From an uncultured Bryobacterales bacterium (GTDB taxonomy: Bacteria > Acidobacteriota > Terriglobia > Bryobacterales > UBA6623): a stretch of DNA of 64,000 nucleotides. A program made the position numbers and the translations under genes. Under the pieces are notes generated by a model. That model was given only the letters and a program-made list of their open reading frames with translations, did not search any database and was not told the DNA's origin. This document shows positions 1-64,000 of the stretch, piece after piece; the stretch's first letter is position 1; the number at the start of each line of letters is the position of its first letter. Location: positions 4,044,435 through 4,108,434 of the forward strand of contig OY282420.1 of NCBI GenBank assembly GCA_958295955.1, read 5' to 3'.

Positions 1-479
1 CAGCCAACGGCGACATCTATATCGCCGACGCCGGCAACGGGCGCATCGTGCGGCTGTCGGCCGCCGGCAAGTTTCTCGGTCAATGGGGGAGCAAAGGCAA
101 GGGCGAGGGGGAATTCGCCGCCGCCCACGGCATCGCCATTGACGCGCGCGACCGCATCTACGTAGCCGACCGCGGCAACAACCGCATTCAGGTTTTCTCC
201 AGGGAAGGGCGGTTTCTGGCCGCCTGGAGCGGGTTCGGCAACCCTTTCGGCGCGGTTGTCGTCGGCGATGAACTGATCGTCAGCGACGGCGACGCGCATA
301 CCGTCAGCCATTTGCGCTTGAAAGACGGCAAGATGAGCGCGCAGTGGGGCGGGTCCGAAACCTTGCAACTCCCGCATTTGATGGACCATGACGGGCGCGG
401 GCGGCTCTACGTAACGGAAGTTGCGGGCAAGCGCGTTCAGATTTTTCGCCGCGCGGAGCAGTCGTTGGGAATAAAATGA
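1..479 (+). CDS. NHL-repeat beta-propeller protein, C-terminal part
   Basis: The reading frame is open from the left edge (first full codon at base 3), so the true start lies outside the window. The visible part carries NHL-type blades: IYIADAGNGRI near the edge, then IYVADRGNNRIQVF and a final LYVTEVAGKRVQIF. NHL propellers are normally extracytoplasmic binding scaffolds, and no catalytic residues can be assigned from this fragment. The TGA stop overlaps the ATG of the next gene by four bases (ATGA), which points to translational coupling and a shared operon with the DUF1549 and DUF1501 genes. The family call is secure; substrate and role are unknown. Confidence 0.8.
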   Translation, partial: ANGDIYIADAGNGRIVRLSAAGKFLGQWGSKGKGEGEFAAAHGIAIDARDRIYVADRGNNRIQVFSREGRFLAAWSGFGNPFGAVVVGDELIVSDGDAHTVSHLRLKDGKMSAQWGGSETLQLPHLMDHDGRGRLYVTEVAGKRVQIFRRAEQSLGIK

Positions 480-2443
480 GGTTGACGATGAGATTCGCAA
501 CAACGGTTTTGCCGCCCCGCGCAGCGGTTTTGGTCTTGCTGGCCGCGATCTACTATCCGCTATCCGCCGGCGCGCAAAGCGCGCCCCGGTCCGTGTCGCC
601 GGAGGCCAAGGCGCGCATGGAGCGCGCCCACCGGGCGGCCGAGCGGGCGGGCCGCCCGGCGGCGGACATCGCGGGCGCGCTCACCGAGCAGGCCGCCGGC
701 ATACGCCCGCGGGCGGACGCGGCGCCCGGCCCCATTCCCCGGCGCAATTTCATCGACGACCGTATTTTCGGGCGCATCGAAAAGGACGGCATCCCGCATG
801 CGCCGCTCGCCGGCGACCGCGAGTTCATCCGCCGCGCCTACCTGGACGCTACGGGGCGCATCCCCCGGATCGAAGACCTTGCCGCCTTCCTCAGCGACGC
901 GGACCCCGACAAGCGGGACAAGCTCATCGACCGCTTGACGGCGAGCGACGAGTTTGTCACGCGCTGGTCTTACTACTTCGAAGACCTCTTCCGCGCGGGC
1001 AACCGCATGGGCTTCGGCAAGAACCTCTTCCACTACTGGATCGAAGAGTGGCTGCGGCTCGACCGCTCTTACGCCGACGTCGTCGCCGACCTGCTGACGC
1101 AGGGGGGCAAGAGCAGCCATTCCTCGCCCGGGGCGCTCTATTTCGCGCGGGACTTCGTCAAGGCGCTCGACGACCCCGAGCAGCCCGACGCGCACGACCT
1201 GGTCAACCGCCCCGACTCGGTTGACGAGTTCACGATCACCTACGGCAAGGTTTTTCTCGGCGTGAACCTGGGTTGCATCTCCTGCCACGACGGCGCGCAT
1301 CACCTGGAGCAGGTCAACCTCTTCCTCACCGGCAAGACGCGCGAAAACTTCTTCCAGCAGGCGGCTTTCTTCGGTAAGACGCGCATGCTCATGAACTGGG
1401 AAAACGGCTTCCAGGCGAACACGGAGTACACCGTCGACGACGTTGAGCCGGGCTACCCGACGAAAGCCGAGAGCATCGTGCGCGTGCCGCGTTGGGGCGG
1501 CGACAATACGCCGCGTTTCATTCTGACGGGAGAAGCCGCCGCCCCCGAGCGCCTGCCCCGCGACGAGTTGGCGCGGCTGGTCACCGCGGACCTTCAATTT
1601 GCGCGGGCGACGGTCAACCGCATCTGGGCCGAGTTGATGGGCTTCGGTATCGTCGAGCCGGTGGACGATTTCGACCTGGCGCGCTATTACCCCGACCAGG
1701 AGATTCCCGAGGGTTGGAGCGTCCAGCCGTCGAACCCGTATTTGCTCGACGACTTGGCGAAGGATTTTCAGGAATCCGATTTCAGCTTCAAGCATCTGGT
1801 GCGGACGATCATGAAAGCGAACGCTTATCGCCTTTCGTCGAAGTTCGACGCCGAGTGGAAACCCGAGTACGCGGCTTACTATCCGCGCAAATTCGTGCGC
1901 ATTCTCTCCGGGCCGGAGTTGCACGATGCGGTTGCGGTCGCCACCTCCAAGCCGGGTTCCTACAAGAGCGGCGACGGCGAGGCGCCCCTGGCGATGGAGT
2001 TGCTCGACCCGGCGCACGCCGACACCGAAACGGCCGAGTTCCTGCGGGCGTTCGGGCAGCAGAGCCGCGACGAGATGCCTTCGCGAACGCCGTCGTCGGC
2101 ATTGCAGGCGATGCTGTTGATGAACTCGGAAATCGTGCTTGACCGCGTGAAAGCCGCGGGAAACAGCCGCGTGGAGCAGTTGCTCGCCCGTCGGGCGGAC
2201 GACCGCGTGCTGGTCACGGACGCGCTGGCTACCGCAACCGGCGCAACTCCCGATCCGCAGGCGGTGGAGGCGGCGCTCGACCGCGGTCTCGTCAAGCGCA
2301 TATACCTCGCCACGCTTGCGCGCAGCCCGCTTCCGGCGGAGATGGACATTGCGCTTACCGCGCTCGGCAAAGACCGCGAGCGGGGCCTCGAAAACCTGCA
2401 GTGGGCGCTGCTGAACAAACCGGAATTCCTCTTCAACTATTAG
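476..2443 (+). CDS. Secreted DUF1549/DUF1553 domain protein
   Basis: This 655-residue protein has an N-terminal signal peptide (hydrophobic stretch about residues 12-33, ending near AGAQS). A DUF1549 region follows (around FIRRAYLDATGRIP and the later FLGVNLGCISCHDGAHH), then a DUF1553 region with RATVNRIWAELMGFGIVEP. A single CxxCH sits at about residues 267-271. The family often carries a cytochrome-like heme motif, so covalent heme is possible but not shown. DUF1549/DUF1553 proteins are almost always paired with a DUF1501 protein, as here 13 bp downstream. The biochemical role of the pair is not established; involvement in polysaccharide breakdown in Planctomycetes and Acidobacteria is an inference from context. 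The start is coupled to the upstream NHL gene. Confidence 0.88.
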   Translation: MRLTMRFATTVLPPRAAVLVLLAAIYYPLSAGAQSAPRSVSPEAKARMERAHRAAERAGRPAADIAGALTEQAAGIRPRADAAPGPIPRRNFIDDRIFGRIEKDGIPHAPLAGDREFIRRAYLDATGRIPRIEDLAAFLSDADPDKRDKLIDRLTASDEFVTRWSYYFEDLFRAGNRMGFGKNLFHYWIEEWLRLDRSYADVVADLLTQGGKSSHSSPGALYFARDFVKALDDPEQPDAHDLVNRPDSVDEFTITYGKVFLGVNLGCISCHDGAHHLEQVNLFLTGKTRENFFQQAAFFGKTRMLMNWENGFQANTEYTVDDVEPGYPTKAESIVRVPRWGGDNTPRFILTGEAAAPERLPRDELARLVTADLQFARATVNRIWAELMGFGIVEPVDDFDLARYYPDQEIPEGWSVQPSNPYLLDDLAKDFQESDFSFKHLVRTIMKANAYRLSSKFDAEWKPEYAAYYPRKFVRILSGPELHDAVAVATSKPGSYKSGDGEAPLAMELLDPAHADTETAEFLRAFGQQSRDEMPSRTPSSALQAMLLMNSEIVLDRVKAAGNSRVEQLLARRADDRVLVTDALATATGATPDPQAVEAALDRGLVKRIYLATLARSPLPAEMDIALTALGKDRERGLENLQWALLNKPEFLFNY

Positions 2444-2456
2444 GCGGTAATGCTCT

Positions 2457-3842
2457 ATGAAAACCGTTGGTGAAATCGTTCCGACCCGCCGCGATGCCGT
2501 CAAGTTCGGCACGTTCAGCCTGCTGGGGGCTTTCGCGGAAAGCGCTCTATGGCCTCCGCGCCTGCGGGCCGCCGGGCGTTCCAATCCGCGCGGCACGGCG
2601 CGCAACTGCATCGTGATCGAAGCCGCCGGCGCCATCTCTCACGTCGATACCTTCGACTTCAAAGAGGACGAGGGCACGCAGCCGGACTTCGACGTGCGGC
2701 AGGTCAGCCCCGGCCTCTACCTGTCGCGCCGGCTCTTCCCCGAGCTTTCGTCCGAGATGGACAAGGTGTCGATCGTACGCACGTTCAAGAGCCACGAGGT
2801 GGTGCATTTCCGCGGCGAATACTACACGCGGGCCGGGCGGCCGCTGAACCCCGCTCAGGCCGCCGAGATCCCGCCGGTCGGCTCGGTCGTGGCCTACGAA
2901 CTGGATGCGCAGCGGCGCGAGTCGGACACGTTTCCGACCTACGTCAGTTGCAATCTGAAGAACTTGGCGCTGCCGAGCGGTTTCCTGCACCCGCGGTTTT
3001 CCGGACTCGATATCAATGCCGGCGCCGGCGCGGGCAGCGTCGCCGCCAAGGGCGAGGCGCTGGCCCTGCTGGAAGAGCGCTTCCGCTTGTTGAACGCTCT
3101 CGAAAAGGCGGTCGCCGCCGACCGCGGCAAACGCGGCCGGGCGCCCGATGCGTTCCGCGCATTCCAGCAAGACGCCTACCGCATCCTGGGCGATAACCGC
3201 TGGCCGCAAGCGTTGACGCCGGACGCGGAAGACAAAAAGCGCTACGGCGAAAACGCAGTCGGCCTGGGCTGCCTGCTGGCCCGCAACCTGATCCTGGCCG
3301 ACGCGGGCACGCGCTACGTCCACGTCAAGCACCCCGGCTGGGACCATCACAAATACATCTACGACCATTCGCGGGAATCGAATCACTACATCCACTGCAA
3401 CGACATCGACCGCGCCGCGGCCAACCTGCTGCGCGACCTCGCCGCTACGCCGTCACGGCACGAGCCGGGCAAAACCATGCTCGACGAGACGTTGATTGTC
3501 GTGCCCACCGAGTTCGGGCGCGTGCCCGGCAAGTTGAACCTCGTCGCCGGCCGCCATCACTACAACCGCACCTATATCGGCCTGTTCGCCGGCGGCGGCG
3601 TCAAGGGCGGAAGGATTATCGGCCGCACGGATTCCCGCGGCGAGCAAGCCGTCGAGACCGGTTGGAAGCACCGCTTGCAGCCCAAGACCGAGAACATCTA
3701 CGCCTCGGTGTACTCGGCGCTCGGCATCGATTGGCGCAAGGAGATTTTCGATACGCCGTCGAAACGCGCCTATCGCTATGTCGACCACTTGGGCGCTACC
3801 GAAATGTGCGTCGACGACGAGATCGAGGAGTTGTTCGTCTAG
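2457..3842 (+). CDS. DUF1501 domain-containing protein
   Basis: This 461-residue protein starts with a Tat-like leader (TRRDAVKFGTFSLLGAFAES). It continues with DUF1501 signatures: NCIVIEAAGAISHVDTFD near residue 50, HVKHPGWDHH in the middle, and TEFGRVPGKLN followed by GRHHYNRTY towards the C-terminus. DUF1501 proteins belong to the alkaline-phosphatase/sulfatase-like superfamily, but no activity has been assigned. It lies 13 bp after the DUF1549 gene, and its TAG stop directly abuts the GTG of the next gene, so the three genes form one transcription unit. The protein is probably periplasmic and works with its DUF1549 partner. Confidence 0.88.
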   Translation: MKTVGEIVPTRRDAVKFGTFSLLGAFAESALWPPRLRAAGRSNPRGTARNCIVIEAAGAISHVDTFDFKEDEGTQPDFDVRQVSPGLYLSRRLFPELSSEMDKVSIVRTFKSHEVVHFRGEYYTRAGRPLNPAQAAEIPPVGSVVAYELDAQRRESDTFPTYVSCNLKNLALPSGFLHPRFSGLDINAGAGAGSVAAKGEALALLEERFRLLNALEKAVAADRGKRGRAPDAFRAFQQDAYRILGDNRWPQALTPDAEDKKRYGENAVGLGCLLARNLILADAGTRYVHVKHPGWDHHKYIYDHSRESNHYIHCNDIDRAAANLLRDLAATPSRHEPGKTMLDETLIVVPTEFGRVPGKLNLVAGRHHYNRTYIGLFAGGGVKGGRIIGRTDSRGEQAVETGWKHRLQPKTENIYASVYSALGIDWRKEIFDTPSKRAYRYVDHLGATEMCVDDEIEELFV

Positions 3843-4616
3843 GTGGTCCGCGGGCGCATCCTGCCGGCGTTCCTGCTCCTGGCCGCCGGCGCTCCGGCCG
3901 AGGAAGCCGGCATGGCGCTCATTCCGGCGGGGACTTTCCAGATGGGCCGGACGAAGACGACCGCGGACGATGAGACGGGGATGCGGCCGAAAGCGCTGCG
4001 GGACGACCGCCCGGTTCACGCGGTCGCCCTCGACGCCTACTACCTGGATGCGCGCGAGGCGAGCCAACGCGACTATGCTCTGTTCATCGCCGATACCGGC
4101 CGCAAGCCGCCCTATCATTGGCTCGACGGGAAGCCGCCGGCGGGCAAGGAAGATTACGCGGTTCATAACGTCGGTTGGAGCGACGCGGCGGCGTATTGCG
4201 CCTGGGCCGGCAAGCGGCTGCCTACCGAGGCGGAATGGGAACGTGCCGCGCGCGGCGGACTGGAGGGCATGGACTATCCCTGGGGCAACGAATCCCCTGC
4301 CGACCGGGCCCGGTTCAACACTGCGCAAGGCCCCGGCCCGGCGGGCAAGTTCAAGCAAAACGCGTTCGGGCTTTACGATATGGCCGGCGGCGTCGCGGAG
4401 TGGTGCGCGGACTGGTTCGAGCGCACCTATTACGAAACCAGTCCCGCAAAAAACCCGCAAGGCCCCGCCGCCGGCACGTACAAAGCGATTCGCGGCGGTT
4501 CGTGGGCGTCGGGACCGCGGCGCATCACGGTATTTTTCCGCAACTGGGTCCGCCCCAATCAAAAAACGCCGAACATCGGTTTCCGCTGTGCGAAAGACGC
4601 CGAAGACGGGAAATAG
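3843..4616 (+). CDS. FGE/SUMF1-fold protein lacking the catalytic cysteines
   Basis: The GTG start immediately follows the DUF1501 stop. The 257-residue product has a short signal peptide (FLLLAAGAPA) and a full FGE-sulfatase domain: MALIPAGTFQMG, the central AYCAWAGKRLPTEAEWERAARGG split over residues 117-140, LYDMAGGVAEWCADW, and a C-terminal IRGGSW with NIGFRCA. In genuine formylglycine-generating enzymes the segment after RGGS carries two copper-binding cysteines. Here that segment reads WASGPRRI, with no cysteine. It is therefore unlikely to activate sulfatases despite two sulfatase genes in the window. It is more likely a C-type-lectin-like partner of the DUF1501/DUF1549 pair. Confidence 0.85.
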   Translation: MVRGRILPAFLLLAAGAPAEEAGMALIPAGTFQMGRTKTTADDETGMRPKALRDDRPVHAVALDAYYLDAREASQRDYALFIADTGRKPPYHWLDGKPPAGKEDYAVHNVGWSDAAAYCAWAGKRLPTEAEWERAARGGLEGMDYPWGNESPADRARFNTAQGPGPAGKFKQNAFGLYDMAGGVAEWCADWFERTYYETSPAKNPQGPAAGTYKAIRGGSWASGPRRITVFFRNWVRPNQKTPNIGFRCAKDAEDGK

Positions 4617-4762
4617 CGGCGCGCTGACGCGGCGTAGCCTGTTGGCGGCTCTCGCCCTGCCGGCGGAGATTCGCGCCGCGTGACGAGCATCCGCAGCGTT
4701 CCGCCGTTCGCCGCCCGCGATTCCGGCAACGCCGCTCGCGCCGCGGCCGTGCAGAGGGCGGC

Positions 4763-6058
4763 ATGAGCATGGCCGCGAAAATCCCGAATGTCAGGTGGCG
4801 TATCGCCGCTTTGCTCTTCTTCGCCTCGGTCATCAATTACGTTGACCGGCAAACGCTGTCCGTTCTGGCGTCGGAGATCACCGACGAGTTGGGCATTTCC
4901 GACATCGAATACGCGTATGTCCTTGCCGCGTTCACTTTTTGCTACATGGGCATGTACGTCGTCGCCGGCCTGTTGATCGACCGCTGGGGAACGCGGGCGG
5001 CGCTCTCGGTCTCGATGATCTGGTGGTCGATCGCCAACGCCTTGCACGCCTTTTCCGCGGGCGCCCTCAGCCTCGGCGCGTTTCGGGCGTTGCTCGGCAT
5101 CGGCGAGTCGGGTAATTTTCTGGCCGCCGAAAAAGCCATTTCCGAATGGTTTCCGCCGAAAGAGCGGGGCGCCGCCAACGGCCTCGTCAACGCCGCCGCC
5201 GCCACGGGGGCGATTCTCGCTCCGCCGCTGATCGTTTTTCTGTTTGAGCAGTGGGGTTGGCGGGCCGCCTTCGTCCTCACCGGGGCGCTCGGCTTTGTCT
5301 GGATGTTCTATTGGCTGCGCTGGTATTGGCCGCCCGCTCGTCACGACCGAGTGACGCCGGAAGAGATCGACCTGATCGAGCGCGGACTGGCCGAGGCGGG
5401 GCCGCCCAAGCGGCAGATCCGTTGGCGCGAGCTACTGCGCTTCCGCCAGACCTGGGGGCTGTTTCTGGCGCGTGTCGTAGCCGATCCGTTGTGGTGGTTC
5501 TACCTTTTCTGGCTGCCCAAATACCTGCGCGAAGAACTCGGCTTCACCATGGTCGAAATCGGCCTGACGGCCTGGATGCCCTACCTCAGCGCAGACCTCG
5601 GCGGCATCGCGGGCGGCTGGCTGTCCGGCCGGTCGATCGGCAAGGCCCGCTCCGCCATCGCCGCGCGCAAGCGTCTCATGCTGTTCAGCGCCCTGGTCAT
5701 GCCCATCGGCCTGCTGATCAACCATGTCGGGAATTCGGCCGCGGTTGTCGCCATTATCTGCATCGTCACTTTCGCGCACATGTCCTGGAAGACGAACCTG
5801 ATGACGATGACGAACGACATCTATCCCACGGCAATCGTCGGTTCGGCGGCAGGGCTGGTCGGACTCGGCAGCGGACTCGGCGGTTTCCTCTTCCAGCCCT
5901 ACGTCGGATACATCGTGCAAAACTATTCTTACGCCCCGATTTTTACCACCATCGCTTTCCTGCATCCCGCTGCGTTCGGCCTCGTGCGCCTATTGATTCG
6001 CCAACCGCTCGCAGCGGCAGCCGAAACCCCCGGCCTTGAGGGCGTGAAAACGCCATGA
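4763..6058 (+). CDS. MFS transporter, ACS/hexuronate-like
   Basis: This 431-residue protein has about twelve hydrophobic segments. The INYVDRQTLS motif in the first transmembrane region and the GIGESGNFLAAEKAISEWFP segment are typical of the anion:cation symporter (ACS) family, which includes hexuronate transporters such as ExuT. A GAGGG-like ribosome-binding site lies five bases before the ATG. The gene is coupled (ATGA overlap) to the GntR regulator and followed by sugar-acid enzymes, so uptake of a hexuronate or aldonate is the likely role. Substrate specificity is inferred from context and not from specific binding residues. Confidence 0.85.
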   Translation: MSMAAKIPNVRWRIAALLFFASVINYVDRQTLSVLASEITDELGISDIEYAYVLAAFTFCYMGMYVVAGLLIDRWGTRAALSVSMIWWSIANALHAFSAGALSLGAFRALLGIGESGNFLAAEKAISEWFPPKERGAANGLVNAAAATGAILAPPLIVFLFEQWGWRAAFVLTGALGFVWMFYWLRWYWPPARHDRVTPEEIDLIERGLAEAGPPKRQIRWRELLRFRQTWGLFLARVVADPLWWFYLFWLPKYLREELGFTMVEIGLTAWMPYLSADLGGIAGGWLSGRSIGKARSAIAARKRLMLFSALVMPIGLLINHVGNSAAVVAIICIVTFAHMSWKTNLMTMTNDIYPTAIVGSAAGLVGLGSGLGGFLFQPYVGYIVQNYSYAPIFTTIAFLHPAAFGLVRLLIRQPLAAAAETPGLEGVKTP

Positions 6059-6765
6059 ACAGAGTCAAGCGCATCGCTCGTCCGCGTATCGCCGATGAGG
6101 TCTTCGAATCGCTGCGCCGAGCTATTCTCGACCGCGATTTCATGCCCGGAGAACGGCTCAAAGTGCGCAGCCTGGCCACCGATTTCGACGTCAGCGAAAT
6201 GCCCGTGCGCCATGCCGTCAATCGTTTGCAAACGGTCGGTCTGGTCGAAATCAAGCCCCGCAGCGGCACCTTCGTCGCCCAACTCGACAAAGACGAATTG
6301 CTCGAAACCTTCGATATTCGCCGCGCGCTCGAATGCCTTGCGGTCGAGTCCGCCGTCAGCCGCATTTCGGATGCGCAACTGGCCGAGCTCGACGGACTGC
6401 TGGCGAAGATGGACGAGTGCCTCGTCAAGGGCCTCGTCGCCGAAAGACACGACAATTTCAATATGCTTTTCCACCGGCGCATCGTCGAGATTGCAGGCAA
6501 CGGGAAACTGCTCGAGATGTACGAGGACTTGCATGCGCATATCAAAATCGCGCGCGTACATTCAAGCAGCCGCGACTGGCTAAGGCGCGTTCAGCGCGCG
6601 CAGCAGGAGCACCGCCGCATTCTGGCCGGGCTTGCCGGACGCGACCGGCAGGAGACGATTGCGGCGCTCAGCGAGCACATCGACCGCGCGGGGCGCAACC
6701 TGATCCGCGACCACGAAGCCTTTCTTGCCGCAGGAGCGGGCGAAGGCGTTTTCAGTGGGAGATGA
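6055..6765 (+). CDS. GntR-family transcriptional regulator (FCD type)
   Basis: This 236-residue protein has an N-terminal winged helix (about residues 8-75: RIADEVFESLRRAILDRDF, then LKVRSLATDFDVSEMPVR and a wing ending PRSGTFV). A helical FCD ligand-binding domain follows, with metal-ligand histidines in FHRRIVEIAGN and LSEHIDRAG. FCD regulators usually respond to carboxylates or sugar acids, which suits the surrounding hexuronate-type operon. The start overlaps the transporter stop by four bases. It probably represses this operon until the sugar acid is present; no operator could be identified by eye. Confidence 0.9.
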   Translation: MNRVKRIARPRIADEVFESLRRAILDRDFMPGERLKVRSLATDFDVSEMPVRHAVNRLQTVGLVEIKPRSGTFVAQLDKDELLETFDIRRALECLAVESAVSRISDAQLAELDGLLAKMDECLVKGLVAERHDNFNMLFHRRIVEIAGNGKLLEMYEDLHAHIKIARVHSSSRDWLRRVQRAQQEHRRILAGLAGRDRQETIAALSEHIDRAGRNLIRDHEAFLAAGAGEGVFSGR

Positions 6766-6766
6766 G

Positions 6767-7657
6767 GTGATTCGTTTGCTCGAAGGAATCGTCCCCATCC
6801 TGGCGACCCCGTTCACAAACGGCGGCGCGGTCGATTACGAAAGCCTGGACTCGCTCGTCGATCATCTGCTCGAGCAGGGGGCGCGCGGGCTGGGCGTGTT
6901 CGGCAACGCCGGCGAAGGCTACGCCTTGCTCGCGTCGGAAAGGCGGGAAATCCTGTCCCGCGTGGCGCGGCGGGCGGGCGGGCGGGCGCCGCTGTGCGTC
7001 GGCGTGGGCGCGACCGGGACCGCCGCCGCGGTGGAGGCGTGCCGCGAAGCCGAGCGGCTCGGCGCGGCCGTGCTGATGGTGTTGCCGCCCTATTACCTGA
7101 AGCCCGACGCCGAGGGCGTCGCCGCCTTCTACGCGGCCGTCGGCGCGGCGGTCTCCGTCCCGATCATGGTGCAGGACGCTCCGTTGTTGACCGGGGTCAA
7201 CATCCCGCCGGCGCTGATGGCGCGTCTTGCGGGCGCAAGCGACGCGGTGCGCTACGCCAAGGTCGAGGCCCCGCCGACCGCGCCGAAGATTACCGCCGTC
7301 CGCGAGGCGGCGCCGGAGTTGGCGCTGTTGGGCGGCCTCAACGGCTTGTTCATGATCGAAGAGATCACCCGCGGCGCGCGCGGACAGATGCCCGCGGCCG
7401 ACATGACCGCGCTCTACGTCGAAGTCTGGAATCGCCTCGAAGCGGGCGACCGCGAGGCCGCTTGGCGCAGTTTTCGGCAAGCCCTGCCGCTGATCCGTTT
7501 CGAGTTGCAGCCGGGTCTCGGCGTTTCGGCAGTGAAACACAACTTGCTGCAGCGCGGAGTGATCCGCTCGGCCGCGGTGCGTCCGCCGACGCGCTCCCTG
7601 GATGCCGCCGGGCTGGAGGAGTTGGCTGAGTTGCGGCGCCTGGTTTTCTCCCGGTGA
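6767..7657 (+). CDS. DHDPS/NAL-family lyase (class I aldolase fold)
   Basis: This 296-residue TIM-barrel enzyme of the dihydrodipicolinate synthase/N-acetylneuraminate lyase family has GIVPILATPF at the N-terminus, a GNAGEGYALL segment in place of the GTTGE loop, and a Schiff-base lysine in YAKVEAPP. The position usually held by the catalytic tyrosine (YN.P) reads VQDAP, as in family members acting on 2-keto-3-deoxy sugar acids. A 2-keto-3-deoxy sugar-acid aldolase or dehydratase role therefore fits better than lysine biosynthesis. GTG at 6767 is chosen because GGGAG lies five bases upstream and the regulator stops just before it; GTG 6755 is an alternative. Confidence 0.82.
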   Translation: MIRLLEGIVPILATPFTNGGAVDYESLDSLVDHLLEQGARGLGVFGNAGEGYALLASERREILSRVARRAGGRAPLCVGVGATGTAAAVEACREAERLGAAVLMVLPPYYLKPDAEGVAAFYAAVGAAVSVPIMVQDAPLLTGVNIPPALMARLAGASDAVRYAKVEAPPTAPKITAVREAAPELALLGGLNGLFMIEEITRGARGQMPAADMTALYVEVWNRLEAGDREAAWRSFRQALPLIRFELQPGLGVSAVKHNLLQRGVIRSAAVRPPTRSLDAAGLEELAELRRLVFSR

Positions 7658-7662
7658 CCGGC

Positions 7663-8874
7663 ATGAAGATCGCCGCGGTCGACGCCTTCCCGATCCGCTT
7701 GCCGCGCGATACGCAGCAGGCCGCGGGAAGCGCCGGTTCGCCGACCGGTTTGCAGGCAAGCCGGTTCGATTACCGCTGGTCGCAGGCTTACCCCGCTCTC
7801 TATTCGATCCATTTCGAGACGGCGCTGGTGAGATTGACCGCCGATGACGGGCGCGAGGGCTGGGGCGAGGCGCAGGCGCCCCTGGCGCCCGAAGTCGTCT
7901 GCGCGATAGTCGAGATGCTGTTGCGCCCGGCGCTCGCGGACGAGGAATTCTCGGGGTCGCCCGAGCGTATCCGCGAGCTGCGGCAGCGCCTGTACTCCAC
8001 CATGCGCGTCCGCGGCCAGACCGGCGGGTTCATGCTCGATGCGATTAGCGGCGTCGATTTGGCCTTGTGGGATCTCGCCGGGAAAATTGCTGGCAAACCG
8101 GCCGCCGAGCTCATCGCGGGCGCATCCGCGCGCAAGAGCCTGCCTGCTTATCTTTCGGGGTTGACGGGCGCCGACAACTCCGAGCGGTTGGCGCAAGCGG
8201 AGAAGCACTGGGAAGAGGGCTTTCGCACCTTCAAGTTGTTCTTCGACCGCAGCGAAGCCGAGTTGTTCGACCTGATCGACCGCCTGCGGCGGCGTTTCGG
8301 AAGCGCCGCGCGCATCGCCGTCGATGCGCTGTGGAGATTGAACGAGTCGGATTGCCGGCCTTTTACCGAGGCACTCGACGAGCGGGGCATTCTGTGGCTC
8401 GAATGTCCTCTGCCGCCGGAAGACGCCGCGGCCCACGCACGCCTCGCCGCGTATGTGAAGACGCCCCTGGCGCTCGGCGAGAGTTACCGCACGCGGTTCG
8501 AGTTGCAGCCGTTCTTCGAGCGCAACGTCTTCGCCTGGCTGCAACCCGATCTTGGGCGCTGCGGCATCACGGAAGCCGTCGAGTGGGCGCGCCTGGCGCA
8601 GGAAGCCGGTATCGAAATCGCGCCCCACGTCAGCATTGCAATGGGGCCGCAGATCGCCGCCGCCCTGCACTTGGCGGCGGCGACGCCGAACTCTCCTCTT
8701 GTCGAATACAACCCGAAGGTGCTGGAGATCGCCAACCGCTATCAAGAGCAACCCATCGTCATGCAAGCGGCGCGGTACGTTCTTCCCCAAGGCCCCGGCC
8801 TCGGCGCGGAGATGCGCAATTTGCCGCCGGCAATTCCGCGGCAGGCCGGGAGGATAACCGGGCATCGGCCTTGA
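7663..8874 (+). CDS. Mandelate racemase-type enolase-superfamily enzyme (sugar-acid dehydratase-like)
   Basis: This roughly 403-residue enzyme has the N-terminal capping domain and the (beta/alpha)7-beta barrel of the enolase superfamily. Candidate metal ligands are the Asp in AVDALW, the Glu in WLECPLP and the Glu in ALGESY. An Asp in LQPDLGRCG and the His in IAPHVSI form the dyad typical of the mandelate racemase subgroup, many of whose members dehydrate acid sugars. The KxK motif of the muconate-lactonizing subgroup is absent. Its place between a keto-deoxy-acid lyase and UxaE suggests an aldonate or aldarate dehydratase. GTG 7654, overlapping the upstream stop, is an alternative start. 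Confidence 0.83.
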   Translation: MKIAAVDAFPIRLPRDTQQAAGSAGSPTGLQASRFDYRWSQAYPALYSIHFETALVRLTADDGREGWGEAQAPLAPEVVCAIVEMLLRPALADEEFSGSPERIRELRQRLYSTMRVRGQTGGFMLDAISGVDLALWDLAGKIAGKPAAELIAGASARKSLPAYLSGLTGADNSERLAQAEKHWEEGFRTFKLFFDRSEAELFDLIDRLRRRFGSAARIAVDALWRLNESDCRPFTEALDERGILWLECPLPPEDAAAHARLAAYVKTPLALGESYRTRFELQPFFERNVFAWLQPDLGRCGITEAVEWARLAQEAGIEIAPHVSIAMGPQIAAALHLAAATPNSPLVEYNPKVLEIANRYQEQPIVMQAARYVLPQGPGLGAEMRNLPPAIPRQAGRITGHRP

Positions 8875-8960
8875 GGTCGGATGCATCGTTCGTTCCCATG
8901 CCGTCGGTTTTCACGGGCGTCCGCTTTCCGTCAAGACGCGGCGAGGCGTAGGCCGCGCGC

Positions 8961-8966
8961 TATCAT
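8961..8966 (+). promoter_or_regulatory. -10-like box TATCAT, leaderless start candidate for uxaE-like gene
   Basis: TATCAT ends six bases before the ATG at 8973 and there is no Shine-Dalgarno sequence. That spacing would put the transcription start at or next to the A of the ATG. No convincing -35 box was seen, so this is a pattern-based proposal. Confidence 0.35.
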
Positions 8967-8972
8967 GGCGCC

Positions 8973-10244
8973 ATGCGCATTGCCAAGAACACGTTCGGCG
9001 TGGGAGACCGCTTCGGCCGCCAGGCGAAGCCCCAGTTGCGGGCCTGCATGCTGGCCGCCGAGCAGGGAATCGAGGTCATCCCGACGTGGAACAAATCGCA
9101 CCGCGAGCACTTGACGGTCGGCTCCGAGCCTCCCGGCGTGCGCCGCGCCGCCGACGCCGCGGCGCGCGCCTTGCGCTGGGACAAGCCCTACTACGTCGAT
9201 GCCGACCACATCAATCTCGATACGGTCGACGGCTATCTCGACAGCGCGGATTTTTTCACCCTGGACGTCGCCTACGCCATCGGCAAGCCCGCCGCGCCGG
9301 CGGCCGTCGATGCGCTACTCGGCCGGCATCCGGAGTTGATCGGCCGCATCGAGATCGGCGGCATCGAGCAACCCTTCGAGACGACCCGCGAGGGCGTTGC
9401 CGCGATTGCCTCCCGGTACTTGTTCGCCGTGCAGGAAGCAGGCCGCATCTATCGCTATATCGAGTCAGCGAAAGGGGCGGAGAACTTCATCACCGAGGTT
9501 TCGATGGACGAGACCGACGATCCGCAGACGCCCGCCGAGTTGCTCGTGATTCTGGCCGCGGCCGCGGATGAAGGCATCCCCTTGCAGACCATCGCGCCGA
9601 AGTTCACCGGGCGTTTCAACAAAGGAGTGGACTATGCCGGGGACGTCGCGCAATTCAGCAAGGAGTTCGCCAACGATCTGGCCGTGATCGCCTGCGCCGT
9701 CGAACGCTACGGCCTGCCCGAGACGTTGAAGCTCAGCGTGCATTCCGGCTCGGACAAGTTCTCGATCTACGCGCCGATTCGGGAAGCGACGGCCAGGTTC
9801 GGCGCGGGCGTACACGTGAAGACGGCGGGCACGAACTGGCTCGAGGAGTTGATCGGCTTGGCCGAAGCGGGGGGCGGCGGCCTGGCGTTGGCCAAGGACG
9901 TTTACGCCGGAGCCTACGACGCGCGCGAGGCGCTGTGCGCGCCGTATGCCGCGGTGATCGATATCGATGCCGCGAAGCTGCCCTCTCCCGCCGAGGTGCG
10001 CACGTGGAGCTCGCGGCAATATACCGCGGCCCTGCGGCACGACCGGGCGAATGCGGACTTCAACGCAGACCTGCGGCAACTGCTGCACGTCGGCTACAAA
10101 ATTGCGGCGAAGATGGGCGCGCGGTACTTTGGCATGCTGGCCGAATGCGAAGAGTCGATTTCCAGGAACGTGACCGAAAATCTTTACCGGCGCCACATCG
10201 AGCCGCTGTGGGGCGCGCGCCGCGCGCCGGCGGAGAGCGAATAG
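8973..10244 (+). CDS. uxaE: Tagaturonate epimerase family protein (UxaE-like)
   Basis: This 423-residue protein matches my recollection of the UxaE family, which interconverts D-tagaturonate and D-fructuronate in bacterial galacturonate catabolism. It has the conserved start IAKNTFGVGDRFGRQ, then PTWNKSHREHL, YYVDADHINLDTVDGY, KFTGRFNKGVDYAGD, KLSVHSGSDKFSIY and a C-terminal ENLYRRHI. The many Asp and His residues in VDADHIN and HSGSDKF are likely metal ligands. It sits in the operon with a hexuronate-type transporter, a GntR/FCD regulator and two sugar-acid lyases. This is the strongest evidence that the operon handles galacturonate or a relative. No uxaC, uxaA or uxuA homologue appears in the window. 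Confidence 0.8.
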   Translation: MRIAKNTFGVGDRFGRQAKPQLRACMLAAEQGIEVIPTWNKSHREHLTVGSEPPGVRRAADAAARALRWDKPYYVDADHINLDTVDGYLDSADFFTLDVAYAIGKPAAPAAVDALLGRHPELIGRIEIGGIEQPFETTREGVAAIASRYLFAVQEAGRIYRYIESAKGAENFITEVSMDETDDPQTPAELLVILAAAADEGIPLQTIAPKFTGRFNKGVDYAGDVAQFSKEFANDLAVIACAVERYGLPETLKLSVHSGSDKFSIYAPIREATARFGAGVHVKTAGTNWLEELIGLAEAGGGGLALAKDVYAGAYDAREALCAPYAAVIDIDAAKLPSPAEVRTWSSRQYTAALRHDRANADFNADLRQLLHVGYKIAAKMGARYFGMLAECEESISRNVTENLYRRHIEPLWGARRAPAESE

Positions 10245-11323
10245 TGCGGACTCGCGGCCGTCGTCAAGCGGCATGGATTCTTCCTCTATGCCTGGCGGCT
10301 TGCTCGCATGGGCCGCAGTTCGTCGTCGAGCGGACCGCGAGCGTCGACGCTTCCGCCGTTCCCCTGTTGACGCTCAGGGACGAACGGGCCGGTATCGAGG
10401 CGGCGGTCGCGCCGTCGAAAGGCGGAGAGTTGAGCGGCCTCGCCGTGCGCCGCAACGGAGAATGGATCGAAACGCTCTACCGCGGGCGGGACTATTCTCC
10501 GGTGGACGGCTTCAAGGGCAAGGGGCCGTTTCTGTGGCCGGCGACAGGCCGCAATTTTCCGCCGGATCTCGAGGCGCGGCGGCGCGCGGGCGAAAGGTTC
10601 GACGACGGCTTCTGGGAATACGACGGCGCGCGGTTCCCGATGCCCATCCACGGCTTCGCGCAAAACGCCGCATGGAGCGTTGCCGAAGGGCCGGCGGCGG
10701 ACCCCGGCGGCGCCCGCGTACTGTTGCGTTTCGATGACGACGAGCGGACCCGCCAATGGTATCCGTTCGGCTTCCGCGCGGCGGTCGAGTACGTTCTGTC
10801 CGGGGGCAAGCTCGAGATGCGCTACGCCATCGCGGCCGACGAGGCGAATCGGGCGCCGATGTTTTTCTCGATCGGCAACCACATCGCCTTCAAGGCGCCG
10901 CTGATCGCCGGCGGCGATCCGGCGAAGATGACGCTGGCGACTCCTTCGAGCGTGGAGTTGCTCAAGACCGACTACGGGATTCCTACGGGAGAGACGCAGC
11001 CGCGCTCCTATGCCGGCGGGGTCGCGCTCGGCGAGTTGCCGCCGCTGAAGCCGATTTCGCTCGCGGGATATCCGCCGGGAGAAGACCCCTGGATCGAGTA
11101 CCGAGACCCGGCGGGACTGACCGTGCGCATGACGCACCATGCTTCGCAGGTCCCCGACGATCCGGTTGTGCTCTTCAATCTTTGGGGAGACCCGCGCGCC
11201 GGTTTTTACAGCCCCGAGCCCTGGGTCGGGTTGCAGAACTCGTTGGTCAGCCGCAAGGGGCTGATCTATCTGCGCCCCGGCAAGACGTTCCACTGGACCA
11301 TCGCCATTTCGTTTAGTGGGTAG
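10244..11323 (+). CDS. Lipoprotein aldose 1-epimerase family protein
   Basis: The GTG at 10244 uses the last base of the upstream TAG stop, so the two genes are coupled. The product starts with a basic, hydrophobic leader and a lipobox (CLAACSHG, Cys at about residue 20), which predicts an outer-membrane- or periplasm-facing lipoprotein. The rest resembles galactose mutarotase/aldose 1-epimerase: LRDERAGIEAAVAPSKGGEL, the MPIHGFAQNAAWSV active-site histidine segment and FFSIGNHIAFKAPL. It probably mutarotates sugars before uptake. Its last codons and TAG stop lie within a TAGTGGG heptamer array, so the original C-terminus may have been altered by the repeat. Confidence 0.8.
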   Translation: MRTRGRRQAAWILPLCLAACSHGPQFVVERTASVDASAVPLLTLRDERAGIEAAVAPSKGGELSGLAVRRNGEWIETLYRGRDYSPVDGFKGKGPFLWPATGRNFPPDLEARRRAGERFDDGFWEYDGARFPMPIHGFAQNAAWSVAEGPAADPGGARVLLRFDDDERTRQWYPFGFRAAVEYVLSGGKLEMRYAIAADEANRAPMFFSIGNHIAFKAPLIAGGDPAKMTLATPSSVELLKTDYGIPTGETQPRSYAGGVALGELPPLKPISLAGYPPGEDPWIEYRDPAGLTVRMTHHASQVPDDPVVLFNLWGDPRAGFYSPEPWVGLQNSLVSRKGLIYLRPGKTFHWTIAISFSG

Positions 11324-11355
11324 TGGGTAGTGGGTAGTGGGTAGTGGGTAGTGGG
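11314..11355 (+). repeat. Heptamer tandem array (TAGTGGG)6
   Basis: Six perfect head-to-tail copies of TAGTGGG run from inside the last codons of the lipoprotein epimerase gene into the intergenic region. The second copy supplies the gene's TAG stop codon. Because 7 is not a multiple of 3, gain or loss of a unit upstream of the stop would change frame, although any copy read in this frame offers the same TAG. Confidence 0.95.
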
Positions 11356-11382
11356 TAGCAAGACCCGTGGCTCACCACTTGA

Positions 11383-11430
11383 GGGGTAAGGGCCGCTCGC
11401 GGGGTAGGGGCCGCTCGCGGGGTAGGGCGG
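11383..11430 (+). repeat. 18-bp tandem repeat, about 2.6 copies, with rest of the intergenic gap
   Basis: Units starting GGGGTARGGGCCGCTCGC occur at 11383, 11401 and (partial) 11419. With the heptamer array they fill much of the 300-bp gap between the epimerase and polyphosphate glucokinase genes. The rest of the gap (to 11622) shows no gene. It contains TTAAAAT near 11593, a plausible -10 for the downstream kinase, and GGAGAGG further down as a weak ribosome-binding site. Confidence 0.85.
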
Positions 11431-11622
11431 CGCAGCCGGTCGGCCCCAAGGCCGCCGTCGTCCCCCCAAAAGGAACGGTAAAATATCTTGTCGGGCTTCC
11501 ATAAGCAGGCAGGCGGCCCGCCTCCGACAAGGGGAAACTACCGCGAAAGAACTGCCGGAGAGCGGGTTTTCTCTTTCTTCCCCGCTGCTCGTTAAAATGC
11601 TGAATGGAGAGGCGCGCTGACG

Positions 11623-12348
11623 ATGGGCCGACCGACGAACTCCCTGCGTACGCTGGCGATTGACATCGGCGGAACGGGACTCAAGATGATGACGCTCGAC
11701 CCGCGCGGCGAGCCGCTGAACGCGCGCGACCGCCGGCTCACGCCGGAAATGCCTACGCCCGGCGCGGTGCTGGCGGTTCTCGAAGCGATGATCGCCGCCC
11801 AGCCGGAATTCGACCGCGTGTCCGTCGGCTTCCCCGGAGTGGTGAGCGGCGGCGTTACGCAGACAGCCGTGAACCTGCACCCGGACTGGATAGGCTATGA
11901 GCTTGAGGCTGCGCTGCAGGCGCTTGCCGGCAAACCGACGCAGGTGGTCAATGACGCCGACATGCATGGCTTGGGCGTGATCGAAAGCGCCGGCGTCGAG
12001 TTGGTCATCACCTTGGGCACCGGCATCGGCTCGGCGTTGTACGTGGATGGAAAGTCGGTCGGCAATCTGGAGTTGGGGCACCACCCGTTCCGCAAAGACA
12101 AGACTTACGAGCAGTGCCTCGGCAACGCCGCGCTCGAAGCTTGGGGAGCGAAGAAATGGAATCGCCGGCTCGGGGAGGCGCTCGCGCTGTGGAGCTTTAC
12201 TTTCAACTACCGCGTGCTGTACCTCGGCGGCGGGAACACGCGCAAGATTCGCATCGAGTTGCCGGAAAATGTAAAAATAGTTCCGAATGTCGCCGGACTG
12301 TTGGGCGGCATCCGCTTGTGGGCCGCCGGCGCGGCCGGCGGAGCGTGA
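11623..12348 (+). CDS. ppgK: Polyphosphate glucokinase (ROK-like)
   Basis: This 241-residue kinase has the ATP/polyphosphate-binding segment LAIDIGGTGLKMMTLD, the substrate loop VSVGFPGVV, the catalytic Asp in VVNDADMHGLG, the phosphate motif TLGTGIGSALYVDG and LELGHHPF. Length and motif order fit strictly polyphosphate- or ATP-dependent glucokinases of the PpgK family. The enzyme would phosphorylate cytosolic glucose. It is preceded by its own possible -10 (TTAAAAT) and a 300-bp repeat-rich spacer, so it is probably transcribed independently of the upstream operon. Confidence 0.88.
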   Translation: MGRPTNSLRTLAIDIGGTGLKMMTLDPRGEPLNARDRRLTPEMPTPGAVLAVLEAMIAAQPEFDRVSVGFPGVVSGGVTQTAVNLHPDWIGYELEAALQALAGKPTQVVNDADMHGLGVIESAGVELVITLGTGIGSALYVDGKSVGNLELGHHPFRKDKTYEQCLGNAALEAWGAKKWNRRLGEALALWSFTFNYRVLYLGGGNTRKIRIELPENVKIVPNVAGLLGGIRLWAAGAAGGA

Positions 12349-12392
12349 AGCCGGGCGCCAAGCGCCCGCGCTTTTGCTGTACACTAATCACT

Positions 12393-12407
12393 GGCCGCGC
12401 AGCGGCC
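12393..12407 (+). promoter_or_regulatory. Hairpin before ribosome-binding site of the Gfo/Idh gene
   Basis: GGCCGC-GCA-GCGGCC is a perfect six-base inverted repeat. It lies directly before the AGGGAG ribosome-binding site and a few bases after a TACACT -10-like box (about 12380). It would fold in the 5' leader and may affect translation or mRNA stability. A terminator is less likely because no T-run follows. Confidence 0.35.
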
Positions 12408-12420
12408 GAAGGGAGACGAT

Positions 12421-13767
12421 ATGGATTCGACGAAACGATCCACGAGGCGTAAATTTCTTGCAGGGGCGGCTTCCACGACGCTCGGGTTTACGTTCGTTCC
12501 GAGCTCGGTGCTGGCGCGGCCGGCCCCGAGCGACCGCCTGAACCTCGGTCACATCGGCATCGGCGGCCGCGGGCGTCGCTTCCTGCGTCCGCTGGCGCAA
12601 CTGGACGAGAAGGTCGTTCCCTGGGAAAACCTCGGCGGGCAGGGCGACCGCTTTTTGCGGCCCGCGCTCTCGGTCGCGCTGTGCGACGTGGATTCCAGCC
12701 GATTGGACATGGCGGCCACGGTCGTCGGCGGCAAACCGCGGCTGTACAAGGATTTCCGGCGGCTGCTGGAGCAGAAGGACATCGATGCCGTGGTCATCGC
12801 CTCTCCCGATCACTGGCACGCCTTGATGACGATCATGGCCTGCCAGGCCGGCAAGGACGTGTACGTCGAGAAGCCGGCGGCCAAGACCGTCGAGGAAGGC
12901 CGGGCGATGGTCACGGCCGCCGAGCGCTACGGCCGCGTGGTGCAGGTCGGCTCGCAAGGGCGTTCGCAAGACCCGGCTTACCACGCCAAGCGCTACATCA
13001 ACAACGGCGGGATCGGCACGGTGCGCAAGGTGCTCTGCTGGCACTACGAGAATCCGCGGGGCGATTGGACGCCGGATGCGGCGCCGCCGACGCGGCTCGA
13101 TTACGACAAGTGGATCGGTCCGGCAAGGAGCATCCCCTACAACGAAACGCGCACGCACGGGCGGTTCCGCTGGATGCTCGATTTCGGCGGCGGGCAAATC
13201 CGCGACCGCGGCGCGCACGTGATGAGCGTGGCGCAGTGGATCATGGACGCCGACGACACCGGCCCGGTCAGCGTCGAGGCTGAGGGCGAGCCGCATCACG
13301 GCGGCATTTACGACTCGCCGCAACACATGAAGGTCACCTACGAGTTCAAGAACCCTGACTGGACGCTGGTCTGGGCGCAGCCGGGCGTCCCCTCGGAAGA
13401 GATCGAGGCGCAGTACGGCGCGGTGTACTGGGGCGACGATGGACGTCACTTGACCGTGACTTACGGCGACCGCCACACGACGGACACCGAGCAGAAGGCA
13501 AAGGACTTCAAGACGCCGTACGGCGGCGTGGAGGTCTTCCGCAGCCCCGGCCATTTTGAGAATTTCGAAGACTGCATCAAGTCCCGAAAAAAACCGATCA
13601 TGCACATCGAGTCGGCGCACCGCGTATCGACGCTTTGCATTCTCGGCAACATTTCATATCGACTGCGCCGCAAGTTGGAGTGGGACCCGGTCAACGAGCG
13701 CGTGCGCAACGATGACGAAGCGAATCGACTTTTGAGCCGGCCCGGACGCGGCCCCTGGCATCTGTAA
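12421..13767 (+). CDS. Tat-exported Gfo/Idh/MocA oxidoreductase
   Basis: This 448-residue protein starts with a twin-arginine leader (STRRKFLAGAASTTLGF). A Rossmann domain follows with LGHIGIGGRG, and the family hallmark EKPAAKTVEEG comes after the nucleotide-binding half. The C-terminal substrate domain has a large insert with FGGGQIRDRGAHV. Exported Gfo/Idh proteins are common in Acidobacteria and Planctomycetes and are thought to carry tightly bound NAD(P), acting on sugars in the periplasm. A GGGAG ribosome-binding site sits seven bases before the ATG. The HEAT-repeat gene follows by 18 bp, probably in the same transcript. Confidence 0.88.
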   Translation: MDSTKRSTRRKFLAGAASTTLGFTFVPSSVLARPAPSDRLNLGHIGIGGRGRRFLRPLAQLDEKVVPWENLGGQGDRFLRPALSVALCDVDSSRLDMAATVVGGKPRLYKDFRRLLEQKDIDAVVIASPDHWHALMTIMACQAGKDVYVEKPAAKTVEEGRAMVTAAERYGRVVQVGSQGRSQDPAYHAKRYINNGGIGTVRKVLCWHYENPRGDWTPDAAPPTRLDYDKWIGPARSIPYNETRTHGRFRWMLDFGGGQIRDRGAHVMSVAQWIMDADDTGPVSVEAEGEPHHGGIYDSPQHMKVTYEFKNPDWTLVWAQPGVPSEEIEAQYGAVYWGDDGRHLTVTYGDRHTTDTEQKAKDFKTPYGGVEVFRSPGHFENFEDCIKSRKKPIMHIESAHRVSTLCILGNISYRLRRKLEWDPVNERVRNDDEANRLLSRPGRGPWHL

Positions 13768-13785
13768 GGACAAGGAGCTTGAGCG

Positions 13786-14826
13786 ATGACGAACCCGATG
13801 AAAAGCAATCCGAAAAATGCCGTGAGTCTGCCGGCTGCGGCCGCCGCGGCGTTGGCGGCGGCCCAGGCGCGCGCCGCCGTGGCGGACGAGAAGTTTCTCG
13901 CGGCCATCGCGAGCGACGATGAAGATGCGGCCTACGCCGCCTGGTCCGTTGCCGAGCAAATGCCGCCGGAAGTGATTCCGGAACTCAGCAAGCTGGCGGT
14001 TGCCGAGCAGCCGTTGACGCGCAGGGCCGCCGGCGAGGCGCTGAACAACATCGTTCATTCCGTGGGCAAGTCAATCAATCCGGCCGGTTTCTCCGCGAAC
14101 GCCGGACGGCCGGACGACCCCGGAAAACAAAACCGCCGGCAGCAGATCACGGCGCAGTTGCTGAGTCTGCTCGACGGCAAGCGCAAGCAGCAGGAGAAAG
14201 TGACCGCGCTGCGGCAGTTGTCGCTGCTGGCGACCGTCGATCACGTGGACGCCGTCGCCCGGCACATCCGGGATGCGAATCTGCGCGAAGAAGTCGTGTT
14301 CTGTCTGGAGCGCATCCCCGGCAAAACGGCGGAGGAAGCTCTGGCGGCGGCCTTGCCGCAAGCGGAAGACGCCTTCAAGCCGCGCATCCTGGCGGCGCTG
14401 GGCCACCGCCGCGCCGAGGAAGCGGTGGGCGTCTGCCTGGAGGCGATGCGCTCTTCCGATGCGGAGATCGCCATGGCGGCCATGAAGGCGTTGGGCCGCA
14501 TCGGCGCGCGCACGGAAGGCGACGCGCAACTCCCGGACTTCGATGCGCTCTCGGATTGGCAGAAGGTCGAATACCGCGACAGCATGCTGCGTTACGCCGA
14601 CGCTCAGGTTGAAAGCGGCAATCCCCAAGAAGCGCAGCAGATCTACGAGGGGGCGTTAGCCCGCGAAGAAGAGCATTGGCAATGCGCGGGAATCGTCGGC
14701 TTGGCCAAGATCGGCACGGCGCAAGCGGCGGCGGCGATCTTTCCCAAGCTGAACAGCGGGAACAACACCGTGCGCATCACCGCCCGCAAGGCGTGGCGGG
14801 GGATGGCGGGGGCCGGGGCCGCCTGA
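13786..14826 (+). CDS. HEAT-repeat domain protein
   Basis: This 346-residue protein is almost entirely alpha-helical, with an Ala-rich N-terminus and repeated helical pairs such as LTRRAAGEALNNI, KPRILAALGHRRAEEAVGVCL and AEIAMAAMKALGRIGARTE. It ends WQCAGIVGLAKIGTAQAAAAIF then TVRITARKAWRG, matching HEAT/PBS-lyase repeats. These repeats mediate protein-protein contacts; no enzymatic residues are evident. No signal peptide is obvious. AAGGAG lies nine bases before the ATG. It follows the Tat-exported oxidoreductase closely, but a functional link is not shown. Confidence 0.75.
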   Translation: MTNPMKSNPKNAVSLPAAAAAALAAAQARAAVADEKFLAAIASDDEDAAYAAWSVAEQMPPEVIPELSKLAVAEQPLTRRAAGEALNNIVHSVGKSINPAGFSANAGRPDDPGKQNRRQQITAQLLSLLDGKRKQQEKVTALRQLSLLATVDHVDAVARHIRDANLREEVVFCLERIPGKTAEEALAAALPQAEDAFKPRILAALGHRRAEEAVGVCLEAMRSSDAEIAMAAMKALGRIGARTEGDAQLPDFDALSDWQKVEYRDSMLRYADAQVESGNPQEAQQIYEGALAREEEHWQCAGIVGLAKIGTAQAAAAIFPKLNSGNNTVRITARKAWRGMAGAGAA

Positions 14827-14905
14827 CGCGGCCGGTTGACCGCTTCAGGCCGGCGGCAAGGCCGCGCCGCAGACCCGTCGCGCAACTCTCTGCGCTATCC
14901 GCTAT

Positions 14906-16396
14906 TCACTGCGCGGGGGGCGCGCCCATTTCCTCGCTGTCGTTTTCCCGGGCGCGGGTGAAGGAACGCGCCGGTTGCTCCGTGCGCACCTGCTCCAGCC
15001 GGTAAACACCGTCCCAGGGGACGCTATTGCCGCGGGTGCCGATGAAATCGACGTCCCCGTCGCCGTCCAGATCGCGGGCGGCGAATTTGTCGAACATGCC
15101 GCGCTTGCGGCGCGAGACGTCGTGGCGCATCCACTGCTGCGCCGCATTGCCGGGGTGCTCAAACCAGGCCAGCCTGCCCAGCGGATCGTCCGCCGTGACC
15201 TCGGCGCCGTCATGGTCGCGCGGGCCGCGGCTGTAGCTGCCGGCGAAAATGTCCGGGTCGCCGTCGCCGTCGATGTCGGCAAGCTCGAACCCGGTCGCGC
15301 TGTCGGGCGCCATCGTTCCGACCCGGCGCAGGTTCCAGACGCCGGCAGGGTCGGCGGGCTGCTCCAGCCAGATCAGATTCGTGCGGCTCTCCGACAGCAC
15401 GATATCGGGGCGCCCGTCGCCGCTGAAGTCGTGGACGATGAAATTGAATCCGGTCACCGCCGCGCTGCCGGTCTTTCCGTCCTGCGCAGCGGTTTCGCCG
15501 ATGACGATCTCGTGCTCGACGAAGGCGATCTCCGGCCCGCCGGTATTTTCGAACCAGAAAATGCGCGACTCCCCGCGCGACCCGGCCAGCACGTCGAGGT
15601 CGCCGTCCGCATCGAGATCGACCGGCCGCGAGTTGATCGGGACGCGGACCTTGGTCAGCACGTGCTCCTTCCAGTTGCCGTCCAGCGGGTCTCCCTCGAT
15701 TTCATACCAACTGATGGCGTTGAGGGTTGTCTCCGCGGCATTGCCTGCCTGCGACCCCTTGTTGGGCGCAACGACCTCGGGTTTTCCATCGGCGTCGAAG
15801 TCGGCGAAGAACACGCGGATGAATGAGCCGCGATTGTTCGCCGCCTCGGGTATGACTCTTGCCCACTTGGCGCTGCGCGCGTCCTTGCCGGGGTTCTGGA
15901 AGTAGATCAGATGGGCCAGTTCGCAGGCGGCGACGATATCGGGATAGCCGTCCCCGTTGGCGTCGGCGATCGAGACGTCTTCGGCCGCTCCGGCTTCGGC
16001 CCCCTCGGCCAGGGTCGCCAATTCCCATTCGTCGGGATCGCCGGAGCCGAAGGCCAGGCGGATATGCCCGTCGGCGACGCCGTCGTAGGTCGTATCGGAC
16101 TCATGCACCGAAACGATGTCTTCGTGGCCGTCCAGGTCGAGATCGGCCATCGCCAGGCCGTCGCTGCCGGCGATGGCGACGCCGCCGACGGCAAGGTCGT
16201 CGATGATGTGCTCGCGCCAGGAGATGTAGGTTCCGTCAGCCGCGCGCGCCCGGCTCGGGGCGTCGGCGACTGTTTCGCTTGACGGGTCAGCGGGGGCGTC
16301 GGAGCCGCTTCCGCACCCGCCGGCCGCGAGCGCGAAAACGATTGCCGCCGCCGCCGATCGCCGTTGAGCGCGCCGCAAGATATTCATGTCTGACAT
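14906..16396 (-). CDS. FG-GAP/VCBS-repeat lipoprotein
   Basis: This 496-residue protein has a lipoprotein leader (FALAAGGCGSGSD, Cys about residue 28). Repeated calcium-binding style FG-GAP/VCBS blades follow, with DLDLDGHEDIV, DANGDGYPDIV, DFDADGKPEVV, DLDADGDLDVL, DFSGDGRPDIV, DIDGDGDPDIF and DLDGDGDVDFI. Such integrin-like propellers are extracellular binding modules. A second FG-GAP protein is at 46624-47754. It is convergent with the HEAT gene, and only 79 bp separate their stops. Confidence 0.85.
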   Translation of the reverse strand: MSDMNILRRAQRRSAAAAIVFALAAGGCGSGSDAPADPSSETVADAPSRARAADGTYISWREHIIDDLAVGGVAIAGSDGLAMADLDLDGHEDIVSVHESDTTYDGVADGHIRLAFGSGDPDEWELATLAEGAEAGAAEDVSIADANGDGYPDIVAACELAHLIYFQNPGKDARSAKWARVIPEAANNRGSFIRVFFADFDADGKPEVVAPNKGSQAGNAAETTLNAISWYEIEGDPLDGNWKEHVLTKVRVPINSRPVDLDADGDLDVLAGSRGESRIFWFENTGGPEIAFVEHEIVIGETAAQDGKTGSAAVTGFNFIVHDFSGDGRPDIVLSESRTNLIWLEQPADPAGVWNLRRVGTMAPDSATGFELADIDGDGDPDIFAGSYSRGPRDHDGAEVTADDPLGRLAWFEHPGNAAQQWMRHDVSRRKRGMFDKFAARDLDGDGDVDFIGTRGNSVPWDGVYRLEQVRTEQPARSFTRARENDSEEMGAPPAQ

Positions 16397-16462
16397 TGGA
16401 GCACAACTCCATGCCGCACGGCTCGATTTTCGAGGGCGTCTCCATCGGCAGCGCCGGCCGCC

Positions 16463-17410
16463 TCAAAATGCAAGCTGCTCGGGTGAGTTGCCCGCATCCA
16501 TTGCCCATATTTCGATGTCGGGGACTCCTGGGGGGAGATTACGGTTGACCACATCCAACACGATACGGGTACGATTCTTCACTTTAGCGCTGCGTTTGTC
16601 AGGGCCGAAGCAGACGGCGGCGCGGATGCCTCCGGTAAGGCGGGCGGCCGAGCGAGGGGGCAGCCCCAATTCCATACGCACATCGATCAGTTCCTGCAAC
16701 TTTTCCCGGACCTCTTCCAATGCGTTGTGCCACTCCCAGACGTACTGCAGAAGTTGCAACGGCGCGTAGTACACTTTGGCAGCCGAAGCCTCCTTGCATT
16801 CGATGAGCGCCAAGCGTCCATCCGAGTCAACTGCGAGTTGGTCGAGTTCGACGCCATCTTGTGGTGAAAGCTTTCCCCACCTACTACCGGCTTTCATGTT
16901 TTCTAATTCGGCGCGTACGCATTCTACTTCTGAAAACTCTCTGGATTGGTTCGGGAGCGCCGTATTTTCGTAGCGCAAGACGGCCTCTCGATCAAAGGAT
17001 AACCACGGATACATTACTCGAGACCACCTCAGTTGGACGGCGCCTTCTCCCTGGATGTACCTTGATTTCACCTTCACGCTGTTCAAGTAAGTATTGAGCG
17101 CATTGCCGAATCCTGACTCATTGGCGCTCCACCGGCGGAGCAGCGCTCGCGCGCATGGTTGCTCGCTGTAGGTCAAATGCGCACCTGCTTTCACGTTCCC
17201 GTTTTTGAGCCTTTGAACCGTCAGTAGTTTGGTGAGGCCGCAGTAAACGTGAATTTCGTCATCAGGGCGGAAATGCACGTCCAATTCGATATCCTTGTGT
17301 TTCCGCTTATTAAGGGCAAGTAACGGCTCAAGAAGACGTTTCGGTTGCAGAAGCGCCTGCAACTCCTTTGAAGGCGCTCGGTTGTAAGTAATCGATTGTG
17401 TGGTTGCCAT
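16463..17410 (-). CDS. PD-(D/E)XK nuclease-like protein
   Basis: This 315-residue protein has an uncharacterised N-terminal half. The C-terminal segment matches the restriction-endonuclease-like core: VELDQLAVDSDGRLALIECKEA, split here as ELDQLAVD (Asp) then ALIECKEAS (Glu-x-Lys), followed by a helix with QLLQYVWEWHNALEEV. The Asp, Glu and Lys fit the catalytic triad of PD-(D/E)XK enzymes. Base composition is less GC-rich than the flanks, which suggests acquisition. No methylase, helicase or other restriction gene is next to it. It could be a defence nuclease or a DNA repair accessory. The upstream strand carries TAGAGT four bases before the ATG. Confidence 0.65.
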   Translation of the reverse strand: MATTQSITYNRAPSKELQALLQPKRLLEPLLALNKRKHKDIELDVHFRPDDEIHVYCGLTKLLTVQRLKNGNVKAGAHLTYSEQPCARALLRRWSANESGFGNALNTYLNSVKVKSRYIQGEGAVQLRWSRVMYPWLSFDREAVLRYENTALPNQSREFSEVECVRAELENMKAGSRWGKLSPQDGVELDQLAVDSDGRLALIECKEASAAKVYYAPLQLLQYVWEWHNALEEVREKLQELIDVRMELGLPPRSAARLTGGIRAAVCFGPDKRSAKVKNRTRIVLDVVNRNLPPGVPDIEIWAMDAGNSPEQLAF

Positions 17411-17521
17411 ATGTACTCTAAAGTCGGTAACGGTTACGCATATAAACGGCCCAGTCTTTCAAGCCCGCTGCCTCGCAGATGTTGGCTATCAAGCGCTCCC
17501 GCCGGGCATTGCGACGCGACC

Positions 17522-19471
17522 TCATTGCCGGCGGCGGACGGTGAGGTACGGTCCTTCGGGAGTGGAAACGCCCTGCACGGTGGCGACGATGGGCGCGTGG
17601 CCGTCCGGGAAGCCGAGCGGCACGCGCACCGTGAATTGATAGAGGCCCGCGCAGCAGGGCGCCGCGCCCGCGTAGAAGACATCCTCCTGCAGAACCGTGA
17701 TGCCGCCGAAGGTAAACGAAACATCGTTTGCGAGACGAGCCAAGCCATCCGGAATTTGGCCGGTCTCCAACTGCGGCTCGGTTGTCCCGAAGCCGGTTCC
17801 GAACAGGCTGATGTACTCGCCCGGCTCGGCCGGGGTAAGCTCGACTCCGGGAACCGCTCCGGGCGATCCTACCAAGTCGGGGCCGTCGCCGTGCAGCGCC
17901 ACGATCGGATTGCGCCCGTCGGTATTGCTCTGGAAGCTGAAGAACGCCGGCGAGACGGTAACGGTTTCAACCGTTGCCACCGTGCCGCGTTGTTCTTCCA
18001 TTTCTGTGTCGCAGCCGCGAATCGCTATGGCCCGGGACTGTCCCGGCGTCAGGTCGTGTGGCGCCTGGGCGTTGATCTGAGTCGTGAAGACCGCGAACAA
18101 CGGCGCGCGCTTGCCGTCGATCTCCAGGCAGGTCCCGGCGAGGTTGGCGGCAACCCTGCCCTCGGCGTCCAACCGGGGACTCAGCGCCTGAGTCCCCTCC
18201 GGCGCGAAATTTTGTCCGAAAACGGAAATAAGAGAGTTGGGGGAGATGCGCTTCAAGACGGGGGTTCCAGTGGCGAGCACGATACCGCCCGAAGAGATCA
18301 GGGGAGTACCCTCGGGTGGTAGCGGCGTCAAGCGGCGAATGCGGTGGTTGTCATAATCGGCGATGTACAGGTTGCCAGCGTCGTCCAGCGCTACGCCGGT
18401 GGGGTGGTCCAGTTGCGCGGCCACAGCCGGGCCTCCGTCCCCGCCGAAGCCTTCCGTCCCGTCGCCCGCCACCGTGGTGATCACCCCCGCAGCGTCCACC
18501 TTGCGGATGCGGTCGTTGCCGGAATCGGCGATGTACAGGTTGCCCGACCCGTCCACTGCCACGCCTCCGGGTCTGTTCAGTAGCGCCGCCACAGCCGGGC
18601 CGCCGTCCCCGCCGTAGCCTTCCGTGCCGTCGCCCGCGACCGTGGAGATGACCCCTGCGGCGTCCACCTTGCGAATGCGGTGGTTGTAGGTATCGGCGAT
18701 GTAGAGGTTGCCCGCTCCGTCCAGAGCCACGCCTTGGGGGAAGTCCAGTTGCGCGGCCACAGCCGGGCCGCCGTCCCCGCCGAAGCCTTCCGTCCCGTCG
18801 CCCGCCACCGTGGTGATCACCCCCGCAGCGTCCACCTTGCGGATGCGGTCGTTGCCCGAATCAGCGATGTACAGGTTGCCTGCGCCGTCCAGCGCCACGC
18901 CAGAGGGAAGGGCCAGTTGCGCCGCCGCGGCCGCGCCGCCGTCCCCGCCGTAGCCGTAGGTCCCGTCGCCCGCCACCGTGGTGATCACCCCCGCAGCGTC
19001 CACCTTGCGGATGTGGTGGTTGGAACTGTCGGCGATGTACAGGTTGCCCGACCCGTCCACCGCCACGCCTTCAGGGTAGCGCAGTTGAGCCGCAACAGCC
19101 GGACCGCCGTCCCCACCGTAGCCGCGCGTCCCGTCGCCCGCCACCGTGGAGATGACCCCCGCGGCGTCCACCTTGCGGATGCGGTGGTTGGAACTGTCGG
19201 CGATGTACAGGTTGCCCGCGCCGTCCAGCGCCACGCCAGAGGGGAGGGCCAGTTGCGCCGCCGTAGCCGGGCCGCCGTCCCCGCCGAAGCCCAAAGTCCC
19301 ACTTCCCGCCACCGTGGAGATCACCCCCGCGGCGTCCGCGGACTGCGCCCCGGCAACCGCCGCTGACAGCGCGGCGAGGATTAACGGAGAGTGGAAAGTA
19401 AGGAGCGCAGAGCAAGACCGCTTGAGCGGGGCGGCAAGAGCGGAAAACGCGCGGCCCGCGCTATTCCTCAT
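17522..19471 (-). CDS. Secreted NHL-repeat protein with Solibacter-type C-terminal domain (TIGR03437-like)
   Basis: This 649-residue protein has a signal peptide (hydrophobic about residues 29-43, ending AGAQSADA). Six near-identical 56-residue NHL repeats follow (about residues 48-383), each with AGVI.TVAGDGT, GFGGDGGPA.AAQL and GNLYIAD..N.RIRKVD. The C-terminal domain (VLKRISPNSLISVFGQNF through YLTVRRRQ) matches the domain known mainly from Solibacter-like Acidobacteria, often attached to secreted repeat proteins. Function is probably extracellular binding. The DNA repeats are strongly conserved, so copy number may vary by recombination. The C-terminus has a CC pair (GAAPCCAGLYQF). Confidence 0.85.
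   Translation of the reverse strand: MRNSAGRAFSALAAPLKRSCSALLTFHSPLILAALSAAVAGAQSADAAGVISTVAGSGTLGFGGDGGPATAAQLALPSGVALDGAGNLYIADSSNHRIRKVDAAGVISTVAGDGTRGYGGDGGPAVAAQLRYPEGVAVDGSGNLYIADSSNHHIRKVDAAGVITTVAGDGTYGYGGDGGAAAAAQLALPSGVALDGAGNLYIADSGNDRIRKVDAAGVITTVAGDGTEGFGGDGGPAVAAQLDFPQGVALDGAGNLYIADTYNHRIRKVDAAGVISTVAGDGTEGYGGDGGPAVAALLNRPGGVAVDGSGNLYIADSGNDRIRKVDAAGVITTVAGDGTEGFGGDGGPAVAAQLDHPTGVALDDAGNLYIADYDNHRIRRLTPLPPEGTPLISSGGIVLATGTPVLKRISPNSLISVFGQNFAPEGTQALSPRLDAEGRVAANLAGTCLEIDGKRAPLFAVFTTQINAQAPHDLTPGQSRAIAIRGCDTEMEEQRGTVATVETVTVSPAFFSFQSNTDGRNPIVALHGDGPDLVGSPGAVPGVELTPAEPGEYISLFGTGFGTTEPQLETGQIPDGLARLANDVSFTFGGITVLQEDVFYAGAAPCCAGLYQFTVRVPLGFPDGHAPIVATVQGVSTPEGPYLTVRRRQ
18323..19330 (-). 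repeat. Six 168-bp in-frame tandem repeats encoding NHL blades
   Basis: The six 56-codon units are contiguous and keep long identical nucleotide stretches, for example the segment encoding NLYIAD and the one encoding GGDGGPA. All copies are exactly 168 bp, so gain or loss of a unit would keep the frame. Confidence 0.9.
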
Positions 19472-19791
19472 TAGCCAAGCCCCGCGTCGAGCGCTCGCGC
19501 CAATTTTTTTGCATTGAAAGAAAATAATTTTGCTGCGCGCCGCTCATAGACAACAAAGGTATCCCCTCCGCCAATGCCTTGTCAAGGGTAAACCGCGTTG
19601 ACCGACGCCGTGCTCGAGGATTGGCGCGAGTTGCCGGCGCCGCCGACCGAGCCGGTGAAGCGCCCGGCGCCCGGCGGCCGGCGCGGCGTCGCAAACCATT
19701 TGGCATTCCGTCGCAAATTAAGCGGCCGCGCGGCCGGGGCCTAAACGATCTCCCGCGTTAAAATGATTTCCGTCATGAGAAGGAGATTCCG
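19472..19791 (+). other. Divergent intergenic region without a recognisable gene
   Basis: This 320-bp gap separates the minus-strand NHL gene from the plus-strand enolase gene. It contains an AT-rich patch with T and A runs near 19506-19535, a likely promoter area for the NHL gene. Close to the right end is TAAAAT (about 19758), a possible -10 for the enolase gene, followed by GAGAAGGAG as a strong ribosome-binding site. No coding or RNA gene was seen. Confidence 0.5.
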
Positions 19792-21006
19792 ATGAAATCG
19801 AATCGGCGCGCGTTTGCGCAGGCGCTTGCCGCCGGCGGTCTGGGCTTGGCTTCCGCCGAGGCGTCCGCGACGAGCGCGAAAGGCCGGCGGATCCGCAAGG
19901 CGGAGGTTCTGCCGGTGGGCATTCCGTTTCAATCGGAATTCAAGATCGGCGTCGGAACCGTCGGCGGCAAGGGCAAGCCCGGCAGGTACGTGCTCGTGCG
20001 GCTGGAAACCGAGGACGGGCATGTGGGCTGGGGCATGACCAACACGGTGCCCAACTGGGCCTACGAAACGATCGAGGCGGTTGTCGGCACGCTGAAAAAC
20101 TATCTGGTTCCGCTGGCCGCGGGCAAGACTCCGTTCGAGTGGAACGTGCTGAAAAAGGAGATGGACGCAACGATCCGGCCGGCCGTCAGCAACGGCGCGC
20201 CGTTTGCCAAGAGCGCGCTCGAAATCGCCTTTCTCGACCTCGCCGGAAAGGTCGCCGGCCTGCCGATTCATCAGATGCTCGGCGGAAAGGTTCGGGACAC
20301 GATCGACCTCTGTTACGCCGTAAGTATCGACACGCCGCAGGCGATGGCCGCGGAGGTCAAGAAGTGGCCCGCCTGCAAGTGCTTCAAGGTCAAGGTCGCG
20401 GGCGACCCCGACGAGGACGTGAAGCGCCTGGAAGCGATTACCGCCGCCCGGCCCGACATCGTGATCTGGTTGGACGCCAACCAGTCGTATCAGCCGATCC
20501 GCTTGGAGCGTTTTCTGGAAGCGCTCAAGGATTTCGACAATATCCGCTGCTTCGAGCAGCCGGTGCGCAGCGAGGATTGGATGGGTCTGCGCCGCGCGCG
20601 GGAGAAGAGCCCCTACCCGATAGCGATCGACGAAGGCTGTTTTTCGTCTTTCGACGTGGCGCGCATGGCGGCAATGCAGGCCGCCGACCTGGTCGTGCTC
20701 AAGGTGCCCAAAAGCGGCGGCATTACCAACTGCAACAAGAGCGCGGTCGTCTCGGAGGCGCACGGACTCGGCCTGCTGGGCAGCGGGCTGACCGATGCCG
20801 GCGTCAGCCTGATGGCGGCGATTCACCTCTACTCGACTTTGGATCTGCTGCTGCCGCCGGAGTTGAACGGGCCGCAGTTCCTGGCCGACCTGCTGGTCGA
20901 GGACATGCGCATGGAGGGCGTGACGGTCACCGTCCCCGACGGCCCCGGGCTCGGCGTAACCGTGCCGGAAGCCCGCGTTCGCGAGAGCCTGCTGAAGCTG
21001 GGGTAG
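19792..21006 (+). CDS. Enolase-superfamily protein, muconate-lactonizing/dipeptide-epimerase subgroup, exported
   Basis: This 404-residue protein opens with a Tat-like leader (NRRAFAQALAAGGLGLASAEA). The barrel carries the full MLE-subgroup set: KVKVAG (Lys-x-Lys acid/base pair), WLDANQ (Asp), CFEQPV (Glu), AIDEGC (Asp-Glu) and the opposite-face Lys in LKVPKSGG. This set supports epimerisation or cycloisomerisation chemistry. The gene is 9 bp from an M24 peptidase, and dipeptide epimerases are known to neighbour peptidases, so peptide epimerisation is a reasonable but unproven guess. An AAGGAG ribosome-binding site lies seven bases before the ATG. Confidence 0.85.
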   Translation: MKSNRRAFAQALAAGGLGLASAEASATSAKGRRIRKAEVLPVGIPFQSEFKIGVGTVGGKGKPGRYVLVRLETEDGHVGWGMTNTVPNWAYETIEAVVGTLKNYLVPLAAGKTPFEWNVLKKEMDATIRPAVSNGAPFAKSALEIAFLDLAGKVAGLPIHQMLGGKVRDTIDLCYAVSIDTPQAMAAEVKKWPACKCFKVKVAGDPDEDVKRLEAITAARPDIVIWLDANQSYQPIRLERFLEALKDFDNIRCFEQPVRSEDWMGLRRAREKSPYPIAIDEGCFSSFDVARMAAMQAADLVVLKVPKSGGITNCNKSAVVSEAHGLGLLGSGLTDAGVSLMAAIHLYSTLDLLLPPELNGPQFLADLLVEDMRMEGVTVTVPDGPGLGVTVPEARVRESLLKLG

Positions 21007-21015
21007 GCTGAGTAG

Positions 21016-22185
21016 ATGGATCTGGCGGAAATCCGGGAACAACTGCAAGCGCAGCGGCTCGACGGCTGGCTGCTGTTCGATCATCACCTGCGCGACCCGA
21101 TCGCCTACCGCGTTTTGGGCCTGCCCGCCGCGGGGCACGTTTCGCGGCGCTGGTATTACTGGATTCCCGCCGCCGGCGATCCGGTCAAGCTGGTTCACCG
21201 CATCGAAGATCGACGGCTCGACGGCGCGCCGGGGGCGAAGCGCGTTTATGCGAGTTGGCAGTCGCAGTACGCCGCGCTGCGGGATATGCTGGCCGGCGCG
21301 TCGCGCATCGCCATGCAGTACTCCCCCAACTGCATGATCCCCTACGTGTCTCTGGTGGACGGCGGAACCGTCGATCTCGTGCGTTCCCTGGGCAAGGAAG
21401 TCGTGACCTCGGCGGCGCTCGTGCAGTATTTCGAGGCGCGCTGGTCGGACGAGCAGCGCGAGATGCACTTTGAGGCGGGCCGCCGCGTGGACGCAATCTT
21501 GCGCGAGGCGTTCCGGCGCATCCGCGCTGCAATCGACGCTCAAGGCGAGGCCCAGGAGTTCGCGATCGCGCAATTCATCAGCCGCCGGTTCGCGGAGCGC
21601 GGCCTGCTGGCCGACGACGGACCGATCGTCGGCGTGAACGCCAACAGCGGCAATCCGCATTACGCGCCGTCGGCTGCATCTTCGCAGCCCATCCGCGGCG
21701 GAGACTTCGTGCTGATCGATCTGTGGGCCAAGCTCGACAAGCCTCATGCGGTTTACTACGACATCACTTGGACCGGCTGGTGCGGCGCCGCCCCGCCCGA
21801 GCGGATACAAGCGGTGTTCGACGTGGTGACGGGCGCGCGGGACAAGGCGCTCGACTTCATCGACAGGGCCGTCCGCGAGGGCCGGGAAATCGCGGGATGG
21901 CAAGTGGACGACGTGACGCGCGGGCACATCGCCCAAGCGGGTTTCGGCGAGAGCTTCGTACACCGCACGGGCCACTCGATCGGAGAGGAAGTGCATGGCA
22001 ACGGCGCCAACCTCGACAATCTGGAGACGCACGACGACCGCCCGCTCGTGCCCCGCACCTGTTTCTCGATCGAGCCGGGCGTCTATCTGCCCGCATTCGG
22101 GATGCGCAGCGAGATCGACTGCTATGTCGATGCCACCGGCGCCAGGGCCACCGGCGCAGTGCAGAACGCAATCGTGAGCATCTGA
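21016..22185 (+). CDS. M24-family metallopeptidase (Xaa-Pro peptidase-like)
   Basis: This 389-residue protein has an N-terminal creatinase-like domain (WLLFDHHLRDPIAYRVLG) and a C-terminal pita-bread fold. Metal-ligand positions are visible: Asp in LIDLWAKL, Asp in YYDITWTG, His in HRTGHSIGEEVHG, Glu in SIEPGVYLP and Glu in RSEIDCYVD. Such enzymes remove N-terminal residues before proline. It follows the enolase-superfamily gene by 9 bp and is probably co-transcribed. Its last 11 codons and stop lie in the left copy of a 43-bp direct repeat, and the right copy encodes the same C-terminal residues again at 24444-24477. The gene end is therefore an insertion site that was restored. Confidence 0.88.
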   Translation: MDLAEIREQLQAQRLDGWLLFDHHLRDPIAYRVLGLPAAGHVSRRWYYWIPAAGDPVKLVHRIEDRRLDGAPGAKRVYASWQSQYAALRDMLAGASRIAMQYSPNCMIPYVSLVDGGTVDLVRSLGKEVVTSAALVQYFEARWSDEQREMHFEAGRRVDAILREAFRRIRAAIDAQGEAQEFAIAQFISRRFAERGLLADDGPIVGVNANSGNPHYAPSAASSQPIRGGDFVLIDLWAKLDKPHAVYYDITWTGWCGAAPPERIQAVFDVVTGARDKALDFIDRAVREGREIAGWQVDDVTRGHIAQAGFGESFVHRTGHSIGEEVHGNGANLDNLETHDDRPLVPRTCFSIEPGVYLPAFGMRSEIDCYVDATGARATGAVQNAIVSI

Positions 22186-22194
22186 CCGCGGCGG
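22152..22194 (+). repeat. Left copy of 43-bp perfect direct repeat flanking an island
   Basis: The 43 bases here are identical to 24444-24486. This copy spans the 3' end and stop of the M24 peptidase gene plus nine bases beyond. It starts CGGCGCAGTGCAG and ends CTGACCGCGGCGG. An att-like or target duplication is suggested because the enclosed 2.25 kb is AT-rich and unlike its surroundings. Confidence 0.95.
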
Positions 22195-22237
22195 ATGCTT
22201 TCTCGGAACGTTCGCGAATGTGTAAATTGGAAAGACG

Positions 22238-22438
22238 GTGCTGAAGTTATCCGACCAGGAAAAGCAGGAGATTATCCGCTTTTTGGAAGCGGACAAGGAC
22301 CTGCCGGAGAAGTACCGCTTTCTGCTGGGACTGACCAGCGCCGCTCGCGAGTGCCCGCCGGGCCGTCGTAAGATAGCAGTGAAGGTCGTGGACATCTTCG
22401 GCAACGACACCATGGCGATTGTAGAGGTGGGAATATGA
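22238..22438 (+). pseudogene. Internally deleted adenine-methylase (type III Mod-like) remnant
   Basis: This 66-codon frame (GTG start) joins two segments that I recognise as the opposite ends of type III-like site-specific DNA methyltransferases. The N-terminal half, SDQEKQEIIRFLEADK then PLP-like LPEKYRFLL, is a typical Mod start. The C-terminal half, KIAVKVVDIFGNDTM then IVEV, is a typical end of the same class. The whole catalytic middle is missing, and the joint (TSAARECPPGRR) matches neither. Its TGA overlaps the ATG of the ATPase gene (ATGA), so the native methylase-ATPase coupling seems to be kept. It may still be translated, but cannot methylate DNA. Confidence 0.6.
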
Positions 22439-23307
22439 ACTTCGCCCTGCCGACAATCCTCCATGACTGGAATGGTTTTGCAGCTTTGGCGCGTCTCCAT
22501 TCCCAGACCGAACACTGCTTTTTAGATAATGTCGAAATCGACATGAAAGCAACAGATTGGTTCGACGCCGACATGTGCGCACCGTTCGGCGCGATTCTTT
22601 ACCGTTTGGGAGCTGAGCTAAACTCTGTTCATTTGGTCGATATCGACCCGAGTGTGGAGAAAATTCTTTCCCAAAACGGTTTCCTTAGTTACTACGGACG
22701 AGAACAGATCCCCGATTATTGGAAAACAACCGTTACTTACCAACGTTTTGACGTCGAGGATGACAAATATTTCTCAAAATATATTGAAAATGAGTTTATT
22801 CGCCGTTATGAAATTCCAAAAATGTCATCAAGGCTTATGAAAAAATTTCACGAAAGCATTTTCGAGATTTTCAGTAATGCTGTTCTTCACTCTCATACGA
22901 AATTGGGGATTTTTAGTTGCGGACAGTTTTTTCCTAAAAACAATTGTCTCGATTTCACTGTAGCTGATCTGGGAGTTGGTGTGCGAAAAAGGGTATGCGA
23001 TTATCTTGGGAATAATCTTTCTCCGGCGGAAGCTATTAGTTGGGCTGCTGCGAAGAACAATACGACCAAGCAAGGCCCTATTCCCGGTGGACTAGGCCTG
23101 AGTTTGCTTTGCGATTTTATCGATCTGAACGGAGGTTGTATTCAGATCGTTTCGGATGCCGGATACTGGCGTCGAAAGAACAAACGGACCTATGCATCGT
23201 CACTGCACCAGCCATTTCCAGGAACGGTAGTGAACGTAGAAATCAACACCGCGGATCCTAGCTCTTACATACTGTCTTCAGAACTAGCAGACAACGAGAT
23301 ATTTTAA
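22435..23307 (+). CDS. GHKL-fold ATPase with STAS-like N-terminal region
   Basis: Residues 1-90 of this 290-residue protein resemble a STAS-like fold (VEIDMKATDWFDAD, then SVHLVDIDPSVEKILSQNG). Residues 130-272 form a histidine-kinase-like ATPase: N-box HESIFEIFSNAV (Glu144, Asn148), G1 box ADLGVGV (Asp178, Gly180, Gly182) and G2 box PGGLGLSLL (Gly219-Leu222). No phospho-accepting histidine domain is present, so it is an SpoIIAB/anti-sigma-type or DNA-conflict-type ATPase and not a sensor kinase. Codon use is strongly AT-rich, which marks transfer. It is coupled to the methylase remnant upstream and followed after 10 bp by a STAS-like partner. ATP-controlled binding of that partner is the likely role. 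Confidence 0.8.
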   Translation: MNFALPTILHDWNGFAALARLHSQTEHCFLDNVEIDMKATDWFDADMCAPFGAILYRLGAELNSVHLVDIDPSVEKILSQNGFLSYYGREQIPDYWKTTVTYQRFDVEDDKYFSKYIENEFIRRYEIPKMSSRLMKKFHESIFEIFSNAVLHSHTKLGIFSCGQFFPKNNCLDFTVADLGVGVRKRVCDYLGNNLSPAEAISWAAAKNNTTKQGPIPGGLGLSLLCDFIDLNGGCIQIVSDAGYWRRKNKRTYASSLHQPFPGTVVNVEINTADPSSYILSSELADNEIF

Positions 23308-23317
23308 GGCGTTTACT

Positions 23318-23683
23318 ATGAACAAAGACATTTCAATATCCGTATTCGAAGTCGTCGGCAGCCCTTTGTGCGTTGCATCGGGAGACGGGCAGAAAGTGCA
23401 TGACCGACTCGCTGCCGCACTGCGGCAAGGCCGAGGCGTCTCCCTCTCGTTCCGCAATGTGACCACGCTGACCTCGGCATTCCTCAATGCAGCAATCGGT
23501 CAGTTGTACGGCGGATTCGACGAGAACCGAATTCGTGAGTTGCTGAACGTGGCAGATATGGAGTCCGATGACAAGGTACTGCTAAGGCGCGTGGTTGATA
23601 CCGCAAAGTGGTACTTCAGAGATCCGAATAGATTCGAAGAAGCACTGCGGAGCGGGATGGAGGACGAAGACGGTGACTCCTGA
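23318..23683 (+). CDS. STAS-like DUF4325 protein
   Basis: This 121-residue protein fits the STAS-like DUF4325 family: ISISVFEVVGSPLCVASGDG, then a helix with VHDRLAAALRQGRGVSLSF, and the core TSAFLNAAIGQLYG typical of the family. STAS proteins are partners of GHKL ATPases in anti-sigma switches. DUF4325 proteins are usually encoded next to an ATPase such as the one immediately upstream. Its last 11 bp overlap the PIN gene start, so the three genes are translationally linked. The target of the switch is unknown; the PIN nuclease is the obvious candidate. Confidence 0.8.
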   Translation: MNKDISISVFEVVGSPLCVASGDGQKVHDRLAAALRQGRGVSLSFRNVTTLTSAFLNAAIGQLYGGFDENRIRELLNVADMESDDKVLLRRVVDTAKWYFRDPNRFEEALRSGMEDEDGDS

Positions 23684-24233
23684 CTCCTCGGATGTGGCAA
23701 AATACGATTTTACGGCTGATGATGAATTATTTATAGATACCAATGTCTGGTTGCTTATTCACGGCCCGCAAAAACCTTGTGATCGTAGGGTGGCTATTTA
23801 TTCGTTAGCATTTCGTCATATTTTGGAGGCAGGGAGCCGTATTTATATCGATATTCTTCTTGTTTCAGAATTCATTAACGCTTATGCCAGAATAAAATGG
23901 AAAAAATGGAAAAATAGCACAGAAAGAAAAAATAGCACAGAAAGAATGGACTTCAAGACTTTCCGTAACAGCCTGGAGTTCAAGCCAATCGCCCGAGAGA
24001 CGGCAGACGATATCAAGCGAGTGTTGGGTTGTTGTTCTTCTATAGAAAGCGGCTTGGAGACATTGGATGTAAACGCTTTGATCGGTGAGTATGGGAAGGG
24101 AAGCGCTGACTTCAATGACCTGGTTATCAGGGATCTATGCAAAAGCAGGGGCTTAAAATTGATAACGGATGACAGGGATTTCGATGGCCAGGGGATATCC
24201 ATTCTCACCGCCAATAAACATTTGTTGGGCTGA
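23673..24233 (+). CDS. PIN-domain ribonuclease-like protein
   Basis: This 186-residue protein has PIN-fold acidic residues in order: Asp22 in LFIDTNVW, Glu66 in LLVSEFINAY, Asp146/Asp149 in SADFNDLVI, and Asp166-Asp169 in LITDDRDFDG. PIN domains are Mg-dependent RNases, often toxins. The GTG at 23673 is chosen because GGAGG lies about nine bases upstream and it overlaps the DUF4325 stop region. A lysine/tryptophan-rich insert at residues 75-91 contains a short duplicated NSTERK/NSTERM sequence. No antitoxin of a classic VapB type is adjacent; the STAS/ATPase pair could play that role. Confidence 0.8.
   Translation: MTPDSSDVAKYDFTADDELFIDTNVWLLIHGPQKPCDRRVAIYSLAFRHILEAGSRIYIDILLVSEFINAYARIKWKKWKNSTERKNSTERMDFKTFRNSLEFKPIARETADDIKRVLGCCSSIESGLETLDVNALIGEYGKGSADFNDLVIRDLCKSRGLKLITDDRDFDGQGISILTANKHLLG
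23913..23948 (+). repeat. Two 18-bp in-frame tandem copies inside the PIN gene
   Basis: Two 18-bp units starting AATAGCACAGAAAGAA lie head to tail and differ only in the last two bases. They encode NSTERK and NSTERM and keep the frame, so the insertion is tolerated and probably recent. Confidence 0.85.
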
Positions 24234-24238
24234 TTTCT

Positions 24239-24443
24239 ATGGTTCTCCACCCCGACTTCCCCCAATTTCCGCATATGGTGTTGGACCCGGATCTGCGCTG
24301 GTTCCCTGCGGAGGAAGCCCTACGGGAGACAAGCGCCGAAAAGCTGATGCCGCCGCCGGCGGCTATGCCGGCGCAACGGATAGCAGCCGGAGTCTGCTCA
24401 ACTGATGGTTCAAGGAACCCCATCTGTTGGAGCCGGCTGACGG
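24239..24443 (+). pseudogene. Frameshifted N-terminal remnant of a restriction enzyme (BPTD_3080/type III Res-like)
   Basis: One frame encodes HPDFPQFPHMVLDPDLRWFP then AEEALRETSAEKLMPP. I recognise this as the segment in front of the helicase domain of large restriction enzymes of the BPTD_3080 or type III Res kind. After a frame change at about 24355 the next frame gives GYAGATDSSRSLLN, a TGA where Trp is expected, then WFKEPHLLEP, which is the following part of the same family. About 20 residues are lost between the two parts, and everything downstream is gone. The reading frame then runs into the right direct repeat in the peptidase frame. The gene is clearly dead. The family match is from memory. 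Confidence 0.6.
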
Positions 24444-24486
24444 CGGCGCAGTGCAGAACGCAATCGTGAGCATCTGACCGCGGCGG
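24444..24486 (+). repeat. Right copy of 43-bp perfect direct repeat
   Basis: Identical to 22152-22194. It encodes the same GAVQNAIVSI plus stop as the end of the M24 peptidase and ends one base before the stop codon of the minus-strand O-methyltransferase gene. Confidence 0.95.
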
Positions 24487-24487
24487 C

Positions 24488-25144
24488 CTATAGCTTGCGG
24501 ATCAGGGTGATGCCGTCCCCGACGTGGAGCATCGCGGTTTGCACGCGGGGGTCTCCCAGGATGTGGTCGTTGAACTCGCGCACGCCGACGGTTTCGGGGT
24601 TTTGGTCCGCGGCGTCCATCAGCCAGTTGTGCCACAGCACGTTGTCCACGGCGATCAGGCCGTTCTTGCGCGTGCGCTTGAGTATTTCTTCGTAGTAGGC
24701 GACGTAGTTGGCCTTGTCGGCGTCGATGAAGGCGAAATCGACGGCCTCCGCGTCGGGCAGCCCGCGCAGCGTCTCGAGCGCCGGAGCTATGCGCAGGTCG
24801 ATTTTTTCGGCGACCCCGGCCCGCCGCCAGTAGGGTTTGCCGATGCGCGCCCACTCCGCGTTGACGTCGCAGCACAGCAGCTTGCCGCCGGGCGGCAGCG
24901 CTCGCGCGATGAAAAGCGAGCCGTAGCCGGTGAACGTGCCGATTTCGACCGCCAGCTTCGGCGCCAGCGTCCCCACGAGGACGCTCAGCAAGCCGCCTTG
25001 GTCCTCCGCGATCATCATCGCGCCCAGTTCGCCGAATCGCCGCAAGGTTTCCTTGCGCAACTCCGTCGCGACCGCGTCGTCCGCCGTCCCGCGGCGGAGC
25101 AGATAACGGCAAAGATCGTCGGTGAGCGCGGTGACCTTGGGCAT
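24488..25144 (-). CDS. Class I O-methyltransferase (CCoAOMT-like)
   Basis: This 218-residue enzyme of the catechol/caffeoyl-CoA O-methyltransferase group has the SAM-binding motif VEIGTFTGYGSLFIARALPP, motif II KLLCCDVNAEW, a divalent-metal Asp in DFAFIDADKANYV and NGLIAVDNVLWHNWL. It would methylate a catechol-like or similar hydroxyl with SAM and Mg. The gene ends one base from the right 43-bp repeat, so the island insertion did not disrupt it. The opposite-strand proC start is 59 bp away, leaving a small divergent promoter region. Confidence 0.88.
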   Translation of the reverse strand: MPKVTALTDDLCRYLLRRGTADDAVATELRKETLRRFGELGAMMIAEDQGGLLSVLVGTLAPKLAVEIGTFTGYGSLFIARALPPGGKLLCCDVNAEWARIGKPYWRRAGVAEKIDLRIAPALETLRGLPDAEAVDFAFIDADKANYVAYYEEILKRTRKNGLIAVDNVLWHNWLMDAADQNPETVGVREFNDHILGDPRVQTAMLHVGDGITLIRKL

Positions 25145-25190
25145 TGAGGCTACTCTATCGAATCCCTGCGTTCGTCAAGCCGTCCGCCGC

Positions 25191-25196
25191 TACAAT
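25191..25196 (+). promoter_or_regulatory. -10-like box TACAAT, leaderless start candidate for proC
   Basis: TACAAT is followed by exactly six bases and the ATG at 25203, with no ribosome-binding site. The predicted transcript would start at the ATG. A good -35 was not found. Confidence 0.4.
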
Positions 25197-25202
25197 GGGC
25201 GC

Positions 25203-26024
25203 ATGACGGGCATTTCGTTGGGCATTATCGGCGTCGGCAATCTGGGCGGCGCGCTGGCCGAGGGCGCGCTGCAGGCCGGCGCGGCCGAGCGCGTGCTTGC
25301 CGCCGATGTTTCGTCCGAGCGCCTGCAAGAACTGTCGGCTGCATTGGGCGGCCGGTTCACGGCCTGTTCCACTGAAGAGGCCGCCGCCGCCGACCTGGTT
25401 GTGCTCGCCGTCAAGCCGCATATCGCGCCTTCCGCGGCTGCCCGCGCAGGCGCGGCCTTGCAGCCGGGCGCCGCTGTGGTTTCCGTCGCCGCGGGCGTGC
25501 CCATGGCGAGCATCGAAGCCGCGCTCGGCGCCGGCCGCCCGGTCATCCGCGCCATGCCGAATCTGGCGATGGTCGTCGGCGAAAGCGCGACGGCGCTATG
25601 CGCCAACGCCCACGTCAGTAAAGAGCAAATGGCTCTGGCCGAGTCGATATTCGGCGCGGTCGGCTCTGTCGCGCGTGTCGAGGAGCCGCAGATGCATGCG
25701 GTCACCGGGCTGTCCGGGAGCGGCCCCGCGTATGTCTGCCTGCTCATCGAGGCGCTTGCCGCCGGAGGCGTCAACCGCGGCTTGCGGCCCGAGGTCGCGC
25801 AGGCGCTTGCCTGCCAGACGCTGCTGGGCGCCGCCAAGCTGCTTCGCGAGAAAGGGCTGCACCCGGCCGCGCTGCGCGATCGGGTCACCACCCCCGCGGG
25901 CACGACGATCGCCGGCCTGCGCCAACTGGAGTTGCACGGAGTCCGCGCAGGGCTGATGGAGGCCGTCGAAGCGGCGGCGCAGCGGTCTCTGGAACTGGCA
26001 AGCGCGGCTCATGCGCAGGGATAG
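25203..26024 (+). CDS. proC: Pyrroline-5-carboxylate reductase
   Basis: This 273-residue enzyme catalyses NAD(P)H-dependent reduction of 1-pyrroline-5-carboxylate to proline. It has the dinucleotide fold IGVGNLGGALAEG near residue 8, the VLAVKPHI segment, IRAMPNLAMVVGESATAL and the family signature GLSGSGPAYVCLLIEALAAGG with TLLGAAKL and RVTTPAGTTIAGL. Length is normal. The start at 25203 is chosen over an upstream frame extension because the nucleotide-binding glycine motif then lies at the usual distance and a -10-like TACAAT precedes it by six bases. Confidence 0.93.
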   Translation: MTGISLGIIGVGNLGGALAEGALQAGAAERVLAADVSSERLQELSAALGGRFTACSTEEAAAADLVVLAVKPHIAPSAAARAGAALQPGAAVVSVAAGVPMASIEAALGAGRPVIRAMPNLAMVVGESATALCANAHVSKEQMALAESIFGAVGSVARVEEPQMHAVTGLSGSGPAYVCLLIEALAAGGVNRGLRPEVAQALACQTLLGAAKLLREKGLHPAALRDRVTTPAGTTIAGLRQLELHGVRAGLMEAVEAAAQRSLELASAAHAQG

Positions 26025-26042
26025 CGAAGTTCGCGTCGAGCG

Positions 26043-28652
26043 TTAATCTTTCAGCCGCTGCTTCCAATCGTTCAATAACGTCAGCGCTTCGATCGGCCGC
26101 AGGTCGTCGATGTTGAGATTCTTCAGTTCCTCGCCGACTCCCTGCAAGGATGAATCGAAGATGCTTTGCTGCCGGCTCCCGCTCTGCGGCGGAGGCGACA
26201 ACTCGTCGCTGAAGGCGATTTCCCGGCGTTCGTGCAGTCCCAGCACCTCGTTGGCGCGGGCGATGACCGCCGCGGGCAGTCCCGCCAGTCGGGCTACCTC
26301 GATGCCGTAGCTTCTGTCCGCGTTGCCGGGCTCGACGCGGCGCAAAAAAAGCAGCTTCTCCCCGGACTGCCGCACGGAAACGCGCAGGTTGAACACGCCG
26401 TCGAGCGATTCCGCCAAATCAGTCAATTCGTGGTAATGGGTGGCGAACAGCGTCTTCGCGCCGACCTGCGAATGAATGTGCTCGACCACGGCCCAGGCGA
26501 TCGCCAGCCCGTCGTAGGTCGAGGTGCCGCGTCCGATCTCGTCGAGCAGGATCAGGCTGTTGGGGGTCGCCGTGTTGAGGATTTGCGAAGTTTCGATCAT
26601 CTCGACCATGAAGGTCGAGCGGCCCGAAGCCAGATTGTCGCCGGCGCCGATGCGCGTGAAGATGCGGTCGATCACCGGCAGCAGCGCTTTCCGGGCCGGA
26701 ACGAAAGAGCCCAACTGGGCCATGACCGCGGTCAGGGCGGTTTGCCGCAGATACGTCGATTTGCCGCCCATGTTCGGGCCGGTAATCAGCGCCAAGGTGC
26801 GGTCGGTATCGTTCAGGAAAACGTCGTTGGGAATGAACGGTTCTCCGCTCTCTTCCGCGGCCAGGCGCTCGACGACGGGATGGCGCCCGGCGGCGATCTG
26901 TATCTCTCCCGACGCGCTGAACCGCGGCCGGACGTAATCGCGCTCGGCGGCAACCTGCGCCAGCCCGCACAGCAGGTCGAGTTGCCCGACGGCTCCGGCG
27001 GTGGAGCGGATGCGTCCGGCCTGCTCCGCCGTTTCCTCGCAAGTCTCGCGGAAGATCCTGCGCTCGATCTCGAGAATCCGTTCCTCCGCTTCCAGCACCT
27101 TCGTTTCCCACTGCTTGAGCTCGGGCGTGGTGAACCGTTCCGCGTTGACCAGGGTCTGCTTGCGGTCGTAATGGTCGGGAACCTTGGCGGCGTTCGCCTT
27201 CGAGACCTCGATATAGAACCCGAAAACGTTGTTGAAACGGATTTTGAGCGAGTCAATGCCGGTCTTTTCGCGCTCGCGCCGCTCCATCCGGGCGATGAAT
27301 CCGCGGCTGTTGCTGCGAATTTCCCGCAACTCGTCAAGCTCGCCGTCGAAGCCGGCGGCGACGACTCCCCCGTCGCCGATGTTGAGCGGCGGCGCCTCGG
27401 CGATGGTCCTGGAAATGCGCCCGCGGACGTCGGCAAGCTCGTCCATGCGCTCGAGCAAATCGCGCATGCGCCGGCATTGAAAGCGGCTTGTCCGGCTGCG
27501 CAGCGGAGGCAGAAGTTTGAGGGCATTGCCGAGTCCGATCAGATCTCGCGGCGATGCCGAGCCGGTCGTCACCCGGGCGAGAAGCCGTTCCATGTCCGGC
27601 GCTTGCTCGAGCTCGCGGCACAACTCGCCGCGCGCGATCGTGGCGGCGTGCAGCTCGGCGACGGCCTCGTGCCGTTGTTCGATCTCCGCTTGCCTGATCG
27701 ACGGCTGCAAAACCCATTTCCTGAGCAGGCGCGCGCCCATCGGAGTCGCCGTGCGGTCGAGGACATGCAGCAGCGTCGCTTTTTTCGAGCCGTCGAACAG
27801 CGGCGCGACGAGCTCGAGGTGGCGGATCGTCACCGAGTCCAGCACCATCCAGTCCTTTTGCTCGAAATATCCGGGCCGCTCAAGGTGCTGCAGAGCCGAG
27901 CGCTGCGTGTCTTTCAAGTAATGCACGAGCGCCCCGGCGGCGGACACGGCGTTGCGCCGGCCCGCGGCGCCCAGGCCGTCCAACGAATGGAGGCCGTAGA
28001 AATCCTTGAGCACCCTCTCGGCGTACTCGAAATCGAAAATCCAGCTATCGAGCTCCGTGTTGAGGTAGCCGGGTCCGTTTCCGGTATGTCCGGCCGGCGG
28101 CCCGAACAACGGGCCGGCTGACGGAATCAGCACCTCTTTGACGTTCAGCGTGCATAGCGTTTCTTCGACCTGTTCGGACGCCATTTCGGTCATGCGGAAC
28201 TCGCCCGTCGAAACGTCGAGATAGGCCAAGCCGCTGTGGCCGTTGCTCTTGCGCACGGCGGCGAGGTAGTTGTTCTCGCCCGACTTGAGCAGGCCGGGGT
28301 CGCTCGTCGTTCCGGGCGAGAGAACGCGCACGATCTCCCGCTTGACCAGCCCCTTTGCTTTCCGGGCGTCTTCGACCTGATCGCAAATCGCGACGCGGTG
28401 GCCCTTTTCGAGCAGCTTGGCCAAGTAGTTGTCGACCGTGCGCGCCGGCACGCCGCACATCGGCACCGGCTCGCCTTTCTCCTTGCTGCGCGAGGTCAAG
28501 GCGATCTGCATGTCGCGCGCGGCAACGACTGCGTCCTCGTAGAAAAGCTCGAAAAAATCGCCCAGGCGGAAGAACAGCAGACACTCGGGGTACTTCTGCT
28601 TCGCGGCGTGGTATTGCTGCATCAAAGGCGTTCTGGATGAGCGAGAAGCCAT
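26043..28652 (-). CDS. mutS: DNA mismatch repair protein MutS
   Basis: This 869-residue MutS1 protein begins with TPLMQQYHAAKQKYP and the mismatch-contacting Phe-x-Glu in GDFFELFYEDA (about residues 34-40). Connector, lever and clamp domains follow, then the ATPase: Walker A TGPNMGGKSTYLRQ (about residue 620), Walker B LILLDEIGRGTSTYDG and ATHYHELTDLAE. A short tail (NLNIDDLRPIEALTLLNDW) is the usual beta-clamp/tetramer region. It recognises mispairs and small loops as an ATP-gated clamp. A perfect TATAAT lies 24 bp before the start on this strand. No mutL is in the window. Confidence 0.97.
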   Translation of the reverse strand: MASRSSRTPLMQQYHAAKQKYPECLLFFRLGDFFELFYEDAVVAARDMQIALTSRSKEKGEPVPMCGVPARTVDNYLAKLLEKGHRVAICDQVEDARKAKGLVKREIVRVLSPGTTSDPGLLKSGENNYLAAVRKSNGHSGLAYLDVSTGEFRMTEMASEQVEETLCTLNVKEVLIPSAGPLFGPPAGHTGNGPGYLNTELDSWIFDFEYAERVLKDFYGLHSLDGLGAAGRRNAVSAAGALVHYLKDTQRSALQHLERPGYFEQKDWMVLDSVTIRHLELVAPLFDGSKKATLLHVLDRTATPMGARLLRKWVLQPSIRQAEIEQRHEAVAELHAATIARGELCRELEQAPDMERLLARVTTGSASPRDLIGLGNALKLLPPLRSRTSRFQCRRMRDLLERMDELADVRGRISRTIAEAPPLNIGDGGVVAAGFDGELDELREIRSNSRGFIARMERREREKTGIDSLKIRFNNVFGFYIEVSKANAAKVPDHYDRKQTLVNAERFTTPELKQWETKVLEAEERILEIERRIFRETCEETAEQAGRIRSTAGAVGQLDLLCGLAQVAAERDYVRPRFSASGEIQIAAGRHPVVERLAAEESGEPFIPNDVFLNDTDRTLALITGPNMGGKSTYLRQTALTAVMAQLGSFVPARKALLPVIDRIFTRIGAGDNLASGRSTFMVEMIETSQILNTATPNSLILLDEIGRGTSTYDGLAIAWAVVEHIHSQVGAKTLFATHYHELTDLAESLDGVFNLRVSVRQSGEKLLFLRRVEPGNADRSYGIEVARLAGLPAAVIARANEVLGLHERREIAFSDELSPPPQSGSRQQSIFDSSLQGVGEELKNLNIDDLRPIEALTLLNDWKQRLKD

Positions 28653-28676
28653 GCGCGCGGGGCGGGGAGATACCCG

Positions 28677-28682
28677 ATTATA
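28677..28682 (-). promoter_or_regulatory. TATAAT -10 box of mutS
   Basis: On the minus strand TATAAT lies 24 bases upstream of the mutS ATG. The -35 region is GC-rich and unclear. Confidence 0.4.
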
Positions 28683-28743
28683 GCCCGCCGCCCGAGCCCT
28701 TGAGTTGGCGCGCCGCTGCCCGGCGTAGTATCTTGGTGGCGAG

Positions 28744-29232
28744 ATGCTGCAATCCCTTACGCTCTTTCTGACCGCCGCCCTGCTCTTGTCCGCCTGCGCG
28801 CCCGCGCCGCAGGCCGAAACCGCGGACGACCCGCACTGGCGCCATCAACAAATGCTCGGTCTCTGGCAGGTCACGGATATCCGTAACCTGACCAAGGACG
28901 AAGACCAGCCGCACCAACGGGAATACCACATGTACACCGCCGGTCATGAAATGATCGTGCTTGCCGGGCCGGGACGTCCCAAGCTGGCCAAGTCGATGAG
29001 CGACATGACCGCCGAGGAAGTGATGAGCCAGCAGCCCGTCGGCGCGGGTTTCTACAGCTACACGATCGAGGGCAACAAGGTTACCCGCACGAACATTGCC
29101 GCCCTGTCGGCCTTTTACGAAGGCCGCACCGTCGTCGGAGAAATCGAGATCGAAGGCGATACGCTCATCTACCGCGACGACCATTCGGCGGACGGCGATC
29201 TGCGGCAATGGACCATGAAGCGGATCGAATGA
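28744..29232 (+). CDS. Small lipoprotein, lipocalin-like
   Basis: This 162-residue protein has a clear lipobox (LLLSACAPAP, Cys about residue 18). The rest contains LGLWQVTDIRNLTKDE and alternating strands (KVTRTNIAALS, TVVGEIEIEGDTLIYRDD), as expected for a small beta-barrel such as lipocalin-like domains of acidobacterial lipoproteins. No catalytic residues are seen. It is divergent from mutS, with a TAGTAT -10-like box about 12 bases before the ATG. Function is unknown. Confidence 0.7.
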   Translation: MLQSLTLFLTAALLLSACAPAPQAETADDPHWRHQQMLGLWQVTDIRNLTKDEDQPHQREYHMYTAGHEMIVLAGPGRPKLAKSMSDMTAEEVMSQQPVGAGFYSYTIEGNKVTRTNIAALSAFYEGRTVVGEIEIEGDTLIYRDDHSADGDLRQWTMKRIE

Positions 29233-29372
29233 ATGCCGCCGCGCCCGGCCGCCGGTCCGCAACGCGGCTGCGGCGTCGCGGCAAAAGGTCGAGATGTTGC
29301 GCGGCGAACCGCGGGAACGGCGTTCTACGATAGGAGGAAAGCGCCGTCTTCCCGGAGGCGCTTCGCTTCGCC

Positions 29373-32300
29373 ATGACCAACCGCCTGTTTCTTTTTCTAT
29401 TGCTCTTCGCTTGCCGCCTGGCGGCCCAGTCGGGAGCGACCGTCGAAGGCACGGTCAGCGACCCGCAGCAGCGGCCGATTCCGGGCGTCGCGGTGCAATT
29501 GGAGCAACTCGAAACGGGCGCGGTGCGCACCGCGCAGACGGCCGCCGACGGGCGCTTCGTGGCTGTCGCGCTGACTCCCGGCCCCTACCGCGTCACCGTC
29601 CGGCACACCGGTTTTCAAGCGCTCGAGCGGCGCGGCGTGCATCTGGTCAGTGGCCGCGTAGCCCGTCTCGATCTCGAATTGCGGATTGGCGTTCCGAGTG
29701 AATCCATTACGATCACGGCCGAGTTGCCTTTGGTTTCGCCCAACGCCGCGGATTGGGGCGGACTGGTTCCCGAGAGGAACCTGCGCGAGCTTCCGCTGAA
29801 CGGACGAGACCTCTTCGAGCTTTCCGCCCTGGAACCCGGAGCGACCCTGCCGGCTTCCGCCCGCAACGGCTTGGCGCAGGGCCTCGGCGGCCAGATCTCC
29901 GTGAAGGGCTCGCGCCCCAATCAGAACAGCTTTCAGATAGACGGCGTTGCCGTCAACGACGCTACCGGCGCCGCCCCGGCGAGCGCCGCGGGGAATCTGC
30001 TCGGCCTCGAAGCCGTTCGCGAGGTTCACCTGGTTACGGACCCCTTCAGCGCCGAGTACGGACGCACCGCCGGCGGAGTTTTCACCGCCGTCTCGCGTTC
30101 CGGCGGGAACCGACTTCACGGCAGCCTCTACGAGTACTTTCGCAACAACGCGCTCGACGCCAGGAATTTCTTCGATGCGCCGTCCGCGGCCATCCCGCCG
30201 CTGCGGCGCAACCACTTTGGAGGGCTGCTCAGCGGACCGGTCGCCGAGAACAAGGCATTCTTTCTCGTCAATTACGAAGGACTGCGCCAACGGCTCTCGC
30301 GCACCGTCCGCCCCGTGACGCCGACAGCGGAAGCCAGGCTCGGGCGCCTGCCCGACCGCGATATCGACGTGGCCGAGTCGGTCAAACCCTATCTGGACTT
30401 GTACCCGCTGCCCAACGGCAGGGACTTCGGCGACGGTACGGCCGAGTTCGTCAACCAGGCATCCGGCTCGACGAACGAAGACTTCGCGGCCGGCAAGCTC
30501 GACTTTGTCTTGAGCGACGCGATGCAGCTTTCCGCGCGCTACACGTTCGACGACGCGGAGAACCGCGCGCCCGACCCGCTGCGCCTGTGGGCCTTCGGTC
30601 TCGATTCGCGCGACCACTTTCTTCACGGGGAGCTGCGCCGCGTCCACTCGCCCAATACGCTTTCCACGCTGCGGGCGGCGTTCAGCCGCGTGGACAACTT
30701 CGAGAACAGCACGACGGTTGTCCCTCCCGAGCTGTCGTTCGTCCGGGGTCTGCCGATGGGCACGATGACGGTCAACGGACTCAGCGATTTCGGCGGCTTC
30801 CAGGCGCGCGCCCGGCCGCGGCGCTTTATTCTCAACAGCTATCAATTCAGCGGCGAAATAGTGCATACCGCGGGCCGCGGCACTTGGCGCGCCGGCGGCG
30901 GGTTCGACCGCGTGCAGTTCGATCAGCGCTCCGACCTGAGCGCGGTCGGCGCATACACGTTCGATTCGCCGGCGTTGCTGCTGCAGGCCGCGCCGCGGGT
31001 GGCCGAGGTCATGCAGCCGGGCTCGGACACGGTGCGCGATTGGCGCTACAGCCGGTTCCACGGTTATATCCAGAACGAGCTTCGCATCCATGAGCGTCTC
31101 AGCCTCAGCCTCGGCCTGCGTTACGAGGCCGCTTCGACGCCGACCGAGGCGGATGGGAAAATCGCCGTTCTTCGGGATTTCATCAACGACGCCGAAACGA
31201 CCGTCGGGGGACCCATATGGAACAATCCGTCGAAGGATAATTTCGCCCCCCGCGCCTCTCTTGCCTGGGACCCGCTGGGAGACGGGAAAACCGTCGTCCG
31301 CGCCGGCGGCGGCATTTTCTTCGACCTGTTGGGCAGCCGCGAGTTGACCATTGCCGGGGTGCGCACGCCGCCGTTTTTCAACCGCATCCTGGTTTTCGGC
31401 CGCCCCCGTTTCCCCGACATCCTCGACGCGGCGGCCGGGCGCAACCCGTCGAGCTCAATGGACGGACTCGACTTCGATCTCAATCAACCCTACGTTGCTC
31501 GCTGGCAACTCAACCTCGAACGGCAACTCGGCCGTGAAACCTTGCTGCGCCTGGGCTACAGCGGCGCCCGCGGCATCCACTTGCTCGGCCAGTTGATCAA
31601 CGCCAACACGCCCGTCCCCGAGCGCCTCGACGACGGCCGGTTCTTCTTTCCGGCAGGCAACCCGAGAGTGAACCCCGCCTTCTCGCGCATCGGCTTGCGC
31701 CGCTCGCAGTTCAATTCCTTCTATCAAGGCCTGACGCTCAGCCTGCAAACCGGGTTCGGCGACCGCCTCGACGTGCGCGGAAAATACACCTGGAGCCGTT
31801 CCATCGACGAAGCCTCGAATCACACTTTCAACGATTTCGTCGCCAGCGATCAGGTGCCCACCGTCTGGGACTACCGCGCCAACCGCGGCCTCTCGGATTT
31901 CGATCAGGCGCATGTTTTTGCAGCCAGCTTTTCCTACACGGTCAGCAAGTGGAGCGGGACGCGGCTGCCCGCGCTGCTGGGCGGCTGGGAGTTGCACGCC
32001 ATCGCGCAGAGCCTTTCGGGCACGCCGTTCGCGCCGCGCGTCGGGTTCGACCGCGCCCGCCTGCGCCCCGCCTTCGGGGACGTGGGGCAGCGCCCCGATC
32101 TGGTCTCCGGCCGCTCAGCCGATGACATCGTGTTGGGCGACCCGGCGCGTTATTTCGATTCCCGGGCATTCGCGCTGCCCGCCGCCGGATTTTTGGGGAA
32201 TCTCGGCCGCGGCACGCTGCGCTCGCCCGGCGTCTTCTTCATCGACCTGGCCGTACACAAGACGCTCTGGGCGAACGAACGACACGCCGTCAAGCTGCGC

Positions 32301-32459
32301 TGCGAAATGTTCAACGCGACCAACCATCCGAACTTCCAGGTTCCTTCGGGCCGCGCTCTGTTCACCAGAAGCGGCGGACGCATCGGCAGCGCCGGCCGCA
32401 TCACGCAAACCGCCACTACGCCGCGCCAGATACAACTCGCGCTGCGCTGGCGGTTTTGA
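29373..32459 (+). CDS. TonB-dependent receptor with carboxypeptidase-regulatory N-terminal domain (Oar-like)
   Basis: This 1,028-residue outer-membrane protein has a signal peptide (LFLFLLLFACRLAAQ). A CarboxypepD_reg domain follows (GATVEGTVSDPQQRPIPGV through LDLELRIGVP), then a plug with RNLRELPLNGRDLFELSAL and SFQIDGVAVND, and a long beta-barrel ending in FNATNHPNFQVPSG then IQLALRWRF with a C-terminal Phe. This architecture is widespread and expanded in Acidobacteria. It probably imports a large substrate or binds an exopolymer, but the substrate cannot be read from the sequence. No SusD-type partner is present. Confidence 0.93.
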   Translation: MTNRLFLFLLLFACRLAAQSGATVEGTVSDPQQRPIPGVAVQLEQLETGAVRTAQTAADGRFVAVALTPGPYRVTVRHTGFQALERRGVHLVSGRVARLDLELRIGVPSESITITAELPLVSPNAADWGGLVPERNLRELPLNGRDLFELSALEPGATLPASARNGLAQGLGGQISVKGSRPNQNSFQIDGVAVNDATGAAPASAAGNLLGLEAVREVHLVTDPFSAEYGRTAGGVFTAVSRSGGNRLHGSLYEYFRNNALDARNFFDAPSAAIPPLRRNHFGGLLSGPVAENKAFFLVNYEGLRQRLSRTVRPVTPTAEARLGRLPDRDIDVAESVKPYLDLYPLPNGRDFGDGTAEFVNQASGSTNEDFAAGKLDFVLSDAMQLSARYTFDDAENRAPDPLRLWAFGLDSRDHFLHGELRRVHSPNTLSTLRAAFSRVDNFENSTTVVPPELSFVRGLPMGTMTVNGLSDFGGFQARARPRRFILNSYQFSGEIVHTAGRGTWRAGGGFDRVQFDQRSDLSAVGAYTFDSPALLLQAAPRVAEVMQPGSDTVRDWRYSRFHGYIQNELRIHERLSLSLGLRYEAASTPTEADGKIAVLRDFINDAETTVGGPIWNNPSKDNFAPRASLAWDPLGDGKTVVRAGGGIFFDLLGSRELTIAGVRTPPFFNRILVFGRPRFPDILDAAAGRNPSSSMDGLDFDLNQPYVARWQLNLERQLGRETLLRLGYSGARGIHLLGQLINANTPVPERLDDGRFFFPAGNPRVNPAFSRIGLRRSQFNSFYQGLTLSLQTGFGDRLDVRGKYTWSRSIDEASNHTFNDFVASDQVPTVWDYRANRGLSDFDQAHVFAASFSYTVSKWSGTRLPALLGGWELHAIAQSLSGTPFAPRVGFDRARLRPAFGDVGQRPDLVSGRSADDIVLGDPARYFDSRAFALPAAGFLGNLGRGTLRSPGVFFIDLAVHKTLWANERHAVKLRCEMFNATNHPNFQVPSGRALFTRSGGRIGSAGRITQTATTPRQIQLALRWRF

Positions 32460-32488
32460 CGGCCTGCAACCGGCGCGCGGCGGCCTGC

Positions 32489-32494
32489 TAGACT
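32489..32494 (+). promoter_or_regulatory. -10-like box TAGACT, leaderless start candidate for GMC gene
   Basis: TAGACT is followed by six bases and then the GTG start at 32501, with no ribosome-binding site, as in the proC and uxaE-like genes. Confidence 0.35.
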
Positions 32495-32500
32495 AATCGG

Positions 32501-34213
32501 GTGCTGCAAACTGCCGCCAAAGACAACGATCTTTACGACGTGGTGATCGTCGGCTCCGGCGCTACCGGCGGCGTCGCCGCCTGGCAGTTGACCGCGGCCG
32601 GCCTCAAGGTCTGCGTGCTCGAAGCCGGCCCCAAGATTACCGATGCCGACTTTACCGAGCACGTCCTGCCGTACCAACTCAGGTACAGGGGCAACTCCGC
32701 AAATTTCGTAGGCGGCATTCCCAAGTCGCCCGAGTTGATGCGCAACCGTCCGATTCAGGGGCTGGTTTACGCCTGCCGGGAGTCGAATTACAAGTGGTGG
32801 GCGGACGACATCAAGAACCCCTACCAGACTCCCGAGGGAAAACCTTTCCATTGGATCCGCCAGCGCGTCCTCGGCGGGCGTTCGCTGTCGTGGGGCCGGC
32901 AGTCGTACCGCATGGGCGACATCGATTTCAAGTGCGCCGACCGCGACGGCCACGGCGAAAACTGGGGGATCGAATACAACGATCTCGTTCCGTATTACGA
33001 AAAGGTCGAGCGCTACATCGGCATCAGCGGCCTGCGCGAGGGCCTGCCGCAGTTGCCCGACAGCGAATTCATGCCCGCCATGCCCTTCACCTGCGGCGAA
33101 ACCCTCTTCCGCGAGCGGCTCAAGAGCCGCATGGGGCGCGTGGCCACGATCGGCCGCTCGGCAATTCTCACCAAGCCGCACAACGGCCGCCAAGCATGCC
33201 ATTACTGCGGCCCGTGCGAGCAGGGCTGCATCACGCATTCCTACTACAACAGCCCGACCACCACGCTGCAAGCCGCCGTTGACAGCGGCAAATGCACGGT
33301 TGTCACCGACGCGGTCGCCTCCGGTTTGACCAAAGACGCGCGTACCGGAAGGGCGTCCGGCGTAGCCTACATCGACCGCACGAGCCGCGTTTCCCGCGAG
33401 GTCCGCGGGAAAGTCGTCATGCTCTGCGCATCGACGCTGGAATCCACCCGTTTATTGATGCTCTCCGCCGAAGAAGGTCTCGATTTCAACACGAGCGGGG
33501 CGCTCGGGCACTACCTGATGGATCATATCTACCGCGGCGGCGCGGGCGGCGAAATGCCCGAGCTCAAAGCCAAGCCCTGGGCCGGAATGCCGCGCCGGCC
33601 GAACGGCATGTACATTCCCAGGTTCCGCAACATCGACCGCGCCGAAACGAACGGCATGATCCGCGGCTACGGTTATCAAGGCGGCAGCAGCCCCGGCTTC
33701 AACCTCGGCGCCAAGGGCTTCGGCGCGAGCTTCAAACAGGCCGTGCGCGAGGAAGGCAAGTGGCGCACCGGTTTCGGCGCCTGGTGCGAATGTCTGCCCC
33801 GCTACGAAAACCACGTCGTGCTCAACAAGGAGAAACGCGACGCTTGGGGCATTCCGACCCTCGACATTCATTTCGACTGGAGCGAAAACGAAAAGGCGCT
33901 GTGGAACGACGCGCGCGTCCAGGCGGCCGAGATGCTGGAGTCGACCGGCCATAAGAACGTCCGTCTCAACGGCGAGTATTCGGTCGGAGGATTCTGCATC
34001 CATGAAGTCGGCACCGCGCGCATGGGCAAAGACCCCAAGAAATCGGTCCTCAACACCTGGGCGCAGTCGCACGCAATCGACAATGTTTTCGTTGGTGACG
34101 GCGCTGCCTGGGCCTCGATCGGCTGCCAGAACCCGACCCTGACCATGATGGCGATTACCGCCCGCGCGGCGGACTACATCGCCGCCGAGGGGAAAAAGGG
34201 GCGCTGGGGCTGA
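32501..34213 (+). CDS. GMC-family FAD oxidoreductase with four-cysteine cluster
   Basis: This 570-residue flavoprotein has FAD-binding VVIVGSGATGGVAAWQLTAA at residues 14-33, then LEAGP and VLGGRSLSWGRQSYRM. The C-terminal half carries the GMC active-site region HEVGTARMGKDPKKSVLN then NVFVGDGAAWASIGCQNPTL. A C-x2-C-x2-C-x3-C cluster (Cys233, Cys236, Cys239, Cys243: HYCGPCEQGC) sits mid-protein and could bind a 4Fe-4S cluster or zinc. It lacks a Tat signal, unlike some relatives. It likely oxidises a sugar or alcohol; the electron acceptor is not evident. The GTG start is preceded by a TAGACT -10-like box six bases upstream. Confidence 0.9.
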   Translation: MLQTAAKDNDLYDVVIVGSGATGGVAAWQLTAAGLKVCVLEAGPKITDADFTEHVLPYQLRYRGNSANFVGGIPKSPELMRNRPIQGLVYACRESNYKWWADDIKNPYQTPEGKPFHWIRQRVLGGRSLSWGRQSYRMGDIDFKCADRDGHGENWGIEYNDLVPYYEKVERYIGISGLREGLPQLPDSEFMPAMPFTCGETLFRERLKSRMGRVATIGRSAILTKPHNGRQACHYCGPCEQGCITHSYYNSPTTTLQAAVDSGKCTVVTDAVASGLTKDARTGRASGVAYIDRTSRVSREVRGKVVMLCASTLESTRLLMLSAEEGLDFNTSGALGHYLMDHIYRGGAGGEMPELKAKPWAGMPRRPNGMYIPRFRNIDRAETNGMIRGYGYQGGSSPGFNLGAKGFGASFKQAVREEGKWRTGFGAWCECLPRYENHVVLNKEKRDAWGIPTLDIHFDWSENEKALWNDARVQAAEMLESTGHKNVRLNGEYSVGGFCIHEVGTARMGKDPKKSVLNTWAQSHAIDNVFVGDGAAWASIGCQNPTLTMMAITARAADYIAAEGKKGRWG

Positions 34214-34229
34214 ACCGGCCGCGCGGCGC

Positions 34230-34574
34230 TTACTGAATCGTCGGCTCTTTGGGAGGCGGCTGCGGAATCTTGCCGAGAAGCTCGTAAAGCCGTTCCCAGG
34301 TGTAAATGCCCGTCGAGTGCCCGTCGCTCCAGAAAATCTGAATCGCATAGCGCCCGACCGGCTCGATCGACTTGGGGTAAACCAGGACCGGCAGCAGGCT
34401 CTCGGTCACGATGCGCTTTCCCGTCAGTTCGTCCACGCAGCTTGCGCAGGGGCACTCTGCGCGCAGGAAGCGTGCCGGATAAACGGCTTGCTCGCCCGTG
34501 TTCCAACGGATGCGAACGTCATGGTCGCCGTGCCGCTCGATCGCGACCGGACGGGGGGAATCGGTCGAAGTCAT
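34230..34574 (-). CDS. DUF971 domain protein (GBBH-like N-terminal fold)
   Basis: This 114-residue protein has the DUF971 pattern: VRIRWNTGEQAVYPARFLRAECPCASCVDELTG (seen in pieces: GEQAVYPARFLRAECPCA, then CVDEL), VYPKSIEPVGRYAIQIFWSDGHSTGIYTW and a short C-terminal tail. The Cys pair in ECPCASC could bind a metal. In eukaryotes and some bacteria this domain is linked to Fe-S or carnitine enzymes. The role of bacterial standalone forms is unclear. The ATG overlaps the upstream stop by four bases (ATGA), so it is translationally coupled to the START-like gene. Confidence 0.8.
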   Translation of the reverse strand: MTSTDSPRPVAIERHGDHDVRIRWNTGEQAVYPARFLRAECPCASCVDELTGKRIVTESLLPVLVYPKSIEPVGRYAIQIFWSDGHSTGIYTWERLYELLGKIPQPPPKEPTIQ

Positions 34575-35404
34575 GGCGCTGTTCTTATGGTAGTGTCCGG
34601 AGCGCTGCCGCGCCCCTGCTCGATCACGGCGCGCCGCGTCGCGCGCAGCGTGTTCTCCAGCGACTCCCGCGGCAGCGATTGTATGATCGGACGAATGATC
34701 CAACCCAGTCCGAAGGGCATGTCGCGCGTCAGAGATACGGCGCGGCACTCGGCGACCGCGCCTCCGGAAACCTGGGCGAACCGCCAATAGACGTTCAGTT
34801 TCCATAGGAACCCGTTATCCTGTCCGACCGGCTTGAGCGATTCCCGCGGGCTTCCTGCGTCCTTGACCTCTTGGATGCGGATGCTGCGCGAGATGCCGAA
34901 CCAGCGCAGAGCGTCTAGGGGTTTGTATTCGGCGCGGTGCTCGGTATCGAGCACGGCGGTAAGCACCTTTTTCTTTTTCAACCGCAAGAACACGCGGTAC
35001 TCGGCGCCGTCGCGTTGGAGCAGTTTGGAGTCCGTCACTTCCGGTTTGTAGGTTTCCGCGTGACGGTCGTAGTCGGTCACGACTTCGACGACTTGGGTTA
35101 CCGTCGCGTCCGGCAGGAACGCCGCGGCCGTCCAGTCGTGGATCAAGCCTTTGCGAACGCTCTTGCCCTTTCTGCCCGAAGAGGGTTCGACGACAACCTC
35201 CTGTTGGCGGATCGCGTCTTTGCGCGCGCCGTCCTCGCCGCTCCACAGAAACGGGCGGTCTCCGTCGAGCCGAGCCGTAAAATCCGCCTCGACCTCTTGG
35301 ATGTAGCGCTTGAAATCTTCTTTCGCCGCGGCCGTTAATGGCGCGCCGGGCGCAGCCATGCAGCAGACCGCCGCAAACACGACCAACTTTCCGCTCAGGC
35401 GCAT
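34571..35404 (-). CDS. Secreted START/SRPBCC-like protein
   Basis: This 277-residue protein has a signal peptide (KLVVFAAVCCMAAPGAPL). A mature domain follows with a START-like pattern: HDWTAAAFLPDATVTQVVEVVTDYD, the central KLLQRDGAEYRVFLRL and a C-terminal helix (LPRESLENTLRATRRAVI). Many acidobacterial genomes contain such secreted proteins; I do not recognise a named family. It probably binds a hydrophobic ligand. It is coupled downstream to the DUF971 gene. Confidence 0.65.
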   Translation of the reverse strand: MRLSGKLVVFAAVCCMAAPGAPLTAAAKEDFKRYIQEVEADFTARLDGDRPFLWSGEDGARKDAIRQQEVVVEPSSGRKGKSVRKGLIHDWTAAAFLPDATVTQVVEVVTDYDRHAETYKPEVTDSKLLQRDGAEYRVFLRLKKKKVLTAVLDTEHRAEYKPLDALRWFGISRSIRIQEVKDAGSPRESLKPVGQDNGFLWKLNVYWRFAQVSGGAVAECRAVSLTRDMPFGLGWIIRPIIQSLPRESLENTLRATRRAVIEQGRGSAPDTTIRTAP

Positions 35405-35415
35405 GTCTTTTCAGG

Positions 35416-36510
35416 TTACGCCGCGGAGTCGGGAGTCGAGTTTCCGGTTGCTTCTGCGTAGGCCGCGGTCAGGGCGTCGAGGAGTGCTGCCAAATGTTCC
35501 TTGTTGCCGATTGTGTCATCCGGCACGTACTTGTCATGGCCGATACCGATGCCCGCGGCTTTTTCCACCGTCTCGATGGACTTGGGCGCATGACTCTCGA
35601 ATACGGAACGTTTTAACGCAATGGCCGGGTCACCGTAGTTCCAGATCGTTGCAAGGTTTTTGTTGTCCGCCAGGATTTTGGGCCGGAGAGCTGTGTTACC
35701 GGCTGAGGTTTTCTCAGTGGATAGGCGTACATTCTGCAGATTGTTTGCCCACTCGATCAATCGGTCGAATATTTTGCGATTTTCGTCCTTCGCGTCAGCA
35801 GTGGAAGCTTCGAAGGCATCGGCGCCGTCGGATACGACGGGTTTCCTGTATGCCGACTGCCGCGGCGGCCCGGTTTCAATCGTTTCGCCGGCGTCGGATG
35901 AAATGCGCTGCGGCAGCGCAACTTGCGCGCCGTTGACTTCATAGACGGAAACGGTAATCAGATCGATGGTCAGCGTTGCAACGGTGACCGAGTCCAGATA
36001 GGCAACAAGTCGGTCCAATTCATGGGAAGTTTCGTCCAGAAGCAGGACCAATCGAAATCCGCCGTTGTCGAGGTGCTCTTGCAGTGAGGCCAGGAATGCA
36101 TCGCGGTCCACGACCTCTTCCTGGGCTTCGACCGCTTCGACGATGGAGTCGTAGCCCGCGGCCCGCAGTTGTCCGCTTAAAGAATTCTCCAAAGTCTTGA
36201 CATCGGAACCTTGCAGGAACGCCGCGTACGCCAGGACCTGCGCTGCGACGGCTCGCCGCGCCTCCGCATTGCGGGCAAGCTTGACTTCGACGATCACCGG
36301 GCGCCCCGATGCTTCGACCGCGAGAATGTCCGCTTTTCCGCTGCCCATCCATACTTCGCTGCCCAGGACGACTAACTGCGGGGAACCGGCCAAAGGCAAG
36401 AGTTGGGGGTTCCTCGCGGCAAGCTCGTGCAGAGTCTGCTCGTAGGGGAACGGCCGGGCCGCCGCCGGCTTCCATTCGTCTCCCGTTTGATTGATCCAGA
36501 TTCCGGCCAT
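35416..36510 (-). CDS. PD-(D/E)XK nuclease-like protein
   Basis: This 364-residue protein has a restriction-endonuclease-like N-terminal core: WMGSGKADILAVEASGRPVI (Asp), then VIVEVKLARN (Glu-x-Lys) and a helix AVAAQVLAYAAFLQG. A largely helical region and a C-terminal segment with VTVATLTIDLITVSVYEVNG follow. The arrangement resembles standalone RecB/NucS-like nucleases of unknown targets. Base composition is less GC-rich than its neighbours, so acquisition is possible. A TATACT -10-like box lies 21 bases upstream on this strand. It is unrelated in sequence to the PD-(D/E)XK protein at 16463-17410, apart from the shared core. Confidence 0.65.
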   Translation of the reverse strand: MAGIWINQTGDEWKPAAARPFPYEQTLHELAARNPQLLPLAGSPQLVVLGSEVWMGSGKADILAVEASGRPVIVEVKLARNAEARRAVAAQVLAYAAFLQGSDVKTLENSLSGQLRAAGYDSIVEAVEAQEEVVDRDAFLASLQEHLDNGGFRLVLLLDETSHELDRLVAYLDSVTVATLTIDLITVSVYEVNGAQVALPQRISSDAGETIETGPPRQSAYRKPVVSDGADAFEASTADAKDENRKIFDRLIEWANNLQNVRLSTEKTSAGNTALRPKILADNKNLATIWNYGDPAIALKRSVFESHAPKSIETVEKAAGIGIGHDKYVPDDTIGNKEHLAALLDALTAAYAEATGNSTPDSAA

Positions 36511-36542
36511 GCTTTCTGTTCCGAGTCATCCAGTATAGGCCG

Positions 36543-37916
36543 CTATCGGCTCTGCTCCAGTTTTGCGAAATAGCGCCGCGCTGCGGCCATCGTCTGCGGC
36601 GACAGCAGCAGGCCGGAGGTCATCGTGGGGATGGCCATCAGCGCGTACATGCCGTCGATCAGGCCGATCACGGCGTCGATCGTCGTCACGGCGCCGAAAA
36701 CGATCGCCGCGACGTAGAAGTGCCTGTAGAGGTGCTTCCATTCGGCGCCGATCAGGAAGCCCAGCGCCTTCTCGCCGTAGTAGGTAAGCGAAAACATCGT
36801 GCTCAGGGCAAAGCACAGGACGCACAAAACCAGGATGTACGGCCCGACCCCCGGCAGGCTTTCTTCGAACGCCTGCGCCGTGAGGGTGACTCCGTTGGCG
36901 TCGGAGATGCGCCAGACGTCGGAGCTGAGAATAATCATCGCCGTCGCCGTGCAGACGATCAGCGTGTCGATCAGCGGACCGAGCATCGCCACCAGTCCCT
37001 CGCGCACGGGCTCGTTCGTTTTCGCCGCTCCGTGAGCCATCGCCTCGGTGCCGATGCCGGCCTCGTTCGAAAATGCCGACCGCCGGATTCCCGTGACGAT
37101 AACGCTGCCCAACGCGCCTCCGGCGACCGCTTCGCCGCTGAACGCATCGGTAACGATCAGCGCCAGATACGACGGAATCTCGGCGAAATGGGACGCCAGG
37201 ATGCAGCCCGCCGCCGCGATGTACAGCACGACCATCGCCGGCACGATGCGCGCGGCGACCGTCCCGATGCGCTGAATTCCTCCTATCGTCACCACGGCGA
37301 CGACCGCGGCGACCGCCGCTCCGAGTGCGAAATTCACCCGCCATAGCGCGTCCGCCCCAGTCGCCCAGCCGTTGGGAATCAGCACCACGTCGCGGACGAC
37401 CTGCGCGAGTTGGTTCATCTGAAACAACGGCAGCGGTCCGAATAGCGCGCAGAGCGAGAACAGGACCGCCAAAGGCTTCCAGCGGGTTCCGAGGCCGTTC
37501 ATCACGGTGTACATCGGACCGCCCTGCACTTCGCCGCGGCTGTCCGGCCCGCGGTACATGACGGCGAGCGTGCAGGTAAAGAACTTGGTGGCGATGCCCA
37601 GCGCGGCGCCGACCCACATCCAGAAAACCGCGCCCGGACCGCCGGTGTGAATGGCCACCGCGACTCCGCCGATATTGCCCAAGCCGATCGTCCCCGCCAG
37701 CGCGCTCGAAAGGGCCTGAAAGTGGGTGATCTCGCCGCGGTCGTCCGGGTTGTCGTATTTGCCCCGCAGGATGTCGAACGCGTGGCTGAAATGCCGGAAC
37801 GGCAGAAAACGCGAGTACACGAAAAAGTACGCGCCCCCGCCGAGCAGCAGGACGAGCAGCCACGGCCCCCAGGCCAGATCGGCGAACGCCACCATGATCC
37901 GCTCGAACTGCCGCAT
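36543..37916 (-). CDS. AGCS-family alanine/glycine:cation symporter
   Basis: This 457-residue integral membrane protein matches the alanine or glycine:cation symporter (AGCS/SSF-like) family, with LAGTIGLGNIGGVAVAIHTG as the hallmark, then AVFWMWVGAALGIATKFF, YRGPDSRGEVQGGPMYTVM, SAFSNEAGIGTEAMAHGAAKTNEP and FALSTMFSLTYYGEKAL. It would import alanine or glycine with Na+. It is divergent from the P450 gene with 41 bp between the starts, so the two may share a control region. Confidence 0.9.
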   Translation of the reverse strand: MRQFERIMVAFADLAWGPWLLVLLLGGGAYFFVYSRFLPFRHFSHAFDILRGKYDNPDDRGEITHFQALSSALAGTIGLGNIGGVAVAIHTGGPGAVFWMWVGAALGIATKFFTCTLAVMYRGPDSRGEVQGGPMYTVMNGLGTRWKPLAVLFSLCALFGPLPLFQMNQLAQVVRDVVLIPNGWATGADALWRVNFALGAAVAAVVAVVTIGGIQRIGTVAARIVPAMVVLYIAAAGCILASHFAEIPSYLALIVTDAFSGEAVAGGALGSVIVTGIRRSAFSNEAGIGTEAMAHGAAKTNEPVREGLVAMLGPLIDTLIVCTATAMIILSSDVWRISDANGVTLTAQAFEESLPGVGPYILVLCVLCFALSTMFSLTYYGEKALGFLIGAEWKHLYRHFYVAAIVFGAVTTIDAVIGLIDGMYALMAIPTMTSGLLLSPQTMAAARRYFAKLEQSR

Positions 37917-37957
37917 GACCCCTGAGCATAGAACATTGTTAGAATGACGCCCTGCGG

Positions 37958-39133
37958 ATGGAGCGCGCGCACTTCAACTATCCCCTGTCGATTGTTGCCG
38001 AGGACGATCCGTATCCGACCTACAAATGGATGCGCGACAGCGACCCGGCGCACTATTCCGGCGCGGAGGACGTTTGGGTGCTCACCCGTTACGCAGACGT
38101 CGCGGCGGCGTTCAAGGATTGGAAGACCTGGTCGTCGCAGCGGCGCGGCAATCTGCTGCACGACATCCCGGAGCGCATCGGGAAAACGCTGGGCACCAGC
38201 GATCCCCCCGCCCACGCCCGCGCTCGCGGTCTGGTCGATAAGGCGTTCACGCCGAAAACCGTCGAAAAGCTCAAGCCGAAGATTCGAGCGCTCGCCGAGA
38301 CCCTTGCCGAAAATGCTCGCGGCTGCGGCGGCGTCGAGTTCGTCGCCGACATCTCGGCGCCTTTCAACGCCGCGATCCTGGGCGCGATGTTCGGCGTGCC
38401 CGATGAGGACTTCATCCGCTTGCGCCGTTGGCTGGACGATTTTTTTCTGCGGGAGCCGGCCGGGGAGGGCGGGCCGTCCCGGCAGGTCGTCGCCATGCGC
38501 CGCCTGCAGGAATATCTGGATTCATTGGCCGCCTGCCGCGTTGCCGATCCGGGGGACGATCTGATGAGCGCCATGCTGCTTGCCGAGGAACGCGGCGAGC
38601 GCTTGTCGCGGGAGCAGGTCGTGGTGACGACGATGACCTTCCTGACCGCCGGATTCGAATCCACCAACAATCTCTTCACCAATCTCGCCCATGCGCTGGC
38701 GTGTTTCCCCGCCGTGTTTCGGGAAGTCCGCGGCAACGCGGCGCTGATCCCGGCGTTTGTGGAAGAAGGCATGCGTTGGGACGCCGCGGCGCAGGGGTTC
38801 GTCCGCTCCCCGACCCGCGATGTCGAGATCCACGGGAAGATCGTTCCGCGGGGCGCGCAGGTCTTGCTCCATATCGGTTCGGCGAACCGCGACGAGCGGC
38901 GTTTCGACCGTCCCGACGCGTTCGATATGCACCGTCCCGCGCAGCGTCATCTGGGCCTGGGCCTGGGAATTCACTTTTGCGTCGGCGCTGCGCTGGGCCG
39001 GGCGATGGCGCAACTGATCTTCGCCGAGTTGCTGCCCCGAGCCGAGCGCTGGGAAGTCGATACGGGCCGGGCCGAGCGCGTGCGCACTCCGAATTTCCGC
39101 GGGTTCGCAAAAATGCCCCTGTCCATTGGGTAA
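37958..39133 (+). CDS. Cytochrome P450
   Basis: This 391-residue bacterial-type P450 has the I-helix oxygen-activation segment FLTAGFESTNNLF, an EGMRWD ExxR-like helix and a heme loop GLGLGIHFCVGAALGR, where Cys341 is the thiolate ligand and Leu replaces the usual Phe. The short, soluble form needs ferredoxin and a reductase; neither is adjacent. The substrate is unknown. The AGCS transporter is divergent and a sulfatase follows. A TAGAAT -10-like box lies about 12 bases before the ATG. Confidence 0.92.
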   Translation: MERAHFNYPLSIVAEDDPYPTYKWMRDSDPAHYSGAEDVWVLTRYADVAAAFKDWKTWSSQRRGNLLHDIPERIGKTLGTSDPPAHARARGLVDKAFTPKTVEKLKPKIRALAETLAENARGCGGVEFVADISAPFNAAILGAMFGVPDEDFIRLRRWLDDFFLREPAGEGGPSRQVVAMRRLQEYLDSLAACRVADPGDDLMSAMLLAEERGERLSREQVVVTTMTFLTAGFESTNNLFTNLAHALACFPAVFREVRGNAALIPAFVEEGMRWDAAAQGFVRSPTRDVEIHGKIVPRGAQVLLHIGSANRDERRFDRPDAFDMHRPAQRHLGLGLGIHFCVGAALGRAMAQLIFAELLPRAERWEVDTGRAERVRTPNFRGFAKMPLSIG

Positions 39134-39211
39134 GCGGGGGCGTTCCCCGGCCGCATCCGACACACGCTGGCGGAAAGGCTGTACGATGGCGTCAGGCCGG
39201 GTTTCGAGCGC

Positions 39212-40681
39212 GTGACGATGCGGCGCCTGTTTGCTTTTCAGTGGATGCTCTTCTTGATCGGAGCGTGCTGCTCTTGCGGCCCGCGCGAGGCTTCGGAGGC
39301 GTCGCGGCCCAACATCCTGCTGATCGTTTCCGACGACCAGGGCTACAACGATCTCGGCATTCTCGGAAACGGCATTCTCACCCCCGCGCTCGACCGCCTC
39401 GCCGGCGAAGGGACGCGGCTTACGGATTTCTACGTGGCTTGGCCGGCCTGCACTCCCTCACGGGCCGCTCTGCTCACGGGCCGTTATCCCCAGCGGAACG
39501 GCGTTTACGACATGATCCGCAACGAGGCGCCGGACTACGGCTACGAATACCGCCCCGAAGAATACGCGGTTTCATTCGAGCGGGTCGGCGGAATGGACAC
39601 GCGGGAAGTCATCGTTCCTCAAATGCTGCGCTCGGCCGGTTACAAGAGCGGCATCTACGGCAAGTGGGACCTCGGCTCCTTGCAGCGCTATCTTCCCACC
39701 GCGAGGGGTTTCGACGATTTTTACGGCTTCGTCAACACGGGCATCGACTACTACACGCACCGGCGCTACGGCGTGCCGAGCATGTACCGCAATCTCGAAA
39801 AGACCAAGGAAGACGAGGGCGTTTACTGCACTTATTTGTTCGAGCGGGAGGCGCTGCGCTTCCTCGAACGGCATGCCGGCAGAGAGCCGTTTTTCCTCTA
39901 TATGCCGTTCAATGCGCCGCACGGTTCGTCGAGTCTCGACCCGCAAATCCGCTCGTCGGTGCAGGCGCCGGAGGAGTTCAAGCGGATGTATCCGCCGGTC
40001 GATCCGCAGTACCGGGTTGTCGAGCGTTACCGTTACGCAGCGCCCGCCAAGGTGGCGACTCCGCAAGCGCGGCGGCGCGATTACCTTGCGGCGGTGACGG
40101 CGATGGACGCCTCGATCGGCAAGATGCTCGACTTGCCGGCAGGGAAGGGCATTCTCGACGACACCATCGTAATTTTCTTTGCAGATAACGGCGGCGGAGG
40201 CGGAGCGGCGAATGCCCCGCTGCGCGGCAGGAAGGCCGACACCTGGGAAGGCGGCATTCGCGTTCCCTTCCTGATCCGCCGGCCCAACGGAGGAATACCC
40301 GCCGGAGTCGTCAACGGCGAATTCCTGACCAGTCTCGAAGTCTTGCCCAGTCTGGCCGCGGCGGCCGGCGCCGAGTTGCCCGCCGGCGTCACGCTCGACG
40401 GATTCGACTGGTGGCCGGCCCTTCGCGGCGAAGCCGCGTCGCCGCGGCAAGAGATGTTCTGGCAGCGCAAGAACCGCATCGGCGCGCGGGTCGGCAAGTG
40501 GAAATGGGTCGTAATGGACGGCGGCGCCGGCGGGCTCTTCGATCTCGATGAGGATATCGGCGAAAGCCGCGATCTTTCGCCGGAGCAACCGGACGTTCTC
40601 GAGAAGGTCCGCCGGCGTTATCGCCACTGGGTGAAGGAAATAGAAGCAGCGGAGCCGCGCGGCCCCTTCCGCGACTTCTGA
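39212..40681 (+). CDS. Arylsulfatase-type sulfatase, lipoprotein or secreted
   Basis: This 489-residue formylglycine sulfatase has an N-terminal leader with a lipobox-like LIGACCSCG. The alkaline-phosphatase-fold start PNILLIVSDDQGYNDLG carries the Asp-Asp calcium ligands. The activation motif is ACTPSRAALLTGRYP, a canonical C-x-P-S-R with Cys80. Later segments are SGIYGKWDLGS, NAPLRGRKADTWEGGIRVPF and the C-terminal QPDVLEKVRRRYRHW. It needs an FGE or anSME for activation; no competent FGE is in the window. The substrate, probably a sulfated polysaccharide or aryl sulfate, is unknown. The GTG at 39212 is used here, and ATG 39218 is an equally good start. Confidence 0.92.
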   Translation: MTMRRLFAFQWMLFLIGACCSCGPREASEASRPNILLIVSDDQGYNDLGILGNGILTPALDRLAGEGTRLTDFYVAWPACTPSRAALLTGRYPQRNGVYDMIRNEAPDYGYEYRPEEYAVSFERVGGMDTREVIVPQMLRSAGYKSGIYGKWDLGSLQRYLPTARGFDDFYGFVNTGIDYYTHRRYGVPSMYRNLEKTKEDEGVYCTYLFEREALRFLERHAGREPFFLYMPFNAPHGSSSLDPQIRSSVQAPEEFKRMYPPVDPQYRVVERYRYAAPAKVATPQARRRDYLAAVTAMDASIGKMLDLPAGKGILDDTIVIFFADNGGGGGAANAPLRGRKADTWEGGIRVPFLIRRPNGGIPAGVVNGEFLTSLEVLPSLAAAAGAELPAGVTLDGFDWWPALRGEAASPRQEMFWQRKNRIGARVGKWKWVVMDGGAGGLFDLDEDIGESRDLSPEQPDVLEKVRRRYRHWVKEIEAAEPRGPFRDF

Positions 40682-40710
40682 ACGCCGGAGCCGCGGCCGT
40701 TGCAGGGAAA

Positions 40711-40787
40711 TGGTCGGGGCGCCGAGATTTGAACTCGGGACCTCTTGCTCCCGAAGCAAGCGCGCTACCAAGCTGCGCTACGCCCCG
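40711..40787 (-). tRNA. tRNA-Pro (CGG)
   Basis: The minus strand folds as a tRNA: acceptor stem CGGGGCG pairing with CGCCCCG, D-arm with GTAGCGCAG, anticodon stem CTTGC/GCAAG around loop TTCGGGA with anticodon CGG (proline), T-arm GTTCAAATC and an encoded CCA end. A TAAGAT -10-like box lies eight bases upstream at 40796-40801, placing the transcript start near the mature 5' end. Confidence 0.95.
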
Positions 40788-40795
40788 CCTTTTTG

Positions 40796-40801
40796 ATCTT
40801 A
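40796..40801 (-). promoter_or_regulatory. -10-like box TAAGAT of tRNA-Pro
   Basis: On the minus strand TAAGAT is eight bases upstream of the mature tRNA 5' end. No convincing -35 was seen. Confidence 0.35.
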
Positions 40802-40854
40802 GCGCATGTTGCGGGATGGCGCCCCGTCCGCGTCGTTGCCGTGTTTGCCGCGGT

Positions 40855-42147
40855 TTAACGCACGCGGCGCGGGTGGTAAAAAGCCTTTTCTCGAATGCCG
40901 AAGTGGGGGACGAGTCCTTTCCCGCTTTCGCCGAATGCCAGATCGACGCGGATCATCTGGATGAAGGGAACGATCAAGCGCAGCCCGACGCCGCCGCCGC
41001 CGATGAAATTCCGGCTGAATTGGCTCCCCTCGTCCCACGCGGAGCCGGTGTCCCCGAATACTGCAAGCTTCAGCCCGGCGTAGAAGTTCGCCCCGAATAC
41101 CCGAAACGACTTCGGTTTCACGAGGTCGTAACGATACTCGACCGTGTTGATGAGTTGGTTCTTGCCCACGCGCGCGCTCAGATCAGACCAGCCGCGGATA
41201 CTGTTCGTGCCGCCCAGATGAAAATCGCGGTAAATCGGAATATCGACGCCCACTTCGCCGCTCTGGAACGTCGAAAACGAAAACACGGCCAGCGTATGCT
41301 TTTTCGCCAGCGGCTGATAACGCCGGATGTCCACCACCGTTTTGCTGAAGTTGGCGGGGCCGCCGAGAAAGCCGCCGTAGCGCGTGACGGTCACGACGTT
41401 CTGCCAGCCGCGGTGCGTGTCCGACCAGAGGTCGCGCGTGTCGTAGGCCGCGATCAAACCCAGTCCCGGCGTCGATTCGGTCCGCTTGTCGGAAAGCGTC
41501 GCTTCGGGGGTATCCGCCCGAACCGTCAGAAACTCGAACCGCCCTCCCAGCCGCAAGCTCGGTCCGAATTGGAAACCGCCCCGCGCCTCGCCTTCCAGGG
41601 CTTTTTCCGGAAAGTGGTCCAGTTCGTTCGTCCTGCTGCGGGCATGAATCTCTCCGCCGAACCAGGTTTTGTCGCGCAAGCCCCAAGGCGAGTCCAGGAG
41701 AAATTCGATTTCCTGCTGGCCGCCCAAGCGCGCGTCGAAGGAAGCGGAAATCGCGCGTCCGAATATGCCGGCGGTCTTCAAGCCGGCGCCCACCGAGACG
41801 CCGTTTTCCTCGACAACCGAAAACGCGGGGAAGGGCATCCAGCGGGAGGTTTCGGCGATGCGGATATGGATGACGACTGCGCCGCCTGCCGCCTCGGGTT
41901 CGATTTGGATGCTGCTGAACACCGCCAGCCGGTCGAGCCGCTCGCGGTCGCGCGCGATCGTTTCCCTGCTGTATGGCTCGCCGACTCGGGAAGTGAGTTG
42001 GTTGCGCACGAGAGACTCGCGCGTGTAGCGCAGACCGTGTATGCGGATCTCTCGGACGGGAAGACCCTCCGCCGGTTCGGCCGCCAACGCGGGACTCAGG
42101 GAAGAGATCCCGATCAGGGCCGCTGCGGCAATGAATTTGCAGACCAT
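40855..42147 (-). CDS. Omp85/BamA-family outer-membrane protein, single POTRA
   Basis: This 430-residue protein has a signal peptide (FIAAAALIGISSLSPALA), one POTRA-like domain (LPVREIRIHGLRYTRESLV through VVIHIRIAETS) and an Omp85 barrel with the substrate-gate motif LGGTNSIRGWSDL. A C-terminal run of strands follows (VGLRLIVPFI, MIRVDLAFGES). One POTRA instead of five argues against BamA itself. TamA-like or patatin-type secretion relatives are closer. The start at 42147 is chosen because a TTG at 42174 would extend before the signal peptide, and a TACACT -10-like box lies five bases before the ATG. Confidence 0.83.
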   Translation of the reverse strand: MVCKFIAAAALIGISSLSPALAAEPAEGLPVREIRIHGLRYTRESLVRNQLTSRVGEPYSRETIARDRERLDRLAVFSSIQIEPEAAGGAVVIHIRIAETSRWMPFPAFSVVEENGVSVGAGLKTAGIFGRAISASFDARLGGQQEIEFLLDSPWGLRDKTWFGGEIHARSRTNELDHFPEKALEGEARGGFQFGPSLRLGGRFEFLTVRADTPEATLSDKRTESTPGLGLIAAYDTRDLWSDTHRGWQNVVTVTRYGGFLGGPANFSKTVVDIRRYQPLAKKHTLAVFSFSTFQSGEVGVDIPIYRDFHLGGTNSIRGWSDLSARVGKNQLINTVEYRYDLVKPKSFRVFGANFYAGLKLAVFGDTGSAWDEGSQFSRNFIGGGGVGLRLIVPFIQMIRVDLAFGESGKGLVPHFGIREKAFYHPRRVR

Positions 42148-42152
42148 CACCC

Positions 42153-42158
42153 AGTGTA
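42153..42158 (-). promoter_or_regulatory. -10-like box TACACT, leaderless start candidate for Omp85-family gene
   Basis: On the minus strand TACACT is five bases before the ATG at 42147 and no ribosome-binding site is present. Confidence 0.35.
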
Positions 42159-42239
42159 TCGCCGGCGGTTGCAAGCGTCATTCCGTCGCCGCCCAAACGG
42201 CAAACCGCCGCAATGCAAGCGGCCGCGCATGGCGGCCGC

Positions 42240-43082
42240 CTACCGGAATCGGCTGCGTAGAAAGGCGATGTTTTGCCTGGTCGAAGCGATGAGCTGCTCC
42301 GTTCCGGAGTGCCGGGACTCGAACACGTACCAGCCGTCGTAGCCGATTTCGCGGAATGCATCGAGCGCGGCCTTCCAGTCGATCGGCCCCGGTTCTGCGA
42401 TCAGCCGCGCATCGTTCTTGACATGGACCTGGCAAATCCGCTCCTTGCCGAGCAGCTTGATGCCGGGGACGGCCTCGGCGCGATGGCCGTAGAACGCCAT
42501 GTTATGCACGTCGTAATACACCTTGACGTTTTCTTCCGCGACGAGGTCGACAAGCTGCATATTGTGGACCGGGCTCAGCGAGTTCTCGAGGCCCAATACG
42601 ACGCCCGCGTCCCTGGCCGGCTTCGCGGCGGCCCGCAGCAGGTCGACAACCGGCCCGTACGAGTCTTCGTCGTTCATATCGGGAGCGCGGTCGCGGAAGA
42701 AAGCCACGAGAACGATGTGGGCGCCGATCAGTTCCGCGGCGCGTATCGCATGCATGATCTGAATGCCGGCGACCGGCGAGTCCTTGATCGAGACGCCTCT
42801 CCGCCACACGCCGGCAAGAGACGGAATGCGCATTCCCCAACGGTGCGCCTCGCGCTTGTACCGCCTGACGACGTCGAGATTCCACAAGTTCGGCTCGCCG
42901 CCCGTTATTTGCAGCTCGACTCCCATCAACCCGTCGATCCGGCTCGCCAGGCGGAAGACATCGAAGTTGCCGACCATCTTCATCGACGCCGCGCGGTGGC
43001 CGATCTTCAACGGCGGGCGTATCTGCGCGGCTGCGGATCCCGCGGCGATCGGCAACGCTAATGCTTCACGCCGGCTGATCAC
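42240..43082 (-). CDS. Xylose isomerase-like TIM-barrel sugar isomerase/epimerase
   Basis: This 280-residue protein has a Tat-like start (SRREALALPIAAGSAAAQ). The AP-endonuclease-2/xylose-isomerase-like barrel has candidate metal ligands Glu in VLGLENSLS, Asp in VYYDVHNMA, His in CQVHVKND and Glu in YVFESRHSG. Such enzymes isomerise or epimerise ketoses. It is 15 bp after the Gfo/Idh gene in the same direction. An MFS transporter heads the run, so a sugar taken up by that transporter is the likely substrate. Confidence 0.85.
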   Translation of the reverse strand: MISRREALALPIAAGSAAAQIRPPLKIGHRAASMKMVGNFDVFRLASRIDGLMGVELQITGGEPNLWNLDVVRRYKREAHRWGMRIPSLAGVWRRGVSIKDSPVAGIQIMHAIRAAELIGAHIVLVAFFRDRAPDMNDEDSYGPVVDLLRAAAKPARDAGVVLGLENSLSPVHNMQLVDLVAEENVKVYYDVHNMAFYGHRAEAVPGIKLLGKERICQVHVKNDARLIAEPGPIDWKAALDAFREIGYDGWYVFESRHSGTEQLIASTRQNIAFLRSRFR

Positions 43083-43097
43083 CGTGTTCGCCTCGGC

Positions 43098-44249
43098 TCA
43101 GGCAAAGTCCTTGTCCGTAACGAAGCGGTTTTCGTCGATGCTCATCCAGGCCGCGTAGGCGAGCTTCGTCGCTTCGATGGCGAAGTCCGGATTCAGCGCG
43201 GACTGCGAGCGGTTGCGCACGTCGCGAAAGAAATCGCGGTAAAGGCGCGCTTCATTGCTCAAGCCGTCGGAGCCTTCGGAAATGTCCAACTCTCGCGGAT
43301 CGGAGCCCGTCAAGCGAACCACTGCCTTGCGCCGGTCGTATTGCAGCGATCCCTTGCCGCCGGCAATCGTCAACTGCCAATCCGCCCCGCGCGCAAAGCC
43401 GCAGTACGTGTGCTGCACGCGCACGCCGCCGAACTCGGCGATGACGGCGATCGCATCTTCGGTAGTGCGTTCCGGCCAATGAGCCGCGCCTCCGACGGCC
43501 GAGCACTTCGTCAGTGGGGCGGCGATCATTTCGTAGAGAAAGCCGTAGGAGTGGACGGAGAACTCCAACAGGCTGGAGCCGGCGAGACTGCGCAGATGGC
43601 GCCAAGGGACGAGCTTTCCCGATTGCGGATCTTTCGCCGCCCAAGTCCTCGGGTTCCAATCGCCGCGGTACTCGTTGAGGGCGAACAGGCGCGTTTCGCC
43701 GAGCGCTCCGCCGCGCACGAGCTCGATGATCTTGCGGTAGTCGTCCGCGTAGTGCCGCTGCATGCCCACGGCGACGATGCGCTTGTGCTTCCGCGCCGCT
43801 TCCGCGACGCGCTTCGCTTCCTGATAATTCAGCGCGACGGGTTTTTCCATCAACACGTCCTTGCCGGCCTCCATCGCCGCAATCGCGATCTTGGCATGCA
43901 AGTAGTTGGGGACGGCGATCACAACCGCTTGGACATTCTTGTCGGCGATCAACTCGCGGTAATCGACATACATCGCGGCATCGGCTGCCGGGCCGTTGCG
44001 CGCGGCGCGCATGCGGTCGGCCTGGATGTCGCTCAGCGCCGCAACCTCCACGCCGCCCAACTCGCGGTATGCCGCCAAATGCCGCTGCGCGCGGTTGCCC
44101 AGGCCGATCAACCCCAGCTTGGCGTTGCTTTCCTGCGCCGGCAACCGCGCCGCCAGCGCAGCGGCCAAGCCGCCGCCGACCAGCGCGCGCCGCGTCGGAG
44201 ACGCCGTATCTTCCCGGTTGCGCATCGGTAATCGAGCCGCCATCGTCAT
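43098..44249 (-). CDS. Tat-exported Gfo/Idh/MocA oxidoreductase
   Basis: The start is placed at ATG 44249, giving 383 residues with a twin-arginine leader (SPTRRALVGGGLAAAL). A Rossmann fold follows (KLGLIGLGNRAQRHLAAY), then the hallmark EKPVALNYQEAKRVAE and a C-terminal substrate domain containing GVRVQHTYCGFARG. A longer frame extending into the transporter gene is not supported. It lies between the MFS transporter (50 bp) and the sugar isomerase (15 bp). This is the second exported oxidoreductase of this family in the window, so extracytoplasmic sugar oxidation appears recurrent. Confidence 0.87.
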   Translation of the reverse strand: MTMAARLPMRNREDTASPTRRALVGGGLAAALAARLPAQESNAKLGLIGLGNRAQRHLAAYRELGGVEVAALSDIQADRMRAARNGPAADAAMYVDYRELIADKNVQAVVIAVPNYLHAKIAIAAMEAGKDVLMEKPVALNYQEAKRVAEAARKHKRIVAVGMQRHYADDYRKIIELVRGGALGETRLFALNEYRGDWNPRTWAAKDPQSGKLVPWRHLRSLAGSSLLEFSVHSYGFLYEMIAAPLTKCSAVGGAAHWPERTTEDAIAVIAEFGGVRVQHTYCGFARGADWQLTIAGGKGSLQYDRRKAVVRLTGSDPRELDISEGSDGLSNEARLYRDFFRDVRNRSQSALNPDFAIEATKLAYAAWMSIDENRFVTDKDFA

Positions 44250-44299
44250 TCTACAAGCCCCGGCAGGCGGATGAAGAAACTCGCGCCTGCGCAGAACGG

Positions 44300-45688
44300 T
44301 TACTCCGGCAATTCCGCGCCGCGGGTCTCCGGCGCGAAGAACAGCACGGCAATGCCGATCACGAACAGCAGGCTCAGCAGCGAGGCCGTATCGCGCAGGG
44401 AAAATCCCCAATCGCGCTGCATCCATCCGGCGGCAAACAGAATCGGAGCGGCCAGGATACGCCCGACGTTGAAGCAAAACCCCGCGCCGGTGCTGCGCAC
44501 CCGCGTCGGGAACAATTCAGGGAAATAGACGGCGTACCCGGCATGCATGCCGAGCGTCAGAAAGCCGAAGACAGGCAAGGCAACAAGCAGGATGCGCAAG
44601 TCGGACAGAAACTGAAACAGCGCCAGAGCCGAGGCAAGACCCGCCGCGTGGAAGAACAGAAACGCCGGCCGGCGGCCGAATCGTTCCGCCAAAGGGCCGA
44701 AGGAGAGCAGCCCAAGACCGCCGCCGGTCGTTACCAACAGCATCCCCAACATCTCCCAGCGCTTGATCGATCCGAAATTTTCGTCGATAGCCTGTTGGCG
44801 GGGGAGGGACGGACTCGCGCTCGCGTATTGCTCTTCTATTGCTTGGCGAAGAGTGTCTTTGCCGTAGATGTGCGCGCCCCAAAACGTCGCCAGGCCGACC
44901 GCGGCGAGCGTCACGCCGATCACGGTGCGGCGCGCGATTTTTGCCGAAAAAAGAACGGACAGGCGCCCCGAGCCGCGCGGCTCGCCGGCGCCGCGGGATT
45001 TTTTCCACGCCTCCGGCTCTGCTGTCAGCGTCAGGCGGACGGCGACGATCAGCAGCGCCGGAACCGCCCCAAGAGCGAAGCCCAATCTCCAGCCGGAGAC
45101 ATCTAATCCGCCGAGCGCGGCGATCGTAAACTCGCGCTCGGCAACGATGAACGCGCCGGCCGCCACGGCCATCATCGTGCCGACCACGCTCGACGCATGA
45201 AAGATGGCCAATGACCAGGCGCGCGCCCGCCGGGGAAAGACCTCGGCGACGAGCGCCGTCGCCACCGCCCACTCTCCCCCGACGCCCAACGCCACCAGGA
45301 ACCGAAAGACCGCCAGATGCCACCACTGCTGCGAAAGCGCCGACAGAAACGTGAAGCCGGAGTACATGGCGATCGTCAGCACCATCGTCCGGGCTCTTCC
45401 GATACGGTCGCTGAGCATCCCGAAGCAAACGCCGCCCAGCGCGCCGCCCAGGAGAAACGCGCCGAAGGCGATGTTGTTGTAGTAGGAAAGCCTGCCGGCC
45501 AGGCGGGTCTCGTCCGCCGTTGCATCCGCCGGCAGGAGCTCGCGCATCGCCTCATTCATGCTCGCGACGAAGATCTGACCTTCGAAAACATCGAAGATCC
45601 AGCCCAGGGAAGCGATGACGAGGACCAGCCACTGGTATTTCGTAATCCCCGAATACCAGGCTTGCGGGGCGGTTGCGGCGTCAGGCAT
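44300..45688 (-). CDS. MFS transporter (SHS/sialate-like)
   Basis: This roughly 462-residue major-facilitator protein opens its first transmembrane helix with KYQWLVLVIASLGWIFDVFEGQIF. The loop-2/3 motif GMLSDRIGRARTMVLT and GVGGEWAVATALVAEVFP fit the SHS/sugar-acid group. A long periplasmic insert (LRQAIEEQYASASPSL) follows helix 6. The ATG chosen overlaps the divergent NagB-like start (CATG), so no separate promoter space exists. It probably feeds the oxidoreductase and isomerase that follow it on the same strand. Confidence 0.85.
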   Translation of the reverse strand: MPDAATAPQAWYSGITKYQWLVLVIASLGWIFDVFEGQIFVASMNEAMRELLPADATADETRLAGRLSYYNNIAFGAFLLGGALGGVCFGMLSDRIGRARTMVLTIAMYSGFTFLSALSQQWWHLAVFRFLVALGVGGEWAVATALVAEVFPRRARAWSLAIFHASSVVGTMMAVAAGAFIVAEREFTIAALGGLDVSGWRLGFALGAVPALLIVAVRLTLTAEPEAWKKSRGAGEPRGSGRLSVLFSAKIARRTVIGVTLAAVGLATFWGAHIYGKDTLRQAIEEQYASASPSLPRQQAIDENFGSIKRWEMLGMLLVTTGGGLGLLSFGPLAERFGRRPAFLFFHAAGLASALALFQFLSDLRILLVALPVFGFLTLGMHAGYAVYFPELFPTRVRSTGAGFCFNVGRILAAPILFAAGWMQRDWGFSLRDTASLLSLLFVIGIAVLFFAPETRGAELPE

Positions 45689-46580
45689 GAGCGATCGTGA
45701 ACTCGTCCATACTATCGAGACAGAGTGGCTCATGTCTCATCCACGCGCAGCGGAGATTCGACGGCTCAATGCGCTCTCGACCGGAGAATTGATGCGCCGG
45801 GCCGGCGGGCGCTTGACGGTTGTCGAGAGCCTGGAGGCGCTGCACCTGCATTTTGCCGATTCCATCGCCGGGACGGTCGAAGCGAATCACGCCGTTGGCA
45901 GGCCGACGGCGCTTATCCTGCCGTACGGACCTGTCGGGCAATACCCGTTGCTGCGCGACCGCATGCATGGGGGCGGCATTTCAATGAAAAACTGCACGCT
46001 TTTCTTCATGGACGACTACGCCGATGCGGAAGGAAACGCGCTGGATGCGCGGCGCCCGCTGAGCTTCAGGGGAGCGGTCGATTCGTGGCTGCAAACGATC
46101 GATCCGCAACTGCGTCCCAAGCCCGAGAACGTCGTGTTTCCCAATGAAGCGAACGTCGGCGGGATTGCCGATTCGATCGCGCGCGCCGGTGGAATCGACG
46201 TTTGCTACGGCGGCATCGGCATTCATGGACATCTCGCCTTCAATGAGCCGGAGCCGGGCGTCCGCGATTCCGGTCCCCGCTTGGTTCGGCTCAATGAGTT
46301 TACCCGCACCATCAACGCGGTCCGCGCGGGCGTCGGGGGCGACCTCGAAAACTTTCCCCGCCAAGCTTGGACGCTGGGCATGAAACAGTGTCTGGGCGCC
46401 CGCCGCATCGAGCTTTACTGCCGCAACGACCGCGGCCTCGACTGGGCCAACACCGTGCTGCGGTTGGCGCTCCTCGGCAAGCCGGGCGACGATTACCCGG
46501 TCACGTGGGTACGCCGTCATCCACGCTGCCGGATCGTCACCGATCGAAAAACAGCGGCCCCGCCTGCCGTGCGGTTATGA
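45687..46580 (+). CDS. NagB-like glucosamine-6-phosphate deaminase/isomerase
   Basis: This 297-residue NagB-fold enzyme has LILPYGPVGQYPLLRDR, the catalytic-pocket FFMDDYADAEGN (Asp-Asp) and GGIGIHGHLAFNEPEPGV. In E. coli NagB the last motif is GxDGHIAFNEP with a catalytic Asp-His-Glu set. Here the Asp position is His, while His and Glu are kept. Chemistry may therefore differ, for example toward another sugar phosphate. The start at 45687 shares bases with the divergent transporter start; ATG 45732 would avoid that overlap. It is followed one base later by a possible start of the FG-GAP gene. Confidence 0.8.
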   Translation: MSDRELVHTIETEWLMSHPRAAEIRRLNALSTGELMRRAGGRLTVVESLEALHLHFADSIAGTVEANHAVGRPTALILPYGPVGQYPLLRDRMHGGGISMKNCTLFFMDDYADAEGNALDARRPLSFRGAVDSWLQTIDPQLRPKPENVVFPNEANVGGIADSIARAGGIDVCYGGIGIHGHLAFNEPEPGVRDSGPRLVRLNEFTRTINAVRAGVGGDLENFPRQAWTLGMKQCLGARRIELYCRNDRGLDWANTVLRLALLGKPGDDYPVTWVRRHPRCRIVTDRKTAAPPAVRL

Positions 46581-46623
46581 TATGCAGCGCGTTGCCGACA
46601 ATTTCTGCAGCGGGCATGCGAAG

Positions 46624-47754
46624 ATGTCAGGCATGTTTTGGGCGATGCTTTTCGCGCTTGCCGCCCCTCTGATTGCCGGCGAGTTGAACTTCCGCGCGCA
46701 CACCATCGAAGCCGATCTCCAGTCCGGATATCAGACCATCGCCGTCGATATCGACCGCGACGGCCGGCCGGACGTAGTCGGACTCTCGCAGCGGTCCGAG
46801 ACGCTCTACTGGTACGAAAATCCTTCGTGGAAGCGGCGCGCGCTGGTCAGCGGCATGCGGGGCATGATTACGCTGGCCGCCGCCGATCTCGACAGCGACG
46901 GCGTCCCGGAAATCGCCCTGGGGACGCACTTCGGCCAAACCGATGAGACGAGCGAAGGCCGGGTGTACATCGTCGAGCATCGAGGCGACCCCGTCCGCTT
47001 GTGGCAGGCGCGGGAAATCGACCGCCTGCCGACCACGCACCGCTTGCGGTTCGTGGATCTGGACGGCGACGGCGCGGCCGAGCTGGTCAACTCGCCGCTG
47101 ACCGGGCCGGGGTGCCGCAAGCCGTTGTTCGACTGCGATACGCCCCTGGTCTTTTACGAGCAGGGGGACTGGAAACGGCAATACATCAGCGAAGATCTCG
47201 ACGGGGTCGTTCACGGCATGCGCGAAGCGGATTGGGACGGCAACGTGCTCATGACCGCTTCCATGGGCGGCGTTGTGACGTTTCGATGGAGCGGCGGGAA
47301 TTGGGAGCGCCGTCATCTGGTTGCCGGCGACCCGCGCGAGCGGCCGCTCAACGGCGCAAGCGAAATCCGGCTCGGACGCCTTGACGGCGAGCCGTTCCTC
47401 TCCACGATCGAACCCTGGCACGGCAACCAGGTCGTCGTTTACCGCCGGCGGGACGGCGGCGGACGGCGGCGGGAAGTGATTACGGACAGCCTCCGCGACG
47501 GGCACGTGCTCAACGTTGCCGACTTCGACGGGGACGGAAACGACGAGCTTGTCGCCGGCGCGCGGGGCGAGCCGTTCTCTCTCGCTCTTTACCGCTTCGC
47601 GGACGGCCGCTGGAAACGCTACGCGCTGGACGAAGGCGGGTTGTCCGCAGCCGGCTGCGATATTGCGGATCTCGATTCCGACAAAGACCTCGACATGGTC
47701 TGTATCGGCGCGCGGACCGGCAACATCAAGTGGTATGAGAACCTGACCGACTGA
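46624..47754 (+). CDS. Secreted FG-GAP/VCBS-repeat protein
   Basis: This roughly 376-residue protein has a signal peptide (FWAMLFALAAPLIAGEL) and FG-GAP blades: AVDIDRDGRPDVVGL, AADLDSDGVPEIALG, FVDLDGDGAAELVN, VADFDGDGNDELVAG and IADLDSDKDLDMVCIG. The start at 46624 is preferred because the signal peptide then begins at once. An earlier ATG at 46582 would add a non-hydrophobic stretch. It probably binds a carbohydrate or peptide outside the cytoplasm. It follows the NagB-like gene in the same direction. Confidence 0.83.
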   Translation: MSGMFWAMLFALAAPLIAGELNFRAHTIEADLQSGYQTIAVDIDRDGRPDVVGLSQRSETLYWYENPSWKRRALVSGMRGMITLAAADLDSDGVPEIALGTHFGQTDETSEGRVYIVEHRGDPVRLWQAREIDRLPTTHRLRFVDLDGDGAAELVNSPLTGPGCRKPLFDCDTPLVFYEQGDWKRQYISEDLDGVVHGMREADWDGNVLMTASMGGVVTFRWSGGNWERRHLVAGDPRERPLNGASEIRLGRLDGEPFLSTIEPWHGNQVVVYRRRDGGGRRREVITDSLRDGHVLNVADFDGDGNDELVAGARGEPFSLALYRFADGRWKRYALDEGGLSAAGCDIADLDSDKDLDMVCIGARTGNIKWYENLTD

Positions 47755-47770
47755 ACGGCGGGGCTCGCTC

Positions 47771-48439
47771 TCACGCCTTGCGGAACGTCAGCCAGAAATA
47801 CTGCGTTTCGGCGCCGCTGTGCGCTTCCATGACAAAGCCCGATTCCTTGGTGAGTTTCTCGGATTCTTGCAGGGAGATGGAGACGCCGTTCCAGGTGTTG
47901 TAGCGCTTTTGCCGCGCTCCCGGCGATCCCTGCGCCTGAAACTTGAACAGGCCGCCCGGCTTCAGCACGCGAAAAACCTCCCGGCAGTACGATTCGATCA
48001 CCGTGAACGCGGGGATGTGCTGGAAGACGATGAAGGAGAAGGCGAAGTCGAACCGCTCCGACTCCACGCCGGCAAGAGAATAACCGTCGCCGAGCGTCAA
48101 GCGGACGTTACCGCAATCGCGAAGATTCTCCCTTGCCTTCGCGAGCATCTCGTCGCTGATGTCCAGCGCCGTCACCTCGCCGAAGATGCGCGCCAACATG
48201 CGCGTCATGCGCCCGACGCCGCAGCCGATTTCGAGCATGTTCAAGTCGAGCGGCGATCGGCTGCCGCCGCAGATACGGAGCATGTCCGGCATGATTTCAT
48301 TGGCGACGTTGATCTCCCCGGAGCGGAAAAACTCTCGCTCATCCCATTGCTCGTGCTCGTTTTGGACGTAGTGCCGGGGATTGTCGCGCGCTCGGGCGTT
48401 CCAGTCCTCGCGCATCTCCGAGACGATCTGTCGTTTCAT
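47771..48439 (-). CDS. Class I SAM-dependent methyltransferase
   Basis: This 222-residue methyltransferase has motif I MLEIGCGVGRMTRMLAR (about residues 69-85), EVTALDISDEMLAKARE, a glycine loop LTLGDGYSLAG and FDFAFSFIVFQHI. The C-terminal region includes LFKFQAQGSPGARQ. It sits 16 bp downstream of the enolase-superfamily gene in the same orientation, at the end of the fatty acid hydroxylase/GH3 operon. It may methylate that pathway's product. No substrate can be named. Confidence 0.85.
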   Translation of the reverse strand: MKRQIVSEMREDWNARARDNPRHYVQNEHEQWDEREFFRSGEINVANEIMPDMLRICGGSRSPLDLNMLEIGCGVGRMTRMLARIFGEVTALDISDEMLAKARENLRDCGNVRLTLGDGYSLAGVESERFDFAFSFIVFQHIPAFTVIESYCREVFRVLKPGGLFKFQAQGSPGARQKRYNTWNGVSISLQESEKLTKESGFVMEAHSGAETQYFWLTFRKA

Positions 48440-48455
48440 GCGGCCGTACCCATCC

Positions 48456-49583
48456 TTAAAGGTTAACAGTCTGCGTGATTTTGCCGCGGGCCGCCAGCCC
48501 CCAGCCGGCGCGCTCGGAGAATCCGAAGCCGCGCGTGTCGAGCGCGCCGCCGAACCCGAACATGACGGGCCGGGAGCAGATGTCGTGCTGCAGCAAGCGC
48601 GTGCCGAAAGCGCCCTCTTGCGCGTACAGTGCTTCGCCCGCGGCCTGAGCCGCCGGAAGCGCCGCGCGGGTCAGCACGCTGGTCTCGCCGACTTGCGCCC
48701 CGACGACGACGGGTATCGACATTTCGCGGACATGTTTCAGCACATCGAGAGAGCGCAGCAGCCCGCCCATTTTCGAGATTCGTATGTTGACCATCCAGCG
48801 CCCGGGGTCTCCGGCGATGCGCGGCAGCCAACCGGACCGCGCCGTGCTTTCGTCGAGAACGATGCGCGCTCCGGTGCGTTCCGCGACGAGTCTCATGCCT
48901 TCGAAATCGCCGGAGGCAAGCGGTTCCTCGACCGCGGCGACGGGGCCGAGGGCCGTCAGATATTCGGCAGCTTCGCGCGCATCCTTCCAAAAATTGTTTG
49001 CATCGACGCGGATTCTCTCCTTCTCGATCCCCAATTTGCGCAACGTCTTCAGCTTGCGTTTGTCCGCCGCCAGGTTTCCCGAGAGCTTGAACTTGAAATC
49101 TTTGAGGCCGAGCGCGCGGTACCGCGCCGCCGTTTTCAGAAACAAAGGAAATTCGCTGTCTCCCAAAACCGCCGAGTAAAAGAAACGCCGCCGCAGGCGC
49201 GGAAGCCCCAGCAGGTCTTCTACGGGGACGCGACGTTCCCGGGCCAAGAGATCGAGCAGCGCCAACTCGAGGGCGCACCATGCCGCGGGATGCGCGTCGA
49301 TTGCGCCCGCGCGGTCGGCTTGCCATGCCCGCAAATCGTCGAGCGAATGGATTTCGCGGACGACGGCTTCGCGGACGCCGCGGCAAAACTCCTCGGCGGA
49401 GGCCAATGTCTCGCCGGTCACGTACCGGCGGGGGCAGCCTTCGCCGATGCCCGGCAAGCCGTTTCCGTTTCCCCGCGCCTCGGCCCAGACGCTCTGCATC
49501 CGCGCGCGTTCCGCGGAGGCGTGGCGGAAGTTCAGTTTGAAGGGGATCTCAAGACGCGAAATGCGCAACTCGTCGATTTGCAC
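48456..49583 (-). CDS. Enolase-superfamily protein, MLE subgroup (dipeptide epimerase/OSBS-like)
   Basis: This roughly 375-residue enzyme has a KFKLSG Lys-x-Lys motif, VDANNF (Asp), VEEPL (Glu), LDEST (Asp/Glu) and RISKMGG (Lys on the opposite face). The full catalytic set of the muconate-lactonizing subgroup is therefore present. GTG 49583 is used because it lies five bases after the GH3 stop. A longer frame beginning inside the GH3 gene (to 49637) is possible. It is flanked by an adenylating enzyme and a methyltransferase, so racemisation of an amino-acid-like or acyl-amino acid substrate is a plausible role. Confidence 0.85.
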   Translation of the reverse strand: MQIDELRISRLEIPFKLNFRHASAERARMQSVWAEARGNGNGLPGIGEGCPRRYVTGETLASAEEFCRGVREAVVREIHSLDDLRAWQADRAGAIDAHPAAWCALELALLDLLARERRVPVEDLLGLPRLRRRFFYSAVLGDSEFPLFLKTAARYRALGLKDFKFKLSGNLAADKRKLKTLRKLGIEKERIRVDANNFWKDAREAAEYLTALGPVAAVEEPLASGDFEGMRLVAERTGARIVLDESTARSGWLPRIAGDPGRWMVNIRISKMGGLLRSLDVLKHVREMSIPVVVGAQVGETSVLTRAALPAAQAAGEALYAQEGAFGTRLLQHDICSRPVMFGFGGALDTRGFGFSERAGWGLAARGKITQTVNL

Positions 49584-49588
49584 GGCGC

Positions 49589-51271
49589 TTATGCGTCTCG
49601 AAGACTGACCGCGAACTTCGCGAACGGGAACGAGCAAGCGCCGGCATACTGGAGAGCGACGATTTTGAATTGAATCTCCCGCCGGCCGCGGTCGACGTAG
49701 TGCTGCTTGTAGGCATGGCCGGCCGAGCGTTGGAGCGGCGCGATCTCAAGAGGGCGCAGTCTCCCGCTTTTGCGTTTCTGTTCGTACTCGACGTTGCGCG
49801 CATAGAGCTCGCTTTCCACGGCGGCGCGCAGCAATTCGACTTGCCTCGCTTCCGCCTCCGGCCATTCGATGAAGAGCCGGTAAACCGCGCTCTGCGCATC
49901 CGCGAACATGACGAAAAAAACCGACAACTGCCCGAGCGATTCCTCGGCGGCGCGCACGGCCTCGATGACTTGGCTCTCGTACAGCTTTTCTCCCGTGATG
50001 TTCGTCACGCCGGTTCCCTTTTGCACGAAGCGGATGCAAGGCGTGTCGTGGAACCGCCCGCATGCCTCGACGATGTCGTTCATGAAATAGCGGTAGAGCC
50101 CTCCGCTGGTCGTGACGAAAATGTAGTACCGTCCGCCTTCCTTGAGGCGTTCGATCGTCAGAAATTTGGGCCGACCGTTGTCCCAGTCCTCGCGCTCGAC
50201 GAACTCGAAGAAGTTTTGCTGGATTGTCGGCGCCCCGGTTTGGCTGTCCGTATCGACCGTAATGGAGCCGCGGAACTCGCTTGCCATGTAGCCGAGCTCG
50301 GCGACCCGCACCGACGGCGGCAAGAGCTTGCGCACGGCTTTGAGCGCGATGCCGCAACTGCCGCCGGTCCAGGTTGTGACCAGCCGCAGGCGCGGCCAGA
50401 TATCGCTGACGGAAGGGGTTGCGATGCGTAGCAGGGACTGGAGCTCGGCCATGCGCTCGGCGGAGCATCGCAGGCGAGGCAGCACCGCCGCGCGCTGCGC
50501 CGGGGTGAGGCGGTCGGCGCAGGAGAGCGTACCGGCGGCGATGTCCCGCAGCAGAGTTTCGCGGCGCTCGCCGAAAACCGAGACCAGCTTCAACAACGTG
50601 GACGGGTTTGCCGTTGCGATGCAAGCGATGTCGGGGCAACTCAAGGCCAAAGCGACGATGACATGGTATTTCAACTCGTAATCGTCGATGGCGAGGACCT
50701 CTTCGGGCAGGACGTAGCGCCGGCGGGCGCGGCGGGGCATGATTTGATAAACGTGCCCGGAAGCGGAACCGTACGGCGCGCCGGTTTTCAAGTGGCCCTC
50801 GACAGCCGGGCTGACGATGCCCAGGATTCTGCCATGGAAGACTTCGGGTTCGACGCAAAACAACGCGTAAGACTGCGTTGCCTGCATGCGCTTGTAATCC
50901 GCGAGGGTCTCGTCGAGCAGCGGAATGAGCTTCGGCTTTCCGGTGGTCCCGCTGGTTTGGGCGTAGAGCGCCGGGGGCGCCGCGGTCAGCGCCGGTTCGC
51001 CCGTTTCCTGCTGCCGTTCGATATAGGGGCGCAGCGACTCGTAGGTCTGGACGGGAACGGACGCGGCGAAGTCGTCGTAACCGGCAATGGCCGCGAAGTT
51101 GTGCTCGCGCCCGAAAGCGGTCTGCCGGTTGCGGTGAAGCAGATCGAGCAACAGCCGGTTCTGCGTTTCCCGCGGCTGCCGGCAGGCGCGCACGAAAGGC
51201 CGCCAGTGCGTCCAGCCGAGCGTGTTCATGCGGGCCCGCACGGCGGCGTTTTCGAGCGACTCGAGATTCAT
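49589..51271 (-). CDS. GH3-family acyl-adenylating amidosynthetase-like protein
   Basis: This 560-residue protein has the GH3 fold: ATP-binding YAQTSGTTGKPKLIP (about residues 101-115), then LGYMASEFRGSITVD, FFEFVEREDW, a GGLYRYFMNDIVE segment and FVQKGTGVTNITGEKLYE near the C-terminal domain. GH3 enzymes adenylate a carboxylate and condense it with an amino acid. The bacterial branch is little characterised. Its ATG overlaps the fatty acid hydroxylase stop by four bases, and the enolase-superfamily gene follows, which suggests synthesis of an acyl-amino acid-like molecule. Confidence 0.9.
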   Translation of the reverse strand: MNLESLENAAVRARMNTLGWTHWRPFVRACRQPRETQNRLLLDLLHRNRQTAFGREHNFAAIAGYDDFAASVPVQTYESLRPYIERQQETGEPALTAAPPALYAQTSGTTGKPKLIPLLDETLADYKRMQATQSYALFCVEPEVFHGRILGIVSPAVEGHLKTGAPYGSASGHVYQIMPRRARRRYVLPEEVLAIDDYELKYHVIVALALSCPDIACIATANPSTLLKLVSVFGERRETLLRDIAAGTLSCADRLTPAQRAAVLPRLRCSAERMAELQSLLRIATPSVSDIWPRLRLVTTWTGGSCGIALKAVRKLLPPSVRVAELGYMASEFRGSITVDTDSQTGAPTIQQNFFEFVEREDWDNGRPKFLTIERLKEGGRYYIFVTTSGGLYRYFMNDIVEACGRFHDTPCIRFVQKGTGVTNITGEKLYESQVIEAVRAAEESLGQLSVFFVMFADAQSAVYRLFIEWPEAEARQVELLRAAVESELYARNVEYEQKRKSGRLRPLEIAPLQRSAGHAYKQHYVDRGRREIQFKIVALQYAGACSFPFAKFAVSLRDA

Positions 51272-52170
51272 CGGACCGGGGACCGGCTTTTGTCCGGGCC
51301 GAGTGCCGGCGGCGCCAGCATCTGCGCGGCGAAGTCCTGCGGATAGGCGCGGTTGAGCAGTCCGAGCTCGCCGACCCGGCGGCCTTGCGGCAAGAACCAG
51401 GTTCCGAACGCAAGATCCCAGACAATCAGATTGTTGCCGTAATTGTGGTTCGATTCCTCGGGCAATCGGGAGTGGTGCCAGCGGTGGAGCTCGGCGCCGC
51501 TGACGACGTAGTTGAGAATGCCGTAGCGGACGTCGACGTTCGAATGCTGAAAGAAGCCGTTCACCGCGTAAAAGATGAAATAAAAGGCCAGGGTCTCTGC
51601 GCCGACTCCGAGCAAAATGAAAGGCAGTGCGTCGAGCAGGAACTGCAAGGCTTTTTCAAGCGGATGAAAGCGCCCGACGTTGAGCCAGTAGAGTCTCTTC
51701 GGCGAGTGGTGGACGACATGAAGCCGCCACAGGAAATTGGTATTGTGCGCCGCCACGTGAAGCCAGTAGCGCAAGAGCTCGGCCAGCAGCAGCATCAGAA
51801 CGACCTGCGCCGCAATCGGCCAATGCGCGGGCCAGATGCCCGCGGCGGCGAGTTGAAATTCTTGCGAGGAGCGCAGCAGCAGAGCGGCGGCGCCAAGCGA
51901 AAGCGCTTGGGGAACCAGCATCTGCACGGCGAGCATGAAGGCCAGATCGTTTTTGACTTCGCTCCAGCGCGGCTGCCAGTTGCGGTCGTAGGGAATGACG
52001 AATTCGAGCAGCGCAACCGCTGCGGCGCCGACGATTGCGGCCGCGTAGGCGCAGGGAAGAACGGCCGTCCCCGCTGCTCGATGGAGCGCCTTCGCGGTCA
52101 GCAACGCCGACAGCATCACCGCCGGGTATGCGGCCTTGCGCAAGGGCGTCAGCGGAAGCTTCGAATCCAT
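51268..52170 (-). CDS. Fatty acid hydroxylase/sterol desaturase-family membrane protein
   Basis: This 300-residue integral membrane di-iron protein has the histidine boxes LHVAAHNTN, WRLHVVHHSPKRL and GAELHRWHHSRLP. Four to five hydrophobic segments lie around LLEFVIP, MLAVQMLVPQALSLGAAALL and VVLMLLLAELLRY. It uses O2 to hydroxylate or desaturate a lipid chain. It heads the operon with GH3, enolase-type and methyltransferase genes, so the lipid may be a substrate of the GH3 enzyme. A perfect TATAAT lies 23 bases before the start. Confidence 0.9.
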   Translation of the reverse strand: MDSKLPLTPLRKAAYPAVMLSALLTAKALHRAAGTAVLPCAYAAAIVGAAAVALLEFVIPYDRNWQPRWSEVKNDLAFMLAVQMLVPQALSLGAAALLLRSSQEFQLAAAGIWPAHWPIAAQVVLMLLLAELLRYWLHVAAHNTNFLWRLHVVHHSPKRLYWLNVGRFHPLEKALQFLLDALPFILLGVGAETLAFYFIFYAVNGFFQHSNVDVRYGILNYVVSGAELHRWHHSRLPEESNHNYGNNLIVWDLAFGTWFLPQGRRVGELGLLNRAYPQDFAAQMLAPPALGPDKSRSPVR

Positions 52171-52193
52171 CGCATGCGGGAAGAACCATAGTC

Positions 52194-52199
52194 ATTATA
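52194..52199 (-). promoter_or_regulatory. TATAAT -10 box of the fatty acid hydroxylase/GH3 operon
   Basis: On the minus strand TATAAT is 23 bases upstream of the hydroxylase ATG. The -35 is not obvious. The same short region must also serve the divergent DUF2147 gene. Confidence 0.4.
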
Positions 52200-52221
52200 G
52201 GCTGTGAGAGGAACGGCGGGT

Positions 52222-52689
52222 ATGCGTGTCCTTTGCTTGCTCTTTTGTCTGCAAGCGGCTTCGACCGCGGGCGCCGCGGGGGAGGCCGACGCCATCGCCG
52301 GTATCTGGGAAGTGGACAACAAGAAGGACATCGTGCGCATCGAGATCGGGCGAACCGGCGAGACTTACGGCGGCTCGATTGTCTGGATACAAGAGAAATT
52401 TTTTCCGCCGGACGACCCGCGGGGCATGGGCGGCGAGCCGAAGACCGACCGCAACAATCCCGATCCGGCGCTGCGGACGCGGCCGATAACGGGCATTGCC
52501 GTAGTCGGGGGCTTGCGCTACGCGGGCAAGCGCCAATGGCAAGGGGGGTGGCTCTACGCTCCCGACCGGGGGCGCAAGGCCCGTTGCAAGGCGAAGCTGA
52601 CCGCGCGCGGGACGCTGCGGGTTCGAGGATTCGTCGGGCATCCGATTTTCGGCAGCAGCATGGAGTGGCGCCGCGTCGAGCCGCGGTAG
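52222..52689 (+). CDS. Secreted DUF2147 protein
   Basis: This 155-residue protein has a signal peptide (VLCLLFCLQAASTAGAAG) and a DUF2147 beta-rich domain: IAGIWEVDNKKDIVRIEIG, TRPITGIAVVGGLRY, GGWLYAPDRGRKAR and LRVRGFVGHPIFGSSMEWRRV. These proteins are small periplasmic lipocalin-like domains with poorly known function. The ATG at 52222 begins directly before the signal peptide. GTG 52204 would add six residues. Confidence 0.82.
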   Translation: MRVLCLLFCLQAASTAGAAGEADAIAGIWEVDNKKDIVRIEIGRTGETYGGSIVWIQEKFFPPDDPRGMGGEPKTDRNNPDPALRTRPITGIAVVGGLRYAGKRQWQGGWLYAPDRGRKARCKAKLTARGTLRVRGFVGHPIFGSSMEWRRVEPR

Positions 52690-52749
52690 CCGGGAAAGAG
52701 CGTAGGTCCGCCAAGCGCCGCGCCTTCGCCGCGGCGCTTGCCGTTTCTC

Positions 52750-53262
52750 CTAACCCGCTGCTTCCTGTTGCGGGCCGTCGGCCGGCTGCGCCGGTTCGGC
52801 GGCTGCTGCCTGGTCTTTCGCGTCTGCCGTCGGGCTTGTTTCTTGCGGCTGTTGCGCGTCCCCTTGCCAACGGTAAATGTGTCCCCGGTTGCCGATACCC
52901 CTGCGGATAATGCCGAGCTTCCCTTGCTTGGCCAGATTTGCCATTGCAGTGGACAGCGCGTTGTTGGTCTTGCCCTTCTTCATGGGAAATTCGATGCTGC
53001 GAAGATGCTCGAGCATCCGCCGCGTGGTCCACTCTTCGGTTTTGTATCCCGAGCAGATTTCTTCGATTTTGCTCGCAAGCGTCTGGCGGCGGCCGGTAAC
53101 GCGCTTAACGGGCGGAGGCGTTGCGCCGGATGCATGCTTTCCGGTTTCCAGGCGGGCGAAAAGTTCCCGCAGCGCCTGAATGCCTTCTTTATCGCGCTTG
53201 TACCGCTCTTCGATCTCGCGTTCGTAATTGTCGATGGTTTCTTTTGTGAGTGTGATGGGCAT
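52750..53262 (-). CDS. Hypothetical protein with winged-helix-like middle
   Basis: This 170-residue protein is not in a family I recognise. It has a charged coiled N-terminus (KETIDNYEREIEERYKRDKE). The middle predicts a winged helix (EWTTRRMLEHLRSIEFPMKK then NNALSTAMANLAKQGKLGII), and the tail is rich in Ala, Pro and Gln, probably disordered. The winged-helix prediction suggests DNA binding. ATG 53262 is used because a TTGATC-N18-TACGGT promoter lies just upstream and a longer frame would run through it. Confidence 0.6.
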   Translation of the reverse strand: MPITLTKETIDNYEREIEERYKRDKEGIQALRELFARLETGKHASGATPPPVKRVTGRRQTLASKIEEICSGYKTEEWTTRRMLEHLRSIEFPMKKGKTNNALSTAMANLAKQGKLGIIRRGIGNRGHIYRWQGDAQQPQETSPTADAKDQAAAAEPAQPADGPQQEAAG

Positions 53263-53268
53263 GGCTCT

Positions 53269-53298
53269 ACCGTAACATGCTGAAGAAGAAAAGATCAA
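53269..53298 (-). promoter_or_regulatory. Promoter TTGATC-N18-TACGGT, leaderless start candidate
   Basis: On the minus strand TTGATC and TACGGT are 18 bases apart, and TACGGT is six bases before the ATG at 53262. The spacing fits sigma-70 and implies a leaderless transcript for the winged-helix-like gene. Confidence 0.45.
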
Positions 53299-53697
53299 CC
53301 TGTCGAATCCGCGGCGAAAAATAGTTATTGCGGCTTCCGCTTCGTGCTCATCTTCGCCGGCGCAGCCCGGGTGTTCGACATCGTTTGAGCTTCCCAAGCT
53401 TCCCGCCTGAACGGATAGCCACAGCGCCGCTCAAGTTTTCATATACGCATGAGAAGCGGCAAGCCGATATTTTGTTGCGCACGGCGTCGCCGGCGTTGCA
53501 TAACGTTTGACCCGGGCGGGCGCGGGCATTCGCGCTATTCCACAAAATTGTTGACAACGAATCTGTTGACAATATGGAAGCGTCGGCGCCGATCGCTCGC
53601 GCCGCTCTCATACCGTTCGGTTTTTCGTCCGTCGTTCGCAGGCATGGATCGAAAAGCCCCTTTCATCCGTCGCGGCATCGTTGTCTGTACGCTGCCG
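53299..53697. other. Intergenic region with paired TGTTGACA motifs
   Basis: No gene is supported in this 400-bp stretch. It contains two copies of TGTTGACAA-type sequence (53549-53572), each nearly palindromic as TTGT-TG-ACAA and spaced 15 bases apart, which look like operator half-sites or -35 boxes. The nearest plus-strand gene is 800 bp away, so their target is unclear. Confidence 0.4.
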
Positions 53698-54303
53698 CTA
53701 CAAGACGTCTTCAAGCAACGATTCCAGATCGCTCGCGCGGTTGGCGTTGCGAAACGGCGCTTGGTCGGCAAACGCCGGCTTGTCGATGCGGCATCCGCAG
53801 AAAGCGTCGGCGACTTTGCGCACGCCCCGTTCCACTTGCGACCGGGCGCGGCCGGCGGCGCGCTTCGCGTAGGCGGCGCACAGCGGCTGAATCCGCCCGT
53901 CGGGCGTGACGGGCCAGACGACATCGGCGCCGGCGCTCCGCGCCCGATGGATCAGGCATTCCAGCACGCCCCGCTCAATGCGCGGCAGGTCGCAGGCGAC
54001 GATCAGGTTCCATTCGGCGTCGGACTCTTCCAGCGCGGCGAGGATTCCTCCCAGAGGGCCGATGCCGTCGAGCTTGTCCGCGATGACGGGCAGGCCGAGC
54101 CGCCGATACTTCTCCGGGCAGCCGACCAGCGTCACGGACTCCACGACTTGCCCCAGGACATCCGCGACCCGCAAAGCCATCGGGCGGCCGCCGATACGGT
54201 GCAGCGCCTTGTCGTTGCCGAACCGCGAGCTGCGTCCGCCGACCAGAACAAAGCCCCGCGCCGGCGCGGGGGGGGACTCGATTGCCGCCGTTTTTTTGCT
54301 CAT
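53698..54303 (-). CDS. mobA: Molybdenum cofactor guanylyltransferase
   Basis: This 201-residue MobA-like nucleotidyltransferase has GFVLVGGRSSRFGNDKALHRI (GTP-binding loop with the conserved Gly-Gly-x-Ser-x-Arg and Lys), LGGILAALEES and LIVACDLPRIERGVLECLI (metal-binding Asp) in the expected order. It attaches GMP to molybdopterin. No other Mo-cofactor gene is in the window. Length and motifs fit MobA; related sugar-nucleotidyltransferases are the only alternative. Confidence 0.85.
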   Translation of the reverse strand: MSKKTAAIESPPAPARGFVLVGGRSSRFGNDKALHRIGGRPMALRVADVLGQVVESVTLVGCPEKYRRLGLPVIADKLDGIGPLGGILAALEESDAEWNLIVACDLPRIERGVLECLIHRARSAGADVVWPVTPDGRIQPLCAAYAKRAAGRARSQVERGVRKVADAFCGCRIDKPAFADQAPFRNANRASDLESLLEDVL

Positions 54304-54378
54304 TCGCTAAAAAATACCGCGGCGCGGTTGCAGCTCTTGACAAATGCTGCGACACTGTGCAGCGGGAAGGAGGATCCC

Positions 54379-55269
54379 ATGAGCAATCAGGAGCATCTGC
54401 ACATTTACCGTATCGCGGCCGCCTGTCTGTTGGCGCTGGCCGCGTGCTCGGGCGGCGAATCGGGACCTCGGCAAGGTTCGCCGGAATGGTATTGGGACGC
54501 CGCCGCCGGGAATATCGCCGTGGGGGATTATGCCAAGGCGGACGAGCAGATCGAGGCGGCCGCCGAGATGGACGGCGAGCTCGCGGCCAAGGCCGTGTTG
54601 TGGCGGGCCGCGCTTCTCGCGGGATTGGCGACGGGCTACGACGAGTTGACCGACGCCTACAGCGAAGGTCAGGACGCCAACCAGAAACAGGCTGCGCAGT
54701 TCCAATCCGCGATTAACGAATACCGCCGCCAGACGCGGCAGAACGCCATCGACTTCGCCGAGAGCATGGGCGCGGTGCAAAAAGCTATCGGCGAGCAGGA
54801 CACGGTGACCCTCGAGTTTCCGCTGCCGGAGGGTTCCGCCGCCGAGTCCCCGATCCTGCCGACCGTGCGCACGGGGCGCGTGCCGCGCAACGACGGCGAG
54901 GCCGCGGAAAGCTTTACGTTGGAGTCTCAGACGCTCACCCGGGCAGTCTTGCGGGCGGCGGCTTCGCTGTCCGGCGCGGGGGAAGATATCGAGAAGCTGC
55001 GCGCCGGTCTCGGCACGGGAAGCGCATCGGTCGCCCGCGGCGATTTCGAAACGGCGATAGCCCGCTACCTGCTCAATACGGCCATGATGTTCGACCGCGA
55101 GGGTCTCAACGAGCCGAAAATCAGGACGTTCATATTCGAGATGGCGCAGAAATGGGCCGAGCCGTATCTGGAGAACGACGATTACAAGGAATGGGCCGCG
55201 GACTTCGAGTTCGACGTCACCAATGAAGAGCGCGACATGGAAGGCAAGCGCCGGATCAAGAAGAAGTAG
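54379..55269 (+). CDS. Lipoprotein of unknown function, helical
   Basis: This 296-residue lipoprotein has a lipobox (ACLLALAACSGGES). The mature part is helical and charged, with ASVARGDFETAIARYLLNTAMMF and a tail EERDMEGKRRIKKK, and has a TPR-like feel (NIAVGDYAKADEQIEAAAEMDG). A strong GGAGG ribosome-binding site precedes the ATG at 54379, which excludes a much longer upstream frame. A TTGACA box at 54337 could be its -35. The sulfatase gene follows by 16 bp. Confidence 0.7.
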   Translation: MSNQEHLHIYRIAAACLLALAACSGGESGPRQGSPEWYWDAAAGNIAVGDYAKADEQIEAAAEMDGELAAKAVLWRAALLAGLATGYDELTDAYSEGQDANQKQAAQFQSAINEYRRQTRQNAIDFAESMGAVQKAIGEQDTVTLEFPLPEGSAAESPILPTVRTGRVPRNDGEAAESFTLESQTLTRAVLRAAASLSGAGEDIEKLRAGLGTGSASVARGDFETAIARYLLNTAMMFDREGLNEPKIRTFIFEMAQKWAEPYLENDDYKEWAADFEFDVTNEERDMEGKRRIKKK

Positions 55270-55285
55270 GGTTTCGTATTAGATC

Positions 55286-56743
55286 ATGCCGCTCCGAATC
55301 TTTTCCCTGCTGCTGCTCGCGGCCGCCGCGGCGGCTGCGGAGAGGCCCAACGTCGTCATCGTCATGGCCGACGACATGGGCTACGGCGACGTCCGCGCGC
55401 TGAACCCGAGGTCGAAGATTCCCACGCCGCACCTCGACCGGCTGGCGGGGCAGGGAATGACCTTTCTCGACGCGCACACGCCCTCGGCGGTCTGCACCCC
55501 GACGCGGTACGGTCTCCTCACCGGACGCTACAGTTGGCGCACGCGGCTCAAGAAGGGCGTGCTCAACGGCTACGGCGAGCCGTTGCTGGCGAAAGACCGC
55601 GAGACGATCGGAACGTTTCTCGGCGCGCAGGGGTACGCGACCGGGGTCGTGGGCAAATGGCATCTCGGCCTCGGTTTCGCCAAGACCGGCGCGGACGCGT
55701 TCGATTTCAGCAAGCCGGTCAGCGACGGGCCGCACACCCACGGCTTCGACTACTCTTACATCATTCCGGCGTCGCTCGATTTCCCGCCGTACGTCTATAT
55801 CCGCAACGGCAAGATCACCGCGTTCCCCCTCGTGGAGCAGGAAGCGATCAAGTTTCCCCGCTTCATGCGCCGGGGCGAGCGCGCGCCCGATCTCGACCCG
55901 GTGAAGGTGCTGGACGACCTGGTGCGCGAGGCGTCGAGCTTCATCGCGCGGCAGGCGAAAGAAACCAAGCCTTTCCTGTTGTATATGCCGTTGACGGCTC
56001 CGCACAAGCCGACTTGGCCGCACAAGCGTTTTCGGGGTAAAACGAAGCTCGGCCCCTATGGAGATTTCATTGTCCAGGTGGACGCCGCTGTCGGCGGCGT
56101 GCTGCAAGCGATCGACAAGGCCGGCGTTGCCGACCGCACTTTGGTGATTTACACCTCCGACAACGGCTCGTACATGTATCGGCGCGACGGCGTGGATGAA
56201 AAAGACCACGTCGACGACGAAACGATCCAGGCGTACCGCTCGCTCAACCACACCGCGAACTACGTCTTTCGGGGAACCAAGGCCGATATCTGGGAGGCCG
56301 GCCACCGCGTGCCGTTCTTCGCCCGCCTGCCCGGCGAGGTCGAGCCCGGCAGCAAGCAATCCGAACCGATCTGCCTGACCGACATTTTTGCGACATTGGC
56401 TGCAATCGCGGGGGCCGAGTTGCCCGCAGACGCGGCCGAAGACAGTTTCGATCTCTTGCCGTTGATGCGCGGCGGAACTTGGGCGAAGCGGCGCGCGCCG
56501 CTTATCCACCATTCGGGCAGCGGCATGTTCGCCATCCGCGGCGGCAAGTGGAAGCTCGTCGCGGGGAACGGCTCCGGAGGGCGCGAAACCCCCAGGGGCG
56601 AGCCGTTTGAGCGGCCGTACCAACTCTTCGATTTGGAAGCCGACGGCTCCGAGCGGCGCAACGTCATCGAGCGCTACCCGGTCGTGGCGAGCCGTCTGGA
56701 GCAGGAACTCGAGCGCATCCGCGCCCGGGGCCGCAGCCGTTAA
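55286..56743 (+). CDS. Arylsulfatase-type sulfatase with CTPTR motif
   Basis: This 485-residue secreted sulfatase has a signal peptide (FSLLLLAAAAAAAERPN) and the fold start NVVIVMADDMGYGDVRALN with the calcium Asp-Asp. The activation motif SAVCTPTRYGLLTGRYSWR carries Cys70 in a C-T-P-T-R variant, where Thr replaces the usual Ser. This variant is common in Planctomycetes/Acidobacteria families, from memory. Later motifs are GVVGKWHLGLG, FLLYMPLTAPHKP and VIYTSDNGSYM. The C-terminal part includes AIRGGKWKLVAGNG. The sulfated substrate is unknown. It is 16 bp after the lipoprotein gene. Confidence 0.92.
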   Translation: MPLRIFSLLLLAAAAAAAERPNVVIVMADDMGYGDVRALNPRSKIPTPHLDRLAGQGMTFLDAHTPSAVCTPTRYGLLTGRYSWRTRLKKGVLNGYGEPLLAKDRETIGTFLGAQGYATGVVGKWHLGLGFAKTGADAFDFSKPVSDGPHTHGFDYSYIIPASLDFPPYVYIRNGKITAFPLVEQEAIKFPRFMRRGERAPDLDPVKVLDDLVREASSFIARQAKETKPFLLYMPLTAPHKPTWPHKRFRGKTKLGPYGDFIVQVDAAVGGVLQAIDKAGVADRTLVIYTSDNGSYMYRRDGVDEKDHVDDETIQAYRSLNHTANYVFRGTKADIWEAGHRVPFFARLPGEVEPGSKQSEPICLTDIFATLAAIAGAELPADAAEDSFDLLPLMRGGTWAKRRAPLIHHSGSGMFAIRGGKWKLVAGNGSGGRETPRGEPFERPYQLFDLEADGSERRNVIERYPVVASRLEQELERIRARGRSR

Positions 56744-56752
56744 TGCTGCGGC

Positions 56753-56782
56753 TTGGCCGGAAGCCGGCGGCGGCGTTACAAT
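56753..56782 (+). promoter_or_regulatory. Promoter TTGGCC-N18-TACAAT of gnd
   Basis: TTGGCC and TACAAT are 18 bases apart in the short spacer after the sulfatase gene, upstream of the gnd start at 56899. The -10 is good and the -35 is weak. The leader is about 110 bases. Confidence 0.4.
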
Positions 56783-56898
56783 AGGAAATCCCGGGTTTCC
56801 GCGTGTCGGGCCCGGCAACTCCCTCGGCGTCCGCTTGATGGGCGGCGGCGCATCCGCTTTCTCTGAAACCGGGGCATTCAGATAAGGAACCCGAAATC

Positions 56899-58317
56899 AT
56901 GTCCGCTGGAAATTTTGGCGTCGCCGGACTCGGCGTCATGGGGCGCAACGTTGCCCTCAATATCGAGCGTAACGGCTTTCCCGTAATCGCCTACAACCGC
57001 GGCGGTGACAAGGCGCAGCGCATGCGCGAAGAGGCCGCCGGCAAAAACGTAACCGTCACGCAGTCGATCGAGGAATTCGCGCGCCTGCTCGACCGGCCGC
57101 GCCGAGTGCTGCTGATGGTCACCGCCGGCGCGGGAACCGACGCCGTCATCGCCGACCTGACTAAGGCGCTGGAAAAGGGCGACATCATCATCGACGGCGG
57201 CAACTCGCATTTCCCCGACACCGACCGCCGCGCCGCGGCGCTGCACGCGGCGGGCTTCCATTTTGTCGGCTGCGGCATCTCGGGCGGCGAGGAAGGCGCT
57301 CTGTGGGGACCGTCGATCATGCCCGGCGGCAACCGAGAGGCTTACGAGCGCATCGCGCCGGTGCTCGAGAAGATCGCCGCCAAGACCGCAGACGACGGCC
57401 CTTGCGTCACCTATTGCGGGCGCGCGTCGGCGGGCCACTACGTGAAGATGGTGCATAACGGCATCGAGTACGGCATCATGCAGGCGATCTGCGAGACGTA
57501 CGACATCCTGCGCCGCGCCGCCGGATTGCCGACGGCTGCAATCCAAAAAATCTTTCAGGACTGGACGGCTTCCCCCAAGGTGGGCGGCTTTCTGGTCGAT
57601 ATCACGGCCGAGTGCCTGGGCAAGATCGATCCCGACACGGGCGATGCGCTGGTCGAGAAGGTGCTCGACACCGCGGGACAGAAAGGCACCGGCAAATGGA
57701 CGGCGCAGAGCGCCCTCGACCTGGGCATTCCGATCCCGACGCTGGCGCAGGCGGTCAACGCGCGCATCCAATCGGGGCTCAAGGAGGCCCGCGTCGAAGC
57801 GTCGAAAATCCTCCACGGCCCGGCCGGCGGGTTGCGCGGCGATAGCGGGGAGTTGACGGAACGGCTCCATGACGCGCTGTACCTGTCGATGATCGCCTGC
57901 TACGCCCAAGGACTGCATCTCATCCAGGCGGCTTCGCGGGAATACGATTTCGGCACAGACCTCGCCGAGGTCGCGCGCATCTGGAAGGATGGCTGCATCA
58001 TCCGTTCGAAGCTGCTCGACCCGATCAAGGAAGCGTTCCGCAGCGACCCCGGCATCGAGAACATCATCGTCCACCCGTCGTTCGCGCCCGTCGTCAACGC
58101 CGCGTTGCCGCAGTTACGCTCGGTCGTGCCGGCGGCGGTCGAAAACGGCGTGCCGGCGACGTGCCTGGGGGCGTCGCTGGCGTATCTCGACAGCTACCGC
58201 GCCGAGTTCCTGCCGGCGAATCTCTTGCAGGCGCTGCGCGACAACTTCGGCGCGCACACCTACAGGCGCCTGGACAAGGAAGGCGTTTTTCATTCGCAGT
58301 GGAACAGGAACGATTGA
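56899..58317 (+). CDS. gnd: 6-phosphogluconate dehydrogenase (decarboxylating)
   Basis: This 472-residue enzyme of the oxidative pentose-phosphate pathway converts 6-phosphogluconate and NADP to ribulose-5-phosphate, CO2 and NADPH. It has the N-terminal dinucleotide fold FGVAGLGVMGRNVALNIE, the substrate loop GCGISGGEEGALWGPSIMPG, the catalytic Lys-Asn in GHYVKMVHNGIEYGIMQ, and C-terminal KGTGKWTAQSALDLGIP and FHSQWNRND. Its length is that of the long homodimeric type. It has its own promoter. Confidence 0.96.
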   Translation: MSAGNFGVAGLGVMGRNVALNIERNGFPVIAYNRGGDKAQRMREEAAGKNVTVTQSIEEFARLLDRPRRVLLMVTAGAGTDAVIADLTKALEKGDIIIDGGNSHFPDTDRRAAALHAAGFHFVGCGISGGEEGALWGPSIMPGGNREAYERIAPVLEKIAAKTADDGPCVTYCGRASAGHYVKMVHNGIEYGIMQAICETYDILRRAAGLPTAAIQKIFQDWTASPKVGGFLVDITAECLGKIDPDTGDALVEKVLDTAGQKGTGKWTAQSALDLGIPIPTLAQAVNARIQSGLKEARVEASKILHGPAGGLRGDSGELTERLHDALYLSMIACYAQGLHLIQAASREYDFGTDLAEVARIWKDGCIIRSKLLDPIKEAFRSDPGIENIIVHPSFAPVVNAALPQLRSVVPAAVENGVPATCLGASLAYLDSYRAEFLPANLLQALRDNFGAHTYRRLDKEGVFHSQWNRND

Positions 58318-58350
58318 GCTTGTCTGCGCGCTTTCGCGGAGGTTCCCGCC

Positions 58351-60393
58351 GTGAGAGAAAGGAACGGTACGACCATAGCGAACGACGCTGCGCCTCATGA
58401 CCGCCTGCGCTCCCTGATTGCCCGTTTTCCGAGCCCGGCCGAGGGGGCGTTGCGCAACGCGCCGTTCGCCCTGTTCCTCGGCGGCATCCTGGCTTACGGC
58501 GGCTTGTTCGCCTGGTACGCGCTCGACCGCATCGACTTCTTTAACCTTATCGACGGTCTGAACACTGACGATTCTTTCTACTATTTCAAGATCGCGCAAT
58601 ATATGGCCGAGGGGAAGTTCTCGACCTTCGACGGCGGCATCACGCGCACCAACGGCTACCACCCCATCTGGCTGTTTCTGATCACGCCGTTCTACTGGTT
58701 TTTCGATCCGGAACGGGCGCTGTTCGCCATCAAGGCTTTTGAGATCGTGCTGGTCGCGGGCGCCGTTGTCCTCATTGCCGCGGCGGCTCGCTTGGCGCGT
58801 ATGCCATGGTATCTGCTGTTCGCCGCGCTGCCGGCGCTTTATCGAATCCGCTCCAATTGGCTGGGGTTGGAAGCGGCGGCGGGGTTGTTCATGCTGGGGT
58901 TGCTGTTCCTGGCACTGTGTCTTTACGCGCGGAATCCGGCTCGGTGGAAATGGCGCCTGGCCGCCGTCGCCTTCGCCCTGCCTTGGGTGCGGTTGGAGTA
59001 CGTCGCCATATCGCTGGCGGCCACTGCCGCGCTGTGCGTTATCGAGCGGTCATGGCGGGAGCGGGCGTCCGGCGCGTCATTCAGAGCGCGGGCTCGCTCC
59101 CTATTCGCTCTCCAGGCAGCCGCGCCGTTTCTCGGCGCATGCGCGGGCATCCTCGCGTACTTCGCCTACAACGGCCTGGTCTTCGGCGGCACCCTGCCCG
59201 TGAGCGGCGTGTCCAAACGCATATGGTCGCAAGTCTGGTGGGAGCAAGAAGGGGGATATAGCCTGGCGCAGAACTTTCAGCAGATATTGCAGATTCCTGT
59301 CTTTGACTATAAGCTGCTGATTGCGCTCGCGGGCTGTGTCTGCGCCTACATCCTGCTGATCCGGCGGCTTGCCCTCCACTCCCGGAGCCGGCAAGATTGG
59401 GAGCTGCTTGTTTTTCTGGCGGGAGCATTCGGCCTGGCGGTCGGGCATCTGGCCAAGTTCGCTCAGACCGTTCTCACCGTGCATCCGAGTCAGGCGCAGT
59501 GGTACTGGTATTTCGTTCCGGCGTACCTGATGGCGGCGCTGGTTGTTCCCGTCGGTTGTTCCGTCGCCGTTCATTTCATACGCCGTTTCGTCAAGTGGAA
59601 ATCGGTTCCCCTAGCCAATATCCTGAGCTTTGCGGTGATCGCAGCCGGTGCGGGTTTTCTATTTGCAATAACCGATTTTTCCGAACCGTTCAGGTACGTT
59701 GACAGGACGACCGAGCGTTCTCAGTGGATGTTTGGGCACGAGGGATACAGCGGCGCGATGGTTATGAATCGCGTACTCCCCGAAGGCAGCATAGTCGGTT
59801 CATGGGACGCCGGAGTCGTTGGCTACTTCTCGCGCTTTCCGGTGGTGAATCTCGACGGCTTGGTGAACTCCTACGAGTATCTGCGCGGATACCGAGACGC
59901 GGGCAGAGAAACAGGATGGTCTTATGTGGACGACCATAGAAACGCCGAACGGTTTTTTACGAAATTTGGGATCACTCATTTTGCCAACTATACGCATGCC
60001 GATGAAAAGGTCGATGACGTCGTGTACGATAGCGCGTCATTCGTGCATCCCAACAAGGGGAGGATGTCGTTCACGGTTTGGTCCGCCGCGCCATTAGGAG
60101 ATTTTGACGGCGCCGCCTGGTTTTGGAAGAGAATGGCGGCGCACTTCGACTACCGTTCGGAAGATGTCGGGCTTGTCGTCGACGGCCGCTTGGTGCAGGC
60201 GTTCGCCAGAGATTGCGCTCCGGGCGAATTGCAAGACGGGCTGTTCGTCTTTTCCGAGGCGGCCGAAGGGGCGAAAGCCGCCGCTGCCCCCAGGAAAAAT
60301 CACCTGGGTTTCTGCGTGGCCGCCGTTGTGCTGCCCGGCAATGCGGCCCCTCCGATACGGGTCGAGATCGCGCCGGCGAGGAACGTGTTTTAA
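58351..60393 (+). CDS. GT-C type membrane protein (glycosyltransferase-like)
   Basis: This 680-residue protein has about ten to eleven predicted transmembrane helices, a first periplasmic loop with LNTDDSFYYFKIAQYMAEGK (acidic DD) and GITRTNGYHPIWLFL, and a soluble C-terminal third. The layout resembles ArnT/PMT-like GT-C transferases that use polyprenyl-phosphate sugars. I do not recognise a named family. The GTG start is the first in frame, 33 bp after gnd. It may modify lipid or protein. Confidence 0.7.
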   Translation: MRERNGTTIANDAAPHDRLRSLIARFPSPAEGALRNAPFALFLGGILAYGGLFAWYALDRIDFFNLIDGLNTDDSFYYFKIAQYMAEGKFSTFDGGITRTNGYHPIWLFLITPFYWFFDPERALFAIKAFEIVLVAGAVVLIAAAARLARMPWYLLFAALPALYRIRSNWLGLEAAAGLFMLGLLFLALCLYARNPARWKWRLAAVAFALPWVRLEYVAISLAATAALCVIERSWRERASGASFRARARSLFALQAAAPFLGACAGILAYFAYNGLVFGGTLPVSGVSKRIWSQVWWEQEGGYSLAQNFQQILQIPVFDYKLLIALAGCVCAYILLIRRLALHSRSRQDWELLVFLAGAFGLAVGHLAKFAQTVLTVHPSQAQWYWYFVPAYLMAALVVPVGCSVAVHFIRRFVKWKSVPLANILSFAVIAAGAGFLFAITDFSEPFRYVDRTTERSQWMFGHEGYSGAMVMNRVLPEGSIVGSWDAGVVGYFSRFPVVNLDGLVNSYEYLRGYRDAGRETGWSYVDDHRNAERFFTKFGITHFANYTHADEKVDDVVYDSASFVHPNKGRMSFTVWSAAPLGDFDGAAWFWKRMAAHFDYRSEDVGLVVDGRLVQAFARDCAPGELQDGLFVFSEAAEGAKAAAAPRKNHLGFCVAAVVLPGNAAPPIRVEIAPARNVF

Positions 60394-60462
60394 GCTGTTG
60401 AAAGGGCGTGTTTCGATTCCCCGTCGCTTACCGCCGTTCGCTAGCCCACTTCAAAAACCGCC

Positions 60463-61347
60463 ATGCCTCGATTTCGCACTTTTGAAGAATTTCAACCCTC
60501 GCGCGATTTTTTCATCGGCCTCGACTCCGACGGCTGCGTGTTCGACTCGATGGAGATCAAGCACAAGGAATGTTTCACGCCGATGTTCATCAAGCATTGG
60601 AAACTGCAGTCGGCGGCGAAATATGCCCGGCAGGCGTGGGAGTTCGCCAATCTCTATTCGAAGACGCGCGGCATGAACCGCTTTCCGGTTTGCCTCCGCA
60701 GCCTCAGGTTGCTGCAGGATTGGCCCGAAGCAGCCGCGCGTGGTTTCCGCGTACCCGACTTGGCGCCCTTCGAAGCGTTCGTCGATTCCGGGTTTCCGCC
60801 GAGCAACGCCGGACTCGAAGACTACAGGAAGCGGCATCCGCACCCGCTGCTCGACAGGACGATGGAGTGGAGCCTCGCGGTCAACGCCGCCGTCAAGGAT
60901 ATCGTCGAAGGCGTGCCGCCCTTTCCAAAGGTACGCGCCACGCTCGACAAAATGACGGCCCGGGCGGATTTGGCGGTCGTCTCCGGCACGCCGGGCGAGG
61001 CGCTCAACCGCGAGTGGCGGGAGAACGGCATCGAGCATTACCCGCAGCTCATCGCCGGACAGGAGCTCGGCAAGAAGACCGAGCACCTTTCGGTTTTGAC
61101 CGGCGGCGGCCGCTACGCCCCGGGCAAGAAGCTCATGATCGGCGACGCCCCCGGCGACCGCAAGGCGGCGGAAGCTTCCGGCTGTCTGTTTTATCCGGTC
61201 AATCCGGGGCGCGAGGAAGAGTCGTGGGAACGCCTTTGCGGCGAAGCGCTGGACCGCTTTTTCGCCGGAACCTACGCCGGCGCTTATCAGGCCGCCAGAG
61301 TCGCCGAGTTCGAAGCGCTGCTGCCCGAGGAGCCGTCCTGGAAGTAG
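60463..61347 (+). CDS. HAD-superfamily hydrolase
   Basis: This 294-residue HAD enzyme has motif I FIGLDSDGCVFDSM (Asp-x-Asp), motif II LAVVSGTPG, motif III lysine in GKKTEHLSVL and motif IV LMIGDAPGDRKAAEASG. A helical cap (residues 40-150) with MNRFPVCLRSLRLLQDWP separates motifs I and II, so it is probably a sugar-phosphate or nucleotide phosphatase or an isomerase. No recognised specific relative. It converges with the amidohydrolase, leaving four bases between stops. Confidence 0.83.
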   Translation: MPRFRTFEEFQPSRDFFIGLDSDGCVFDSMEIKHKECFTPMFIKHWKLQSAAKYARQAWEFANLYSKTRGMNRFPVCLRSLRLLQDWPEAAARGFRVPDLAPFEAFVDSGFPPSNAGLEDYRKRHPHPLLDRTMEWSLAVNAAVKDIVEGVPPFPKVRATLDKMTARADLAVVSGTPGEALNREWRENGIEHYPQLIAGQELGKKTEHLSVLTGGGRYAPGKKLMIGDAPGDRKAAEASGCLFYPVNPGREEESWERLCGEALDRFFAGTYAGAYQAARVAEFEALLPEEPSWK

Positions 61348-61351
61348 CGGG

Positions 61352-62380
61352 TCAGGGCGCTGTCCGCTGCGGCGCTTCCAGGCGGTACACGCGGCGGGCG
61401 ACGCCGCTGAACATGGCGTCTTTTTCGTCCTCGGAAAAATCGCGCACGATTTTCTTCAGGCCGTTGTAGAGGACCGGGTAGCTGATCGAGAGCCTGTCCA
61501 CGGGGAAGTTGCTCTCGAACATGCAGCGTTCCGGTCCGAAGCATTCGATGGCGTGCAGGTAATACGGCCGTTGCGCCGCGGCGAACTCGTCCGACGTGGG
61601 GGGCGTTGCGCGCCGGTTCCAGCCGAAGCCGTTGTCGGGCATCGCCAGGCCGCCGAGCTTGGCGAACACGTTCGGGCGGCGCGCGAGCTCGGCGATGCTT
61701 TTCTTCCAGTCCGCGAAAATCTCTTGGCGCCGCGCCGCGTAGGGGCCGACGCCGAGCGGCGTGCCGAAGTGGTCGAGGACGATCGCGGCGTCCGGGACGG
61801 CGGCGGCAAGGTCGGCGAGTTCGCGGTTCTGGTAGTGGTAATGCCAAGCGTCGTAGCTGAGCCCCAGGCGGCCGAGCGTGCTCACGCCTTCCCGAAACTC
61901 GGCGTCGGCATAGAGGCCCGCGGGGGCGCGGCCGGGGATCGCCAACGCTTGCGGGCATTCGGGGTGCGCGGCGGCATGACGGATGCCGCGGAAGAGCCCG
62001 GCGCCGGCTGCGGCGTGGGCTGCGAGCGCCTCTTCCACGGCGCGGCCCAGCCTGAGATCGGCGTGGGCGACGATTCCGGCGATTGCCGCTCCGCTGCCGG
62101 CGGCGCCGGAGCGGGCGGTTGCGGCAACGAATTCCGTCTCGCCGACCGGTCGCAACGCCGCGGGGCCGTCCGTGCGGTAACAGGCGCGGCACTCGAGAAA
62201 GACGGTTTGGACGACGTTATGCCCCGCGCCCGTGTCGGCGTGAAGCTGCGCCAACAGGTACGGCCCCTGGAGACGGTTTTCCTTCCAGAGGTGATGGTGC
62301 GGGTCGACGATGACGCGCTCCGGCTCCAAGATCTCTTCCTGAACGAGATCGAGCCATTCCGCGCTGCCGGGTTTGGGCAT
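61352..62380 (-). CDS. Amidohydrolase-2 family lactonase-like protein
   Basis: This 342-residue TIM-barrel hydrolase has a metal-binding VIVDPHHHLWKEN (His-x-His), GIRHAAAHPECP, VLDHFGTPLGVG and MFESNFPVDRLS (C-terminal Asp). This layout resembles 2-pyrone-4,6-dicarboxylate lactonases and sugar lactonases. It may open a sugar-derived lactone, which would fit the sugar-acid genes elsewhere in the window. It is a single gene, divergent from the inositol monophosphatase-family gene. Confidence 0.85.
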   Translation of the reverse strand: MPKPGSAEWLDLVQEEILEPERVIVDPHHHLWKENRLQGPYLLAQLHADTGAGHNVVQTVFLECRACYRTDGPAALRPVGETEFVAATARSGAAGSGAAIAGIVAHADLRLGRAVEEALAAHAAAGAGLFRGIRHAAAHPECPQALAIPGRAPAGLYADAEFREGVSTLGRLGLSYDAWHYHYQNRELADLAAAVPDAAIVLDHFGTPLGVGPYAARRQEIFADWKKSIAELARRPNVFAKLGGLAMPDNGFGWNRRATPPTSDEFAAAQRPYYLHAIECFGPERCMFESNFPVDRLSISYPVLYNGLKKIVRDFSEDEKDAMFSGVARRVYRLEAPQRTAP

Positions 62381-62475
62381 GGTTCCTCCATTTGTACAGG
62401 AAACCGCGGGCGGACGGTTTACATCCGCTTGTCACGGGATGTTCGCCCCGGCTTGTTAGGCTGGAGCTTATCCCC

Positions 62476-63303
62476 ATGAACAGTCCCGATTTTGTTGCGT
62501 TTGCGTCGGACGTAGCCCACGAGGCGGGCGCGGTCTTGATGAATCACTACGAGAAGGTCAACATCGAGTACAAGGGCGCGTTCGACACCGTGACCGCCGC
62601 GGACCGGGCGGCCGAGAAGCTGATCGTCGAGCGTATCCGGGCGCGGTTTCCCACGCATTCGGTCATTGCCGAAGAGGGCGGCGGGATCGACCGGGGCGGC
62701 GATTGCGTCTGGTATGTCGATCCGCTCGACGGCACGACGAATTTCGCCCACGGGATGCAGCGTTTTTGCGTCAGCATCGGTTTGTGGTCGCAAGGGGAGG
62801 GGCGGGTCGGAGTCGTTTTCGACCCGACTCGCGGCGATCTGTTTTGCGCGGAGGCGGGTTCCGGCGCCTACCTCAATACGCGCAGATTGCGGGTTTCGCA
62901 GGTCAGCGACTTCCGCCAGGCACTTTTTGCGACGGGGTTTCCCAGCAGCATCCGCCATGTCAATACCAACGTGCATTATTTCTATCAGGTGGCGATGCAT
63001 AGCCACGGCGTGCGGCGGACGGGTTCGGCGGCGCTTGACCTGTGCTCGGTGGCGCGCGGCCACCTGGAAGGCTTTTGGGAAATCGGACTCAAGCCCTGGG
63101 ACGTGGGCGCCGGATTGGTGATTCTTGGCGAGGCCGGGGGACAATACTGCGACTTCGAGGGCGGCCGCTATCGGCCTGGAGACGCGCGCCTGGTTTGCGC
63201 CAACGGAAAAGTGACCGGCGCGCTGCTCGAACTATTCGCCGAGATCGGCCGCGGCGAGTTCCGCGCGGCGATGCCGCCCGTGACGGGCTCAGCGGGCGCG
63301 TAG
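62476..63303 (+). CDS. Inositol monophosphatase-family phosphatase
   Basis: This 275-residue enzyme has the metal-binding VIAEEGGG, WYVDPLDGTTNFAHG, RRTGSAALDLCSVARG and KPWDVGAGLVILGEAGG motifs in the expected order. It would hydrolyse inositol-1-phosphate or a related phosphate with Mg2+. The ATG at 62476 matches the usual distance to the first helix (SPDFVAFASDVAHEAG). The final 15 bp overlap the convergent gene at 63289. Confidence 0.92.
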   Translation: MNSPDFVAFASDVAHEAGAVLMNHYEKVNIEYKGAFDTVTAADRAAEKLIVERIRARFPTHSVIAEEGGGIDRGGDCVWYVDPLDGTTNFAHGMQRFCVSIGLWSQGEGRVGVVFDPTRGDLFCAEAGSGAYLNTRRLRVSQVSDFRQALFATGFPSSIRHVNTNVHYFYQVAMHSHGVRRTGSAALDLCSVARGHLEGFWEIGLKPWDVGAGLVILGEAGGQYCDFEGGRYRPGDARLVCANGKVTGALLELFAEIGRGEFRAAMPPVTGSAGA

Positions 63304-63819
63304 GGAATAGCCTAGCCTGCCGAGCGGATCGGCGTGGCGCGCGAGTTGCTGCGGGTTAACCCCGAACGCCGCCGCCGCCGCGGGGCGGATCCGCGCGTCC
63401 GTTGCATCGTCGTTGGGAAAGCCGAGGCGGTCGTTGACGAAGATTTCCCAACAGCCTTCGCGCGTTTGGAAGTCCGCAGGAAATTCCGGTTCGGAGGTCA
63501 ACGCCGCGTTGAGTTCGCGGGCGCGGCGCAGGGCTGCGGCGAAACGCTCGCGGAGACCGCCGCTCAGTCCGCTTTGCGTGCTCGTCAACAGACCCGGTCC
63601 GGGGGGATTCAGGTTGACCGCATAGCGGTCGCGCTTGCCGGCGAGCAAAATCCCCGGGCCTTGCGCCATGTGCGCGTAATCGGCCAGATCTACCCAGTCA
63701 CAGGGATGGTCTTCCACCCGCCGCCAGCGGTCGAAAATCGTCAGAAAAGGGTCAAGGTCGGGCGCGGCCGGCGCGTCGAGCAGAAGCTTGACGTCGATTC
63801 TTTGCAGATCGTTTTCCAT
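63289..63819 (-). CDS. Hypothetical protein
   Basis: This 176-residue protein has no family I recognise. It is neutral and without a signal peptide. Visible segments are LQRIDVKLLLDAPAAPDL, FLTIFDRWRRVEDHPCDW, VDLADYAHMAQGPG and GCWEIFVNDRLGFPND. Coding potential is supported by good codon-position GC bias and a clean convergent arrangement with the inositol monophosphatase-family gene, which it overlaps by 15 bp. Confidence 0.55.
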   Translation of the reverse strand: MENDLQRIDVKLLLDAPAAPDLDPFLTIFDRWRRVEDHPCDWVDLADYAHMAQGPGILLAGKRDRYAVNLNPPGPGLLTSTQSGLSGGLRERFAAALRRARELNAALTSEPEFPADFQTREGCWEIFVNDRLGFPNDDATDARIRPAAAAAFGVNPQQLARHADPLGRLGYSLRAR

Positions 63820-63894
63820 CGTCTCCCTTGGGCTGTCTTCCCCGGCGCGGGAGCAGTCTTCTTCCCTGCGGCCCCGGATGCGCCGCCCTGCGGC

Positions 63895-64000
63895 CTAAAA
63901 ATTCGTCGCTTGCGAGTACACTCCCTGCGCGGCCTCGATGAAGAGCGTCGCTTCCTCGACCCGCAGGCGGGCTTTTTCGGGATTGTCCGTCGCGCCTTCC
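63895..64000 (-). CDS. C-terminal end of a minus-strand gene
   Basis: The minus strand is open from the right edge to a TAG at 63897-63895. It encodes DNPEKARLRVEEATLFIEAA then GVYSQATNF. Only 34 codons are visible, so the call rests on codon pattern alone; no function can be suggested. The 75-bp gap to the next gene shows no features. Confidence 0.45.
   Translation of the reverse strand, partial: EGATDNPEKARLRVEEATLFIEAAQGVYSQATNF

Follow-up and report, generated by a model that had tools for sequence, protein, structure and literature searches.

A conserved hydroxylase, GH3 and enolase-superfamily gene trio in Acidobacteriota: a candidate aminolipid module

In a 64-kb stretch of DNA from an uncultured Bryobacterales bacterium (the whole of the DNA analysed, here called the window), genes for an OlsE-type fatty acid hydroxylase, a GH3 acyl-acid amido synthetase and an MLE-subgroup enolase-superfamily enzyme follow one another on the minus strand. 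Their packing exceeds chance and their adjacency is kept in distant genomes, and it is well supported that the three form one real, conserved and co-inherited module. We propose, in a judgment about evenly balanced between right and wrong, that the trio is a GH3-dependent aminolipid module that would carry out N-acylation, racemisation at the alpha-carbon and headgroup hydroxylation. The start of the host's 16S sequence, CAGAATCAACGCTGG, fits Acidobacteriota, going by the group's 31F primer.

Results

Gene layout and transcription start

Four minus-strand genes occupy the region (Table 1), and a check of the open reading frames found the order of the families, the frames and the spacings all as the first-pass annotation had claimed. 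The hydroxylase and GH3 frames overlap by 4 bp (spacing -4), the enolase-superfamily gene begins 5 bp past the GH3 stop codon (+5), and the ATG of the methyltransferase follows after a gap of 16 bp (+16). The enolase frame has an alternative, earlier opening at TTG 49637, but given that homologues match at GTG 49583 we took the latter as the start.

The same annotation had placed all four genes under one perfect TATAAT. The hexamer is indeed present, approximately 23 bp ahead of the start codon of the hydroxylase, the first gene, and between the operon and a divergent DUF2147 gene. A sigma-70 scan, however, found no promoter at 52199-52194 and no -35 element, and TATAAT occurs twice in the 64-kb window, where 2.75 occurrences are expected by chance; it is therefore at most a candidate for a shared promoter. 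Co-transcription of the methyltransferase with the trio is possible. The DUF2147 gene (window 52204-52689, plus strand) likely starts at ATG 52222, approximately 50 bp from the hydroxylase start, and a diverged protein that resembles glucosamine-6-phosphate deaminase and has no Pfam match is encoded at 45615-46580 (plus strand).

Table 1. Positions of the operon genes and associated features, in window coordinates unless a locus is named.
Feature	Position	Strand	Remarks
FA hydroxylase (OlsE-type, di-iron)	51268..52170	minus	300 aa, ATG start
GH3 acyl-acid amido synthetase	49589..51271	minus	560 aa, ATG start
MLE-subgroup enolase-superfamily enzyme, probable N-acyl amino acid racemase	48456..49583	minus	375 aa, GTG start
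SAM methyltransferase	47771..48439	minus	222 aa, ATG start; adjoins trio, outside conserved module
TATAAT hexamer, possible -10 element	52194..52199	minus	exact match, without -35 partner
Hydrophobic ~150-aa protein	L055:7318-7779; L050:11526-11990; L026:5264-5800; L027:3267-3755		

Co-inheritance of the trio

Nine further genomes of the phylum have the trio side by side (loci L026, L027, L045, L050, L051, L052, L053, L054 and L055), as does the verrucomicrobial Pedosphaera (genome G582, locus L077). When the window proteins were mapped on these regions, the order hydroxylase-GH3-enolase was found in every acidobacterial locus except L027, where it is hydroxylase-enolase-GH3; the L045 and L052 regions begin within the hydroxylase, and the L051 region ends within the enolase. 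In Pedosphaera the hydroxylase and GH3 are naturally fused in one 875-aa frame (L077:684-3311), with the enolase gene following it and apparently split over two contigs. A GH3-enolase pair is present in L028 and L031, of which L031 is cut at a contig end and L028 has no detected hydroxylase beside the two genes.

No close GH3 was found among 40 relatives; remote GH3 proteins occur in nine of them, the best, with 29% identity and E 2e-42, coming from a different genus within the host's order. Across the phylum a GH3 at E <= 1e-20 is carried by 13 of 396 genomes, the host's own included. Within the class of genome G300, GH3 (E <= 1e-45) was found in 9 of 193 genomes and the enolase, sought independently of GH3, likewise in 9, with 8 genomes common to both (Fisher p 2e-12, genome relatedness being ignored). 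The two non-shared genomes still have an adjacent pair, the GH3 of G316 being cut by a contig end and the enolase of G386 having diverged. The class of G120 (9 genomes), also searched, contributed nothing further, and a contig scan with one enolase protein gave only two loci.

In the GH3 tree a branch with support of 100 separates the trio proteins from those of other clusters. The window groups with L053, L050 and L051/L052 in the gene trees (support 93 for the enolase and 96-99 for the others), L055, L026 and L054 group together in the GH3 and hydroxylase trees, and the trio's gene trees have supported groupings in common; in the enolase tree L039, L055 and the deepest forks are without resolution. 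The enolase of L039 (L039:8001-9038) is a gammaproteobacterial member of the same clade with 42% identity, and no GH3 was found in its genome. Adjacency in about ten genomes, the fusion and the matching trees thus mark the hydroxylase, GH3 and enolase-superfamily genes as a conserved unit, and the first-pass grouping is borne out to this extent.

The genes that flank the trio vary between genomes, and its patchy distribution together with these changing flanks suggests horizontal movement of the module. GC content was considered as a further mark of transfer and rejected: that of the trio equals its surroundings, so that the patchy distribution is the only sign of transfer.

Variable neighbours and other GH3 clusters

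A hydrophobic protein of approximately 150 aa, with no Pfam match, is encoded upstream of the hydroxylase in four loci (Table 1). In L027 it forms one frame with the hydroxylase, in L026 with an S15-type hydrolase; a search of the host's own genome did not find it. The tail of an S15-type hydrolase lies upstream of the trio in L053, and an alpha/beta hydrolase follows the enolase in L028. Hydrolases of these two types near trio loci could be O-acyltransferases like OlsI; the window operon has a gene for neither.

A second GH3 clade is found in conserved clusters of its own (L029, L030, L032, L034, L036 and L038), with Rieske oxygenases, fatty acid desaturases and a B12-binding radical SAM protein among the genes scanned, and possibly represents another undescribed lipid or natural-product pathway. 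At L033:7112-10299 and L035:8805-12817 a GH3 has as neighbours an FA_hydroxylase that is less closely related and a protein matching the hexapeptide repeat weakly, and the L035 cluster also has a Rieske oxygenase.

The hydroxylase and the GH3 synthetase

The Pfam domain of the hydroxylase (PF04116, FA_hydroxylase; E 7e-29, 101 bits) and its histidine motifs HX3H, HX2HH, QHxN and HRWHH, kept across the clade, place the protein in the FA_hydroxylase superfamily. Its sole strong NCBIfam match is OlsE, the ornithine lipid headgroup hydroxylase, at 196 bits over residues 11-287 (model of 293 positions), which is below the 475-bit equivalog cut-off (NF052566) though the match is full-length. The window protein thus shares the family and the di-iron histidine motifs with OlsE and differs from it in this score and in its linkage to GH3 and enolase-superfamily genes, including one natural fusion to GH3.

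The GH3 protein has all three Pfam domains of its family over their cut-offs (PF03321, E 1e-58, with PF23571 and PF23572) and conserves the nucleotide-binding motifs I (TSGTTGKPK), II (ASE) and III (YRYFMND). The closest solved structure is JAR1, and the best NCBIfam match is OlsH, at 95 bits versus a 620-bit equivalog cut-off (NF052613) and hence below it. For the hydroxylase and the GH3, the closest characterised models in NCBIfam are thus OlsE and OlsH. Both proteins resemble aminolipid enzymes, which does not imply the same substrate; with scores well under the equivalog cut-offs (196 of 475 and 95 of 620 bits) the substrate may differ.

Free fatty acid is converted to N-acyl ornithine in the presence of ATP and Mg2+ by OlsH, a GH3 enzyme of Singulisphaera acidiphila (PMC12493201, 2025); in vivo OlsH was silent. 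In this planctomycete olsH shares one operon with the methyltransferase gene olsG and the gene of the O-acyltransferase OlsI, and other amino acids were suggested as possible substrates of GH3 homologues elsewhere; the paper makes no mention of an enolase-superfamily or racemase gene (PMC12493201). The trio is like the OlsH-OlsG-OlsI operon in that a GH3 synthetase expected to make an N-acyl amino acid is encoded with lipid-modifying enzymes. Apart from the low OlsH score of its GH3, it differs in carrying an OlsE-type hydroxylase and an enolase-superfamily enzyme and in having no methyltransferase linkage in other genomes, and among the reading frames and Pfam matches of the window operon there is no OlsI-type alpha/beta-hydrolase O-acyltransferase. 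A PF13444 search of the host genome (95.5% complete) found no OlsB-type protein; by this search, GH3 is the sole N-acylation route recognised in the genome.

The enolase-superfamily enzyme

The third protein matches PF13378 (MR_MLE_C, E 7e-24), and K164 and K166 (KxK), D194, E219, D244 and K271 are invariant in an alignment of 12 homologues, which supplies the KxK motif, the D/E/D metal ligands and the opposite-strand lysine of the MLE subgroup. Its best PDB profile match is 2p88, an N-succinyl Arg/Lys racemase, with dipeptide epimerases next, and fold comparison gave the same neighbours for a predicted structure whose quality is moderate (mean pLDDT 64, with a good barrel and poor termini). 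NCBIfam models of cis-3-hydroxyproline dehydratase and muconate cycloisomerase match as well, at 62-67 bits. Fold and lysine pair are not diagnostic of one reaction, being shared with cycloisomerases, o-succinylbenzoate synthases and some dehydratases.

N-succinylamino acid racemases employ a two-lysine mechanism with metal ligation of the amide carbonyl (PMC8142540), and their substrates are therefore N-acylated. Mainly because the GH3 product would be such an N-acylated substrate, we infer that the window enzyme is a probable N-acyl amino acid racemase. With 2p88 and the MLE-subgroup N-acylamino acid racemases it shares the KxK motif, the D/E/D ligands, the second catalytic lysine and the expected N-acyl amino acid substrate; it differs from them in its identity of approximately 24%, in the R52 (CPRxYVT), VGAQVGETS and AQEGAFG motifs of its clade, and in the linkage of its gene to GH3 and hydroxylase genes.

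Dipeptide epimerases bind the ammonium group of the substrate through a DxD motif. Assignment of the window enzyme as a dipeptide epimerase was rejected, since the positions of this motif align to A-Q-E and the site for the ammonium of a free dipeptide is thus not intact. The enzyme is like the L-Ala-D/L-Glu and other dipeptide epimerases (PDB 3jva, 1jpm) in fold and two-lysine active site, but its gene is linked to lipid-type genes, whereas theirs are linked to peptidoglycan-recycling genes.

The methyltransferase

The fourth protein matches PF08241 (Methyltransf_11, E 2e-22) and has many generic NCBIfam matches, among which no lipid-amine methyltransferase model stands out. Homologues are present in 34 of the 40 relatives (up to 58% identity), none of which has a trio-type GH3; their neighbours vary in the nine loci inspected, and at none of the other loci does a homologue adjoin the trio. 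Linkage of GH3 and methyltransferase is seen in this genome only. The first-pass annotation had made methylation a step of the pathway and had named a methyltransferase unlinked elsewhere as what would refute it; this is the situation found, both at the other trio loci and in those relatives, where the gene lies in other contexts wherever inspected, and the methylation step is not borne out. On linkage, then, the methyltransferase was rejected as a pathway member, and most simply it is a native gene of the order that the trio sits next to.

Discussion

Going by the enzyme families, the proposed aminolipid pathway would begin with GH3 adenylating a fatty acid at the expense of ATP and coupling it to an amino acid through the alpha-amine, to give an N-acyl-L-amino acid, that is, a lyso-aminolipid as with OlsH. 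The carboxylate and amide carbonyl of this product would then be held at the metal of the MLE-type enzyme, where K166 and K271, on opposite faces, would remove and return the alpha-proton to leave a racemised amino acid; such chemistry works only on an amino acid that is N-acylated, and GH3 would supply a substrate of this kind. The OlsE-type di-iron enzyme would at some point hydroxylate the amino-acid headgroup or, less likely, the acyl chain. At the end of the pathway would stand a hydroxylated N-acyl-(D)-amino acid lipid, to which an enzyme encoded outside the operon may add an O-linked acyl group. Points against this reading are the low OlsE and OlsH scores, a fold and lysine pair common to several reactions, the lack of an O-acyltransferase gene in the operon, the L039 enolase in whose genome no GH3 was found, and the poor ends of the enolase model. 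Setting methylation aside, the earlier proposal of hydroxylation, condensation with an amino acid and epimerisation fits the families. Its companion remark, that it knew of no described pathway with this gene set, needs qualification in that the related GH3 route of OlsH is described (PMC12493201), but no description of a racemase-type partner was found; our literature search found none of GH3 with enolase-superfamily or sterol-desaturase-type genes, and the three-gene set is apparently undescribed.

Other readings were weighed against the same evidence. Within the same module the enolase-superfamily enzyme might act as a dehydratase or cycloisomerase, with a hydroxyl placed beside the alpha-carbon and the alpha-proton then removed with loss of water, to give a dehydroamino-acid (or cyclised) lipid. 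The 62-67-bit model matches point this way, and the close-clade enolase is accompanied by a hydroxylase gene wherever the contig is long enough. Racemases and epimerases are nonetheless the best profile and fold matches, OlsE hydroxylates ornithine at C4 (title of Holzl 2018, as cited in PMC12493201) and not at C3, and the GH3-enolase pair of L028, with no detected hydroxylase, fits a hydroxyl-independent reaction better, so that we consider this variant unlikely. A low probability also attaches to a soluble small-molecule pathway, in which GH3 would couple a non-fatty carboxylic acid with an amino acid or with a dipeptide that has been epimerised, and some other hydrophobic compound would be the substrate of the hydroxylase: plant GH3 enzymes use hormones and benzoates, JAR1 is the closest solved structure, and dipeptide epimerases are among the closest enolase structures, but the hydroxylase is of the membrane type and nearest to OlsE, the DxD motif is replaced, and the characterised bacterial OlsH acts on fatty acids (PMC12493201).

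The four-gene pathway of the first-pass annotation, with an OlsG-like methyltransferase acting on the headgroup amine, would accord with the 16-bp spacing behind the enolase and with the shared operon of olsG and olsH in S. acidiphila (PMC12493201); the absence of a methyltransferase homologue from every other trio locus, the 34 relatives that carry one without a trio-type GH3 and in varying surroundings, and the generic NCBIfam matches make it distinctly improbable. Chance adjacency of unrelated genes can be given almost no weight: the flanks of the trio do differ from genome to genome, but its occurrence in about ten genomes, the gene fusion and the matching tree groupings refute it for the trio, and it stands for the methyltransferase.

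The aminolipid reading of the trio can be extended, in a tentative way that we regard as possible but on balance doubtful, to a mobile three-enzyme pathway of Acidobacteriota and Verrucomicrobiota that would furnish membrane lipids with a D-configured, hydroxylated headgroup by way of an enolase-superfamily racemase acting on N-acyl amino acids. Racemisation would be a novel step in aminolipid synthesis, and aminolipid headgroups that are racemised or of D configuration, should they be made, would add a new feature to membrane lipids. If true, the GH3 aminolipid route would reach beyond the planctomycetes, and a role in membrane lipid synthesis would be gained by the N-acyl amino acid racemases of the enolase superfamily, whose physiological role is in many cases unclear.
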